DNA from: Chitinophagaceae bacterium
GTDB taxonomy: Bacteria; Bacteroidota; Bacteroidia; Chitinophagales; Chitinophagaceae
Direction of reading: 5' to 3'
Assembly: GCA_947476485.1 (NCBI GenBank)
Contig: CANJQU010000017.1
Coordinates: 1 to 49,818 of the forward strand
DNA: 49,818 nt
Under the pieces are notes generated by a model. That model was not told the origin of the DNA. It worked only from the letters and a program-made list of their open reading frames with translations, and searched no databases. This document shows positions 1 through 49,818 of the stretch, in pieces. Positions within the stretch are counted from its first letter, which is position 1, and every line of letters starts with the position of its first letter. The position numbers and the translations under genes are program-made.

Positions 1-922
1 CAATTTGTATCAGTGAGTTCAATGAGAATTCCGTGGTTGCCTCTGCTTCAAAGTCGAGATTGCGGCCACCACCAAAAAGAACTCTGCCATCGATCTCGCG
101 GAAATAATAGTAGCCCTTATCAAAATGGTAAATACCCTTGAACTTCAGACCGGGTATAGGTTGCGTAACAAGTACTTGCCCGCGGCCAGGGGTCACGTCC
201 ACATCGGGTAACAGTTGTTTTGTAAATGCATTTGTACAGACGTTCATCGTATCGCAACTCAGTAACCATACATCAGGACGGAACGGGTCCTTTACCCGTA
301 CAAAGACACGTTTATCATCTTCTTCAAAACCCAAAACATCAGCACCGGTCTTCACCTCCACACCACGCTGCACAGCCATATCCATTAATGCCCGCATCAT
401 CATGCCGGTATTGATCTCTCCTTCGCAGGTGTTTTCTATGAGGTCTGCTGCGTAGGCGCCGCCAAAGCCAAATTCGCTGATGCGTTCCGTTGCCTGCCTG
501 AACGCCTCTTTGCCGGTGACGGGCAGTAATAGCCTGTTCAGGTAGTCCAGCTTGTCGATGGCGCCTGCTTCCTGCTCACTGATCAGCTCGTAACCTCCGT
601 TCTCCCGATATCCTATCCTGTCATCGCCGAGCATACTTCTCAGCCTCGCCAACCCTTTCCCACGGGCCTCGAATAAGGCCACTACCTCCGGCTCACTGGT
701 ATGCTGCAGATCATCCAGCAATTCTGTGGCGCTGCCCATGCAGGCAAAACCTGCGTTGCGGGTACTTGCACCGGTAGGCAGCAGTCCCCGCTCAAGCACA
801 AGCACACTTGCCTGCGGATATCGCTCCCTGAGACCGATGGCCACGCAAAGGCCCACAATACCAGCGCCAACTACTATATGATCATAATGCGAAAAACTCT
901 GTTGTTCCCAGTAACTAAACAT
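1..922 (-). CDS. FAD-dependent oxidoreductase, DAO family (C-terminal part outside window)
   Basis: The gene runs off the left edge, leaving about 307 N-terminal codons. The predicted protein opens MFSYWEQQSFSHYDHIVVGA and carries the Rossmann dinucleotide motif GAGIVG at about residues 19-24, followed by an acidic ERG segment after the second beta strand, as expected for FAD binding. Further on it shows GASTRNAGFACMGS, typical of the D-amino acid oxidase / glycine oxidase (DAO) fold, in which the substrate amine is oxidised by FAD. Family members are usually around 360-400 residues, so roughly one fifth is missing. Substrate cannot be told from this part. The ATG at 922 is the first in frame after the AT-rich intergenic stretch. 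It is divergent from the glycosyltransferase at 1026. Family assignment is firm; the specific reaction is open. Confidence 0.85.
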   Translation of the reverse strand, partial: MFSYWEQQSFSHYDHIVVGAGIVGLCVAIGLRERYPQASVLVLERGLLPTGASTRNAGFACMGSATELLDDLQHTSEPEVVALFEARGKGLARLRSMLGDDRIGYRENGGYELISEQEAGAIDKLDYLNRLLLPVTGKEAFRQATERISEFGFGGAYAADLIENTCEGEINTGMMMRALMDMAVQRGVEVKTGADVLGFEEDDKRVFVRVKDPFRPDVWLLSCDTMNVCTNAFTKQLLPDVDVTPGRGQVLVTQPIPGLKFKGIYHFDKGYYYFREIDGRVLFGGGRNLDFEAEATTEFSLNSLIQI

Positions 923-1008
923 TTCCTGTGCAATTTGAGTATGTGCAAATGTGCAAAATATACCCGAGAATAAAACAAGACCCCGATAGCCGTTGCGACA
1001 GAATTATG

Positions 1009-1016
1009 TAAATTTA
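1009..1016 (+). promoter_or_regulatory. Likely -7 promoter element for the GT2 gene
   Basis: TAAATTTA matches the Bacteroidetes -7 box TAnnTTTG except at the last base. It ends nine bases before the ATG at 1026, which argues that translation starts there and not at the upstream in-frame TTG at 993. Confidence 0.4.
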
Positions 1017-1025
1017 CCGCGCTAC

Positions 1026-1946
1026 ATGGCAGAACGGATCTCCATACTCATTATTACTTACAATCGCCCTGCCGACCTGCTGGAGCTATTGATAAACCTC
1101 AATGAACAAAAGGGTACCGCTGATGTGCTGGAAGAGATCCTTATCCTGAATAATGCATCTACCGAACCCTATGATGAAGTGGTCGCTTATGTGAAGGGGC
1201 ATCCTGAACTTAAAGCACAATATATTTTATCAGACGCTAACCTGGGTGTCGCGAAGGGACGTAACAAGCTAATGCAAATAGCGAAGGGCGGGCTGTTGCT
1301 GAATATTGATGACGATATGGCATTCACGGCGCCTGATGATCTTCAGCGTTTGGCTGCATTGTTCGATGAACCATTTTTCAAGGAGGCAAATACAGGTGTT
1401 ATTACCTTCCGGGTGGTTTATTATGAGAACAACGAAGTGCAGGTAACTGCATTCCCGCACAAGATGTATGAGAAATACAAGTCGAACCCGCGATTTTTAA
1501 CTGCCTATTTCGCAGGTGGAGCAAATATCACGAAGGCGGAAGTAATCAAAAAAACAGGACTCTACCCTACCGACTTCCATTACGGCATGGAGGAGTATGA
1601 TCTTGCTTACCGCATCCTGGATGCAGGCTATACAATAGGATTTGATAATGGCGTTACGATAGCGCACAAAGAATCTGCGTTGGGGCGCGCACCCAACTAC
1701 CGGAAACTGCAAATGCAGTGGATCAACAAGAGTAAGGTGGCCTGGCGATACCTTCCGTTCAAATATTTTGTTACCACATCGGCAAGCTGGGCTATCCAGT
1801 ATCTGCGGATGGCTAAAGGCCACATCGGGACTTTTTTTTCGTCGCTGTTCCAAATTGCCAAAATACCCTTTACTGAGAAAAGGCATAGGGTAAGCACGGC
1901 CACGCTTGCCTATCTGCACAAAGTTGAAGCACGACTGAAATACTAG
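1026..1946 (+). CDS. Family 2 glycosyltransferase
   Basis: A 306-residue cytosolic or membrane-associated glycosyltransferase with the GT-A fold. The N-terminus ISILIITYNRP is the usual first beta strand and nucleotide-binding start of GT2 enzymes. NLGVAKGRN and the acidic LLLNIDDDMAF (about residues 95-105) supply the DxD-type metal/nucleotide-sugar site. A later GMEEYDLAYRILDAGY segment matches the acceptor-side ED motif of the family. No strong transmembrane helices are seen. In-frame TTG at 993 would add 11 residues, but it lies upstream of the probable promoter core, so the ATG at 1026 is preferred. The gene ends one base short of the convergent acyltransferase gene. Sugar donor and acceptor are unknown; a role in surface polysaccharide or glycoprotein assembly is inference. 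Confidence 0.88.
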   Translation: MAERISILIITYNRPADLLELLINLNEQKGTADVLEEILILNNASTEPYDEVVAYVKGHPELKAQYILSDANLGVAKGRNKLMQIAKGGLLLNIDDDMAFTAPDDLQRLAALFDEPFFKEANTGVITFRVVYYENNEVQVTAFPHKMYEKYKSNPRFLTAYFAGGANITKAEVIKKTGLYPTDFHYGMEEYDLAYRILDAGYTIGFDNGVTIAHKESALGRAPNYRKLQMQWINKSKVAWRYLPFKYFVTTSASWAIQYLRMAKGHIGTFFSSLFQIAKIPFTEKRHRVSTATLAYLHKVEARLKY

Positions 1947-1947
1947 C

Positions 1948-3036
1948 CTACCGGAACCTGCTTTTTATCTTCGCCAGCCGGCGCTCTACCACATAATAAG
2001 AGAAAAATGAAACTGCCAGAACAGCAGCCAGCTCTATCCACCCGGATACGGCAACGCCGCCTATGGAGCCCCAGGGATGTGCCATGAGGAATAACTGCTG
2101 CCATACATAAATAGAATAAGAAGCCAGGCCTATCGTTACTAGTATCTTTGAATTGAGCAGCCTGAAAAAAAGATCGGCGGATGGAATGATGTTGTTTGCA
2201 ATAACAGCGGCGACAAGCGCCGAGCAAATGAAATTTTTGTAGTACAGCGCGCCGAGGAAACCCGCGCCACAATATATTTCATATGCAACGAAAAGTATGA
2301 ACAGGTTCACCACCAGGTTGTTCGGATAAAGTCTACCGGAAATTATTTTTTTGAAAAGCAACACGGCACAAAGGGCACCGGTAAGTATGGGTGTGATATA
2401 CCGTAACAAATCGGCAAGTACAGACATACCGCTGCTTCCGGACTGGGCTGCAGCTCGCCCTTCGATCGTCAGAAATACCGGAATAAAAATGATCAGCAAC
2501 ACCAAAACGACCAGGTATCCGTTTGTACTCCTTTTCAAAAGGAAGGGGAAAACGATATAAAACTGCTCTTCAACGGATAATGACCAAAAATGTCCCGTAG
2601 CAACATCCCAGTGTGTGGGAATGATATCCGTATTTTTAATGAACAGTGCCGCAGCTAGTATATCAGGGAGGGTGATGATCTTATAGTAGCTGTTAACAAC
2701 GACTACCACCAGCAAGTAGCAGTAGGCCACAGGGATGATCTTAAGAAAGCGGCGGGCATAAAATTTACCCAGCGATACATCACCATTCCGGAATTTTTCC
2801 CGGAGCAACAAAGTAGTGATTATGAACCCGCTGATGACAAAGAAAATGTTCACGCCAAACATGCCATTGAAGCACGTGATGTTATATGCGAGCAGCATAT
2901 GGTATACCAGAACCATTATTATAGAAATACCCCGCAAGCCATCCAAAGAGGGCAGGTGAGCCAGCTGCAAAGGAACCGGCAACTCCGTTGGAGCAGAAAA
3001 CAACTTTTCAGTGAAATTTTTCAGGGTACCAGCCAT
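1948..3036 (-). CDS. Acyltransferase family 3 (OafA-like) integral membrane protein
   Basis: A 362-residue polytopic membrane protein of the acyltransferase-3 family, which O-acylates sugars of surface polymers from a cytoplasmic acyl donor. Hallmarks are SLDGLRGISIIMVLVYH near residues 30-46, containing the conserved histidine; FFVISGFIITTLLL; the basic loop FYARRFLKIIP; and HFWSLSVEEQFYIVFP in the middle. About ten hydrophobic helices follow one another. There is no C-terminal SGNH domain, so it is the short form. A GTG at 3057 would add seven residues; the ATG at 3036 is preferred because AAAGG lies just upstream. The lipoprotein gene upstream is on the same strand, 95 bp away. Function as a cell-surface sugar acyltransferase is solid at family level only. 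Confidence 0.88.
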   Translation of the reverse strand: MAGTLKNFTEKLFSAPTELPVPLQLAHLPSLDGLRGISIIMVLVYHMLLAYNITCFNGMFGVNIFFVISGFIITTLLLREKFRNGDVSLGKFYARRFLKIIPVAYCYLLVVVVVNSYYKIITLPDILAAALFIKNTDIIPTHWDVATGHFWSLSVEEQFYIVFPFLLKRSTNGYLVVLVLLIIFIPVFLTIEGRAAAQSGSSGMSVLADLLRYITPILTGALCAVLLFKKIISGRLYPNNLVVNLFILFVAYEIYCGAGFLGALYYKNFICSALVAAVIANNIIPSADLFFRLLNSKILVTIGLASYSIYVWQQLFLMAHPWGSIGGVAVSGWIELAAVLAVSFFSYYVVERRLAKIKSRFR

Positions 3037-3131
3037 AAGCCTTTGGGAAGATATCACGGTCGCGGAACATAAATATCGCGCAAAAAGACATAACGTCGGT
3101 TAAGAGGAAATATTTGATGCGTACTGCAAAT

Positions 3132-3977
3132 TTACATAGGCACATCTATCCTTATCTGCTTGGAGAACAGTTTACCATTTGCGTCTTTCCCATCTATCTT
3201 CCACATTACCGAGCGGAGCATTATGACCAATGGCTTTTGATTTGCCGCACGGACATGATGAACACTTTTTTCCCATTCCTGCACTTTCCTCCTGCTGAAC
3301 CGGCGGCGTTTGGCGGCCTTACCTACGGCATTGCGGATAGCGCTCCCGCTCACACGCGGATACTCCAGTGATCTGGTATCAAGATCGCTGATCTTATACT
3401 GGTTGTTATTACCTTTAATCGGCTCCCAATCGGTGGTCACAGACAATGATTCTATCGGCAGCGTACCCAACTCATTCTTCAACACGACTACAGACTGATA
3501 ACGCTGTGACACCCTGGTAATGTTACCGGTCAGGTGCAGGCTGTTGCCATTTATGTCACCACTTACAAAGGTGTAAACCGCGCCATTTGCTTTTTGCAAG
3601 TCAGCTTTGCCTGATATCTTCGCGTTCAGATTGGGTATCATCACAGATACATCCCTGAAATCAGCCCGAAGGCCGGCACCGGCGGGTAACGCTTGTGCGG
3701 GAGTTGGCGTGGCTGCAACAGGCGTACTCTTTTTGCCTGTATCTGCCGTGGCTACCGGAGTTTTATTCTCAGCAGTATCATTCGTTTCAGGAGTTGGGAT
3801 TACCGGCTGAAGATCTGTAACAAGATCTTTCAATCTCTGCGGATCGCGCTCGGTGACAATCGTTGATGAATCGCCTAATACAATGGGCCCGTGGTTGTTG
3901 GGCGGCAGGTCTTTACATGAGAAGAACAGACCAACCGCTCCTCCAAGCAAAGCAATATGTATCAACCGTTTATTCAT
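3132..3977 (-). CDS. Hypothetical lipoprotein
   Basis: 281 residues with a lipoprotein signal peptide ending LFFSC, the lipidated cysteine being residue 21. A low-complexity Pro/Thr/Ala linker at about 65-100 precedes a globular C-terminal part. That part contains alternating hydrophobic beta-type segments (VSVMIPNLNAKISGKADL, VYTFVSGDINGNSLHLTGNI) and a strongly basic patch AAKRRRFSRRK near residue 225. I do not recognise a named family. The beta-rich middle could be a domain folded against the outer membrane, but no enzyme motif is visible. It precedes the acyltransferase on the same strand and may share a transcript. The anchor and export are supported by the sequence; the role is unknown. 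Confidence 0.75.
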   Translation of the reverse strand: MNKRLIHIALLGGAVGLFFSCKDLPPNNHGPIVLGDSSTIVTERDPQRLKDLVTDLQPVIPTPETNDTAENKTPVATADTGKKSTPVAATPTPAQALPAGAGLRADFRDVSVMIPNLNAKISGKADLQKANGAVYTFVSGDINGNSLHLTGNITRVSQRYQSVVVLKNELGTLPIESLSVTTDWEPIKGNNNQYKISDLDTRSLEYPRVSGSAIRNAVGKAAKRRRFSRRKVQEWEKSVHHVRAANQKPLVIMLRSVMWKIDGKDANGKLFSKQIRIDVPM

Positions 3978-3996
3978 ACAAACTCTATTTCACTTA

Positions 3997-4004
3997 CGAA
4001 AGTA
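3997..4004 (-). promoter_or_regulatory. Possible -7 element for the lipoprotein gene
   Basis: On the minus strand the sequence reads TACTTTCG, one base off TAnnTTTG, 19 bases upstream of the ATG at 3977. Confidence 0.3.
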
Positions 4005-4066
4005 GCATGTAAAAAGCCAAATGTCAAAAGTCACGGGCAAAAAACCAAAATGCTACTGCGCCGCTG

Positions 4067-6043
4067 TTAATACGATAATAGCTTTTGCACACAGCCATGG
4101 AGCCTGCTGCTGGCCATGAAATTCTGTTCCAGCGGTATAGCAAACGGAATAGGCGTATCCAGCCCTGCACAGCGTACTATAGGCGCATCGAGGTTTTCGA
4201 AGCAGTTTTCAGATATCCATGCAGCCAACTCACCGCCGATACCTCCGGTCAGGGTGTCCTCATGCAGTAACAGCACTTTGCCAGTGCGCAATACGGAACC
4301 ACGAATAGCGGCGTAATCCAACGGAAGCAGCGTGCGCAGATCAAGGATATCGAATGACACATCCGGATGCTTATCTGCATAGGCAGTAGCCCAGTGGCCC
4401 CCCATACCATAAGTGATAATGCTGATATCACGTCCTTCCCTCACGATCCTGGCCTTGCCTATTTCTATGCTATAATATTCATCCGGTACATGGCCGCTGA
4501 TGCTTCGGTAAAGGGCCTTATGCTCAAAGAACATTACCGGGTTAGGGTCGGCAATGGCGGCGATCAGCAACCCTTTCGCGTCCTCCGGTGTAGAAGGATA
4601 AACAACCTTAAGACCCGGGGTATGTGCAAACCATGCTTCATTGCTCTGGGAGTGGAAAGGCCCTGCACCTACGCCGCCGCCAGTGGGCATGCGTATCACC
4701 ACATCGGCGTTCTGCCCCCAGCGGTAGTGGATCTTTGCAAGATTATTGATGATCTGGTTGAAGCCAACAGTTACGAAATCGGCAAACTGCATTTCCATCA
4801 TCGACTTGTATCCTTTAATGGACAAACCAAGCGCGGCGCCAACGATAGCGCTCTCACAGAGCGGTGTGTTGCGTACCCGATCCTTACCAAACAGCGCGAC
4901 AAAACCGTCGGTAACCTTGAAAGCACCACCATATTCGGCAATGTCCTGGCCCATTAATACCAGGTTAGGGTGACGCTCCATACTCTGCCTCAACCCTTCA
5001 GTGATCGCCTGAATAAATTTCTTTTCTGTTCCACCTGATACAGGCGCAACTGCTGCCGGCACACCCGGCGCATACACATCGGCCATTTCCTCGTTTGTAT
5101 TTGCAACGACCTCAGCGGCTGCGAAGCCGGTAGCGATACCAGCTTCAATTTCATGCTGAATTCCCGACCTGATACCAGCTATCATATCATCGTCAAGAAG
5201 GCCCTCAGCCCTGAGGTAATTTTCATAATTCTGAACGGGGTCTTTCTTACCCCACTCTTCGAACAGCTCTTTTGGCACATACTTTACACCACTGGCTTCC
5301 TCATGGCCACGCATGCGGAAGGTCATGCACTCAACCAGTATCGGCTTTTGCTCAGTAATGCAATACTGCCGTGCACTTACTATCTGCTTGTATACTTCAA
5401 GTATATTATTGCCATCTATCGTGATGCCCTTCATGCCATAGCCCTGAGCTTTATCAGCCAGTTGTTTGCATACAAACTGCTCGTTACTTGGTGTGCTTAG
5501 ACCATATCCGTTGTTCTCGATTATGAAGATCACCGGCAAATTCCACACGGCAGCGACATTAAGCGCCTCATGAAAATCACCTTCGCTTGTGCCGCCGTCT
5601 CCGCTAAATGCCAGCGATACTTTTCGTTCCTTCTTTAGCTTATGCGCAAGAGCGATACCATCGGCTATGGCGAGCTGCGGTCCAAGATGGGAGATCATCC
5701 CGCATATGTGATATTCATTCGCACCAAAATGGAAGGAACGTTCCCTGCCTTTGCTGAACCCTTCTTTACTGCCCTGCCACTGCATAAACAACTTATCAAA
5801 TGGCATCTTGCGTGTAGTAAATACACCAAGGTTACGGTGCAACGGCATGATATACTCATCGCTATCCAGTGCCAGTGTAGCGCCAACCGCTATGGCTTCC
5901 TGCCCTATCCCACTAAACCACTTACTGATCTTACCCTGGCGGAGCAATACCAGCATCTTTTCTTCGATCATCCTGGGGCGCAGCAACTCCTTGTACATAT
6001 CAACAAGCTGTGCATCAGAAAGGTTCTTACGGTCGAATTGCAT
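4067..6043 (-). CDS. Fused alpha/beta E1 subunit of a 2-oxoacid (branched-chain type) dehydrogenase
   Basis: 658 residues holding both E1 halves in one chain: the alpha part at about 1-330 and the beta part at about 345-658. E1 uses thiamine diphosphate to decarboxylate a 2-oxoacid and passes the acyl group to lipoyl-E2. The ThDP/Mg motif is clear, GDGGTSEGDFHEALN followed about 20 residues later by IIENN. The alpha part also shows RMRGHEEAS. The beta half begins with KKFIQAITEGLRQSM and has QDIAEYGGAFKVTDG, ESAIVGAALGLS and MPTGGGVGAGPFHSQ, the usual beta-subunit blocks. Fused E1 genes of this kind are common in Bacteroidetes. E2 and E3 are not in this window. Substrate is probably branched-chain 2-oxoacids, but pyruvate cannot be excluded. 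Confidence 0.9.
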   Translation of the reverse strand: MQFDRKNLSDAQLVDMYKELLRPRMIEEKMLVLLRQGKISKWFSGIGQEAIAVGATLALDSDEYIMPLHRNLGVFTTRKMPFDKLFMQWQGSKEGFSKGRERSFHFGANEYHICGMISHLGPQLAIADGIALAHKLKKERKVSLAFSGDGGTSEGDFHEALNVAAVWNLPVIFIIENNGYGLSTPSNEQFVCKQLADKAQGYGMKGITIDGNNILEVYKQIVSARQYCITEQKPILVECMTFRMRGHEEASGVKYVPKELFEEWGKKDPVQNYENYLRAEGLLDDDMIAGIRSGIQHEIEAGIATGFAAAEVVANTNEEMADVYAPGVPAAVAPVSGGTEKKFIQAITEGLRQSMERHPNLVLMGQDIAEYGGAFKVTDGFVALFGKDRVRNTPLCESAIVGAALGLSIKGYKSMMEMQFADFVTVGFNQIINNLAKIHYRWGQNADVVIRMPTGGGVGAGPFHSQSNEAWFAHTPGLKVVYPSTPEDAKGLLIAAIADPNPVMFFEHKALYRSISGHVPDEYYSIEIGKARIVREGRDISIITYGMGGHWATAYADKHPDVSFDILDLRTLLPLDYAAIRGSVLRTGKVLLLHEDTLTGGIGGELAAWISENCFENLDAPIVRCAGLDTPIPFAIPLEQNFMASSRLHGCVQKLLSY

Positions 6044-6059
6044 GTGTTCTATTTGGGTG

Positions 6060-6067
6060 CAAAAGTA
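6060..6067 (-). promoter_or_regulatory. -7 promoter element for the E1 gene
   Basis: The minus strand reads TACTTTTG, an exact match to the Bacteroidetes -7 consensus TAnnTTTG, 16 bases before the ATG at 6043. No convincing -33 TTG partner was identified. Confidence 0.5.
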
Positions 6068-6143
6068 AGCGAATGGAGGGATTTAATATAGTTGACATTT
6101 TATCATTCTATATTACTGGCATGGTTTTACCAGCATTGCCAGT

Positions 6144-6716
6144 ATGAAAAAGCAACTTCTTGCAATTGCAGTAATAATTGGTACCGCGTTTTGTATAAAT
6201 GCACATGCACAGGTAAGTGTTCGTATAAATATCGGTGCGCAGCCTGTCTGGGGGCCAACAGGATATGACTATGTTGAGTATTATTATATACCCGATGTCG
6301 ATGCTTACTATGATGTGCCTCGCCGGCAATATACCTGGTATGATGGCGGTCATTGGGTTACAAGACGGAGCTTACCACCCCGTTATCACGATTTTGACCT
6401 ATACGGTGCACATAAAGTGGTTATCAATGAGCGCGATCCCTGGATACACCATGACCGGTACCGGCAGGAAAATGCACGATACAAGGGGCAGCATGACCAG
6501 GTGGTGATACGCGATAGCCGCGAAGAAAGATATTATGCAAACCCTCATCATCCACACCATAGCGAATGGCGCGGTAACAATGGTCAAAATAATCCCGGGC
6601 ACCAGGGCCGCGGAAACAATCAACGCAAGGAACACGGTAACAACCAAGGTAAGGGTCACGAAAAGCCACACCACGATAACGGCAATAAGGGGCATGGTCG
6701 AGGGAACGGCAAATGA
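6144..6716 (+). CDS. Small exported His/Gly/Asn-rich protein
   Basis: 190 residues. A signal peptide (MKKQLLAIAVIIGTAFCINAHAQ, probable cleavage after AHA) is followed by a Tyr-rich segment with YYYIPDVDAYYDVP and YTWYDGGHWV. This resembles small Bacteroidetes envelope proteins with Tyr/Trp-Gly repeats. The last 70 residues are almost only His, Gly, Asn, Lys, Arg and Gln, such as HHPHHSEWRGNNGQNNPG. The tail is likely disordered and could bind divalent metal or anionic polymers; this is inference from composition. The ATG at 6144 is the natural start, as the signal peptide begins there. It is divergent from the E1 gene. Expression is plausible because the reading frame keeps coding features to its end, but the function is unknown. 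Confidence 0.75.
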   Translation: MKKQLLAIAVIIGTAFCINAHAQVSVRINIGAQPVWGPTGYDYVEYYYIPDVDAYYDVPRRQYTWYDGGHWVTRRSLPPRYHDFDLYGAHKVVINERDPWIHHDRYRQENARYKGQHDQVVIRDSREERYYANPHHPHHSEWRGNNGQNNPGHQGRGNNQRKEHGNNQGKGHEKPHHDNGNKGHGRGNGK

Positions 6717-6848
6717 AATAGTATCATCAATCGTTATTATCTCGATTTCCTGGAAAACAGAAAATGAAGAAAAATATTATTATGGCGTACGCTGTTTTTA
6801 TTTGCCGTGAACCATATCACAGCTCATGCGTGTAAACCAACAATAATC

Positions 6849-6875
6849 AAACCATGCTGCAATAGCGTGGTTTTT
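6849..6875 (+). terminator. Rho-independent terminator between the His-rich gene and hemW
   Basis: AAACCATGC and GCGTGGTTT form a nine-base stem (one G-T pair) around a seven-base loop, followed by a short T run. It lies about 130 bp after the stop of the His-rich gene on the same strand. Confidence 0.6.
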
Positions 6876-6915
6876 CTTTGCACAAACCGTTTTATGCACG
6901 CATGCACCAATACGC

Positions 6916-6923
6916 TACCTTTG
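6916..6923 (+). promoter_or_regulatory. -7 promoter element for hemW
   Basis: TACCTTTG matches TAnnTTTG exactly and ends only five bases before the ATG at 6929. Initiation at the usual distance would give a leaderless or near-leaderless transcript. Confidence 0.55.
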
Positions 6924-6928
6924 CCTGA

Positions 6929-8104
6929 ATGGCATTTTTTACCGATAAAACTGCAACACCACAAACAGCCGGTATATACCTGCATATACCATTTTGCAAG
7001 CAGGCATGTGTGTATTGCAATTTCCATTTTTCGACATCTCTAAAATATAAGGAAGATATACTTCAGGCGATGCTGCGTGAGATAGAGATGCAACGGGAAT
7101 ACCTCCAGGGCGCAGCTATTGAAACAGTATACTTTGGTGGTGGGACACCTTCACTGCTGACTGCCGATGAGATCAACAGACTATTCGATGCCATTCTGAA
7201 ATACTACCCTGTAAAAGAACTAAAAGAATGCACGCTGGAAGCCAACCCTGATGATCTTGACAAGCACTATTTACAAGCATTACGCAGCACCCCGGTAAAC
7301 CGGTTTAGTATTGGCGTTCAATCATTCAGGGAAGAAGACCTGCTATACATGAAGCGGGCACACAATGCGCAGCAGGCCGACTATGCAATAAAAGCCGCAC
7401 AGGATGCCGGCTTTGACAACCTAAGCATAGACCTGATCTACGGCACCCCCGGTCTAACAGATGGAGCATGGAAAGCAAACCTCGCAAAAGTGGAAGAATT
7501 AAATATCCCTCATTTTTCCTCTTATGCCCTTACCGTTGAAGACAAGACGGCATTGCAATATGCGATCGCAAACAAAAAAGCGCAACCGGTAGATCCCGAG
7601 CAAGCGGCCGGCCAATTTGAGATACTGATGGAGCAGGCGGCGGCTATGGGCTATGAGCATTACGAAATATCAAACCTTGCACTACCCGGCCGTTATGCGA
7701 TACATAATACCAATTACTGGCGTGGTAACCACTACCTCGGTATAGGGCCATCTGCTCATTCTTTCAATGGTACATCGCGCAGGTGGAATGTGGCTAATAA
7801 TGCACTCTATACCAAAGGTGTTTTGCAGGAGAAGAAGTTGAATTTTGAAGAAGAGCAGTTGAGCACGTTTGCCCACCTTAATGAATACATAATGACCTCC
7901 CTGCGCACCATGTGGGGCTGCGATCTTGATAAAATAGCAAATGAATGGGATAGCAACTTTGCCAAAGATGTAGAAAAAAGCAGCCATCTTTTCATGGAGA
8001 AAAAATGGCTGGTACTAAATGAGAGAAAGCTCTTGCTGACAAATGAAGGGAAGTTGTTTGCAGACAGAATTGCTTCAGAGCTCTTTGTTTCAGAGAACGA
8101 CTAA
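6929..8104 (+). CDS. hemW: Radical SAM protein HemW (heme chaperone, formerly HemN-like)
   Basis: 391 residues of the HemN/HemW radical SAM group. The cluster motif CKQACVYC near residues 23-30 gives the CxxxCxxC that binds the 4Fe-4S cluster and S-adenosylmethionine. It is preceded by GIYLHIPF and followed by ETVYFGGGTPSLL and RFSIGVQSF, all standard blocks. True coproporphyrinogen oxidase HemN has an extra N-terminal part and additional cysteine spacing; this protein starts almost directly at the cluster, so HemW, which hands heme to apo-proteins, is the better name. A C-terminal HemN-type domain is present, with NTNYWRGNHYLGIGPSAHSF. The gene stands alone with its own promoter core and a terminator upstream. 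Confidence 0.9.
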   Translation: MAFFTDKTATPQTAGIYLHIPFCKQACVYCNFHFSTSLKYKEDILQAMLREIEMQREYLQGAAIETVYFGGGTPSLLTADEINRLFDAILKYYPVKELKECTLEANPDDLDKHYLQALRSTPVNRFSIGVQSFREEDLLYMKRAHNAQQADYAIKAAQDAGFDNLSIDLIYGTPGLTDGAWKANLAKVEELNIPHFSSYALTVEDKTALQYAIANKKAQPVDPEQAAGQFEILMEQAAAMGYEHYEISNLALPGRYAIHNTNYWRGNHYLGIGPSAHSFNGTSRRWNVANNALYTKGVLQEKKLNFEEEQLSTFAHLNEYIMTSLRTMWGCDLDKIANEWDSNFAKDVEKSSHLFMEKKWLVLNERKLLLTNEGKLFADRIASELFVSEND

Positions 8105-8216
8105 GATCGTCACGGGAGTTAACCATTTGATTTTTTAATGGCCGATACGTTGAGAACATTCATCGTAATGTCTCCCTGCTATAAGCAAACATTTTGCGCA
8201 GTAATAATAAAGACCA

Positions 8217-9800
8217 TTACTTCAATATTGCGCCCCTTTTCCCTTTTGGTGTATATACCCGCATCAACGTACTGTTGAGTACCTGTATCTCGTACTCTAT
8301 GTTCGGAGAAGGATGCGCATCATCCGGATAATCGGTAGGATGCAGCCGGAAATTCGTGATGTAATAGTCTGCCTCCTGCGCGCTTGTCACCCATACAAAG
8401 CGGTTGCGCTGGTCAGGCGGAAGCATCAGTATATTATTGTCAAGCGGGGTCTTGTATTCGCAGCATATTTTCATGGCATGCGAAGTATCGTTGGCAACTA
8501 TATAGTCGAGCCCCTGCTTGTAGCCGCATGCCCAGTATTCAAAATCGTAGTGCCTGCGCAAGTATTCCTCCTCATGCGATACAAAAGAATTAAAATACAC
8601 ATGCGGAAACGGGTGACTCCGGGCCATAAAGAACACGATCGCCGCCAGTTGCACCCCGCATACGGCCTGCAGCACCATCCTGAGCTTATCCTTCCAAAAC
8701 CTGTGAATGACAACAATAGCCATGAACACAAAAGACGGATAGACAAAATAGAGGTGGCGCCAGTCGTCATAGATCACCGAATGCAGACCTATTACCGCAA
8801 CAATAGGGGCAATGAAGGATGCAACAAACAATATATAGTTGCGTTCCGGTGTGTTCTGGAAATACGGCAAAGGCTTCCTGAAAAACTGCACCACAATAAA
8901 TACCAGCCCTGCAAACCCGAGCAGCAACCAAAGTGGCGGATTGGAGATCAAGAACCATGTGGGGAAATATTCAACCGGTATCTCGGTTGCTTTGATGATC
9001 TTACCATCGAACAACACGGAACCATGCCAGTCAAAGTGCGACATCTTTGTGAAAGATTCTCCAAACTTCTGTATGGGCGCTTTCCATATATAGGGCCATG
9101 CAATGTAAAGCAAGAACATAAAGGCAACCGAGAAGAGACCCATGTTAACAAGTTGCTTTGCGGGCTTTTCTTTTTTCTTCATATCCGCCAGCATATCAAT
9201 GACCAGGAAGCCTATGATAAATACGGCAAACATAACACCCATGATCCGGATACTGGTGGCATAGCCGCAGGCCACACCAAGCGCCAGAAAGAGCCATTTA
9301 TTTTTCTTCTCAAAAGCCATCTGGCAAAGTGCAAGCGTAACTATGATCATACACAAAAAAGGCATATCCTTACTGTTCACAAACGAGTGCCCATACAACC
9401 GTGGATTTAGTGCGATCATCAGGAATGCGAGCAAAGCAAGCCATTTGTCTTTGAACAAGCGGAGAATAAGTATGTACCCGAAAAACACACTGACCAGGAA
9501 AAAGACATTGCTCACAATGTGGCGCATCTCATAGATCACTTTAGGGTCCTTGAGCCGCATTCCTTTCTCAATGAATATCAACAGTAACTCATAGCCTGCA
9601 CCGTGATTATCAGAAGGCGTGAGGAAAAGCTCCTGGCTGCCATGATAGATATAGTTGAAGCTAAGCAGGCCGGGGCCTCTCTGTGCGGGCTCATCCCAGC
9701 CCATGCCATAGTCTTTATAAGTGGCTATGCCTACTACGAGCAGGAGTGCAAACGCTATGATACCCGGCAGATACGGGGCTAGTTTTTCATTCACCTTCAT
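8217..9800 (-). CDS. GT39-like polytopic glycosyltransferase (GT-C fold)
   Basis: 527 residues with about ten to twelve hydrophobic helices and a soluble C-terminal tail of about 120 residues. The first extracytoplasmic loop after the opening helix contains YGMGWDEP, the acidic motif that marks GT-C enzymes using lipid-linked sugar donors (ArnT and dolichyl-phosphate-mannose mannosyltransferase relatives). NPRLYGHSFVNSKDMPF is a second family block. Such enzymes transfer a sugar from a polyprenyl phosphate carrier to a lipid, polymer or protein on the outer face of the inner membrane. The gene follows the TMTC-like gene at 9818 by 17 bp on the same strand, so co-transcription is likely. Donor and acceptor are unknown. 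Confidence 0.82.
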   Translation of the reverse strand: MKVNEKLAPYLPGIIAFALLLVVGIATYKDYGMGWDEPAQRGPGLLSFNYIYHGSQELFLTPSDNHGAGYELLLIFIEKGMRLKDPKVIYEMRHIVSNVFFLVSVFFGYILILRLFKDKWLALLAFLMIALNPRLYGHSFVNSKDMPFLCMIIVTLALCQMAFEKKNKWLFLALGVACGYATSIRIMGVMFAVFIIGFLVIDMLADMKKKEKPAKQLVNMGLFSVAFMFLLYIAWPYIWKAPIQKFGESFTKMSHFDWHGSVLFDGKIIKATEIPVEYFPTWFLISNPPLWLLLGFAGLVFIVVQFFRKPLPYFQNTPERNYILFVASFIAPIVAVIGLHSVIYDDWRHLYFVYPSFVFMAIVVIHRFWKDKLRMVLQAVCGVQLAAIVFFMARSHPFPHVYFNSFVSHEEEYLRRHYDFEYWACGYKQGLDYIVANDTSHAMKICCEYKTPLDNNILMLPPDQRNRFVWVTSAQEADYYITNFRLHPTDYPDDAHPSPNIEYEIQVLNSTLMRVYTPKGKRGAILK

Positions 9801-9817
9801 TTCTAAAATATTTTCAG

Positions 9818-11752
9818 CTATTTAAATTGTCTGGCGAGGGCTTCGTATTTAGCCGCAGAATCCAACTTACCCAGTGTCCGGTATACAATGCCCGCATAAC
9901 CAAACGCCTTATGGTCGTTATACTCCGGCTGAATAGCGATGGATTTTGTAAAACCTATTGCAGCGGAATCATACTTCTGCTCCTGGTAATAGCAAACCGC
10001 AAGGTTGAACTGGGCAATAACATTCGTCGGGTCTTCTGCAACAGTCATGCGATAATACCCAAGTGCCTTATGATATTGTTGCAACGTAAGATATACTGTG
10101 CCCATATTTGCAGACGCGCTGGACAGCTTAGGATTAAGTTCCAAAGCACGGATCAGGTGCACTGTTGCAGAGTCGTAATTTTTCATCATAAAGTATACAG
10201 CTCCGAGATCAGCATGGGTATCTGCCTTATGGGGATAAATGGAGATGGACCGGGTATAATATTTTATTGCCTCTTTGCACTCTTTTGCCTGCTCCTGCAC
10301 ATTCGGCTCAATGGTTGCCATTCGCTTGTATTCAACGGCCAGGCAGTTCTGGCTTCGCCAGCTATTGGGAGCGGTAATTACTCCACTTTTAAACAGATCG
10401 AGATTACTTCTCCAATCCTCATTCCTTGCAACAGATTTGATACTATACACCGATGCGAGCACAATGATGAGATAAGAAAAATTACGCGCATGCTCATAAG
10501 TAACAGTGGCCGTATCTGTTTTAAACAGCCTGGCGAGCAGTAACACCACCACCATACAGAACGCCAGCGACCCAATGAACAAAAAACGCTCGCCTGCGGT
10601 AGCGCCTATCTGCATCAGCAAGCCGGAAGTAACACCCATGGCAAGGAAGTAGAACAGAATGCTGTATGAGTATATGCTCTTCTTCTTAAAAGTAGCCGCA
10701 GCATAAACAAAAAGCCCAGTGAAGACAACCAAAGAAATGAGCGACATATAATTAGTTATCGGGGTAATAGGTATCTGGTTGTATGAATAATCGAAAGACA
10801 ACGGATGCGGGAAAATAAGCAATTGCAGGTACTTGAGCTGAATGACCAATATTGTACCTAATCGGTCTCCAAAATTGGTAACTGCTACCAATGTGTTTTC
10901 CGTGATCGATACCGCGTCCTTACCGGTGGTGCCTTTCTCCAGCACCAGTGCACGGATAACAAGGAACAAAACAGTAACTGCCAGGTAAGGCGCCGCTGAC
11001 GTGAGCATTTTTTTCACATCGGCATTGAAGAAGAAGTAAAGTGTCAATGGCGCTATTACAACAAAACAAACCACACTCTCCTTTGCCAGCAGCCCTATGA
11101 AAAAGTAAACGCCGCAAAGAATGAGATGCCGGATGTTGTTGTTATCAATATACTTGAACGTCTGCAGCATACCCAACGCTGAAAAGAGCAGCGCCAGTAT
11201 CTCATCCCTGCTCTTTACACTGGCCATCACCTCGGTATGAACAGGATGCACTGAAAAAAGCAGCAGGATCAAAAAAGGAATATAAGGCGAATACTGCGGC
11301 ATCATCCGCCGCAGCATTTTGAACAAGAGCATCATCAATATACATGCAAGAACAAGATTGACAAAATGGCTGAAGGCAGGGTTATACCCCCCTACAATAG
11401 CATGCTCAATAGCGAAAGTGGCCGGCAGTAAAGGACGATAAGAGCCATTATTACTCTTATCAAAACAGTAGTTCTTGCCGTGGGTGAACAACTCAGGGAT
11501 GCTCGCCAGGCCACCCATGCCCCTGATATCGATCAGGTTCCCTTTTGAAGTAAATACCGCATCGTCATAAGTGTATTCATAACCAATGGTGCGTGCATTT
11601 ACAACAAAGACAACAGCCATCAGAATAATGATGTACCATTTATCGGTCATTACAAAGGGCTCTTTGGCCGCAGGCTGCTGCGGCTTTCTGTTCGGTACCT
11701 GGGGAGCTGCCTTTGGCTGGTCTGCCCTCGGCGCTGGATTCTTTTTTGCCAC
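9818..11752 (-). CDS. TMTC-like membrane glycosyltransferase with C-terminal TPRs (paralogue 1)
   Basis: 644 residues. A Lys/Pro/Gln-rich cytoplasmic tail of about 35 residues leads into a multi-helix membrane part. The first outer loop carries YEYTYDDAVF, an Asp-Asp pair near residues 63-64 like the acidic site of GT-C enzymes. The membrane part also shows HPVHTEVMASVKSRDE, a block shared with eukaryotic TMTC O-mannosyltransferases. From about residue 480 to the end there are tandem TPR units (for example ALELNPKLSSASANMGTVYL). The start is GTG at 11752; the paralogue at 13739 begins ATG with the same MAKK sequence at the aligned position, which supports GTG here. Protein O-glycosylation with TPRs recruiting substrate is inference from TMTC. 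Confidence 0.8.
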   Translation of the reverse strand: MAKKNPAPRADQPKAAPQVPNRKPQQPAAKEPFVMTDKWYIIILMAVVFVVNARTIGYEYTYDDAVFTSKGNLIDIRGMGGLASIPELFTHGKNYCFDKSNNGSYRPLLPATFAIEHAIVGGYNPAFSHFVNLVLACILMMLLFKMLRRMMPQYSPYIPFLILLLFSVHPVHTEVMASVKSRDEILALLFSALGMLQTFKYIDNNNIRHLILCGVYFFIGLLAKESVVCFVVIAPLTLYFFFNADVKKMLTSAAPYLAVTVLFLVIRALVLEKGTTGKDAVSITENTLVAVTNFGDRLGTILVIQLKYLQLLIFPHPLSFDYSYNQIPITPITNYMSLISLVVFTGLFVYAAATFKKKSIYSYSILFYFLAMGVTSGLLMQIGATAGERFLFIGSLAFCMVVVLLLARLFKTDTATVTYEHARNFSYLIIVLASVYSIKSVARNEDWRSNLDLFKSGVITAPNSWRSQNCLAVEYKRMATIEPNVQEQAKECKEAIKYYTRSISIYPHKADTHADLGAVYFMMKNYDSATVHLIRALELNPKLSSASANMGTVYLTLQQYHKALGYYRMTVAEDPTNVIAQFNLAVCYYQEQKYDSAAIGFTKSIAIQPEYNDHKAFGYAGIVYRTLGKLDSAAKYEALARQFK

Positions 11753-11819
11753 TATATTTTAATTCTATCTTATTTGTATATGCAATGTAAAAACAAAATC
11801 AGTAAGATACAAAGTTCGC

Positions 11820-13739
11820 TTATTTTCCCGCCCTCAATGCGCTATTCAACAAGGCCCGATACTTCTGCGCATTCGTAGAATCTCCCATGAACCTATAAAT
11901 ATTACTGATACTCATCAGCACATTAGGTGGTTGGTCCGGGTTTTTGCGCATCGCGATCATGTAGTATTTCTCTGATTCTTTAAAATTGCCGCTGTTTCCA
12001 TAGGCCGCAGCAAGATTGCAAACAGCATCGTTGTAAGTTGTGTCCTGGGCCACAAGTTTGCCAAGCACCTGTATGGCAGTCTCAAGATTTCCGTGCCTTA
12101 AGAGTATCGCCCCCATATTATTAGCCGCCTGTTTATTCCCGGGATCAAGGGTAACAGTAGTTTTATAGCTGGCAACCGCAGAGTCATCCCTGCCACCAAA
12201 TTCAAATGCATAGCCCTTCATAAGCCAGGCATCGCTGGTAGTGAGTATTGCACCGCTGCTATTAAAATGCTCAACGGCTTCTCTCATTAATTCTTTCTTT
12301 GTGTTGGGGTCCTTTTCTGCATTTAGCTTTCTTGTCAACTCTACGCCGAGCAGGTAATGGGCGCGCCAACTGTTGGGAGCTGTTTCTATGCCACTTCTAT
12401 ACAGGACAAGATTATTTTTCCATACTTCGTTTTGCGCCATTGTTTTTACACCATATAACACAGACACTACCACCAATACCATGAAAACGCGCGGCGCAGT
12501 GGCATAGCTAAGATTCGCCTTATCCGACTTCAATAGCCTGACTACAAGAAAAACCATAGCAATGCAAAAACCCAGTGAAGCGGTATAAACAAATCGCTCG
12601 GCCATTGTAGCACCAATATCCACCAATATATTTGCTGTGATCGCCACGCCGGCGAAATAGAACAGTATGCAATAAGAGAAAACGTCTTTGCGTTTCAGTC
12701 CCATGAGTGCATATCCCAACAATCCAAGGAGCACAACCACAGACAGCAGCGCTTTAGGATTAGCAAAGCTGATAATAGGTATCTGACTGTAGGAATAGTC
12801 GTAAGATAATGGATGCGGAACGAATAGCAGGATAACATACTTGAGCTGAATGAACAATGCTGTGGCCAGTTTCTCGCCGTAGTTAGTTGCGGCCATCAAT
12901 GCGTTATTATTCACCAATATCCTAACCTTTTCGCCATCGCTTTCAATAAATGCAGCGCGCATGGCCATATATATCCCCGCCATAACAACATATGGAGCAA
13001 CGGCGGTAAGTATCTTTGACATCTTTACATCTCTGAAGAAATATACGGTAAGCGGCATGATAGCCACAAAAGTGATGGAGCTCTCTTTTGAAAGCAGCGC
13101 CAGGAAAAAGAAGAGCGCAGACACCAGCAGGCTGGCTATTTTATTGCCATCGATATACTTAAAGCTGTATAGCATGCTCACGGCAGTAAACAATAACGCC
13201 AGTAGCTCATCGCGGCTTTTCACACTGGCTACTACCTCTGTATGGATAGGATGCAGCTCAAACAGCAGCATGATAAAAAAGGGAATGAATGCCGAATAAT
13301 TGCTGAATACGCGCCGTAGCAATTTGTAAAGGCAAAATATCTGAAGCGCAAATATGATGAGGTTAATTAAGTGGCTGACAACAGGGTTAAAATCAAATAG
13401 TGTCTTTTCAATCGCGAAGCTTATGAGCATAAGCGGGCGGTAAGATGCGTCATGATTTTTGAACACACCATAGTATGCTGCATGGGTGAAAAACTCCGGT
13501 ATGGACGAAACGCCTGCTCTTACCAGTGGGTTATCTTTTGTGAAATATGGATCATCGAGGGTATAGTCGTAGCGTAGGGTGGGAACATTCACAACTAATG
13601 CTACAGCAACCAACAACAGCACCAACCATTTATCATTCACTTTGTTAGTGGCAACGGCAGGCTGAGCCACAGGCTTAGTCACACTCGCCTGTGTTTTTAC
13701 CTGTGGCTGTTTGGGGTTTTGATTTTGTTTCTTAGCCAT
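11820..13739 (-). CDS. TMTC-like membrane glycosyltransferase with C-terminal TPRs (paralogue 2)
   Basis: 639 residues, alignable along its whole length with the neighbour at 9818. It has a basic, Gln/Pro-rich N-terminal tail, the acidic first-loop motif YDYTLDDPYF (Asp 62-63), the central block HPIHTEVVASVKSRDE, and C-terminal TPRs ending in a stretch with NLAAAYGNSGNFKESEKYY. The two proteins are clearly diverged, so the duplication is not recent. Genes run 13739 to 11820, then 67 bp, then paralogue 1, then 17 bp and the GT39-like gene. Both paralogues have a similar AT-rich upstream pattern (GTTTTTAyATTGC), which suggests each has its own promoter. Which acceptor each one serves cannot be seen. 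Confidence 0.8.
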   Translation of the reverse strand: MAKKQNQNPKQPQVKTQASVTKPVAQPAVATNKVNDKWLVLLLVAVALVVNVPTLRYDYTLDDPYFTKDNPLVRAGVSSIPEFFTHAAYYGVFKNHDASYRPLMLISFAIEKTLFDFNPVVSHLINLIIFALQIFCLYKLLRRVFSNYSAFIPFFIMLLFELHPIHTEVVASVKSRDELLALLFTAVSMLYSFKYIDGNKIASLLVSALFFFLALLSKESSITFVAIMPLTVYFFRDVKMSKILTAVAPYVVMAGIYMAMRAAFIESDGEKVRILVNNNALMAATNYGEKLATALFIQLKYVILLFVPHPLSYDYSYSQIPIISFANPKALLSVVVLLGLLGYALMGLKRKDVFSYCILFYFAGVAITANILVDIGATMAERFVYTASLGFCIAMVFLVVRLLKSDKANLSYATAPRVFMVLVVVSVLYGVKTMAQNEVWKNNLVLYRSGIETAPNSWRAHYLLGVELTRKLNAEKDPNTKKELMREAVEHFNSSGAILTTSDAWLMKGYAFEFGGRDDSAVASYKTTVTLDPGNKQAANNMGAILLRHGNLETAIQVLGKLVAQDTTYNDAVCNLAAAYGNSGNFKESEKYYMIAMRKNPDQPPNVLMSISNIYRFMGDSTNAQKYRALLNSALRAGK

Positions 13740-13891
13740 ACGTTAGCAATATAAAAACAAAAAGCCTACTCCCCAAACCGGTCAAAAACAACGGACATTC
13801 CGAAACGGCAGCATTGTGGCAAAAATATAATCTGGCCGGTGGTAGTTTATTAAAGAAATTTCGTCACCTTTATTGCAAAATAAAAAACCAC

Positions 13892-14437
13892 ATGACACTG
13901 CATTTACTCCTGATGTTCAAATTACTTTTCGGCTTTACACCTGTAAAAACAGATGCTATCCCGAAAACCATTTATGAATTCAAAGTAGCCGGCCTTACGG
14001 GCGGCACGGTGGATTTTTCGAAATTCAAGGGAAAGAAGATACTTATTGTAAACACAGCCTCTCAATGTGGCAATACACCTCAATATTCAGACCTGGAAGC
14101 GATGTCTAAGAAGTATAAAGACAAGCTGGTGATCGTTGGTTTCCCTGCGAATAACTTTGGCGAACAGGAACCGGGGTCGAACAAGGAGATCGCTGAATTT
14201 TGCCAGAAGAACTTCAGCGTTAGTTTCCCTATGGCTGCCAAAATATCTGTAAAGGGCGATGATATGGCGCCTATCTATCATTGGCTGACCGAGAAGAAAT
14301 ACAATAATCTCAAAGACAGCGAGGTGAAATGGAACTTTCAGAAATACCTTATCGATGAAAAAGGTAACCTGGTAGCGGTTTTTGCAGCGAAAGCAAAACC
14401 AACAAGCCCTGAAATAATTGAGGCTATCGAAAAGTAA
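13892..14437 (+). CDS. Glutathione peroxidase-family thiol peroxidase
   Basis: 181 residues starting at the ATG at 13892, with a hydrophobic N-terminus (MTLHLLLMFKLLFGFTPVKT) that looks like an export or anchor signal. The catalytic block NTASQCGNTPQYSDLE puts the peroxidatic cysteine at about residue 59 in place of the selenocysteine of animal enzymes. GFPANNFGEQEPG and VKWNFQKYLIDEKG carry the conserved Gln and Trp/Asn of the active site. EIAEFCQKNF supplies the likely resolving cysteine, so it probably works with thioredoxin instead of glutathione. A TTG at 13814 would extend the frame by 26 residues but would place a basic segment before the signal; the ATG is preferred. It reduces hydroperoxides, probably in the periplasm. 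Confidence 0.88.
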   Translation: MTLHLLLMFKLLFGFTPVKTDAIPKTIYEFKVAGLTGGTVDFSKFKGKKILIVNTASQCGNTPQYSDLEAMSKKYKDKLVIVGFPANNFGEQEPGSNKEIAEFCQKNFSVSFPMAAKISVKGDDMAPIYHWLTEKKYNNLKDSEVKWNFQKYLIDEKGNLVAVFAAKAKPTSPEIIEAIEK

Positions 14438-14468
14438 GCTTCATACGAACAGCCACCATGGGGTGAGC

Positions 14469-15248
14469 TCACTGGCGTATCCCATCAATTGCATACTGAG
14501 TGCCTGAGATCCTGGCTCCAAAAATGCTTAGATCATCGCCTCTTCTTGCCTGGTATACACCTGGCAGCAGGCTAATTGCATCGCGCAGATCTGTTACGGG
14601 CATGGCTGTTAATTCCGCGCGTGAAAATCTATGTATTGACGGATTTGCCAGCCTGCTGTGTAAATGCGTATTCGTTTCCGGAAGGACTGCCGCAAGTATC
14701 AGAGGCTGAACCATGCATCCATCAATTATGTATTGGGTACCTGACCCTCTGCCGTTTTGTATCCTAACATCTGACCCTCTTTTCGATTGATAAAGGCCGG
14801 GATAAGCTACAAGAAAAATTCCACTTTCGTCAACGAGGGGAGCGGGATCAGGAATGCCTGATGTGATGACGGCTAGGCTGTCGTCCTGATTTATCAATCG
14901 ATTTTTATACTCCGTTACCACGTTTTTAGGATGATCCACAAATTTGTACAAAGCAAAATTCTGACTGGTATTTGTTGCCTGCGAAACGATAACCCTGGTT
15001 ACTGTACTTGTGTCATAACCATTAAATCGTACAGCTACTGTATAATACCCGGGATCCAGCGGCTTCACCAAGAAATTTCCATCATAGTCGGTTACGTTAC
15101 CGCCCATTAAAACTCCATTTGAGGAAAATACTTGAACTATCGCATTGATGATTGGTTCCTTTTTCTCATCGAGAACTTTTCCGCTTAATCCCTGGGCGCT
15201 GCTATTTAGGGAGAGTACTGCGAACAAAACTGTAATTACTGTCTTCAT
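14469..15248 (-). CDS. Exported protein with carboxypeptidase-like domain and duplicated TonB-plug motif, no barrel
   Basis: 259 residues. Signal peptide MKTVITVLFAVLSLNSSAQ, then a carboxypeptidase-regulatory (beta-sandwich) domain at about 20-100 (GLSGKVLDEKKEPIINAIVQ). The rest holds two copies of a plug-domain signature: YPGLYQSKRGSDVRIQNGRG with GTQYIIDG around 150-175, and LPGVYQARRGDDLSIFGAR with GTQYAIDG at the C-terminus. In TonB-dependent receptors this signature occurs once and is followed by a 22-strand barrel; here the protein ends directly after the second IDG. It lies 72 bp after the outer membrane receptor gene on the same strand. It may be a receptor remnant or an accessory exported protein; the duplicated motif argues against simple truncation. 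Confidence 0.75.
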   Translation of the reverse strand: MKTVITVLFAVLSLNSSAQGLSGKVLDEKKEPIINAIVQVFSSNGVLMGGNVTDYDGNFLVKPLDPGYYTVAVRFNGYDTSTVTRVIVSQATNTSQNFALYKFVDHPKNVVTEYKNRLINQDDSLAVITSGIPDPAPLVDESGIFLVAYPGLYQSKRGSDVRIQNGRGSGTQYIIDGCMVQPLILAAVLPETNTHLHSRLANPSIHRFSRAELTAMPVTDLRDAISLLPGVYQARRGDDLSIFGARISGTQYAIDGIRQ

Positions 15249-15320
15249 AAAGATGCCTTTATTATAAAGACGTAATACAGCATTCCAATCTTTGGTGCCT
15301 CATAAAATATTGTCCAGAGT

Positions 15321-17735
15321 TCACTTTATGCGACCAGCCTCATCCGGCTTGGTGATCTCTCTTCTTCTTGCTCCGCTACCGAAGCTATAAGTGTAGGCCA
15401 GCGATACCGCCCGTGTGCTGAACCGGAAAGTGGTATTTGTATATAGGCCAGGCAGTGTATTTTGCTGCCGCGTCCAATAGAAATAGAATGGGTCTTCCAC
15501 TGCAAGTTTTATGGTCGAGGATCTGCCTATCTTCTTACTTACACCCATGCTCAAATAGGCCGCAGGCAACTGGGTAGCTATAACAGAGAGCACATACCGG
15601 CCTGTGTAATACCCTACCAACTCCGCTTTCCAGTCTTTTGGGAAATTAAATTGATTGGTCAGGCTCACTGCATAACCCGTGCCTTCATTTGTCATATTCG
15701 CAGTGTTCAGCATACCGCTATAATACATATAAAATGCAGAGCCTGCCGCATTCAATGACCACCACTTATAGAGGTCCTTATTAAACAACACCGACAAACT
15801 AACTGTTTTGTTGATACCGGTATTGTCCTGCGTGCTATGTACGGTATTAGTCGAATTATCGCTTACCAGTATGTCTGTGATCTGCCCGGTAGTATTCGAT
15901 ACCGCAAGCGTCGTCATAAGGGTATTTTTGTAGCTGTGCTTGAGTTCTATGCTGTTTGTGAATTGTGGCTGGAGGTTGGGATTGCCCACCGCATAATTGT
16001 ATTGGAAAGAATAAAAGATAAACGGGTTCAACGACTGGTAATTGGGCCGGTCTATGCGCCTGCCATAGTTAAGCTCAAACTGATTGTACGTATTGGCTTT
16101 GTATGAGATGTATGCTGTAGGGAATAAAGAGGCATAACGTTTCGTAAACTGCTGATCCCGCACCTGCTGCTTACCCTGGGCATTTGTATTTTCCCCTCTT
16201 AAACCTAGCTTCACTTCCAATTTTTCATTTATTACCTTGTCTGCACCGAGATAGAGCGCATTTATGTTTTCCCTGTAGGCAAACCGGTTTGTACGCGAAC
16301 TGTCCGTTGCCCATGAGGTACCCTGGTATCGGCTGAACTGTGCATTATTGTCAGTACTTACAATGCTGCTTTTAAACCCTGCTTCCAACTTTGTTCCGTC
16401 TTTCAGCGTATCGGTGTAGTCACCCTTAATGCTATACACATCGATCAATGTGGGCTGGTGGCTGTGCAGCAGTAACTGATTTGCGAAAGGCTGCATCTGC
16501 GCATCATAGTTTGTGCTCGTGATATCCTGGTATGGGCTGTTTGAATAGGATATGTAATCGGCATTGAAGTTTATGCTTCGGGCGTTGTTCACTTTGTAAG
16601 TATAGTAAGCGTTGGCATAAAAGTCTTTTCTTACAAATCCTTCCGGGCTGTATATCTTGTTGTAAGTTGTGGTGTTGGTTGGAACGTCAAAAGTGCTTGT
16701 ATAGACATGGTCTGCGAGGGAATTCGTGTGATACCCCCCTTTAAGGCTTGCGCCCATACTTTGTTTATCAGTAATGTCGTAGTCTGCGGTAAGGCGTGCA
16801 CTTGCTATGCTGAAATGTTCGATGGCTGCAGCGTGCATAGTAGCGGTACTCTTAAGAATACCTGTCTGCGGATCACTTAGTCGCTGGTCTTCCGTCCAGT
16901 CGCCAAAGCCGGTTGCTTTGTGTTCATCTGCGCTGAGTGAAATATTCAGCTTGTCTTTTTTGTAATTGATCAATGCAGTTCCTAACCAGTGAGGATATAC
17001 GCCCTGGCCCGCACTAAAAGTTCCGATACCTGTCCATCCACTCTTCCTGATGCGCTTTCGCTGTATGTTAACTATACCTGCATTGCCTGCTGCATCATAC
17101 TTAGCCGGTGGCTGTGTCATAAGTTCCACCTGAGCGATCTGATTTGCAGGGATGGTCTTCAGATAATCTGCGAGCTGCTCAGGCGAGAGATAGGTAGGCT
17201 TATCATCAATCAGCACCAGAACTCCCTGTTTGCCCTGCATAGATATACTTCCGTTCTGGGCTACCGTAAGCCCGGGCATCCGGCGAAGCAGGTCCAGCGT
17301 ATTGAGCGCCACGGCACCTGGCGAGCCATCAACATTTACGGTCACCTTTCCCGCGCTCATTTCTATAAATGGTTTTTTGCCGGAGACAGTCACTTCCTTC
17401 ATACCTTGAACTTCCTTCTCCAGCAGAAACATAATTGGTTGTGCAACAATATCCTTTATACTTAACGGCTGCATGGCAGACTTATAACCTATTGCTGTGA
17501 CACTCACGATATATTCGCCTGCCGGAATATCTGTAATTGTAAAAGCTCCATTATCATCGGTTGGTACCGATTTTATCCATGATGAATCGCGGGCATTCAA
17601 TAGGGAAACAGTGGCTCCAGGCACGTGGTCCGCTGCGTAACTTACTGTGCCGTTAATGATGGGTTGTTGCGCACGTACAGGCTGAACGAATAGCAATAAA
17701 GAAATTGAAAAAAGAGATACAAATGCGTTATACAC
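15321..17735 (-). CDS. Outer membrane beta-barrel receptor (TonB-dependent receptor family)
   Basis: 804 residues. Signal peptide ending VRAQ, a carboxypeptidase-like N-terminal domain (PIINGTVSYAADHVPGATVS), a plug region (VALNTLDLLRRMPGLTVAQ, GVLVLIDDKPTYLS, KYDAAGNAGIVNI), and a long C-terminal region of amphipathic strands typical of the OMP_b-brl_3 barrel. No clear TonB box is visible. The reading frame has no ATG near the signal peptide; GTG at 17735 is used, and the codons upstream reach an in-frame TAA within four codons, so the start is well fixed. A promoter core lies 15 bases upstream. The substrate is unknown. It is followed by the plug-only gene, which may work with it. Confidence 0.85.
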   Translation of the reverse strand: MYNAFVSLFSISLLLFVQPVRAQQPIINGTVSYAADHVPGATVSLLNARDSSWIKSVPTDDNGAFTITDIPAGEYIVSVTAIGYKSAMQPLSIKDIVAQPIMFLLEKEVQGMKEVTVSGKKPFIEMSAGKVTVNVDGSPGAVALNTLDLLRRMPGLTVAQNGSISMQGKQGVLVLIDDKPTYLSPEQLADYLKTIPANQIAQVELMTQPPAKYDAAGNAGIVNIQRKRIRKSGWTGIGTFSAGQGVYPHWLGTALINYKKDKLNISLSADEHKATGFGDWTEDQRLSDPQTGILKSTATMHAAAIEHFSIASARLTADYDITDKQSMGASLKGGYHTNSLADHVYTSTFDVPTNTTTYNKIYSPEGFVRKDFYANAYYTYKVNNARSINFNADYISYSNSPYQDITSTNYDAQMQPFANQLLLHSHQPTLIDVYSIKGDYTDTLKDGTKLEAGFKSSIVSTDNNAQFSRYQGTSWATDSSRTNRFAYRENINALYLGADKVINEKLEVKLGLRGENTNAQGKQQVRDQQFTKRYASLFPTAYISYKANTYNQFELNYGRRIDRPNYQSLNPFIFYSFQYNYAVGNPNLQPQFTNSIELKHSYKNTLMTTLAVSNTTGQITDILVSDNSTNTVHSTQDNTGINKTVSLSVLFNKDLYKWWSLNAAGSAFYMYYSGMLNTANMTNEGTGYAVSLTNQFNFPKDWKAELVGYYTGRYVLSVIATQLPAAYLSMGVSKKIGRSSTIKLAVEDPFYFYWTRQQNTLPGLYTNTTFRFSTRAVSLAYTYSFGSGARRREITKPDEAGRIK

Positions 17736-17750
17736 ACCAGAGATTTAAAA

Positions 17751-17758
17751 CAAAAGTA
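17751..17758 (-). promoter_or_regulatory. -7 promoter element for the outer membrane receptor
   Basis: The minus strand reads TACTTTTG, an exact TAnnTTTG, 15 bases upstream of the GTG start at 17735. Confidence 0.5.
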
Positions 17759-17861
17759 GCCGAACGAATATTGCAGAGCAGGAAGATTAACTATAATTAA
17801 CTGTAGTATTCTGGATGCTCCTACACAAGCCAGCGCCGACCAATACTGAACATTTTTTTCG

Positions 17862-17869
17862 TAACTTTA
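17862..17869 (+). promoter_or_regulatory. Likely -7 element of toxin-antitoxin module 1
   Basis: TAACTTTA differs from TAnnTTTG only at the last base. Transcription from it would start near 17876, just before a four-codon frame at 17878-17892 that overlaps the antitoxin start by ATGA. Confidence 0.4.
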
Positions 17870-17888
17870 TACATATAATGCGCCGTGT

Positions 17889-18110
17889 ATGAACGAGACT
17901 TTGCATATCAGAATAATAAAGGACTATGCCGTAAATGTGATAAACGACCTTAAGACATTAGGTGCTGTAGAACTGCTTACAGATGAAGAAATTAAAGACG
18001 TTCCACAATGGCAAATAGACGAAGGACGCAAAATAAAAGACTATTATGACAAAAACCCCAATGAGCTTTTAAGTTGGGATGAGGTGCGTAAACAATTAAA
18101 GTTTAAATGA
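17889..18110 (+). CDS. Putative antitoxin of a RelE/ParE-type module (TA1)
   Basis: 73 residues, acidic and mostly helical: MNETLHIRIIKDYAVNVIND followed by LLTDEEIKDVPQWQIDEGRK and SWDEVRKQL. The last motif is a common C-terminal helix of small Bacteroidetes antitoxins that wraps the cognate toxin. No DNA-binding domain can be named with certainty. The stop codon overlaps the start of the toxin gene by four bases (ATGA at 18107-18110), the usual arrangement for tight coupling of antitoxin and toxin. The pair lies convergent to the fdhF gene, whose stop is 33 bp beyond the toxin stop. Antitoxin function is inferred from size, order and partner. Confidence 0.7.
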   Translation: MNETLHIRIIKDYAVNVINDLKTLGAVELLTDEEIKDVPQWQIDEGRKIKDYYDKNPNELLSWDEVRKQLKFK

Positions 18111-18421
18111 TTTTACCTGCTTACACCATTCGATTTTCTTCCCAAATTGTCCAACATCTCCAAACGGCCATTGACTACTATGATGAACTTTCACCTGGTC
18201 TCGGAGAAACATTTCTGACTGAATTCGAAATACAAATATGGGCAATAAGCCAAAACCCACATAGTCGTGCAGTTCGGTACGATGACGTAAGATTTGCGTT
18301 GATCAGTAGATTTCACCACGCTATTCACTATTACATAAGAGAACAGCAAAAAGAGGCTGTTGCCTTTGCTTTGTTTTCAACTTACACCGATCCCAAAACA
18401 CACTGGAAAAAACCAGAGTAG
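18107..18421 (+). CDS. RelE/ParE-family toxin (TA1)
   Basis: 104 residues with the ParE/RelE fold pattern: an N-terminal beta strand (YTIRFSSQ), two helices (VQHLQTAIDYYDEL and LGETFLTEFEIQIWAISQNP), then the beta sheet (HSRAVRYDDVRFALISRF, HHAIHYYIR) and a last strand AVAFALFST. The basic and aromatic positions in the sheet (Arg, His, Tyr) fit either a ribonuclease (RelE) or gyrase-directed (ParE) toxin; which one cannot be decided. It begins in the ATGA overlap with the antitoxin. It is unrelated in close detail to the toxin at 23283, so the two modules are separate arrivals. Confidence 0.8.
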   Translation: MILPAYTIRFSSQIVQHLQTAIDYYDELSPGLGETFLTEFEIQIWAISQNPHSRAVRYDDVRFALISRFHHAIHYYIREQQKEAVAFALFSTYTDPKTHWKKPE

Positions 18422-18453
18422 ATCGAACTACGGCAGCATGATAGTATTTACGC

Positions 18454-21252
18454 CTATGCCATCGCTTTCTTCTTATATTCACCCTTGCTCTTCCTGATGT
18501 TGCATGCCACGACCTTGAATTCGGGGCACATAGCTTCAGAGTCAGATACACTGGAGGTGATATTGTTCATCATCACATCGGGGAAGTGGAATGTGCTGCT
18601 CAGTATACCGGGCTTCACTTCGTCCGTTATTCTTGCTTTCACATCTACCTTGCCGCGCGGAGATTCTACGCACACCATGTCACCTTCGTTGATCAGGTGT
18701 TTGGCGGCATCTACAGGGTTGATCATTAACACATCGTCTGTTACAATTAGGGCATTGTTGGTTCTCCGTGTCATCGCGCCACAGTTATAATGCTCCAGCT
18801 CCCTGTTGGTAGTAATGATATAAGGATATTCCTTTTCATTCTTAACCAGCTCTTCTGATTTTTTATAATTATTGTGCACGAACTTACCCTTGCCCCTCTT
18901 AAACGTTTCTGTATGCAAGATCTGCGTATCCCTGCCATCCTTTGCCACCGGCCATTGCTTGCCATCCTCACCAAGCTCATCCCACTTCACACCTTCAAAG
19001 AAAGGCACGATCCTGGATATTTCTTCGAGCACCCACTCAGGATGATAATCCGGTTGCGGATAGCCCATACGGTTCATTATATCTACCATAATCTGCCCGT
19101 CTGATTTTGTACCGGCTATTGGCGCCACTACTGCATTTACCCTTTGTATCCTTCTCTCGCCATTAGTGAACGTGCCGCTCTTTTCGAGGAATGAAGATGC
19201 TGGCAGTATCACTGTGGCAAGCTTCGCCGTCTCTGTCATAAACAGTTCCTGCACTACAAATAACTCCAGTTGGCTCAGAGCCTTCACTACATGATGCGTA
19301 TTAGGATCTGTCTGCGCCATGTCCTCACCTATTACCCACATAGCTTTCATTTCACCCTTCAGCATGGCATCATACATCTGCGGTATTTTCAGTCCGGCAT
19401 AGTTTGGAAGCTTGGCATTATAAAAGTCCTCGTATTTTTTGTGATATACAGGGTCAGATACATCAAAGTATCCCGCGCCCTGGTATGGCTGGCAGCCCAT
19501 ATCGGCTGAGCCTTGCACATTGTTCTGACCACGCAACGGGTTCACACCCACACCCGGTCTACCGATGTTACCGGTTATCATGGCAAGACTGGAGATCAGC
19601 ATGATGGTGAACGTACCCTGCGAATGCTCTGTCACACCAAGGCCATGGAACTCCATAGCATTCGGAGCCTTCGCGTAAGCAATGGCCGCATCGCGAACCA
19701 GTTTCTTATCTACACCGCAAATGGCTTCGAGCTCATCAACATTATTTGCAAGCACTTCTTTTTTAAACTCTTCGTATCCCTCGGTACGCTGGGCGATAAA
19801 ATCTTTATCCTCCATGCCCTCTGATATGATGTAGTACAACATCATGTTCAGCAACGCCATATTAGTGCCCGGGCGCAACTGCAGGTGGTAGGTGGCATAT
19901 TTAGCCAGCTCCGTGCGGCGCGGATCTATAACGATACTTGTCTTGCCGCTCATAGCTACCTGCTTCAGCTTAGCGCCGGTAACAGGGTGGCCATCAGTAG
20001 GGTTAGCGCCTATCACCAATATGCAATCTGTAAGTTTCAGATCCCTGATGGAATTGGTTGCAGCACCTGTACCAAATGTGCGCTGCATGCCAATCGCCGT
20101 AGGCGAGTGGCACACGCGTGCACAGCAATCGATATTGTTCGTTCCCATCACCGCGCGTATGAACTTCTGCATAAGATAGTTCTCCTCATTGGTACCACGT
20201 GAGGAAGAAATGCCTGCAATTGCATCTCCACCATATTTGTTCTTTATCTCTGTAAGCTTGCTGGCGATGTGCTCATAAGCTTCATCCCATGTAGCTTCCA
20301 CGAATTCTCCGTTTTTCTTTATCAGCGGTGTGCGCAAACGGTCTTTATGATTGTAGAACGAAAATGCGTAGCGGCCCTTAAGGCAGGTATGTCCCTGGTT
20401 AGTATCGGCAGTATATGGCGCCTGTATAGACTTTATCTTACCGCCTTTCACTGCAACTTCCAGGTTACAACCAACACCACAGTAAGTACAGACCGTGCGC
20501 ACCTTTTCGTCTACCTGTATCGATTTTGATTCAAAAATATCGGAGATGGCTGATGTAGGGCAAGCCTGTGCACAGGCCCCGCAACTCACACAGTCCGACT
20601 GCTCGAAATTCACCTCCATGCTCTTGATGATGTGGCTATCGAAGCCACGGCCACCCATGCTAAGCACAAACTGCCCCTGCACCTCATCGCATGCACGCAC
20701 GCAACGGAAGCAGTTGATACACTTTGAAAAGTCAGAGGTCATGTAGGCATGGCTATGGTCCTTCTTGCGGTCAAGATGGTTCTTTCCTTCCGGGTAACGA
20801 ACATCGCGTATACCAACCCTGGCAGCCACTTCCTGTAGTTCGCAATTGTTGTTCACCTCGCAGGTGAGGCAATCCAGCGGATGATCTGTAAGCACCAACT
20901 CGACAATGTTCTTCCGCAACTTCTGAACCCTGTCTGATTCAGGATAGATATAAGTACCGGCAGTAACAGGCGTATGACACGATGCCATTGTTTTCACCGG
21001 ACCACCCTTGCTCAGCGCCACATCCACACTGCACACACGGCACGATCCGAACGGATCAAGATTGGGTGCATCACAAAGTGTAGGCACAGATTTCTGGCCA
21101 AAATGCCTGCGCATCAGCGCGAGTATAGTATCGCCTTCCCTGATCTCATAAGGTTGGTCGTCTATATATGCCACCTTACCTGTAGTCTGCACCGGCTCTT
21201 TGCCACTTTGTCCGCCACCGGGCTTACTTTCTACATAATATTGCTTGCTCAT
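18454..21252 (-). CDS. fdhF: Formate dehydrogenase alpha subunit (molybdopterin, cysteine form, with NuoG-like N-terminus)
   Basis: 932 residues. It oxidises formate to CO2 at a Mo/W-bis-pterin centre and passes electrons along Fe-S clusters. The N-terminal 2Fe-2S ferredoxin domain has Cys60, 71, 74 and 92. A His-Cys cluster segment (DHPLDCLTCEVNNNCEL) follows. Two 4Fe-4S motifs are Cys178/181/184/188 and Cys221/224/227/231. The Mo domain starts with CTYCGVGC (Cys255, 258, 262), with the fourth ligand at Cys290. The metal ligand is Cys381 in DCCARVCHSPTA, where E. coli FdhF has selenocysteine. The C-terminal part is a molybdopterin dinucleotide-binding domain. It follows the diaphorase subunit gene by 10 bp, so the two form a soluble NAD-dependent enzyme. 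Confidence 0.92.
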   Translation of the reverse strand: MSKQYYVESKPGGGQSGKEPVQTTGKVAYIDDQPYEIREGDTILALMRRHFGQKSVPTLCDAPNLDPFGSCRVCSVDVALSKGGPVKTMASCHTPVTAGTYIYPESDRVQKLRKNIVELVLTDHPLDCLTCEVNNNCELQEVAARVGIRDVRYPEGKNHLDRKKDHSHAYMTSDFSKCINCFRCVRACDEVQGQFVLSMGGRGFDSHIIKSMEVNFEQSDCVSCGACAQACPTSAISDIFESKSIQVDEKVRTVCTYCGVGCNLEVAVKGGKIKSIQAPYTADTNQGHTCLKGRYAFSFYNHKDRLRTPLIKKNGEFVEATWDEAYEHIASKLTEIKNKYGGDAIAGISSSRGTNEENYLMQKFIRAVMGTNNIDCCARVCHSPTAIGMQRTFGTGAATNSIRDLKLTDCILVIGANPTDGHPVTGAKLKQVAMSGKTSIVIDPRRTELAKYATYHLQLRPGTNMALLNMMLYYIISEGMEDKDFIAQRTEGYEEFKKEVLANNVDELEAICGVDKKLVRDAAIAYAKAPNAMEFHGLGVTEHSQGTFTIMLISSLAMITGNIGRPGVGVNPLRGQNNVQGSADMGCQPYQGAGYFDVSDPVYHKKYEDFYNAKLPNYAGLKIPQMYDAMLKGEMKAMWVIGEDMAQTDPNTHHVVKALSQLELFVVQELFMTETAKLATVILPASSFLEKSGTFTNGERRIQRVNAVVAPIAGTKSDGQIMVDIMNRMGYPQPDYHPEWVLEEISRIVPFFEGVKWDELGEDGKQWPVAKDGRDTQILHTETFKRGKGKFVHNNYKKSEELVKNEKEYPYIITTNRELEHYNCGAMTRRTNNALIVTDDVLMINPVDAAKHLINEGDMVCVESPRGKVDVKARITDEVKPGILSSTFHFPDVMMNNITSSVSDSEAMCPEFKVVACNIRKSKGEYKKKAMA

Positions 21253-21262
21253 GCTGCTTGAT

Positions 21263-22912
21263 TTATGAGAAATACTGTCCTAATTCGTTATCAAAATATT
21301 GCATCGCATTCCTGATCGGCAGCGGTAAACCGCCACCCAGTGCACACAACGATCCTATCTCCATAGTAGTAATGAGGTCGGTGAATAATTCACGGTCCAT
21401 TTTATAGTCAGAGGTCAAAGCCTTGCCCACCATTTCGTAACCCCTGGTTGACCCTAATCTGCACGGGAAACATTTACCGCAACTCTCATGCGCCGTAAAC
21501 TGGAACAAGTGCTCGATATATTTTATCAGCGGAAAACCTGTAGGTATACAAACCACAGACGCGTGTCCCAGCAAAAATCCGTTTTGTGCAAATGATTCGA
21601 AGTCAACAGAGAGATCATTGATCTTATCTACCGGCACAAGTCCGCCAAGCGGCCCGCCAATATGCATCGCCTTTATGCCTGATCGAAATCCTCCACCCAG
21701 CTCGTTAACAACGACAGAAAGTGGTGTACCCATATCAACCTCGTAAATGCCAGGTTTGTTAAAGAAGCCGTCCAGCGACACCAGTTTTGTACCTGTTGAC
21801 TTTCCCCTGCCTATTGCGGCAAATGCGGCCCCGCCATGTTCTATGATCCATGGCATACATGCCAGTGTCTCTACATTATTCACAACAGTTGGTTTGTTGA
21901 ACAAACCGAATTGTGTAGGGTATGGCGGGCGCACGCGCACTTCAGGGCGCTGGCCCTCGATCGAAGAAAGCAGAGCAGTCTCCTCACCACATATGTAAGC
22001 GCCCTGCGCCTTTATCACTTTAAATTCATAAGAAAATCCAGAGCCGAGGATATTCGTGCCGATAAAGCCTTTAGCCCTTATTTCATCAATTGCTCTTTCC
22101 GTTATTGCTATCGCTTCCGGATATTCACCGCGTATATAAACCACACCGGTATTAGCACCAGCAACATAACCAGCAATGATCATGCCCAGCAGCAATGCAT
22201 GCGGGCGCTCTTCAAGAATGTACCTATCGCTGTATGCTCCGGGATCGCCTTCATCGGCATTACACACGATAAACTTTACATCACCTTTTGTATTCTTGCA
22301 CGACTCCAGTTTGAAGGCGCTGAGGAAACCTGCACCACCACGGCCTCTGAGGCCTGATGTTTTCAACTCGGCCAGCAATTTATCCGGCGAACTATTCAAT
22401 GCAGTATTCAGCGTTTTGTAAAAAGTATCTACTCCCGGAAAATCACAGGTAAGCACCGCAGTACCCACTGAAGCGACATTGTATTTGTCTATCGGAAGCG
22501 TAGTGCCGTTCTTTATTTCAGCAACCTGGTTGATGTCGTTGCCGCTGTAGTTATGGCCCCCATAGTTGAAGGAACTGTTCTCATGGCAGCGTCCGAGACA
22601 GCACATCTCGCCTATCTCTTCAGCTTTGAATTCCTGGAGCAGCTTATCCTTTAGCTTATCCTGGGTACCGGCAGTGAGGCAGGAGCTGCCATTGCATACA
22701 TACACCTTCTTGCCCTGGTTTTCAGGCCGCAGAAAATCATAAAAGGTAGCGGCGCCATATACATTTGCCTTCCCCATCAGGAATTCGTCGGCAAGTTTTT
22801 CTATATCTTTTTTTGATACCGATCCTGTTTCGGTGGCGGCAATGCCCAGCTCTTCAAATAGATTTTCCCGAAGCCCTTTCCTGCCCGATAATTCGCTTAG
22901 ATTTTTAGACAT
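21263..22912 (-). CDS. NAD-dependent formate dehydrogenase beta subunit (fused NuoE/NuoF-like diaphorase)
   Basis: 549 residues, fusing a thioredoxin-like NuoE domain to a NuoF domain. NuoE part: YVCNGSSC (Cys73, 78) and CLGRC (Cys105, 109) ligate a 2Fe-2S cluster. NuoF part: SGLRGRGGAGF for NADH, an FMN-type segment VCNADEGDPGAYSDR, GAYICGEETALLSSIEG, and the 4Fe-4S motif ESCGKCFPCRLGS. It takes electrons from the alpha subunit and reduces NAD+. The ATG at 22912 is preferred over GTG at 22945 because the probable promoter core is at 22948-22955 and a GTG start would lie at or before the transcript start. A perfect hairpin sits in the short leader. It is similar to FdsB/HoxF subunits, but the neighbour decides for formate dehydrogenase. 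Confidence 0.9.
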   Translation of the reverse strand: MSKNLSELSGRKGLRENLFEELGIAATETGSVSKKDIEKLADEFLMGKANVYGAATFYDFLRPENQGKKVYVCNGSSCLTAGTQDKLKDKLLQEFKAEEIGEMCCLGRCHENSSFNYGGHNYSGNDINQVAEIKNGTTLPIDKYNVASVGTAVLTCDFPGVDTFYKTLNTALNSSPDKLLAELKTSGLRGRGGAGFLSAFKLESCKNTKGDVKFIVCNADEGDPGAYSDRYILEERPHALLLGMIIAGYVAGANTGVVYIRGEYPEAIAITERAIDEIRAKGFIGTNILGSGFSYEFKVIKAQGAYICGEETALLSSIEGQRPEVRVRPPYPTQFGLFNKPTVVNNVETLACMPWIIEHGGAAFAAIGRGKSTGTKLVSLDGFFNKPGIYEVDMGTPLSVVVNELGGGFRSGIKAMHIGGPLGGLVPVDKINDLSVDFESFAQNGFLLGHASVVCIPTGFPLIKYIEHLFQFTAHESCGKCFPCRLGSTRGYEMVGKALTSDYKMDRELFTDLITTMEIGSLCALGGGLPLPIRNAMQYFDNELGQYFS

Positions 22913-22922
22913 AATAAGATTA

Positions 22923-22939
22923 CCCCTCAAACTGAGGGG
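22923..22939 (-). promoter_or_regulatory. Hairpin in the leader of the formate dehydrogenase operon
   Basis: CCCCTCA and TGAGGGG form a perfect seven-base stem with a three-base loop. It starts 11 bases upstream of the ATG and lies within the predicted leader. It has no T run, so it is not a terminator; it may affect translation or be a protein site. Confidence 0.45.
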
Positions 22940-22947
22940 GGTCACAA

Positions 22948-22955
22948 CAAATTTA
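22948..22955 (-). promoter_or_regulatory. -7 promoter element of the formate dehydrogenase operon
   Basis: The minus strand reads TAAATTTG, an exact TAnnTTTG, 35 bases upstream of the ATG at 22912. Confidence 0.5.
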
Positions 22956-23073
22956 ACTAATATTATTGATATATCAGAGCGTATGAGCGTCTCTGATTCG
23001 AATTATCTATTGGGCTTCTAAGGCCAATGACACCTATTTTTTTGCTTACAGACCAGTCAAAATAAAAATCGCC

Positions 23074-23081
23074 TAACTTTG
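23074..23081 (+). promoter_or_regulatory. -7 promoter element of toxin-antitoxin module 2
   Basis: TAACTTTG is an exact TAnnTTTG, 34 bases upstream of the antitoxin ATG at 23116. Module 1 has the nearly identical TAACTTTA. Confidence 0.5.
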
Positions 23082-23115
23082 CATTAGTATATTTTATTAA
23101 CGCAAGTTGAAATTT

Positions 23116-23295
23116 ATGACTAAAGAGAGTGCAGCCACCGCCGTTAAAGAAATGCCACAGGAATTTGATGTAGATGAATTAATTGAGAAATTGATTTTCA
23201 TTGCCCATGTTGAAGAAGGGTTAAAGCAGGTGGATGAGGGAAAGAAAATACCCCTTGATGAAGTAAAAAGGATAGTAAAAGAATGGCACAAGTAA
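23116..23295 (+). CDS. Putative antitoxin of a RelE/ParE-type module (TA2)
   Basis: 59 residues: MTKESAATAVKEMPQEFDVD, then LIEKLIFIAHVEEGLKQVDEGKKIP and LDEVKRIVKEW. This is the usual helical layout of small Bacteroidetes antitoxins paired with RelE/ParE toxins. An in-frame TTG at 23107 would add three residues; the ATG is preferred. The last 13 bases overlap the toxin gene. The call rests mainly on size, order and the clear toxin partner. Confidence 0.75.
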   Translation: MTKESAATAVKEMPQEFDVDELIEKLIFIAHVEEGLKQVDEGKKIPLDEVKRIVKEWHK

Positions 23296-23573
23296 TCTTA
23301 TCTCCTGCAGCGTTAAATGACCTTCAGGCAATTTTTGATTACATCGCGAAGGATTCTGAATTGTATGCAGCAAAAGTTGTTGACAAGATATTACATCGCA
23401 TAACCGTCCTGGAAACTCACATACGGGTGGGCAAGATTGTCAGTGAATTTCAAACTGAGGCGATAAGAGAAATACCCGAGGGTAACTATAGGATCATCTA
23501 CAGAATTGAAAACGAAACAGAGATTTCCGTTGCCCGAATCTATCACAGGGCAAGATTATTAAAAGAACTTTAG
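23283..23573 (+). CDS. RelE/ParE-family toxin (TA2)
   Basis: 96 residues with the standard ParE order: a first strand (AQVILSPAALNDLQAIFDYI), a helical hairpin with KVVDKILHRITVLE, then the sheet with IREIPEGNYRIIYRI and ISVARIYHRARLL. The NYRIIYRI and VARIYHRAR blocks are strongly diagnostic for this family. Targets in the family are gyrase or ribosome-bound mRNA. The ATG lies inside the end of the antitoxin gene, so translation is coupled. The module stands upstream of, and divergent from, the formate dehydrogenase operon, whose start is about 200 bp to the left. Confidence 0.88.
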   Translation: MAQVILSPAALNDLQAIFDYIAKDSELYAAKVVDKILHRITVLETHIRVGKIVSEFQTEAIREIPEGNYRIIYRIENETEISVARIYHRARLLKEL

Positions 23574-23677
23574 TCAATATATTCTTTATCAGGTTCAGTT
23601 CAACTCATTGATTGCAACCCTAAATGTTTTTCTTACCCACTCGCTCTCATCTGCTTCTGAAAGACAAGTATAATTAT

Positions 23678-24049
23678 TTAACACACCTTATGCGGATTCT
23701 CAAAGTTATCGCTCTGGTCTTCATGCGGCGGCGCATCTATGCACTTAAAGTCTTTTTCCAGTAGCAGAAAAAGCCGTTTATCATCACCAATGTCCATGTT
23801 ATTTTCATACCCGACAGTTTCATTTGCAGCCCATGCGGCGGGGATACTAGCAGGCACGTACATCGTCATTTTAGAATCAGCGAAACCCGCTTCAAGATCG
23901 GTGATACCCGGCTTACTTTGCAGTGCATAAGTGAAGCTATTATTGCCGAATTCTGTCTTTTCTTCAAGGTATCCGCCTGCGCCAAATTCATCCACCTCAG
24001 AGCGGGTGAGCCGCACGCGAATGGAGTTGCCTTTTATCCTGATTTTCAT
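23678..24049 (-). CDS. DUF7009-like protein linked to FdhD
   Basis: 123 residues without signal peptide or membrane segment. It opens MKIRIKGNSIRVRLTRSEVD, with FGNNSFTYALQSKPG and GDDKRLFLLLEKDFKC near the end, the pattern of the small uncharacterised Bacteroidetes family DUF7009. The start is four bases after the FdhD stop, so the two are surely co-transcribed. The linkage suggests a role in maturation or sulfuration of the molybdenum cofactor enzyme, but no active-site motif can be named. The C-terminus is acidic and His-rich (PPHEDQSDNFENPHKVC). Family recall is from memory; function is open. Confidence 0.75.
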   Translation of the reverse strand: MKIRIKGNSIRVRLTRSEVDEFGAGGYLEEKTEFGNNSFTYALQSKPGITDLEAGFADSKMTMYVPASIPAAWAANETVGYENNMDIGDDKRLFLLLEKDFKCIDAPPHEDQSDNFENPHKVC

Positions 24050-24053
24050 ACAG

Positions 24054-24881
24054 CTAAATTACGATTCTTTCCGCTCCCGAATAAATGTTGAACCGCTCAC
24101 CGCGCAGGAAACCAATGAGCGTCATACCCCACTCTTCGGCCATCTCCGCTGCCAGGCTGGAGGGAGCGCCTACTGCCGCAACTATCTTTATGCCAGCCAT
24201 CACAGCCTTTTGAACAAGTTCAAAGCTTCCCCTGCCACTTAGCAGCAGTATGTGGTTATCCAATGGTATCATTCCATTATTTAAGGCAGCTCCTATCAAT
24301 TTATCCAGCGCATTGTGCCTGCCCACATCCTCGCGGCTGAGCAACAACTTACCGGTAAGATCAAACAAGGCGCAGGCGTGGAGCCCGCCTGTTGTTTCAA
24401 ACACATCCTGGTGCGCTCTGAGGCGATCGGGCAACCGGTAAATAAGCGACGCCGGCACCCGTAAATTATCAAAGGATTCAGGAATATTGCACGCCGTTTT
24501 TACCGCTTCAATAGAGGCCTTGCCGCATACACCACAGCTCGACGTTGTATAAAAGTTACGCTCTGTTTTTTCTATTGCAGGCACCACGTTTTCCGCAAGG
24601 GAGACAAGGATTATATTCTCATTATCCGCTTTGGCATATCCCACAGATTGTACATCTGTAGCCGACGTGATTATGGCCTCTGTAAATAAAAATCCTACTG
24701 CCAGTTCCGCATCATTGCCGGGCGTACGCATGGTTACGGAAATATTCTTCTGCACCCGATTATCCGCAGGCCCATAGGCGAGCCTTATCTCCATTGGCTC
24801 CTCCGCAGCGAGCATATCTTCGGCATTGCTGATCTGATCTGCATTTACCTTCTTAATACTCGTTCGGGAAACCTGTGACAT
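24054..24881 (-). CDS. fdhD: Formate dehydrogenase accessory sulfurtransferase FdhD
   Basis: 275 residues. FdhD carries sulfur from a cysteine desulfurase to the molybdenum cofactor of formate dehydrogenase and is needed for its activity. The redox/sulfur-carrying pair is in TTSSCGVCGKAS (CxxC), and SREDVGRHNALDKLIG with LLSGRGSFELVQKA are the other conserved blocks. FLFTEAII near residue 70 is the typical early motif. It lies in a run of three genes (small membrane protein, fdhD, DUF7009) separated by 20 and 4 bp. It is on the same strand as the formate dehydrogenase genes but separated from them by toxin-antitoxin module 2. Confidence 0.93.
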   Translation of the reverse strand: MSQVSRTSIKKVNADQISNAEDMLAAEEPMEIRLAYGPADNRVQKNISVTMRTPGNDAELAVGFLFTEAIITSATDVQSVGYAKADNENIILVSLAENVVPAIEKTERNFYTTSSCGVCGKASIEAVKTACNIPESFDNLRVPASLIYRLPDRLRAHQDVFETTGGLHACALFDLTGKLLLSREDVGRHNALDKLIGAALNNGMIPLDNHILLLSGRGSFELVQKAVMAGIKIVAAVGAPSSLAAEMAEEWGMTLIGFLRGERFNIYSGAERIVI

Positions 24882-24901
24882 ACCTAAAATTAAGGAAAGT
24901 A

Positions 24902-25096
24902 TTACCAGCGCCTTTTAAAATAAAGCCGCGCCAGTGATATGATGCCAAAAATAAGACCCACGTAAACCAGGCCGAAAACACCAATGTCATGCATATCCTC
25001 AGCCCTATCCGGGTTTATCGGCTTGTCAAAAAGCACAAAGTAGATGATCGTTGCACCGATGGCCACTAACAAAATCGAATCATATGGTTTACGCAT
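24902..25096 (-). CDS. Small two-helix membrane protein
   Basis: 64 residues with two hydrophobic helices (SILLVAIGATIIYFVLF and IGVFGLVYVGLIFGIISLA) joined by a short polar loop DKPINPDRAEDMHD and ended by a basic tail. The stop lies 20 bp before fdhD on the same strand, and the coding frame is intact, so it is probably a real gene of the fdhD unit. I do not recognise a family. It may anchor or aid a complex, but there is no evidence for a particular role. Confidence 0.6.
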   Translation of the reverse strand: MRKPYDSILLVAIGATIIYFVLFDKPINPDRAEDMHDIGVFGLVYVGLIFGIISLARLYFKRRW

Positions 25097-25125
25097 ACAA
25101 TTATTTTTAGAGATCCTGAGTGTCT

Positions 25126-26577
25126 TTACTGCTTCATGATCGCCTGGCGGTGCAATATGTTGCCTGCATCATCGCTGACGAATATCCAATAAATACCGGG
25201 CAATATGTCCTTTACCGATAGCTGTGCCTCACGCTGTCCACGCACGCGCTGCGCACTTACCACCTGCCCGTTTACATTAACTAGAGCAATTTCCGCCATG
25301 CTGCGCTGGCCGGAATGCTGGGATATAGTTATGGTGTTTTTTGCAGGGTTAGGATATATGCTTATCTGCTCGCTCGCCTGAACTGTCTGCGCGCTTGTAG
25401 TGTTTAAATAAGTCTCGTAATAATACACGGTGTTATAACTTGGCGTAGACGGGAACGAGGTAAAGTTATAATCATACTCATGCAGTGTATCAGGCAGGTT
25501 GAAGCTGTTGTAGTGCACAACGTCCATCATCGCGGGTATCCATGAATTCAGCAGGCTGTCAAAACCATAAATATTCACAGTATCCGGGTAGCCTGCCCCA
25601 TTCAACGTTTTATGCATATAGAACATCGGCGCCCAATACGTATTGATCGGATCATACTGGTGTTCCTTCCAGGAAGTATGGAAACTATGTGTACCTGTAT
25701 AAGCGAAAGTGTCTTTAACATATCCTTCGAGTGTGCTGCCGTTATACATGTTGGTCAGCACCGTCAGCAACCTATGACTGGCGTCGTAAGTGTTGATGTA
25801 TTGCTCCTTTTCCTGCAATGGCTGGGTAAATGAAGTGTCTGTGTCGTTGGCGAAATAATCAATTTGAGTGAGGTTGCTGTCTGCGTTGTAAGTATATAAC
25901 GCTTTGGCAACGAGGTGCCATGAGCCAAGATGATATTCGTAAATGCTATCCTTGGTAAGCAGGCCGGCTGTATTGTACGTAAAAAACTGTTTGAACACAC
26001 TGTCGGGAACACCTCCGCTCAAGTGAAACCAGTAGCCGGCTTCTATGTTGTTTGCTGCATTAAAACTGTTTACATAGCTCATGTTCGTATTGATCACTGA
26101 GTCTACAAATACGTCTTTGAATGTCACCATATTCTTTGACGCATCATATCCTGCCACTGTTGCTTCATACAGCCCATACACCAATGTGAAAGGACTTTGC
26201 GTGAAATGCAGGCAGGTATCAAACAGTACCTGCGGCCTGGTGAAGACGCCTGCAAAGTTGAACATAGGAGAGGTGCTGTACGGATAGTTATACGGATAGA
26301 TCATTGTATTGAAGTCGTAGGCCGAGGTCATGTTGGTTCCATAGTTCAGGCTCACCGAATCAGATATCACACCCATACTATCGCGTGTACACTGAGCTAT
26401 TACCCTGTCTGTACTTACACCGGCGGTTGTTCGCAATACGCTATGTTCCGGATGTTGCTGCAACAATTGCGATATTACCTTGCGATGTTTCGTTATAGTG
26501 GAAGTGCCGGTTGATTTTTGTGCAAATAAAAGAGTGCTGCTAACCAGGCATAAGGCAAGAATAGAGATGTATTTCAT
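25126..26577 (-). CDS. Exported protein with T9SS C-terminal sorting domain
   Basis: 483 residues. Signal peptide (MKYISILALCLVSSTLLFAQ), a long middle part with repeated LTKDSIYEYHLGSWH- and YNADSNLTQIDYFAND-type beta-hairpin units, and a C-terminal type A sorting domain from about residue 405 (ISIYPNPAKNTITISQ ... GIYWIFVSDDAGN). T9SS moves such proteins across the outer membrane and either releases them or attaches them to the surface. The middle part recalls Bacteroidetes proteins built of RHS-like short strands, and no catalytic motif is seen. The gene starts divergent from the glutaminase gene. Surface location is well supported; the function is unknown. Confidence 0.85.
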   Translation of the reverse strand: MKYISILALCLVSSTLLFAQKSTGTSTITKHRKVISQLLQQHPEHSVLRTTAGVSTDRVIAQCTRDSMGVISDSVSLNYGTNMTSAYDFNTMIYPYNYPYSTSPMFNFAGVFTRPQVLFDTCLHFTQSPFTLVYGLYEATVAGYDASKNMVTFKDVFVDSVINTNMSYVNSFNAANNIEAGYWFHLSGGVPDSVFKQFFTYNTAGLLTKDSIYEYHLGSWHLVAKALYTYNADSNLTQIDYFANDTDTSFTQPLQEKEQYINTYDASHRLLTVLTNMYNGSTLEGYVKDTFAYTGTHSFHTSWKEHQYDPINTYWAPMFYMHKTLNGAGYPDTVNIYGFDSLLNSWIPAMMDVVHYNSFNLPDTLHEYDYNFTSFPSTPSYNTVYYYETYLNTTSAQTVQASEQISIYPNPAKNTITISQHSGQRSMAEIALVNVNGQVVSAQRVRGQREAQLSVKDILPGIYWIFVSDDAGNILHRQAIMKQ

Positions 26578-26738
26578 TGGTAAATTTTGATTCGTAAGTA
26601 TATGAATAGGGAAAGTTACTATTATTATTAATTAATTTTCCATAAATACGGAATATTAATATTTTGGATTATTTTTTTCGGATAATAAAAAATAATGTAT
26701 TTTGTGGTTACAGAATTCATTTATTAAACAGTAAGGTC

Positions 26739-27833
26739 ATGAGAAAAAACACTTCTTTCAGAAGCACAATAAATTTTCCTGTAATTTATACAATAGCCCT
26801 TGCATCAATTGTTACAGCCTTCAGCGCATGTAATAAAAGCAGGCCGGTAACTGCCGCCGTTGTAAGGGAACAACAGCTCCGCGCCGCAGTGGGAAAACCG
26901 TTGGCGCAATCCCAGGAAATAACAAGCGTAGTTACTGTTGCCAACATCCGCACCTCGGGAGATGGAAAGACAGCCAGGGTCATGTTCCTTCAAAACCCGC
27001 AGATATTGAATGTTACCGATGCCGCAGACATCGCCATGCTTAAAACTGCTTTGGACCAGAACCAGCCCGTGATGATCACTTTCGATCCATGGCAGGCAAA
27101 GGTTTCTCATGTAGTTGCTGCTTCTCAGCAAGACAAGGAATATTTTAACTCAAAACCGGTGATAGGTAGTCCGGGCACGGCGATAACGATAGACAGAACA
27201 ACGTCGGCAGAGATCATTGACCGCCAGACCGCGGCTATGGGTGTACTTGACATTACAACACCCGGCCTCACCAACGTAATTCCCGATTTCGCCACGGCCC
27301 AGCAGATGTTCGATTACATGGCCCATCAGTGCTGCCAGTTGCCTGGTCCTTACACCCTCGATCATTGCATAACTTTTCAGTATTGCCCGGACGGTTGCTA
27401 CGCCCGCGCCCACAAGATGTGCTGGATCATGAATAAAAAGTATCACTACGGCACACAAAAGGTATTCAGTTTTGCAAATGCCGGTATTGATGAGCTTTGT
27501 GTAAAAGCGCAAAAATGGAATGGCTGCTGCATCAATTGGTGGTATCACGTGGCTCCCCTGGTAACCATAAAAACACCAACAGGCCCAAAGGCCTATGTAT
27601 TCGATCCGGCGATGTTCGATCAGCCGGTGCTGCTGTCCACCTGGCTGCATTTCCAGCAAAACCCAGACTGTGTACCTACCGGCTCTGTGCCACATGTGAG
27701 TATGATAAATATCCAGCCCACATCGGCTTACAGCCCGGCAAGTTACAGTGGCTATAGTTTTGATACCGACCCAACTTTCTATTATACCAATTCAACGCTT
27801 GTCAGCTACGAGAATCTGATCTCATGCCCATAA
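26739..27833 (+). CDS. Protein-glutamine glutaminase-like deamidase lipoprotein with N-terminal pro-region
   Basis: 364 residues. A signal peptide ending AFSAC places a lipidated Cys at 31. A pro-region-like domain follows at about 60-127 (VVTVANIRTSGDGKTAR, FLQNP, PVMITFDP). The catalytic domain at about 185-315 matches protein-glutamine glutaminase of Chryseobacterium (EC 3.5.1.44), which deamidates side-chain glutamine in proteins. The Cys-His-Asp triad is visible as Cys220 in DGCYARAHKM, His270 in NWWYHVAPLV and Asp289 in YVFDPAMFD. Many extra cysteines (CCQ, CPDGC, GCC) suggest disulfides, as in an exported enzyme. A TTG at 26664 would extend the frame but would spoil the signal; the ATG is preferred. 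The next gene overlaps by 10 bases and encodes a homologue of the pro-region. Confidence 0.85.
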   Translation: MRKNTSFRSTINFPVIYTIALASIVTAFSACNKSRPVTAAVVREQQLRAAVGKPLAQSQEITSVVTVANIRTSGDGKTARVMFLQNPQILNVTDAADIAMLKTALDQNQPVMITFDPWQAKVSHVVAASQQDKEYFNSKPVIGSPGTAITIDRTTSAEIIDRQTAAMGVLDITTPGLTNVIPDFATAQQMFDYMAHQCCQLPGPYTLDHCITFQYCPDGCYARAHKMCWIMNKKYHYGTQKVFSFANAGIDELCVKAQKWNGCCINWWYHVAPLVTIKTPTGPKAYVFDPAMFDQPVLLSTWLHFQQNPDCVPTGSVPHVSMINIQPTSAYSPASYSGYSFDTDPTFYYTNSTLVSYENLISCP

Positions 27834-28177
27834 ATAGATCTTTTAGAAAGCATTTTACAAACCCGGCATACTTACGAGGTATGCTGGGTTTATTATTTTT
27901 GCTCATCGCCACGCAATCTTTTTCGGCACCTATGCACCGGAAGAAAAAGAAGAAATTGGAGACAACAATGACCGTCGCGGCGGTGCGTACCCCAAACAGC
28001 GGCGAGACATTTGTAAGGATCAGCTTCCTGCAATCGCAACGGTTTTACAAACTCCCTAACGATGCGAATCCCGCTTTTCTTGAACTCCTCAAAGCATCTG
28101 CACAAGGTCACACACCAGTTGTCATTACTCGTGCAAATGAGCAATCAGATGTTATTCTGAGCGTGAGAAAGCCATAA
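27824..28177 (+). CDS. Exported stand-alone homologue of the glutaminase pro-region
   Basis: 117 residues. An N-terminal basic-hydrophobic segment (about residues 15-35, ending QSFSAP) is probably a signal peptide. The mature part aligns to residues 64-127 of the upstream deamidase: TMTVAAVRTPNSGETFVRIS to VVTVANIRTSGDGKTARVMF, then FLQ to FLQ, and TPVVIT to QPVMIT. There is no catalytic domain. The ATG lies in the 3' end of the deamidase gene (overlap 27824-27833), so the two are translationally coupled. In the known glutaminase the pro-region keeps the enzyme inactive until cleaved; a free copy could act as an inhibitor or folding aid. That role is inference; the homology and the overlap are seen directly. 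Confidence 0.75.
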   Translation: MPINRSFRKHFTNPAYLRGMLGLLFLLIATQSFSAPMHRKKKKKLETTMTVAAVRTPNSGETFVRISFLQSQRFYKLPNDANPAFLELLKASAQGHTPVVITRANEQSDVILSVRKP

Positions 28178-28205
28178 AAAAACGGCTTAAGTATCACTTA
28201 AGCCG
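28176..28205 (-). terminator. Rho-independent terminator for the NUC1 gene (possibly bidirectional)
   Basis: CGGCTTAAGT and ACTTAAGCCG make a perfect ten-base stem with a three-base loop. On the minus strand it is followed by a run of seven T, about 50 bp after the stop of the nuclease gene. It also lies directly after the + strand pro-region gene. Confidence 0.75.
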
Positions 28206-28256
28206 GCTCTTTGCACTTACTACTATCTTTTATTTTCGTTCCGACCGCAGCGGAAA

Positions 28257-29630
28257 TTAATGCGTAGGGCCATTGTCTACAACTGCTTCGATCGCGGCCT
28301 GTACGCTTGTCGGAACATTGGACAGGAAGTCGTAACCAGTCAAGGTCTCAATAACATCTACACTCGTGCGATAGTAATCCCATGTGTGTGAATTCACAGA
28401 TTGCGTATTCGGCATCTTCAGTGTAATAACACGCGTCGAGGAACTAACACGAGTCACATCATTTGTCCCTACAGGCAGTATTACAGCTATCTTCCAGAAA
28501 TAAGCAGGTACATTGATAGCGCCACTGGCAATTGTATTCGTAGTGCCTCCATTACCGCCGCTGCCACCCTGGCCAGACCAACCTGCTATAATATATAGCT
28601 CGTTACCTGCGCTGGCAAGTGTTCTGCAATATTCTTCAAAAGCTTCCCAGGTCACCTCGTTCATATTAGGTGCCTGTGGGGTTATATTGGTCATAAGGAA
28701 CGTTACTGCGTTGTCCGAAGCGCTTCTGGTGCGGTCGCCGGATGGGCAAAGATGTCCACGGTCAAAACCTGTTCCGGTATAATTGGAAGAAGTGGCATGG
28801 TAGTAGCTGGATGGTAATGAAGCATCTGATGTAAAGCAATCGCAGCGGGAAGCAGAACCCAACCAGGCTGTGCTCAAATGCCAGCTCACCCAGTTAGCTT
28901 CGCCTTTTGAGTTATTGTACGAAAGAGCATATTGCGTCTTTACCATCAGGTAGTTGTTTGAGTTGGAGGTACTTGTTGTAGCGCCGCTTGGATTGCCCAT
29001 AGCCATATTATCATCACGGGTGGCCGCACCACCTCCGCCGCCTGTGGCAGAATTATCTGTGATCGTGACATCATCAATATTCAAACGCCCCCCGGAAAGC
29101 TTGCGAACCTGGAAACGTATATTTCCGTCGATCGCCATTGTGAAGGTCGCGGTATTAAGTGTTGTTGCAGATGTTGTAATGGTGCTGCCTGTTTGCGTCC
29201 ATGTGCTGCCGCTGTTGGTGGAATACCATAGCTGCCATGTGCTGGCTGCATCGGTTCCGTATACTCCGTGCGCTATCGTTACCTGGCTGGCGCCGGTAGT
29301 AACATTGAAGTTCATCGTAACTGTACCTGTATTCTGTATCCTTACCGATTTAGTCCCATTCTTCCTGTCTGACGATAAATTGCCAATAAGGGCGTCATTA
29401 AGATCCCATACGCCTGTTGACAATGTTACAGTTCCATCAGCATAAGCGCCTTTTGTGCCTGATTCAAACGTCTCCGGCCAGCCGGTGTAAATAACCCTGG
29501 CCTCCGAATGTTGAGATGGTGTTACCAAAGCGTCTGCGGGCGCCACCATTGTTGCGCTTCTGTCTTTTGAACAGTTGCTCATTCCAAATACAACGATTAC
29601 CGTCGTAAGCAATAAGAAAATTCTTTTCAT
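28257..29630 (-). CDS. Surface DNA/RNA non-specific endonuclease (NUC1) lipoprotein, copy A
   Basis: 457 residues starting at the ATG at 29630. Lipoprotein signal with GMSNC, Cys20. A beta-sandwich accessory domain at about 48-195 (YTGWPETFESG, WQLWYSTNSGSTW, GGRLNIDDVTI) precedes the NUC1 nuclease at about 205-445. The catalytic motif is GFDRGHLCPSGDR (DRGH at 290-293, His293 as general base), and the Mg-binding Asn is in NITPQAPNMNEVTW (Asn324). Such enzymes cut DNA and RNA without sequence preference; anchored outside the cell they would take nucleotides from the environment or break extracellular DNA. A 110-bp gap separates it from copy B. A promoter core stands 21 bases upstream of the start. 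Confidence 0.88.
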   Translation of the reverse strand: MKRIFLLLTTVIVVFGMSNCSKDRSATMVAPADALVTPSQHSEARVIYTGWPETFESGTKGAYADGTVTLSTGVWDLNDALIGNLSSDRKNGTKSVRIQNTGTVTMNFNVTTGASQVTIAHGVYGTDAASTWQLWYSTNSGSTWTQTGSTITTSATTLNTATFTMAIDGNIRFQVRKLSGGRLNIDDVTITDNSATGGGGGAATRDDNMAMGNPSGATTSTSNSNNYLMVKTQYALSYNNSKGEANWVSWHLSTAWLGSASRCDCFTSDASLPSSYYHATSSNYTGTGFDRGHLCPSGDRTRSASDNAVTFLMTNITPQAPNMNEVTWEAFEEYCRTLASAGNELYIIAGWSGQGGSGGNGGTTNTIASGAINVPAYFWKIAVILPVGTNDVTRVSSSTRVITLKMPNTQSVNSHTWDYYRTSVDVIETLTGYDFLSNVPTSVQAAIEAVVDNGPTH

Positions 29631-29651
29631 TCGGTGTGTGTTTTTGTGAAA

Positions 29652-29659
29652 CAAACGTA
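29652..29659 (-). promoter_or_regulatory. -7 promoter element of nuclease copy A
   Basis: The minus strand reads TACGTTTG, an exact TAnnTTTG, 21 bases upstream of the ATG at 29630. Copy A can therefore be transcribed apart from copy B. Confidence 0.5.
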
Positions 29660-29740
29660 CCTCGCGAATATTACCTGATAATTAATACAGTGTTATCATT
29701 TTACATTTCAAGCAGCCGAAGATACCATTGGATTGAAGTA

Positions 29741-31132
29741 CTATCGTGTTGGTCCATTGTCCACCTGGGATTCTATTACTGCCTGCACACTACCTGGCAA
29801 ATTAGACAGGAAGTCATAACCAGTTAATGATTCGATCTCATCTACACTTGTGCGATAGCGGTCCCAGGAATATGCTTTGACCGATTGAGTGTTTGGCATC
29901 TTCACCGCTATCACACGCGTTGCTGTCGTTACGCGCGTTACATCATCCTTCCCATCAGAAAGAATGATCGCTATCTTCCAGAAATAAGCGGGTACAACGA
30001 TTGCGCCATCAGCGATAGTGCTGGTTACACCGCCATTCCGGCCATTGCCGCCAGAGCCGGACCAACCGGCAATTATATATAGCTCATTGCCTGCAGCCGC
30101 CAGTTTTCTGCAATACGCTTCAAGCGCTTCCCAGGTAACCTCGTTCATATTTGGCGCTTGTGGCGTCATATTCGTCATCAGGAAGGTGCGGGCGTTATCG
30201 GTATCGCTACAAGTGCGGTCACCCGATGGACAAAGATGCCCGCGGTCAAAACCGCTACCCGAATAATTAGATGTAACGGCGGTGAAGAAACCAGCAGGCA
30301 ACAATGCGTCTTCGATAAAACAATTGCAACGGTCTGCAGACCCAAGCCATGCCTTGCTCAAATGCCAGCTTACCCAATTAGCAACACCCCTTGAATTATT
30401 ATACGAAAGTGCATACTGCGGTTTTATCATCAGGTAGTTGTTAGGGTTAGTAGTACGCGACGTAGCGCCACTCGGATTGCCCATTGCCATGTTATCATCG
30501 CGTATGATACCGATCTCAGCAGGCTTATCGCTATGACGGCCTTCGCCCGCGCCTGCACCATTATCGGCAATGCTGATATCGTCTATATTCAGCCTGCCGC
30601 CGGTAAGCTTCCGGATCTGGAAGCGTACATTGCCAGTAACATTCAAGACATAAGTGGCTGTGCTGAGTGATGCAGTTGACGTGGTTGTGGTGTTACCCGC
30701 CTGCTCCCATGTACTCCCGCTGTTGGTGGAGTACCACAACTGCCAGGTACTCTCCACATCTGATCCATAAACACCATGTGCTATGGACACGAGACTGGCG
30801 CCGTTGCTGAGGTCAAAGCTCATGGTCACCGTTCCTGTTTTTCCTATTCTCAGTGATCCACCTCCATTTTTCTTATCGGCTGGTTGTTTGCCGACCAATG
30901 CATCGTCCAGCTCCCAAACGCCGGTAGACAGCGTCACTGCGCCATCGGCATAACCGCCCTTAGCGCCGGTCTCAAATGTTTCCGGCCAGCCGGGATATAC
31001 TGACCTTTCATTTGCATTGCTTTGAGCGACCACCGCGGATGGCGCTGATACGTTTGCATCCGCTCCGTTCGAGCATTCGCTCATCCCTAATGCAACAATT
31101 CCAACTACGAGCAGAAAAATATATCTCTTCAT
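29741..31132 (-). CDS. Surface DNA/RNA non-specific endonuclease (NUC1) lipoprotein, copy B
   Basis: 463 residues from the ATG at 31132 (MKRYIFLLVVGIVALGMSEC, lipid Cys at 20). The layout is the same as in copy A, residue for residue in most blocks: YPGWPETFETGAKGGYADG, WQLWYSTNSGSTWEQ, GGRLNIDDISI, then the nuclease with GFDRGHLCPSGDR and NMTPQAPNMNEVTW. All catalytic residues are kept. The linker between the two domains differs (a charged GEGRHSDKPAEIG in place of the Gly-rich one of copy A). Shared ends (VDNGPT) show that the whole gene was duplicated. The longer frame up to 31201 lacks a signal at its start and is not used. It is divergent from the NUDIX gene. Confidence 0.88.
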   Translation of the reverse strand: MKRYIFLLVVGIVALGMSECSNGADANVSAPSAVVAQSNANERSVYPGWPETFETGAKGGYADGAVTLSTGVWELDDALVGKQPADKKNGGGSLRIGKTGTVTMSFDLSNGASLVSIAHGVYGSDVESTWQLWYSTNSGSTWEQAGNTTTTSTASLSTATYVLNVTGNVRFQIRKLTGGRLNIDDISIADNGAGAGEGRHSDKPAEIGIIRDDNMAMGNPSGATSRTTNPNNYLMIKPQYALSYNNSRGVANWVSWHLSKAWLGSADRCNCFIEDALLPAGFFTAVTSNYSGSGFDRGHLCPSGDRTCSDTDNARTFLMTNMTPQAPNMNEVTWEALEAYCRKLAAAGNELYIIAGWSGSGGNGRNGGVTSTIADGAIVVPAYFWKIAIILSDGKDDVTRVTTATRVIAVKMPNTQSVKAYSWDRYRTSVDEIESLTGYDFLSNLPGSVQAVIESQVDNGPTR

Positions 31133-31214
31133 AATAATCACCGGTTCCTCTAAAGCAAGCGCTGGCAGGGACCAGTGCAATATTATCATTTTCCCACGCA
31201 ATTGTGAACCCGGT

Positions 31215-31222
31215 TATCTTTA
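31215..31222 (+). promoter_or_regulatory. Likely -7 element of the NUDIX gene
   Basis: TATCTTTA, one base off TAnnTTTG, ends four bases before the ATG at 31227. The transcript would be leaderless. Confidence 0.35.
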
Positions 31223-31226
31223 CACG

Positions 31227-31655
31227 ATGGACAAACGCTTTAACATCCGGGTATATGGCATCTGGATACAGAACGGCAAAATACTCGTGAACGAAGAACT
31301 GATACGCGGTAAGAATATTATCAAATTTCCGGGTGGCGGGCTGGATTGGGGCGAAGGCATTAAAAACTGCCTGGTGCGCGAATGGAAGGAAGAACTGGGG
31401 ATAGATATAGAGGTATTGAGCCACTTTTATACTACTGATTTCTTTCAACCCTCCGCTTATGACAATTCGCAGGTCATCAGCATCTATTACTTTGTGACCG
31501 CGCCTGTGCCGGAAGCTTTTGTAAATAATGTGGCGAACGAGCGCACTTACTGGATGGAACTGAATGAAGTGTCAGCGGGCACTTTCACACTGGCAATAGA
31601 CCAGGTGGTGGGAGGTTTACTGCAGGAGCATTTTGCCGAGCGCATTTCCAATTAA
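31227..31655 (+). CDS. NUDIX hydrolase
   Basis: 142 residues, the usual size of a single NUDIX domain. The Nudix box reads GGGLDWGEGIKNCLVREWKE followed by ELGI, fitting GX5EX7REUXEEXGU with the metal-binding glutamates in REWKEE. These enzymes cut a pyrophosphate bond in a nucleoside diphosphate linked to another group (X). The substrate cannot be told; the extended C-terminal part is short. No signal peptide, so it is cytosolic. It lies between the nuclease pair and the convergent TonB receptor, with 31 bp to the latter's stop. Confidence 0.9.
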   Translation: MDKRFNIRVYGIWIQNGKILVNEELIRGKNIIKFPGGGLDWGEGIKNCLVREWKEELGIDIEVLSHFYTTDFFQPSAYDNSQVISIYYFVTAPVPEAFVNNVANERTYWMELNEVSAGTFTLAIDQVVGGLLQEHFAERISN

Positions 31656-31686
31656 CCTCCAACGATAACGCTTCCACAAGCTCCGT

Positions 31687-34020
31687 TCAAAAAGAAACCT
31701 TCCAACTCAGGTTGGGGATAAACACCGCCTGTTCATTTCTATCGATCGTTTTATTGATCTGATTGTACTGGAAACCATAAAAGTCCTTTTGCATAGTTGC
31801 ATTGATTATTTTCAACCCAAATTCATGAGCTGCTTTGCTGCGGTTTATCTTGTAGCTTATCGTAAAATGTGCGATAAATCCAGGTGACAGTTGTGACTGA
31901 AAAGCATTTGAATAGTCATATACGACATCCTTTTGTGAAAGCGACACCTGTTCGTTCACCGGCGTATAATGATCACCTCCCTGGTAGCCGATCCGTGCAT
32001 TTGCACCAAATACGTTCCTCCGGCTACCGCCCACTTTCCATTCTTTTCCGACCAGGAAGTTGAACAGGAACCTCCGGTCATACATAGTGCTCCTCCATAT
32101 GGCGTCTCCGCCCTTATACTGAGCACTAAATACTGAAGCAGTGACCAAATAGTAGTATCCCTCAGACAGGTATTTTTCAAGTGTCACATCCAATCCATAA
32201 TTTCTTCCTTTGCCTTGATTAACCAGCGGACGGTCAAAGAACCAGTCATTGCCGATATTAATGATCGAAAAAGAACTATCAGCGATGACCGGTACTTTGT
32301 ACAGCCACTGGAAATAAGCTTCCGCTTTCAAACGCAGGCGCTCAGACAGATCGATATCATATCCAAATACAAAATGATGGGCCCTGGTAAAATCGAGGTT
32401 TCTATTTACAAGGTTGCCGGGAACAGTTTGAGATGGGATAAAATAATAGTTCAGCCTTTCAAGACGGCTATGCGATCCATAGGCAAACGCAAGCGTTTGG
32501 CCGGCACCCAATGCCCATTTCAACCCGACTCTCGGCTCTGCTGTATAGTGGCTATTTAATGCAAATAGCTGCCCGCTCATACCAATATTCACAACCAGCT
32601 TATCCGTGACACTTATCGACGAGCTTGTATATGCAGCTATCAATGTACTGAACCCGGACCGGTCAAGTACAGGCTGCGGTGCAGCGCCGGGCGCAATAGC
32701 GTTATTGAGCAGCATATCATACATCAAACCGGTGAGCACCACACCGCTCCTGTTGGTGTGCCTGGCGTTGAATTTCTTATTTATGCAGGATGACAAAACA
32801 AAATTCCAGTTGCTATTTTGTATCTTATTTTGCGGCAACAAACGTAAATCTTCGTTCATGTGCGATGTCGCAAGATCAATACCACTAACTGTGGCTGCGC
32901 CGGTAGTTTTTATATAGGTGGTCTTGTTTATAAAATATTTGTGCGAAACACCCGCGGCTGCCATATACTGGTTAACTGTTTGTTCCTGCTCATCGGATAA
33001 GTAGCGCCATTGCGTGCTGTCTGTTTTAGCGCTTGCACCTGACCTGTCCTTAAGCCCGATACCCCATACAGAAAGCACCCCTGCGTGGCGGGTTGGAAAA
33101 TTCAGTTTGAAAGAAACATCCTGGTACCTGACGCCACCGGCATTTTCAGGCAACAATGGGGCTGCCAGGGCAAGCGTTGAATACCGGTAATTGAACAGGT
33201 AAGATGATTGCCCGCCCTTTCGAAAAGGCCCTTCAGATGAAGCGTCAATACCGATCAAACCGAGCTGTAGTGTGTGCTCATATTCCTTGTTATTTCCTGT
33301 TCGCATAAAAATATCAAAGACACCAGATAGCGCATTTCCATACTCTGCAGGAAAAGCGCCTGTAAAGAAGTCAGAATTTGCGAGCATCTGCATACTCAGG
33401 GCCGTAAGCCCACCGCCACCAAACGCGGCTAGGTCGGCAAAATGGTTAGGGTTAGGGACTTCCACCCCTTCCATTTTCCATTGCAGGTACTGTGGCGCGT
33501 TGCCGCGCACCACAATACCATTGCTCCCTACGTTGCTTGCCACGCCTGCAAATGACGAGGCAAGCCGTGCAGGATCATCGAATCCGCCGGCATATCTTTG
33601 CGCCTCTTCCACACTTAACATTCTTGCGCTCGCAGTAGCCATGGTGTTCAGAGCCTTCCCCTTATTGATATGTGGTTTCACCGTTACTTCGGTCAACCTG
33701 TTTGTTTGCTCCCGCAACAAACAGGTCAGTACAACTTCTTTTGCGCTCGACACCACTACTTCGCCCGCCGTATAAGTCTGATAGCCTACCATAGACACTT
33801 GTATGTCATAGCGGCCAACAGGTACATTCAAAATCTGAAAACGACCGCTACTGTCCGTAGTAACCCCAAGAACAGGATCAGTTTTTAGTACAACGACATT
33901 TGCAAACGCAAGCGGCGCATTTGAAAACTCATCTATCACAATTCCACTCACCACTTGTGTTTGTGCCACTGAGCGCCAGCTAAATAAAATGACAATAGTA
34001 AATAAGAGCAGTATCCGCAT
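31687..34020 (-). CDS. TonB-dependent outer membrane receptor
   Basis: 777 residues. Signal peptide (MRILLLFTIVILFSWRSVAQ), a carboxypeptidase-like domain at about 23-105 (VVSGIVIDEFSNAPLAFANV), a plug domain at about 110-235 (DDPARLASSFAGVASNVG, GIVVRGNAPQYLQWKMEGVE), and a barrel to the C-terminus with alternating strands. The plug motif IVVRGN...GVEVPNPNHF is typical of the Bacteroidetes receptors that import substrates without a SusD partner. No SusD gene is adjacent. The substrate is unknown. It is divergent from the PAS-LuxR regulator at 34107, so the regulator might control it. Confidence 0.88.
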   Translation of the reverse strand: MRILLLFTIVILFSWRSVAQTQVVSGIVIDEFSNAPLAFANVVVLKTDPVLGVTTDSSGRFQILNVPVGRYDIQVSMVGYQTYTAGEVVVSSAKEVVLTCLLREQTNRLTEVTVKPHINKGKALNTMATASARMLSVEEAQRYAGGFDDPARLASSFAGVASNVGSNGIVVRGNAPQYLQWKMEGVEVPNPNHFADLAAFGGGGLTALSMQMLANSDFFTGAFPAEYGNALSGVFDIFMRTGNNKEYEHTLQLGLIGIDASSEGPFRKGGQSSYLFNYRYSTLALAAPLLPENAGGVRYQDVSFKLNFPTRHAGVLSVWGIGLKDRSGASAKTDSTQWRYLSDEQEQTVNQYMAAAGVSHKYFINKTTYIKTTGAATVSGIDLATSHMNEDLRLLPQNKIQNSNWNFVLSSCINKKFNARHTNRSGVVLTGLMYDMLLNNAIAPGAAPQPVLDRSGFSTLIAAYTSSSISVTDKLVVNIGMSGQLFALNSHYTAEPRVGLKWALGAGQTLAFAYGSHSRLERLNYYFIPSQTVPGNLVNRNLDFTRAHHFVFGYDIDLSERLRLKAEAYFQWLYKVPVIADSSFSIINIGNDWFFDRPLVNQGKGRNYGLDVTLEKYLSEGYYYLVTASVFSAQYKGGDAIWRSTMYDRRFLFNFLVGKEWKVGGSRRNVFGANARIGYQGGDHYTPVNEQVSLSQKDVVYDYSNAFQSQLSPGFIAHFTISYKINRSKAAHEFGLKIINATMQKDFYGFQYNQINKTIDRNEQAVFIPNLSWKVSF

Positions 34021-34084
34021 AAGCCACGTTTGATCATTACAAAGGACGCCCCAAACGTTTTGCCCGGCAATACTGACTTATCAG

Positions 34085-34092
34085 TAATTTTG
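34085..34092 (+). promoter_or_regulatory. -7 promoter element of the PAS-LuxR gene
   Basis: TAATTTTG, an exact TAnnTTTG, 14 bases before the ATG at 34107. A TTTG at 34059-34062 could be the -33 partner (22-base spacer). Confidence 0.5.
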
Positions 34093-34106
34093 CGACACCT
34101 GGTAAT

Positions 34107-34883
34107 ATGGAAGACATCGCGCAACTCAATGAAGAATATGGCAGACTGCTGGCAAAACAGCAGTTTACCACCCCGGCCCTGGACTATTCCATACTGGAAG
34201 GGCACCTCCCATTTTTAAATCACATCTCTGAGATAGGTAACAGCGGTATAACCGTTTTTGATTTTCATAAGAAACAGCATGTTTTTACTTCCCATAATTA
34301 CACAAACCTATTTGGGTATGACCTGGAGGAGGCCAGTGAAAAGGGAATAGAATATTTCGATTCGAAAATCCATCCAGAAGACCATATCCGTCTTATAAAA
34401 AACGGGATCACAATTCTTGAATTTTACTTCGGTTTACCAAAAGCAGTCAGAAAGGATTACAAGCTCATCAACGAATACAGGGTGCAGAACCACGCAGCAA
34501 AATATATCCGTGTAATTGAGCAGCACCAGGTGCTGGAGCTGGACAGCGACGGTAATTTATGGCTGGCGCTGAGTGTAATGGATATTGCACCCAACCAGGA
34601 TGCCGGATCAAAATTCAGCAGCCAGGTGATCAATTTCAGAAATGGAGAAATAATCCTGTTAAGTGATATCCGGACTAAACCCGTGAAACAAATTCTTTCC
34701 GAAAGGGAACTCTCCATTTTAAACCTGGTAAAGGATGGCCTCTTAAGCAAGGAAATATCCGGCCTGCTGTCCATAAGCGTTCATACGGTAAATACACACC
34801 GGCAAAGAATACTGGAAAAGCTAAACGTATCCAATACCGTAGAGGCCATTAACTACGCCCGGAATCTTGGTTTGTTATCGTGA
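34107..34883 (+). CDS. PAS-domain LuxR-family transcription regulator
   Basis: 258 residues. The N-terminal part at about 40-165 looks like a PAS fold: GITVFDFHKKQHVFTSHNYT, then LFGYDLEEASEKGIEYFDSK and IHPEDHIRLI. The C-terminal part from about 195 is a LuxR/GerE helix-turn-helix: LSERELSILNLVKDGLLSKE followed by ISGLLSISVHTVNTHRQRIL, with the expected Val-Asn-Thr-His-Arg contacts. No phosphoacceptor receiver domain is present, so it probably senses a ligand or redox state by the PAS domain. It ends ten bases before the convergent cyclase operon, and starts divergent from the TonB receptor. Its target is not known. Confidence 0.85.
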   Translation: MEDIAQLNEEYGRLLAKQQFTTPALDYSILEGHLPFLNHISEIGNSGITVFDFHKKQHVFTSHNYTNLFGYDLEEASEKGIEYFDSKIHPEDHIRLIKNGITILEFYFGLPKAVRKDYKLINEYRVQNHAAKYIRVIEQHQVLELDSDGNLWLALSVMDIAPNQDAGSKFSSQVINFRNGEIILLSDIRTKPVKQILSERELSILNLVKDGLLSKEISGLLSISVHTVNTHRQRILEKLNVSNTVEAINYARNLGLLS

Positions 34884-34892
34884 TCGCAGGCG

Positions 34893-36821
34893 CTAAGAAA
34901 TTCTTTCCACAAAATACATATCTACCTCGCCCATGTTTTTTGCAGCAATTTTGCCGCGATGGCTACATGAGAATTTATCCTTCACCAGGTTATAAGTAGC
35001 CTCACTGATGTTTATCTTACCAGCCTCATCGGCAGATTCCATGCGCGATGCAAGGTTCACTGTATCTCCCCAGATATCATAGGCAAACTTCTTTATCCCT
35101 ACAATACCCGCAACCACCGGCCCGGTATGGATACCGATCTTTATCTCAAAAAATATCCGCCCTTCCGCTTCACGCTTCCGCCTTTCCTCCAGCATAAAAT
35201 CGCGCATGTCAATGGCCGCATTAACAACATCAAAAGCGTGCGTCTTGTTAGGCACCGGGAGGCCGCCGGCACACATATAGCTGTCGCCTATCGTCTTTAT
35301 TTTCTCTATGCCGTACTTGCTGATAATATTGTCAAAAGCGCTGTAGCAATAGTTTATCTCATTCACCAGTTGCTGCGCATTCATCTGCTTGCTGATCTGT
35401 GAAAAATTCCTGAAATCTGTGAACATGACTGTTACATCATCCATGTGCTTAGCCTTTGCTGTTCCTGTTGCTTTCAATTCTTCAGCAGTTTCTGATGGCA
35501 ATATGTTCAGCAGCAACTCATCGCTGCGCTGCTTCCCTTTTCGCACCGTGTTGCGCTGCCGAACCACTACAAGTGTAAATAACAGCAACGCAGCAATGCC
35601 TCCAAAAGATACATTGCGAATATTGCGTTGCAGTTTTGCCTCTTCATTTGCTATTGCATCCTTCTTATCAAACTCATACTGCATCTGGTTTTGCGTCAGT
35701 TTTTGCACATTCTCCTGGTTAAGCATACTATCCCGGTAAAGGATGAACTGCCTATGGTCTTCAAAAGCGGATTTCCAGTTTCCGGTCGCGCTATCAAGAA
35801 TACTCAACTGCTCGTATGCCTTTTTGATCTGTTCCACGTCCCCGGCCTCCTTGCTGAGGGCGAGCCCAAGATTTAGACTTTTCCCGGCATCAGCATATTT
35901 TTCTAACCGTGTGAATATGCTGCCTGCGCCGAGATACCCCTCTGCCATACCGCCCTTATCCGAAACACTTCCCGAAATTCTTACCTCTTCATTGTAATCC
36001 TTAAGGGCCATCTCATAGTTTCCCAGCAAAACGTAAGTAGCGCCCATATTACCGTAATTATAGGCTTTCCATACCTTGTTATCCGTTTCTATGTTGATCT
36101 TCAATGCCATGTTAAAATAGTCAAGGGCTTCCTTATATCTTTTCTGTTCCATGAAGATCAGTGCGATATTATTATAGGAGGCAGAAATACCCGTTTTGTA
36201 ATCAGCTTCAGGAGCTATTTTCAATGCGGCCATATAATTCTTCAGCGCTTCGGTGTAGTTATGCTGATCCTGGTAAACGCTACCCAAACCGGTATATGCA
36301 TTAGTCATCAACTTTCTGACAAGGATATCCTTACTATCCAGTTCTCCGAATATTTTTAACAGTGCATAGTAGTATTTGATAGATTCCGGATAAATAGACA
36401 TACCGCGACAAATACGTGCGTATATGTTAAACGCATGACCAAGCCACATTTTCTGACCTGTTTCTTCAGCTATATTTATGGCTTTTTTACTTGCCTCAAG
36501 CGCATGCGGATAATCGCCTTTGTTACAGTAAACATCGGCGACAAGTGTATGGTAAATTACAGTTCCCGGTTTCCATTTTATCTTTTGAGAGAGACGAAGA
36601 GATTGATCCGCATATGCCATCGCCGAATCCAAATTGCTATATTCGAACTCCTCTGCCAGGAAGGATGAAAGAAGAACTTTATTGGAGTCATCTTTCATGC
36701 CATGTAATTTGCTTCGCATTGAATCAATCCTTACCTGCCATTGTTCCTGTGCAAATACTAAGCTACCATTCATTAAATGAAGGGTCAAGGAAACAAAAAC
36801 AATTGCGATCAATCTTTTCAT
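34893..36821 (-). CDS. TPR-transmembrane-adenylate cyclase protein 1 (last gene of the operon)
   Basis: 642 residues. Signal peptide ending VFAQ, a periplasmic helical domain of TPRs at about 60-370 (for example YNNIALIFMEQKRYKEALDY), a coiled region, one membrane helix at about 403-421 and a cytoplasmic class III cyclase domain at about 460-640. Active-site residues are all present: the metal aspartates Asp469 (FTDF) and Asp513 (IGD), the adenine-specifying Lys509 and Asp582, and the transition-state Asn589 and Arg593 (NLASRM). It should make cAMP in response to a signal outside the inner membrane. The start overlaps the stop of gene 2 by four bases (36818-36821). The final 113 bases of its sense-strand coding end (34909-35021) are identical to gene 2. 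Confidence 0.87.
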   Translation of the reverse strand: MKRLIAIVFVSLTLHLMNGSLVFAQEQWQVRIDSMRSKLHGMKDDSNKVLLSSFLAEEFEYSNLDSAMAYADQSLRLSQKIKWKPGTVIYHTLVADVYCNKGDYPHALEASKKAINIAEETGQKMWLGHAFNIYARICRGMSIYPESIKYYYALLKIFGELDSKDILVRKLMTNAYTGLGSVYQDQHNYTEALKNYMAALKIAPEADYKTGISASYNNIALIFMEQKRYKEALDYFNMALKINIETDNKVWKAYNYGNMGATYVLLGNYEMALKDYNEEVRISGSVSDKGGMAEGYLGAGSIFTRLEKYADAGKSLNLGLALSKEAGDVEQIKKAYEQLSILDSATGNWKSAFEDHRQFILYRDSMLNQENVQKLTQNQMQYEFDKKDAIANEEAKLQRNIRNVSFGGIAALLLFTLVVVRQRNTVRKGKQRSDELLLNILPSETAEELKATGTAKAKHMDDVTVMFTDFRNFSQISKQMNAQQLVNEINYCYSAFDNIISKYGIEKIKTIGDSYMCAGGLPVPNKTHAFDVVNAAIDMRDFMLEERRKREAEGRIFFEIKIGIHTGPVVAGIVGIKKFAYDIWGDTVNLASRMESADEAGKINISEATYNLVKDKFSCSHRGKIAAKNMGEVDMYFVERIS

Positions 36822-38749
36822 AAAATTCGTTCTACAAAATACATATCTACCTCGCCCATGTTTTTTGCAGCAATTTTGCCGCGATGGCTACATGAGAATT
36901 TATCCTTCACCAGGTTATAAGTAGCCTCACTGATGTTTATCTTACCGGCCTCATCTGCAGATTCCATACGCGATGCGAGGTTCACCGTATCTCCCCATAT
37001 ATCATACGCAAACTTCTTTATTCCCACAATGCCTGCAACAACAGGCCCCGTATGGATACCGATCTTTATCTCGAAAAATATCCGCCCTTCGGCTTCTCGC
37101 TTCCGCCTTTCCTCAAGCATAAAATCGCGCATCTCTATTGCGGCGCTCACAACATCAAAAGCGTGTGTTTTGTTCGGTACCGGGAGGCCGCCAGCACACA
37201 TATAGCTGTCGCCTATTGTCTTTATTTTCTCTATGCCATACTTGCTGATAATATTGTCAAAAGCACTGTAGCAATAGTTTATCTCATTCACCAGTTGCTG
37301 CGCATTCATTTGCTTGCTGAGCTGTGAAAAATTTCTGAAATCTGTAAACATCACGGTCACCATTTCAAAATCTTTTGCTTTTGCTACGCCTGTTGCCTTC
37401 AGCTCTTCGGCCGTTTCCGAGGGTAATATATTCAACAGCAACTCGTCGCTACGCTCTTTCCCTTTCCTTACTGTATTGCGCTGCCGTACCACCACCAGTG
37501 TAAAAAGTAACAGCACGCCTATTCCGGCAAAAGATACATTCCGGATATTGCGCTGCAGCTTTGCTTCCTCTTTTGATAACACCTCCTTTTTGTCAAACTC
37601 ATATTGCATCTGGTTTTGCGTCAGCTTCTGGATGTTTTCCTGGTTCACTATGCTATCGCGGTATACAATAAACTGTTTCCGGTTTTCGAAAGCGGATCTC
37701 CAGTTGCCGAGGGCGCTGTCAAGGATCGCTAACTGCTCATAGGTATCTCTTATAATTTCTGCATTCCCGGTCTCTTTGACAAGCGCAAGCGCTTTCTCAA
37801 GCAATCTCCCGGCCTCCGGATAATTTTTCAGTTTTATGTAAATGCCACCAGCTCCGGTAAGACCGCTCGCAATACAGGTTTTATCTTTTATCTCCTCACC
37901 TATTTTTATTGCTTCGTTAAAACTGTGCAAAGCATCCTGATAGCTACCGAGTATCTGGAAGACGGATCCTATATTATAATGATTAAAAGCCTCCCATTGC
38001 TTATTAAGGGCCTCCCGGTTGAGCGTCAACGCGCGGTTGTAATACACAATGGCCTCCTGGTATTTGTGCTGATCTGCATAGACATTCGCAATATTATTGT
38101 AACCGCCCGCCATGGCAATTCTGTGGTTTAGCTCACTGTCGATCTTCAACCCCACGAAATAGTTCTTTAACGCCTCTTCCCCATGACGCTGACACTGGTA
38201 GACGTTCCCTATACCTGAATAAGCATTGCTCTTCAATTGTTTCGTGGTAGCCAGCTTATCGTTTAGTTCCTCTGCCTTTTTTAAGGCCATATAATAATAT
38301 TCTGTGGCTTCAACATAATTTCCCTGCTGGACGCAAATTAGTGCGCATTCAATGTATGCACTACCGATCCAGAATTTATCTCCTGATGCCTCTGCTGTTA
38401 CTATCGCATTCCTGGCTTCGATCGATGCCTGCTTATAATTACCGAGATGAAGATAAGCGTCTGCAACCCGGGCCTGAGCCTCCGACACATAGGTTTTCCA
38501 CCCGCTCATTTCGGCTAAATGAAGCTGCATCTTTGCGTAAAACATTGCTGAATCCGGGTTGCTCCAAAGCAAAGCTTCGGATAACGCACTTAAAAGTTTC
38601 ACTTTCCCCTCGTCCTCCCTGGATACAGACAGCTTTTCATGCAATGAGTCTATAAGTGCCTGTCCCTGCTTCTGGGCAAATAACCAGTCACTGCCGGTTA
38701 AGCACATAAGCATAGAGATACAGAAAAACAGCAGGACAGTTTTTTTCAT
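36818..38749 (-). CDS. TPR-transmembrane-adenylate cyclase protein 2 (middle gene)
   Basis: 643 residues from the ATG at 38749 (MKKTVLLFFCISMLMCLTGS). The longer frame up to 38821 has no signal peptide and overlaps gene 3 deeply, so it is not used. The layout is signal peptide (to LFAQ), TPRs, one helix (VSFAGIGVLLLFTLVVV) and a class III cyclase with the same residues as gene 1 (Asp470, Asp514, Lys510, Asp583). The TPR part is the most divergent of the three (YSGIGNVYQCQRHGEEALKN, YNNIANVYADQHKYQEAIVY), which suggests a different input. The ATG overlaps the stop of gene 3 in an ATGA (38746-38749). Confidence 0.87.
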   Translation of the reverse strand: MKKTVLLFFCISMLMCLTGSDWLFAQKQGQALIDSLHEKLSVSREDEGKVKLLSALSEALLWSNPDSAMFYAKMQLHLAEMSGWKTYVSEAQARVADAYLHLGNYKQASIEARNAIVTAEASGDKFWIGSAYIECALICVQQGNYVEATEYYYMALKKAEELNDKLATTKQLKSNAYSGIGNVYQCQRHGEEALKNYFVGLKIDSELNHRIAMAGGYNNIANVYADQHKYQEAIVYYNRALTLNREALNKQWEAFNHYNIGSVFQILGSYQDALHSFNEAIKIGEEIKDKTCIASGLTGAGGIYIKLKNYPEAGRLLEKALALVKETGNAEIIRDTYEQLAILDSALGNWRSAFENRKQFIVYRDSIVNQENIQKLTQNQMQYEFDKKEVLSKEEAKLQRNIRNVSFAGIGVLLLFTLVVVRQRNTVRKGKERSDELLLNILPSETAEELKATGVAKAKDFEMVTVMFTDFRNFSQLSKQMNAQQLVNEINYCYSAFDNIISKYGIEKIKTIGDSYMCAGGLPVPNKTHAFDVVSAAIEMRDFMLEERRKREAEGRIFFEIKIGIHTGPVVAGIVGIKKFAYDIWGDTVNLASRMESADEAGKINISEATYNLVKDKFSCSHRGKIAAKNMGEVDMYFVERIL

Positions 38750-40677
38750 AAAATTCTTTCTACAAAATACATATCTATCTCGCCCATATTTTTCGCGGCA
38801 ATCTTCCCTCTGTAAGTACAACTGAATTTATCCTTCACCAATTCATAAGTAGCCTCACTTATGTTGATCTTGCCAGCTTCATCGGCTGACTCCATTCGCG
38901 AAGCAACGTTTACCGTATCACCCCAGATATCGTAGGCAAATTTCCTAATCCCCACTATCCCTGCAACTACCGGCCCGGTATGGATACCGATCTTTATCTC
39001 GAAAAATATCCGCCCTTCCGCTTCACGCTTCCGCCTTTCTTCCAGCATAAAATCCCGCATCTCTATTGCGGCGCTCACAACATCAAAAGCGTGTGTTTTG
39101 TTCGGAACCGGGAGGCCGCCGGCACACATATAGCTGTCGCCTATCGTCTTTATTTTCTCAATCCCATACTTGCTGATAATGTCGTCAAATGCACTATAAC
39201 AGTAGTTGATCTCATTCACCAGTTGTTGCGCATTCATCCGCTTGCTAAGCTGTGAAAAGTTCCTGAAGTCAGTGAACATGACGGTTACTTCGCTAAAATC
39301 CTTTGCCTTGGCTGTGCCTGTAGCCTTCAGTTCTTCGGCCGTTTCCGAAGGCAATATATTCAGTAGCAACTCATCGCTGCGTTGCTTTCCCTTTCGTACT
39401 GTGTTGCGCTGGCGAACCACTACCAGTGTAAACAGGAACAGAACGCCCATTCCGGCAAATGACATATTCCGGATGTTGCGTTGCAGCTTAGCTTCTTCTT
39501 TTGCTACCGCGTCCTTTTTATCAAACTCATATTGCATCTGGCTTTGCGTCAGTTTTTGTACATTTTCTTTATTAAGCATGCTATCCCTGTAAAATATAAA
39601 CTGGCTGTGGTCTGCAAATGCCGCTTTCCAGTTTCCTGTAGCACTATCAAGAATACTTAACCGCTCATATGCTTTTCTGATCTGGTCGACTTCGCCGGCC
39701 TCCTTGCTGAGCGCAAGACCCAGGTTAAGGCTTTTCTCAGCTTCGGCATACCTTTTTAGCCGGGTATATACATTACCGGCACCTAGGTATCCTTCTGCCA
39801 TGCCCGACTTATCGAGTACTGTACTTGAAATTCTAACCTCCTCTTTAAAATCCCTAAGCGCGGCATCATAATTTCCAAGTAATTCATACGTGCTACCCAT
39901 ATTGCCATAATTATAAGCCTGCCATGTTTTATTATCCGTTTCTATATTAATTTTCAAGGCTAGGTCAAAATATTCAAGGGCCTCCTTATACCTCCCTTGC
40001 TCCATAAATATGAGCCCCATGTTGGTGTAACAGGAAGAAACACCAACTTCGAAACCAGCTTCCAATGCTATTTTCAAGGAGGCTAAATAATTCTTCAATG
40101 CTTCGGCATAATTATGCTGGTCCTGGTAAATAAGCGCGAGACCAATATACGCATTGCACAACCATGTTTTTACCTGGACACTTTGGTTGTCCATTTTTCC
40201 GCATAATTTTTGCAAAGCATAAAAATATTTGATCGCCTCTGAATAATTCCCGACATTACGGCATGTGACAGCATAATTGGCATACGAACTCGCAAGACAG
40301 TGTCCCTGTCCTGTTTCTTCTGCAATATTTACCGCATTTTTGGCTTCTCTCAAAGCCATCTGATAGTCCCCTTTGAAGTTATATACAGCCGCTGTATGTG
40401 TATAGTAAATTGCAATACCCGGCCTCCAATTTATTTTTTGTGCCAGATTAAGGAGTTGAACAGCATAAACCATGGTTGAGTCTGTACTTGTATACACAAA
40501 TTCCTTAGCCAGTGCATCTATAAGAAGCACTTTATTGGAATCTCCTTTTGAGGCAGGCAGCTCATTCCGCAAAGAATCAATACGCGCTTGGCCCTGCTTT
40601 TGAGCAAACAACTTATTGCCGCTTAAAATCAGCAGCGTGGAAATACAAAAAAGCAGCAGCGGAATGTGTTTCTTCAT
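38746..40677 (-). CDS. TPR-transmembrane-adenylate cyclase protein 3 (first gene of the operon)
   Basis: 643 residues. Signal peptide (MKKHIPLLLFCISTLLILSG to KLFAQ), TPRs at about 60-370, one membrane helix (VSFAGMGVLFLFTLVVV in context) and a class III cyclase. All catalytic residues are present (FTDF, IGDSYMC, YDIWGDTVN with NVASRM), but the cyclase domain has more private changes than those of genes 1 and 2, such as GIRKF and CTYRGK. The TPR domain is nearer to gene 1 than to gene 2 (KINWRPGIAIYYT beside KIKWKPGTVIYHT). It is the first gene of the operon, with a promoter core six bases upstream, divergent from the ABC exporter. Confidence 0.87.
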   Translation of the reverse strand: MKKHIPLLLFCISTLLILSGNKLFAQKQGQARIDSLRNELPASKGDSNKVLLIDALAKEFVYTSTDSTMVYAVQLLNLAQKINWRPGIAIYYTHTAAVYNFKGDYQMALREAKNAVNIAEETGQGHCLASSYANYAVTCRNVGNYSEAIKYFYALQKLCGKMDNQSVQVKTWLCNAYIGLALIYQDQHNYAEALKNYLASLKIALEAGFEVGVSSCYTNMGLIFMEQGRYKEALEYFDLALKINIETDNKTWQAYNYGNMGSTYELLGNYDAALRDFKEEVRISSTVLDKSGMAEGYLGAGNVYTRLKRYAEAEKSLNLGLALSKEAGEVDQIRKAYERLSILDSATGNWKAAFADHSQFIFYRDSMLNKENVQKLTQSQMQYEFDKKDAVAKEEAKLQRNIRNMSFAGMGVLFLFTLVVVRQRNTVRKGKQRSDELLLNILPSETAEELKATGTAKAKDFSEVTVMFTDFRNFSQLSKRMNAQQLVNEINYCYSAFDDIISKYGIEKIKTIGDSYMCAGGLPVPNKTHAFDVVSAAIEMRDFMLEERRKREAEGRIFFEIKIGIHTGPVVAGIVGIRKFAYDIWGDTVNVASRMESADEAGKINISEATYELVKDKFSCTYRGKIAAKNMGEIDMYFVERIL

Positions 40678-40683
40678 TGCTCA

Positions 40684-40691
40684 TAAATGTA
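40684..40691 (-). promoter_or_regulatory. Likely -7 element of the cyclase operon
   Basis: The minus strand reads TACATTTA, one base off TAnnTTTG, six bases before the ATG at 40677. Confidence 0.35.
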
Positions 40692-40774
40692 ATAGGTTTT
40701 TTAGAAATATCACCGGTATAATGCGCTATAAACATTTCTAATAACGCTATTGCCACAAAAGTTGCTATACCTGT

Positions 40775-40782
40775 TACCTTTG
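40775..40782 (+). promoter_or_regulatory. -7 promoter element of the ABC exporter
   Basis: TACCTTTG, exactly TAnnTTTG, ends five bases before the ATG at 40788, so the mRNA should be leaderless or nearly so. A weak ATTG at 40749-40752 is 22 bases upstream. Confidence 0.5.
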
Positions 40783-40787
40783 CAGCT

Positions 40788-42581
40788 ATGAAGCTATTAA
40801 TGCATTATCTCAGCCGCTACAAGCTGATGATCCTGTTGGCAATGGTACTTGCTGCCATCAACCAGAGTTTTTCCCTGTTCAACCCTATTGTTTCCGGCCA
40901 GATACTGGACAATTTTGTCAATCACCCTTTCACAGATAAGGCCGGCAATGCGCGCACCATGAGCGTATACCTTCACCAGGCATTGAACCCCATCCTCATG
41001 ATCATGGGCTTTGCAATGGTATCCAGAATAGCCAAAAATTTCCAGGATTATACCGTCAATGTGGTGATCCAGAAATACGGCGCCCAGCTTTACACCGATG
41101 GCCTGAAACACGCCCTTCGTCTCCCCTACCAGGAGTTTGAAGACCAGAGCAGCGGACAGACACTCTCTGTGCTGCAGAAAGTGCGCGCTGACTGCGAAAA
41201 GTTTATACAGTCGTTCTTCAATGTGCTGCTGCCTACTATAATCGGTATTGTATTTGTGATCATCTACTGTGTGCCCATCAGCCCCTACCTGCCATTGGTA
41301 TACCTTGGGGGTGCTATAATACTGGGGTTGCTGACCAGTATGCTGAGCAAACGAATAAAGACCGTACAGAAGAACATTGTGCGCGAAACAAATGCACTCG
41401 CCGGCTCCACTACCGAATCGCTGCGTAATATAGAGCTCGTAAAGAGCCTGGGCCTTACCGACCAGGAAATACGCAGGCTCAACACCACCACAATAAAAAT
41501 ACTGAAGCTGGAGCTTAAGAAAGTGCGCAGCATCCGCACTATATCTTTCATCCAGGGTACTTTTGTCAACTTCCTCCAGCAGGTCATAGTAATGACTTTC
41601 CTGTACTTTATTTTCAGGGGGGCTATTACCCCGGGTCAATATCTTTCGCTTACGTTCTTCTCCTTCTTCATTCTGCAGCCTATGCAGGAGATCGGGAATG
41701 TGATCCTTTCTTACCGCGAAGCAGAAGCATCGCTCCAGAATATGCAGACGCTGTTCAATAAACCTGTAGAATTCAAACCCGAAAAGCCCGAAGCAATAAA
41801 TGGCATAGCCGAAGTAAAATTCGCAGATGTTACCTTCAAGCACAACAGCGCCAGCAAGCCTGCACTTGACGGCATCTCGTTTGATGTGAAACTTGGTGAG
41901 ACGGTTGCTTTTGTTGGCCCGTCCGGCAGCGGAAAGACCACACTGGTTAAATTACTGGTGGGCCTGTATCATCCTAATAAAGGCCACATCTATTACAACG
42001 GCCATGATGAAGCCAATATCGATTATGAAGAGCTGCGCCGGCAAATGGGCCTGGTGACCCAGGATCCCCAGCTATTCTCCGGCACTATCCGGGAAAACCT
42101 GTTGTTCGTAAACCCCGGCGCTACTGATGCCGATATTAATTCCGCGCTTCAGAAGGCTGCCTGCCAAAACCTGCTGGCCCGCGCCGAAAAAGGCCTGGAC
42201 ACCGTAATAGGTGAGGGCGGGCTGAAACTTTCCGGCGGTGAGCGCCAACGCCTGTCCATAGCCCGTGCATTGCTTAGGCAGCCGCGCCTTATGATATTTG
42301 ATGAGGCAACATCAGCGCTCGACTCACTTACCGAAGACGAGATATCGCAGACCATGCGCAACATCACATCGCAACGGCAGCACATCACCATCATGATCGC
42401 CCACCGCCTCTCCACAATCATGCATGCAGACCGTATCTATGTGCTTGAAAAAGGCAACGTAATAGAAACAGGCAGCCATGCTACCCTGATAGAAGAAAAA
42501 GGGCTCTACTATGCGATGTGGCGCCAGCAGATAGGCGAGCGCAAAGAGTCGCCGGTTATGAAGAAAGCAATGGCAAATTAA
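40788..42581 (+). CDS. ABC exporter, fused permease and ATPase (MsbA/multidrug type)
   Basis: 597 residues. Six-helix membrane domain at about 1-330, nucleotide-binding domain at about 345-585. Walker A GPSGSGKTT is near residue 376, the Q-loop in LVTQDPQLFSG, the signature LSGGERQRLS near 481, Walker B MIFDEATSALD near 502 and the H-loop AHRLS near 538. It works as a homodimer or with a half-transporter elsewhere, moving a hydrophobic compound outward. Substrate class (lipid, drug or peptide) cannot be told; the short N-terminus and lack of a peptidase domain exclude bacteriocin-type processing exporters. The gene is divergent from the cyclase operon and has its own terminator. Confidence 0.9.
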   Translation: MKLLMHYLSRYKLMILLAMVLAAINQSFSLFNPIVSGQILDNFVNHPFTDKAGNARTMSVYLHQALNPILMIMGFAMVSRIAKNFQDYTVNVVIQKYGAQLYTDGLKHALRLPYQEFEDQSSGQTLSVLQKVRADCEKFIQSFFNVLLPTIIGIVFVIIYCVPISPYLPLVYLGGAIILGLLTSMLSKRIKTVQKNIVRETNALAGSTTESLRNIELVKSLGLTDQEIRRLNTTTIKILKLELKKVRSIRTISFIQGTFVNFLQQVIVMTFLYFIFRGAITPGQYLSLTFFSFFILQPMQEIGNVILSYREAEASLQNMQTLFNKPVEFKPEKPEAINGIAEVKFADVTFKHNSASKPALDGISFDVKLGETVAFVGPSGSGKTTLVKLLVGLYHPNKGHIYYNGHDEANIDYEELRRQMGLVTQDPQLFSGTIRENLLFVNPGATDADINSALQKAACQNLLARAEKGLDTVIGEGGLKLSGGERQRLSIARALLRQPRLMIFDEATSALDSLTEDEISQTMRNITSQRQHITIMIAHRLSTIMHADRIYVLEKGNVIETGSHATLIEEKGLYYAMWRQQIGERKESPVMKKAMAN

Positions 42582-42600
42582 CTATCGGTTTATATCATTG

Positions 42601-42635
42601 AAAGAGCTACCAGATATTTTTGGTGGCTTTTTTAT
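42601..42635 (+). terminator. Rho-independent terminator after the ABC exporter
   Basis: AGCTACC (42605-42611) pairs with GGTGGCT (42622-42628) with one G-T pair, flanked by A and T runs, ending in TTTTTT. It lies about 20 bp after the exporter stop. Confidence 0.65.
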
Positions 42636-42658
42636 TTTCGGTATTTTTATGAATACCT

Positions 42659-43351
42659 ATGCGCTACAAAAATCCAATTTTCGTCTTGTTGCTGCTGACC
42701 TCTGTTAATGCATTTGCCCAGGACAGCATGATCCGCAAGCATACCCCCACGCCCAACAAATACTGGAGCGTAAAACTGCCCCTGTTCAATCTCCTTGACC
42801 CGGTAAGCCCCAACTTACAGGTGGCTGTAGAGCGCCGCCTGAACGGCAAGAACGGGATACAGTTGTTAGCCGGCATCAGTACAGATCTGACCACTACGAA
42901 GCCCAGGCCGCGCGACTACTCGGTAATAAATGGGTACAGGCTAAGAGCCGAGTACAGGCGCTATTTTCATGTAAGAAGAAAAGTATCTTTCTTCCTTGCA
43001 GGAGATGTTTTCTATACCCAGTACAAGCACTACACCCGCGATTCATTTATCAGCCAGTCCACTAACATCCGCTACGCCGACAATTTTTATATTCTGAAGA
43101 AAATGGCCGGCGCCGATCTGAAATGGGGACTGCAGTTTCATGCGGGCAAACACTTTATGTTCGAAACATTTGCCGGGCTTGGTTTCAAACATAAGGCAGT
43201 AACACGAACGGGGAGAACGTCACCCCTTGATGAACCGGTACCGCCACTCCCGCCCAAAGACTTCAGCCTGGGTGACCAGACCAATACACTCGGCAACTAT
43301 ACAACGGTCTCTATGCCATTAAACTTTGTGATCGGATATTCCTTCCGCTAA
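42659..43351 (+). CDS. Putative outer membrane beta-barrel protein (DUF3575-like)
   Basis: 230 residues. Signal peptide MRYKNPIFVLLLLTSVNAFAQ, then amphipathic strands such as WSVKLPLFNLLDPVSPNLQV, LRAEYRRYFHVRRKVSFFLA and FHAGKHFMFETFAGLGFKHK, ending TVSMPLNFVIGYSFR with the terminal aromatic expected for a barrel recognised by BamA. This resembles the small barrels often annotated as DUF3575 in Bacteroidetes. A loose promoter core (TATTTTTA, 42642-42649) ends nine bases before the ATG. No enzyme motif. Outer membrane location is likely; the role is unknown. Confidence 0.75.
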   Translation: MRYKNPIFVLLLLTSVNAFAQDSMIRKHTPTPNKYWSVKLPLFNLLDPVSPNLQVAVERRLNGKNGIQLLAGISTDLTTTKPRPRDYSVINGYRLRAEYRRYFHVRRKVSFFLAGDVFYTQYKHYTRDSFISQSTNIRYADNFYILKKMAGADLKWGLQFHAGKHFMFETFAGLGFKHKAVTRTGRTSPLDEPVPPLPPKDFSLGDQTNTLGNYTTVSMPLNFVIGYSFR

Positions 43352-43368
43352 GACCACGACTGAACTTA

Positions 43369-45261
43369 TCACTTAAACAGCTCTTCCTTCGATAACGGCC
43401 GCTGATCTATGAGCCATTTGAACCTGCTGAGTTTCATGCCGGGCAGGTCGGCCTTTTCAAGCGGGGTGATGGTATGCTTCGCATCCTGTGTGAATTTGAT
43501 GAACGTAATGTTCTGATCTGCAAAGAAGATGCGCATACGTGTGCTGCTGGCTTCATCCACACCTATGTAAGCCTTGGTCTTATCCGTTGCATAGTAGATA
43601 CATTCTGCGTTGGGGAATACGGTCATTTCCTTTATCTCATTTTTATTGAAGTATCCGGTCAGCGTCTTGCCCTGTATCTGGTCGTATAAATGCGCCTGCT
43701 CCGGCCCCGACCTTGATACCAGGAATGCATTATTGGGCACATACATCTTGCGCAGCTCATTGCTGTCCAGGTAAAGCAGTATGGTGTCGCCGGTTATCTG
43801 GCTATTGTGGGCCCACAGCACCGGCGCGCTTATCATCCGCACGGTGGAGTCGCTGCGGGTGTAGCATACACTGTCGCACTTGCCCTGCATGGAGTCAGAG
43901 AATATCTTCACATGGTTGTACCCTACAAAATACATAGGCGCTGTGGTGTCGGCAGCGGCGGTATCGGCAACTTTCAGCTTTGGGGTTTTTACCTTACCCT
44001 TCTTAGCCTTCTTACCGGCAGCTACCTGCGGGGACGGTTCAGCCCGGTTACTCTCCGTATTGACCCGCATCGGCAGCGCCTTGCTGGAATCATTCATGAA
44101 GTCCGGTATGCGGTACTTATACTTTGGCACCACCCAGAAAAAATCCGGGGCTTTGGCATTCGCCGGCTCAACCATAGTTGCTTTTAATGTATCGCCGGCA
44201 CTTCCGGCTTTTGCAGTATCGCGCGCTGCAACCAGTGGTTGACGACCTGCAACTTCCTTCACCATGGGCGCGGTATAAAAAGTGTCGGCCCGCATATAGA
44301 TCGTATCCTTGCCGTTCACTTGCTCCATCACCGGCTTCACCATGGCCCATAGTATCCGCTGCTTTCTGAAATACTCTGCGTGTCCGCAATACAATGTAGA
44401 GTGGTGCGAGGAATCTATCGACACCACATTGCCAATGGCATATCCATACCCGGTCACCTTGTTATAGTGCATTGAGTCGCCCTCTATATACTGGCCGTCA
44501 TACCATATGGATGAAGGGCCGGTAAACCTGGCGATCACATGCTTACTGTCGTAGGTGCCGCGTGTGGTCACCAGCACGGTCCTGCCACTATCACTTGTTA
44601 CCGTAGACCGGGCATAAAACGTCTCTACCTTTGTTTCTGTATTATAGCCCAGGTCTTCAGACACTATGTGGTATCGCGGGTCTGTGATGATCACATCTCC
44701 CTTGAACCTTGCCTCCTTGGTATGTATGTTATAGACACCGTTTTTACTGGTCACATCGGTGCTGTCGCTGTGCAGGCTGCCCCATTTTGAATAAGACCCT
44801 ACTTTGGCGCCAAGGTCATAATTGAGCTCTTCGCATCGCAGCTTATTCTTGCCATCCAGCAGCACCACATTGCCGCTCATGAAGGCCAGCTTCTTATCTG
44901 ATGTATAGCGCAGATAATCGCTGGTGCCCTGCGTGCCGTCCTGCTGCGATATACGCACGTGGCCAAATGCTTCAAAATTCTTGTTCGTACTGTTCTGGTA
45001 AGCGCTGTCGCAATACAAGGTATCTGTCCCTTCCAGGAAGGCCACCGAATCTATGAACTTATGGTACTCACCTGAATCCGTTTTATTAAATTGGATCAGC
45101 CTTGAATTAAGTATCCTGATCGTGATCTTCTTCGAGGTATCCTCCTTCTGCTGCGCCATAGCTGCGGCGCCAGCGCAGATGCACAAAAGAAACACCAGCA
45201 CAGCGCGGCAGGCTACATGCACTAGCGCCCCTGTGTCTTTGCGGTTCAACTTCTGTAGCAT
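43369..45261 (-). CDS. OstA/LptA-like LPS-transport domain protein
   Basis: 630 residues. A signal segment (residues about 15-37, ending AMAQ) precedes an OstA/LptA-type beta-jellyroll at about 45-330, seen as repeated strands: FEAFGHVRISQQDGTQGTSD, MSGNVVLLDGKNKLRCEELN, ARFKGDVIITDPRYHIVSED. Such domains carry LPS through the periplasm. The C-terminal half contains a Lys/Ala-rich linker at about 400-430 and a second set of strands to the end. It is longer than LptA (about 180 residues) and lacks the LptD barrel, as is usual for Bacteroidetes OstA-like proteins. It follows the mlaD gene by 24 bp on the same strand, so both are probably one unit for moving envelope lipids. Confidence 0.82.
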   Translation of the reverse strand: MLQKLNRKDTGALVHVACRAVLVFLLCICAGAAAMAQQKEDTSKKITIRILNSRLIQFNKTDSGEYHKFIDSVAFLEGTDTLYCDSAYQNSTNKNFEAFGHVRISQQDGTQGTSDYLRYTSDKKLAFMSGNVVLLDGKNKLRCEELNYDLGAKVGSYSKWGSLHSDSTDVTSKNGVYNIHTKEARFKGDVIITDPRYHIVSEDLGYNTETKVETFYARSTVTSDSGRTVLVTTRGTYDSKHVIARFTGPSSIWYDGQYIEGDSMHYNKVTGYGYAIGNVVSIDSSHHSTLYCGHAEYFRKQRILWAMVKPVMEQVNGKDTIYMRADTFYTAPMVKEVAGRQPLVAARDTAKAGSAGDTLKATMVEPANAKAPDFFWVVPKYKYRIPDFMNDSSKALPMRVNTESNRAEPSPQVAAGKKAKKGKVKTPKLKVADTAAADTTAPMYFVGYNHVKIFSDSMQGKCDSVCYTRSDSTVRMISAPVLWAHNSQITGDTILLYLDSNELRKMYVPNNAFLVSRSGPEQAHLYDQIQGKTLTGYFNKNEIKEMTVFPNAECIYYATDKTKAYIGVDEASSTRMRIFFADQNITFIKFTQDAKHTITPLEKADLPGMKLSRFKWLIDQRPLSKEELFK

Positions 45262-45285
45262 GCTTAAGGTACCTGTTTGAAAAAA

Positions 45286-46233
45286 TTACTTTTGTTTACC
45301 GCCGCCAAATACGCTCACATTTATATAGCGGCTGGGGTGTGCCTTTATGTCGGCCATAAGGCTGTTCATAGACTGCAGCGAGCTGTTGAGGTTGTTGTAT
45401 ACGTCCTTGTTGTTTATCAGCATGCCCAGCGAGCCCTGGTTGTTGTTTATCTTATCCATCACACCATGCAGCTCTGCTATTGTCTTCTGCAGGTCGGCAA
45501 CCGTCTTTTGTATCGGCGCGTTGGATAGTTGCCTGGTTATGCTGCTTGCATTGGTCAGTATCCGGCTTATGGTATCGTTGTTTTTGGCAAGGTTACCTGT
45601 TACACTCTTTGCATTGTGTATGATCTCACCCAGCTCGCCACTTTCTTTATTCAGTGAAGACGACAGCGCAGCAAGATTGTCGGAGGTGACCCTGATAGAT
45701 GCGAGCGCCGCAGACAGCGCCTTCTGGTTGTCTTCCCCTACTATTACATTCACGCTAACAAGGGCGCGGTTAAACTCAGAGATCGTCTGCTTCAGCTCCT
45801 GCAGCCTTGGTGTGAGCTGGTCGCTTACCTTGTCAATTACCCCCGACTCTTTGTGCGTCAGCAGCGTATCTCCTTTGGGCAAAGTGCCCGGACCGGGGCC
45901 AAGTTCCAGCTTTATGATCTTTGCGCCCAGCAGGTCTGAAGACGCCAGCAGGGCTATGGTTCCTTTAGTTACTTCCACATCGCCGTTAAGGGTGAGCGTC
46001 ACCAGCACACCTTTGTTATCTATAAGCTTTGTGCGCGCTACGTGGCCAACATTGAGGCCGCGAACCTGCACATAGGCCGAATTCTGTAGACCGTCAACAT
46101 CGCTGAAATAAGCGTAGTAGTTCTTGTCGCTGGAGAAGATAGCAGCACCCTTAAGGAAATAGAACCCTACAAATAGAATTACAAGAGCAGTGAATGCCAT
46201 CAACCCTATTTTTACTTCCTTAGCTATACTCAT
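45286..46233 (-). CDS. mlaD: MCE/MlaD family lipid-transport protein
   Basis: 315 residues from the ATG at 46233; TTG at 46254 would add seven residues and is less likely. One N-terminal membrane helix (IGLMAFTALVILFVGFYFL) is followed by the MCE domain at about 35-120 (YYAYFSDVDGLQNSAYVQVR, GLNVGHVARTKL, LLASSDLLGAKIIKLELG), then a long helical, Ser/Asn-rich segment of about 180 residues typical of the Bacteroidetes MlaD and YebT-like needle forms. MCE proteins form hexamers carrying phospholipids between membranes. The permease (MlaE) and ATPase (MlaF) genes are not in the window. It is the first gene of the pair with the OstA-like gene. Confidence 0.88.
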   Translation of the reverse strand: MSIAKEVKIGLMAFTALVILFVGFYFLKGAAIFSSDKNYYAYFSDVDGLQNSAYVQVRGLNVGHVARTKLIDNKGVLVTLTLNGDVEVTKGTIALLASSDLLGAKIIKLELGPGPGTLPKGDTLLTHKESGVIDKVSDQLTPRLQELKQTISEFNRALVSVNVIVGEDNQKALSAALASIRVTSDNLAALSSSLNKESGELGEIIHNAKSVTGNLAKNNDTISRILTNASSITRQLSNAPIQKTVADLQKTIAELHGVMDKINNNQGSLGMLINNKDVYNNLNSSLQSMNSLMADIKAHPSRYINVSVFGGGKQK

Positions 46234-46316
46234 ATACCGCTCAAATATCCGCAAAATAACGAAAAGACTACCATAGATTACCGATTTTACCTGTATTATA
46301 ACATTCTATGTGGAAC

Positions 46317-46360
46317 CTCACGCCGGCCCTCTCCTAAAGGAGCGGGTGAAGTAGCGTGAG
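46317..46360. repeat. Palindromic intergenic element with CTCACGC arms
   Basis: CTCACGC (46317-46323) pairs with GCGTGAG (46354-46360). Inside, CCCTCTCCT pairs imperfectly with AGGAGCGGG. A related but longer sequence lies at 48223-48282. It resembles the common Bacteroidetes intergenic CCCTCTCC/GGAGAGGG repeats. Confidence 0.5.
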
Positions 46361-46402
46361 TTGTGTAATCTATATTTGTTTTCCTTTTATCATTATCAAT
46401 CG

Positions 46403-46484
46403 ACAAATTTGTTAATCAATTGCAAATGATTTAAGTTTCAAGAAAATATTTCCAGCAAAATATTTATTGTAATTAGTTGATTTA
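46403..46484. repeat. AT-rich 82-bp element, copy 1
   Basis: It aligns without gaps to 49726-49807, with 62 of 82 positions equal by my hand count. The best-kept parts are TTTGTTAAT, TTGCAAA and GAAAATATTT. It lies about 120-200 bp upstream of the exported-protein gene at 46607. Confidence 0.55.
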
Positions 46485-46606
46485 TAAGAATTTACGTTTA
46501 TAAATTAAATTTCTTTAAAAATTTTATCTAAAAATGTTTGGTGAATTCAGAATGTCGATATACATTTGTATTAACAAACCATTAGTTAACGCTTCACAAA
46601 TCATTA

Positions 46607-47035
46607 ATGAATATGAAAACATTATCTCTTTTTCTCGCAATTGGCATCTTAAGCGCTCCAGCCGCTTTTGCTCAGAAACGCATTGTTGAAAATGCAGCCA
46701 AAGTCGCAGCATTGGTTCCAGCCAAGGACGCTAAAGTGCTAGTGGACAGAAAAGCCTGTGCTATATCCAACAAATCTGCCGACCGTACGATCACGGTGAG
46801 GATAGAGGAGTCGGTAATGGTGAACGACTATCTGCAGAAAAGGATAAAGGTGATCGAGAAGATAGGGCCAAAGGAGGAAAAGTTCGTAGGCTATGCCGGC
46901 TGTGAGGCAAATGTGCTGGGCGAAAAATGCGCCGGCTACAAGATACTCCTGGCATACTATGACGATGCACGCTCTGTAGCGCCACAGATGAACGAAAAAG
47001 CCACCGAAGCCGTTGCTTCGCTGACCAACAAATAA
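46607..47035 (+). CDS. Small exported protein, function unknown
   Basis: 142 residues with a signal peptide (MNMKTLSLFLAIGILSAPAA, cleavage near FAQ) and a compact mature domain. That domain has three cysteines (about 51, 99 and 108), in RKACAISNKS, YAGCEAN and EKCAGYK, and strands such as RTITVRIEESVMVNDYLQK. It may be a small disulfide-bonded beta-sandwich. The ATG at 46607 is followed by another at 46613; either could be used. I do not recognise a family. Downstream lies a strong hairpin terminator shared with the convergent ORF6N gene; upstream lies copy 1 of the 82-bp AT-rich element. Confidence 0.75.
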   Translation: MNMKTLSLFLAIGILSAPAAFAQKRIVENAAKVAALVPAKDAKVLVDRKACAISNKSADRTITVRIEESVMVNDYLQKRIKVIEKIGPKEEKFVGYAGCEANVLGEKCAGYKILLAYYDDARSVAPQMNEKATEAVASLTNK

Positions 47036-47061
47036 AATTCACAACAAATAATTGTCCTAAA

Positions 47062-47104
47062 AATAAAACCGTAGCAGTCGGACTGTGGCGGTTTTATTTT
47101 TTTT
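47062..47104 (+). terminator. Bidirectional terminator, hairpin copy 1
   Basis: AATAAAACCG (47062-47071) pairs with CGGTTTTATT (47089-47098), enclosing a small CAGTC/GACTG stem, followed by a T run. U-rich tails exist on both strands, fitting the convergent genes at 46607 and 47119. The 24 bases at 47064-47087 recur identically at 47711-47734. Confidence 0.75.
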
Positions 47105-47118
47105 GTGCTTCACCAACC

Positions 47119-47634
47119 TTATTTTTTGTTTCCCGTCTTAAATCCAATGGCGTTACGAGGTTCATTATTCTGAACAATTAGTTCCCTTAACGCATCAAAT
47201 ACAATTTTAAATTGTTTGTCATATTTCTTTTCCAGTTCATCCATTTTTGTTCTGATATCTTTATTGTCATCAATGAGCTCCCGCATTTTTACAAAGGCAC
47301 GCATAACAGCTATATTCACAGAAATTGCCTTTTCACTTCTCAATATGCCCGACAACATAGCCACGCCTTGTTCGGTGAAAGCAAAAGGAGTAGCCGGGGA
47401 AAATTTAGCGCCTCCGAGGTTATCACAATTTGTGATAAGCTCCTTCCATTCGGTTGGTGTAAGCTGAAACATAAAATCATCCGGAAACCGGTTGATATTA
47501 CGCTTCAGATTCTGCTTCAAAGTTCTTGTCTCGACCCCATACAACGATGCGATGTGAAAATCAAGCATTATTTTCTTTCCCCTGATAAAGTATATCTGTG
47601 AAATAATTTCTTTATCCGATATTAACGTATTCAT
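47119..47634 (-). CDS. ORF6N-domain protein (phage-type DNA-binding)
   Basis: 171 residues from the ATG at 47634 (MNTLISDKEIISQIYFIRGK). The ORF6N domain at about 5-95 is clear: KIMLDFHIASLYGVETRTLK, NINRFPDDFMFQLTPTEW and TPFAFTEQGVAMLSGIL. A coiled C-terminal region (MRELIDDNKDIRTKMDELEK) follows. ORF6N is found in phage anti-repressors and on bacterial mobile segments. The gene is flanked on both sides by the same hairpin sequence. A role as DNA-binding regulator is inferred from the domain. No other phage gene is present nearby. Confidence 0.88.
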   Translation of the reverse strand: MNTLISDKEIISQIYFIRGKKIMLDFHIASLYGVETRTLKQNLKRNINRFPDDFMFQLTPTEWKELITNCDNLGGAKFSPATPFAFTEQGVAMLSGILRSEKAISVNIAVMRAFVKMRELIDDNKDIRTKMDELEKKYDKQFKIVFDALRELIVQNNEPRNAIGFKTGNKK

Positions 47635-48281
47635 CAATGGTGATTATATGAGTTGTAAGCTAAGACCATAAGAGCTCCTTGAACTAACAGGCAAAATAAT
47701 ATTTTTCTATTAAAACCGTAGCAGTCGGACTGTGAGCGGTTCTATTTTTTTATTTTTTCAAGGCAAATGCCCCATTCTGATAAATAAAAATGCCTGATTT
47801 GGGGCATTCTCTATTTTCAAATAATTGGTTTATAGCTGATTATGTATAAGGCCATGTCCCATCGGCAAACTCATGCGAGCTATTGCAATTACCCGGAATA
47901 CCCCATTTAAGACCCCAAAAATGCCCCGTTTTACCCCATCCGGCAGGCAGGATCACTCAAAATTTACCGCGTACTTATCGGAAAGAATGCCACATTTCAT
48001 ACCTCAAAATGTCCCACTGTTTCCGATTCTGTTGCCAGGAAAAATAGCAGGTGAGGCTAAGCGCAAGTGGAAAAATGCGCCAGAAAGAAATGATGATCCG
48101 GCACACCCTCGCCGCCAAAATCCGCTTTGGCGGGCACAAAGGTAGGGGGTAAAATAATGGGGGGCAAATAAAGAATCCCACATTTTTTGTGTGCGAGAAC
48201 ACGGAGAACACCAAACTCATTCGCCCTCTCCCTCTCCTTCGGAGTTCGCGCCAGCGAAGGAGCGCAGCTCACGGGGTGAGG
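47635..48281. other. Non-coding stretch with hairpins and degenerate short repeats
   Basis: About 650 bases without a credible gene; the frames found here give low-complexity peptides rich in Pro, Phe and Met. It holds hairpin copy 2 (47711-47752), an AATGCCCC/GGGGCATT inverted repeat across 47766-47808, several degenerate AATGCCCCATTT-like units to 48020, a perfect CCGCCAAA/TTTGGCGG hairpin at 48112-48133, and an inverted CTCCTTCG/CGAAGGAG at 48234-48262. Confidence 0.7.
47711..47752 (+). repeat. Hairpin copy 2, upstream of the ORF6N gene
   Basis: The first 24 bases (47711-47734) equal 47064-47087. The closing arm CGGTTCTA has one mismatch to TAAAACCG, followed by a T-rich run. It is not placed after any + strand gene. 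Confidence 0.7.
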
Positions 48282-48282
48282 C
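48223..48282. repeat. CCCTCTCC-type palindromic element
   Basis: Contains CCCTCTCC, the inverted arms CTCCTTCG (48234-48241) and CGAAGGAG (48255-48262), and a CTCAC/GTGAG pair at its right. It is related in pieces to 46317-46360. It ends at the stop of the NHL-repeat gene. Confidence 0.45.
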
Positions 48283-49628
48283 TACCGCTCCGCCACCACC
48301 CGTTCCACCACTCTTTCGCCACCGCTCGTCAAATAAACAAAATACACGCCATTAGCCTCACGTGTAAGATCCACTTCTCCAGAACCACCATTAAACTCGC
48401 CCTGGAATACTTTCTCACCTAACACACTGCAAACTTCCACCATGTATTGCGTGCTTCTAGTCGTCTTTATAACAAATTTACCGGAGGTTGGGTTTGGATA
48501 AATGCTATATTCACTTGCACTCATCGGTGCTTTTACACTTATTGAGTTATGTATCCTGCGTATACAGTGGTTGTTATAATCGGCAATGATCATATCTCCG
48601 TTGCTTGAAAAAATAGCATCAGCAGGCACCATTTGTGCATTTAACGGTGGTCCTCCGTCACCTGAATATCCCCATGTTCCATTGCCTGCAACAGTAGTAA
48701 TAATACCGGTCATACCGTCAACTCTGCGTACAACACCATTTCCAAATTCAGTAATGTAAAGATTATACTGTTTGTCGAAAAAAAGTCCACCAGGTCTATT
48801 TAATTGGGCATGTTTTGCAACACCACTATCGCCCGAATAACCAACTGTGCCATTTCCAGCAAATGTTGTAATAATGCCGGAAGATGCATCTACTCGCCGT
48901 ACTACGTTATTATATTGATCTGAGAAAAAAAGGTTATTGGCGCTATCGAGACATACTTTTGTGGCGCCATTTAGCGCAGCATCGGTTGCCGGGCCACCAC
49001 CTCCTGTATATCCTATTAATCCATTACCGGCAAAAGTTGTGATTATCCCGGTCGTGCCATCTACCTTACGCACTACATTGTTATAATAATCCGCAAAATA
49101 AATATCATGATTGCCATTGACATATATACCACTTGGTCCATCTAATTGTGCATCCGTTGCTGGTCCATTATCTCCAGAATAACCAGCAATGCCGCTGCCA
49201 GCCACAGTTGTAATGATACCCGTAGCAAATGCTATTTTTCGTATTCTATTGTCAAGGCCATCTGCTATATAGATATCTCCCGCTGTATCTACAAAAACAT
49301 CTACGGGAAAATAAAGACCAGCATTCGTTGCAGGACCGTTGTCTCCGGAGTATCCCATCGTATCTTTCCCGGCTATTGTACTGATAATACCATTTGCATT
49401 TATCTTACGGATCCGATTGTTTGCTACATCGGCAATTAATAAGTTCCCTGTTTTATCAAAACACACTGCTTCCGGGAACCACAGTTTGGCATCAACTGCA
49501 AGTATATTATCTCCATTGTAGCCTGCGCTTGTGTCTTTATTTGCAATTGTTTCAATAATATCCTGCGCCCGTACCAGCAGCGGGTTCCAGCCAACAACGA
49601 TAAACAATATGAATAGCAGTCTCTTCAT
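48282..49628 (-). CDS. NHL-repeat protein with T9SS C-terminal sorting domain
   Basis: 448 residues. Signal peptide (ending VRAQ), six NHL repeats of about 56 residues at about 25-360 (NNRIRKI, GIITTVAG and GYSGDNGPATDAQL recur with little change), forming a six-bladed beta-propeller, then a type A sorting domain from about 370 (YSIYPNPTSGKFVIKT ... GVYFVYLTSGGERVVERVV). The protein should be moved out by T9SS and kept on the surface or released. NHL propellers bind proteins, sugars or nucleic acid; no enzyme residues can be named. The repeats are close to each other at the DNA level, so copy number may vary among strains. Confidence 0.87.
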   Translation of the reverse strand: MKRLLFILFIVVGWNPLLVRAQDIIETIANKDTSAGYNGDNILAVDAKLWFPEAVCFDKTGNLLIADVANNRIRKINANGIISTIAGKDTMGYSGDNGPATNAGLYFPVDVFVDTAGDIYIADGLDNRIRKIAFATGIITTVAGSGIAGYSGDNGPATDAQLDGPSGIYVNGNHDIYFADYYNNVVRKVDGTTGIITTFAGNGLIGYTGGGGPATDAALNGATKVCLDSANNLFFSDQYNNVVRRVDASSGIITTFAGNGTVGYSGDSGVAKHAQLNRPGGLFFDKQYNLYITEFGNGVVRRVDGMTGIITTVAGNGTWGYSGDGGPPLNAQMVPADAIFSSNGDMIIADYNNHCIRRIHNSISVKAPMSASEYSIYPNPTSGKFVIKTTRSTQYMVEVCSVLGEKVFQGEFNGGSGEVDLTREANGVYFVYLTSGGERVVERVVAER

Positions 49629-49725
49629 GCTTTATCAAATCTAAGCAATTTACATGCCGCATATGCAGCACATTTTTGTGGTAATATGTTCTCCTAATTT
49701 CTGTAATCAACGCCTATTAAAACAA

Positions 49726-49807
49726 CAAAATTTGTTAATTAGTTGCAAACGATAGAATTTTCTTGAAAATATTTTTAGGAAAATATTAATTTCATATTGC
49801 TGATTAA
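49726..49807. repeat. AT-rich 82-bp element, copy 2
   Basis: Ungapped match to 46403-46484. It lies at the right edge, about 100 bp upstream of the NHL-repeat gene start and in the same orientation as copy 1, so on the + strand it would precede a gene outside the window. Confidence 0.55.
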
Positions 49808-49818
49808 CAATACTATAC

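Follow-up and report, generated by a model that had tools for sequence, protein, structure and literature searches.

A predicted protein-glutaminase gene in a Chitinophagaceae genome overlaps a gene for a free homologue of its pro-domain, a candidate inhibitor encoded across a terminator-like hairpin

Protein-glutaminases are enzymes of the food industry, and to our knowledge their natural regulation is hardly known. In a stretch of 49,818 nucleotides from a Chitinophagaceae bacterium (contig CANJQU010000017.1 of assembly GCA_947476485.1; hereafter the window), a gene for a predicted protein-glutaminase (PG) overlaps a gene for a small exported protein (Table 1). A preliminary description of this DNA had read the first product as a PG-like lipoprotein with the triad Cys220/His270/Asp289 and an N-terminal domain at about residues 64-127, and these readings held up when the protein was compared with known families and structures. 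The protein matched Gln_deamidase_2 (PF18626) with 89.3 bits (E 2.3e-25; cut-off 25), its sole Pfam match at E ≤1, with no sign of C10 peptidase membership. Its match to NF040782 (PG_glutam_Chrys) covered residues 61-363 at E 4.1e-22, and the 78.8 bits scored fell below the cut-off of 250 bits for that equivalog. We consider the product to be a predicted member of the protein-glutaminase family PF18626. After alignment, the three triad residues fell in the blocks holding the triad of the solved enzyme, given as Cys156/His197/Asp217 in PMC4214742. Among the 36 of 38 PGs that were aligned (L009 and L072 were left out as incomplete), Cys220 and His270 were invariant and Asp289 was kept in at least 90%, with one relative (L035) carrying Ala at this position; the lipobox cysteine, Cys31, recognised by eye, was likewise invariant. 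The PDB relatives of PG were the Chryseobacterium enzyme and a Flavobacterium enzyme, and the AF2 model, which places the N-terminal domain at residues 61-127, had 3a54/3a56 as its best PDB fold match. Because the model reached a TM score of 0.73 against the whole zymogen (by the 280-residue target), we infer that the fused domain probably sits as it does in the solved zymogen. The locus shares with the Chryseobacterium proteolyticum PG zymogen (3a56, 3a54/3a55; NF040782) its catalytic family and triad, and an N-terminal pro-domain of the same fold in front of the mature domain. It differs in that the enzyme is a lipoprotein that misses the NF040782 cut-off, and in that a second, free pro-domain is encoded; we know of no free pro-domain copy in Chryseobacterium.

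Table 1. Features of the PG locus and its flanks, in window positions.
Feature	Position	Strand	Basis or remark
Divergent neighbour, 483 aa, T9SS sorting tail	25126..26577	-	YD-like repeats by eye
Predicted PG lipoprotein precursor, protein deamidase, 364 aa	26739..27833	+	PF18626, NF040782, AF2 fold match
Cys31 codon, lipobox cysteine	26829..26831	+	invariant in 36 aligned PGs; lipoprotein reading by eye
Fused (cis) pro-domain, residues 61-127	26919..27119	+	AF2 blocks pLDDT 83-96; homology to 3a56 pro-region 35-106
Pro87 of fused domain	26997..26999	+	aligned to position 47 of Chryseobacterium pro-region
Mature deamidase domain, about residues 177-364	27267..27830	+	aligned to 2zk9/2ksv mature chain 1-172
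Catalytic Cys220 codon	27396..27398	+	alignment to solved enzyme
His270 codon	27546-27548	+	alignment to solved enzyme
Asp289 codon	27603-27605	+	alignment to solved enzyme
Gene overlap, 10 bases	27824..27833	+	free-gene ATG inside PG Cys-Pro-stop
Free pro-domain (candidate trans inhibitor), 117 aa	27824..28177	+	signal peptide about residues 1-35 by eye
Terminator-like hairpin, 15-pair stem, loop 3, in signal-peptide coding region of free gene	27859..27891	+	terminator scan, covariation, recoding control
T-rich stretch after hairpin	27892-27901	+	interrupted tail
CAA, Gln72 of free pro-domain, loop between strands 63-68 and 74-78	28037..28039	+	aligns with position 47 of pro-protein-glutaminase
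Hairpin after free gene	28183..28205	.	T-run on minus strand

In the free protein, a signal peptide and a basic stretch precede a domain that resembles PG residues 61-127. The homology of free and fused domains, first proposed from the letters of the window, was borne out by BLASTP (E 1e-6, in one single comparison) and by profile-profile comparison (probability 80, E 1.4e-5), so that the lack of significant profile similarity named there as refuting was not observed. The comparison with the proenzyme structure suggested in the preliminary description gave the same answer: when a 13-row profile of free domains was searched against 177,635 PDB sequences, the pro-region of pro-protein-glutaminase was the only match at E <0.01 (3a54/3a55 at E 1.4e-6, 3a56 at E 9e-6), with the matches falling in chain residues 34-91, within the pro-region. 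The AF2 model of the free protein had a mean pLDDT of 82 and a pTM of 0.59, with 10-residue blocks at pLDDT 91-96 from residue 51 onward, and its top three PDB matches in Foldseek were chains of 3a56 and 3a54, at an rmsd of 1.6-1.9 Å. Export of the second protein, also proposed earlier, is consistent with a hydrophobic N-terminal segment seen by eye, with no signal predictor, in 32 free proteins; a rough pattern found a lipobox-like motif in 14 of the 32, the window's own free protein not among them. The next PDB match of the free profile was an antitoxin (E 0.31), and an identity as a Phd/YefM-type antitoxin was considered: TIGR01552 scored 22.2 bits for the window's free protein with a cut-off of 20.8, and five of 13 relatives weakly matched PF02604 at E up to 1. 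However, the Pfam score of 21.3 lies below its cut-off of 29.8, TIGR01552 matched only one of 13 members, the free protein has a signal peptide, and the 50 listed fold matches, headed by the pro-domain and OB-like barrels, include no Phd. Given the family scores, the signal peptide and the other fold, this identity was rejected, and we regard its probability as negligible. No Inhibitor_I29 match was found at E ≤1 for the free protein or in the families listed for 13 relatives.

To follow the gene pair, 35 genomes of the window's genus were compared, of which 29 carry PG and 29 the free gene. Both genes occur in 28, PG only in one (G222), the free gene only in one (G255, which holds only a piece of it, at a contig start) and neither in five, three of which are <66% complete. 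The pair, whose conservation had been put forward as a check, is thus found in 28 of the 29 PG-bearing genomes, each time with the identical 10-base overlap that had been reported for the window and that proved exact. With four relatives outside the genus (L007, L008, L009, L102), the set came to 32 free genes and 38 distinct PG loci. The 10-base overlap is present in 29 of the 32 free loci; the overlap is 1 base in L007, and gaps of 4 and 13 bases separate the genes in L009 and L102, respectively. Since six of the 38 PG loci (L004, L037, L038, L039, L041, L043) have no adjoining free gene, the free gene is not essential to the enzyme. In a tblastn check (E ≤0.01), L038 and L041 gave no match, and L037, L039 and L043 matched only in the PG gene itself; a pattern match in L039 is a long peptidase-like ORF and not a free gene. 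Downstream of the PG of G222, a search of small size for a degraded free gene gave nothing significant (lowest tblastn E 0.019), and a plain terminator-like hairpin stands there instead.

The base that completes the ATG of the free gene is the free third position of a Ser or Thr codon of PG. Among 36 PGs it was A in 28 of 28 overlapping genes versus one of eight others (Fisher 9.6e-7, to be taken as a guide only, since related genomes are not independent), and A-ending codons make up 32-34% inside these PG genes. For the free gene, dN/dS was 0.09-0.21 in the four pairs with dS <0.8, and 0.10-0.67 in 19 further pairs with dS of 1.0-1.5, where dS is nearing saturation. A tree built by a quick method from 86 columns, with some long rows, divided the 32 free from the 36 fused domains at a branch of support 100, which suggests a single split after which free and fused domains have stayed separate. 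The conserved ATG base, the single clade and the dN/dS values argue that the start of the free gene is in use and that its protein is under purifying selection.

Beyond the genus, sampling was thin, and many of the genomes are metagenome assemblies. The free protein had matches at E ≤0.01 in 12 of 244 genomes of the family, and six of these adjoin a PG. The candidates L026-L031 were weak (best 2.9e-4), had no PG motif near and scored ≤6.9 bits against the free profile, and were set aside as chance matches. In 396 genomes of the order, the 13-row profile found only the window's own genome, and this sample evidently omits most of the genus. In 395 genomes of the class, the free profile (A3) found the own genome, G834 and G871; the match in G871 (20 bits, 16.8 on rescoring) has an internal stop and no PG motif nearby, and was taken as chance. 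Matches to the PG profile at E ≤1e-10 occurred in only three of these 395 genomes, and the free-profile search there therefore says little about other PG lineages.

We also compared free and fused domains with the pro-region of the solved enzyme. The free domain was closer to the Chryseobacterium pro-region than the fused domain of the same genome in 25 of 30 pairs (median score 25.0 vs 12.3 bits, Wilcoxon 2e-4), and the fused domain was at least equally near in five of 30. This difference suggests that the known inhibitory loop or surface may have been better kept by the free copy, as though constraint on the fused one had eased. Residue 72 of the free domain aligns with residue 47 of the zymogen, which we take to lie at the active site. 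In the PDB alignment, residue 47 is Gln in chain 3a54 and Ala in chain 3a56, the titles being 'A47Q1 mutant of pro-protein-glutaminase' and 'pro- protein-glutaminase'. Position 72 was Gln in 16, Ala in 15 and Glu in one (L102) of the 32 free domains, with 6 changes on the PG tree (30 rows). These counts rule out Gln as general at this position, where the first 13 rows gave 11 Gln and 2 Ala. The flanking Ser71 and Arg73 were invariant in the 32 free domains, an invariance that would be biased by the ORF pattern used for free genes (S-x-R-x-Y/F-K/R); when the profile was searched with no such pattern required, the same genus set was recovered along with one contig-edge copy. At the aligned position of the fused domain, the 36 PGs had Ala (18), Glu (11), Thr (5) or Pro (2), and the joint free/fused letters were Q/E in 8, Q/A in 6, Q/P in 1, A/A in 9, A/T in 5 and E/P in 1. 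The association of free Gln with fused Glu and that of a lipobox with Ala came down to only two independent pairs on supported branches and are inseparable from ancestry; the lipobox counts rest on a rough pattern, and L068, being doubtful, was not counted as having a lipobox in this comparison.

As judged from the aligned residues, the free copy carries the letter of the wild-type zymogen (Ala), that of the substrate (Gln) or, once, that of the product (Glu). The Ala-to-Gln change that crystallographers used to trap the enzyme has seemingly been explored by nature at the same loop residue. Since 15 of the free proteins have Ala, no single substrate-mimic mechanism fits all. The Gln at the very place where A47Q was engineered in 3a54/3a55 also raises a rather unlikely alternative, in which the free domain would be a substrate or timer, and the enzyme would deamidate Gln72 to Glu, thereby ending or changing the interaction. 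Half of the free domains have the Gln, and one has the Glu that would be the product, whereas the Ala of the 15 others is not deamidatable, and within residues 45-117 the aligned free domains conserve no Gln other than that at position 72.

The coding region for the signal peptide of the free gene contains the terminator-like hairpin. A terminator scan of the stretch gave 4 terminator-like sites versus 1.9 expected. When the same stretch was folded in 31 loci, 26 gave a z of -2.8 or lower versus codon shuffles; the hairpin was absent or weak in L006, L007, L040 and L056, and that of L102 lies outside the folded stretch. Covariation was evaluated in an alignment of 29 of the 32 free loci, L007, L009 and L102 being left out for their differing start sites. 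RNAalifold on these 29 overlap loci gave 12 pairs, 11 of them with double changes. A 14-pair model was paired in 89.2% of 406 cells, with double changes in 12 of the 14 pairs, and its covariation of 0.491 compared with 0.252 for shuffled alignments (none of 500 reached 0.491) and with 0.058-0.142 when the structure was slid. When the loci were recoded synonymously, at most 3 of 300 recodings folded equally well in 24 of 32 loci; in the other eight the numbers were 30 (L006), 221 (L007), 5 (L009), 7 (L033), 98 (L040), 34 (L052), 60 (L056) and 6 (L071). This control argues that the hairpin is no by-product of the encoded peptide. The stem starts 25 bases past the PG stop in 26 of 29 loci, and at least six T occur in the 10 bases after the stem, also in 26 of 29. 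The hairpin thus shows the stable stem, T-run and compensatory changes of an intrinsic terminator, with a T-rich tail that in the window is interrupted (ATTATTTTTG) and weaker than in a classical terminator; the T-run is interrupted in most rows. No Rfam match was found at E ≤1 in 26500-28400.

Intrinsic terminators and intra-operon attenuators likewise place a stem-loop and a T-rich tail between two genes. Unlike those, the element here lies within the coding sequence of the second gene and constrains its signal peptide, so that one stretch would serve as protein code and putative terminator with both arms changing together, which makes it a clear case. Of the six PG genes that have no free gene, five (all but L041) have a terminator-like hairpin 19-35 bases past their stop. 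In L102, where the free gene starts later, a terminator-like hairpin lies at that start; L009 has a strong hairpin after PG with no T-rich tail, and L007 no convincing hairpin. Since PG loci without the free gene carry a hairpin there, the free gene appears to be written across the site where the PG transcript would end. These observations suggest that the hairpin is a leaky terminator, whose predicted termination would leave less of the free domain than of the enzyme, and which may be opened by a ribosome that resumes translation at the overlap. A literature search on terminators within coding sequences returned nothing on the topic, and we claim no priority for an ORF-internal hairpin.

The most likely role of the free domain is that of a trans inhibitor. 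We favour, with slightly better than even confidence, a two-gene enzyme/inhibitor unit in which the free pro-domain would inhibit PG in trans and would be made only past PG's terminator. The first gene would yield a lipid-anchored zymogen of a protein deamidase, with the lipid on the pro-domain, and once pro- and mature domain are cut apart, the active enzyme would come loose from its anchor. The second gene would yield an exported pro-domain that docks on the mature enzyme like the fused one, with the loop Ser-(Gln/Ala/Glu)-Arg inserted into the active site. Given the export signal on the free domain, protection would take place in the periplasm or at the surface, where the inhibitor would shield the cell's own envelope proteins from the released enzyme. 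The amount of inhibitor would be set at the RNA level, most transcripts ending at the hairpin, and the inhibitor would be made by read-through, or when a ribosome restarting at the overlapping ATG prevents the hairpin from forming. Such a layout suggests a self-adjusting safety device for a surface-anchored deamidase, and the hairpin in the inhibitor gene offers a testable control of stoichiometry in Bacteroidetes. A natural trans inhibitor, if true, would be useful as a tool and would account for the survival of producers of a broad deamidase. An extended form of this proposal appears unlikely to us: here the deamidase, docked on the free pro-domain, would slowly convert the loop Gln to Glu, making the inhibitor a self-cancelling timer reset by its own target, and lineages with Ala or Glu would be locked. 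Transcription would pass the terminator only with a ribosome restarting at the overlapping ATG, a feed-forward control by which the brake would be made in proportion to enzyme translation.

Pro-domains of secreted enzymes often act as intramolecular chaperones, and a free gene that is co-oriented and overlaps with PG could accordingly supply a folding helper that acts in trans on folding or export of the deamidase. Because all 36 aligned PGs keep their own fused pro-domain, this role is less likely; moreover, the free gene is missing at six of the PG loci, and a hairpin that lowers the product would suit a helper poorly, so that we hold a folding helper to be improbable. Inhibition in trans is consistent with what is described for related enzymes. 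As described in PMC13139226 (see also PMC12791059), the cut pro-peptide appears to stay with mature protein-glutaminase or to remain attached to it, and its removal required 4 M urea in one cited case; a free pro-domain could therefore bind in trans. According to the same source, Bacteroides helcogenes pro-PG is active with its pro-domain on, at a level about 17-fold below the mature form (PMC13139226), and pro-domains are therefore not always tight inhibitors.

The preliminary description knew of no described system with this layout, a view that proved too strong given SpeB of Streptococcus pyogenes. According to portions of two articles, the adjacent and transcriptionally coupled gene spi encodes an inhibitor termed a 'propeptide analogue' (PMC2873492, PMC3462683, citing Kagawa 2005), its proposed target being protease that has become active too early, while still in the cytoplasm (PMC3462683). 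SpeB-Spi is the closest precedent for the layout, as far as these portions describe it: both systems combine an enzyme of papain-like fold with an adjacent small gene for a propeptide analogue, and at this locus, too, the adjacent gene is a homologue of the enzyme's own pro-domain. However, SpeB is a C10 peptidase and the proposed place of action of Spi is the cytoplasm, whereas a deamidase and a free domain with an export signal are found here, and the same portions mention neither an ORF-internal terminator nor a Gln/Ala/Glu loop. The Bacteroides C10 proteases are described in these excerpts as lipoprotein zymogens that would lose their lipid link on maturation; their inhibitors Bfi and Bti, like staphostatin of staphopain, are co-transcribed and adjoining, and Bfi and Bti are likely to be in the periplasm and membranes (PMC2873492, PMC3462683). 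Unlike the free pro-domain, Bfi and Bti are staphostatin-like and, in the excerpt concerned, have no significant identity to propeptides or Spi (PMC2873492). Stand-alone relatives of pro-domains that inhibit the parent enzyme class include the I29 propeptide-like inhibitors (CTLA-2alpha, crammer, BCPI) and the Plasmodium subtilisin propeptide-like inhibitor of SUB1 (extracts of PMC4089206 and PMC6993865); as presented there, they differ in their unrelated domains, their peptidase targets and their eukaryotic origin. A literature search of limited reach found no free or trans-acting PG pro-domain. As far as the literature was searched, the free-pro-domain layout on a deamidase, the Gln/Ala/Glu at the presumed active-site loop and the hairpin in the inhibitor ORF are new.

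On the other side of PG, the only Pfam domain of the divergent neighbour at E ≤0.001 is its T9SS sorting tail. Its core lies beside PG in 35 of 38 loci, including all six without the free gene, and in the three exceptions (L009, L035, L063) the contig ends inside the PG gene or ≤150 bases from it. The core has no second copy in its own genome, and 23 other matches start at residue 337 or later. Possibly the deamidase acts on this neighbour or works together with it. The adjoining T9SS cargo also bears on a reading that we hold to be quite improbable, in which PG would be a weapon and the free domain its antidote, an immunity protein that protects from the related deamidases of neighbouring competitors. 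The free domain is exported, forms a single clade and is linked to the enzyme in the genus, as an immunity protein might be, but no delivery gene was found among the seven neighbours scanned, the enzyme is a lipoprotein zymogen, and the four closest free-gene pairs show no fast diversification (dN/dS 0.09-0.21). Genes on the side of the locus opposite the T9SS neighbour vary. The single promoter-like site from a sigma-70 scan is fewer than the mean of 3.6 sites in shuffled sequence. The hairpin that follows the free gene has its T-run on the minus strand, and therefore chiefly resembles a terminator for the convergent gene.

The terminator-like hairpin lies within the coding sequence of the free pro-domain gene, and is listed with the neighbours of the deamidase gene in the table below. 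The predicted T9SS-exported protein could possibly be a partner or substrate of the deamidase. At L102, one of the related loci, its homologue is placed past the free gene.

Hairpin and neighbouring genes of the deamidase locus
Feature	Position	Strand	Remark
Terminator-like hairpin inside the free gene	27859-27891		Strong covariation
Predicted T9SS-exported protein, 483 residues	25126-26577	-	Adjoins deamidase in 35/38 loci
DNA/RNA non-specific endonuclease (PF01223)	28257-29654	-	Neighbour of 29741-31201
DNA/RNA non-specific endonuclease (PF01223)	29741-31201	-	Neighbour of 28257-29654

Both endonucleases, which lie beyond the free gene, carry a lipoprotein-like signal as judged by eye, and an endonuclease homologue occupies the equivalent position at L034 and, again judged by eye, at L100. 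At two loci that do not have the free gene (L039 and L043), inspection by eye placed a T9SS metallopeptidase-like gene ∼210 bases downstream of the deamidase, and its product could be the protease that activates the enzyme. In one relative, the deamidase (L035:149-1228) has Ala where the catalytic Asp289 is expected, and the free gene is kept.

Further deamidases of the PF18626 family, 283-285 residues in length, are encoded in the same bacterial family at L011, L012, L013, L015, and L017. These proteins have a long C-terminal extension and, as judged by eye, lack both a signal and a fused pro-domain. They constitute a second deamidase type, which is perhaps cytosolic. The L014 deamidase resembles this type, but its start is signal-like.
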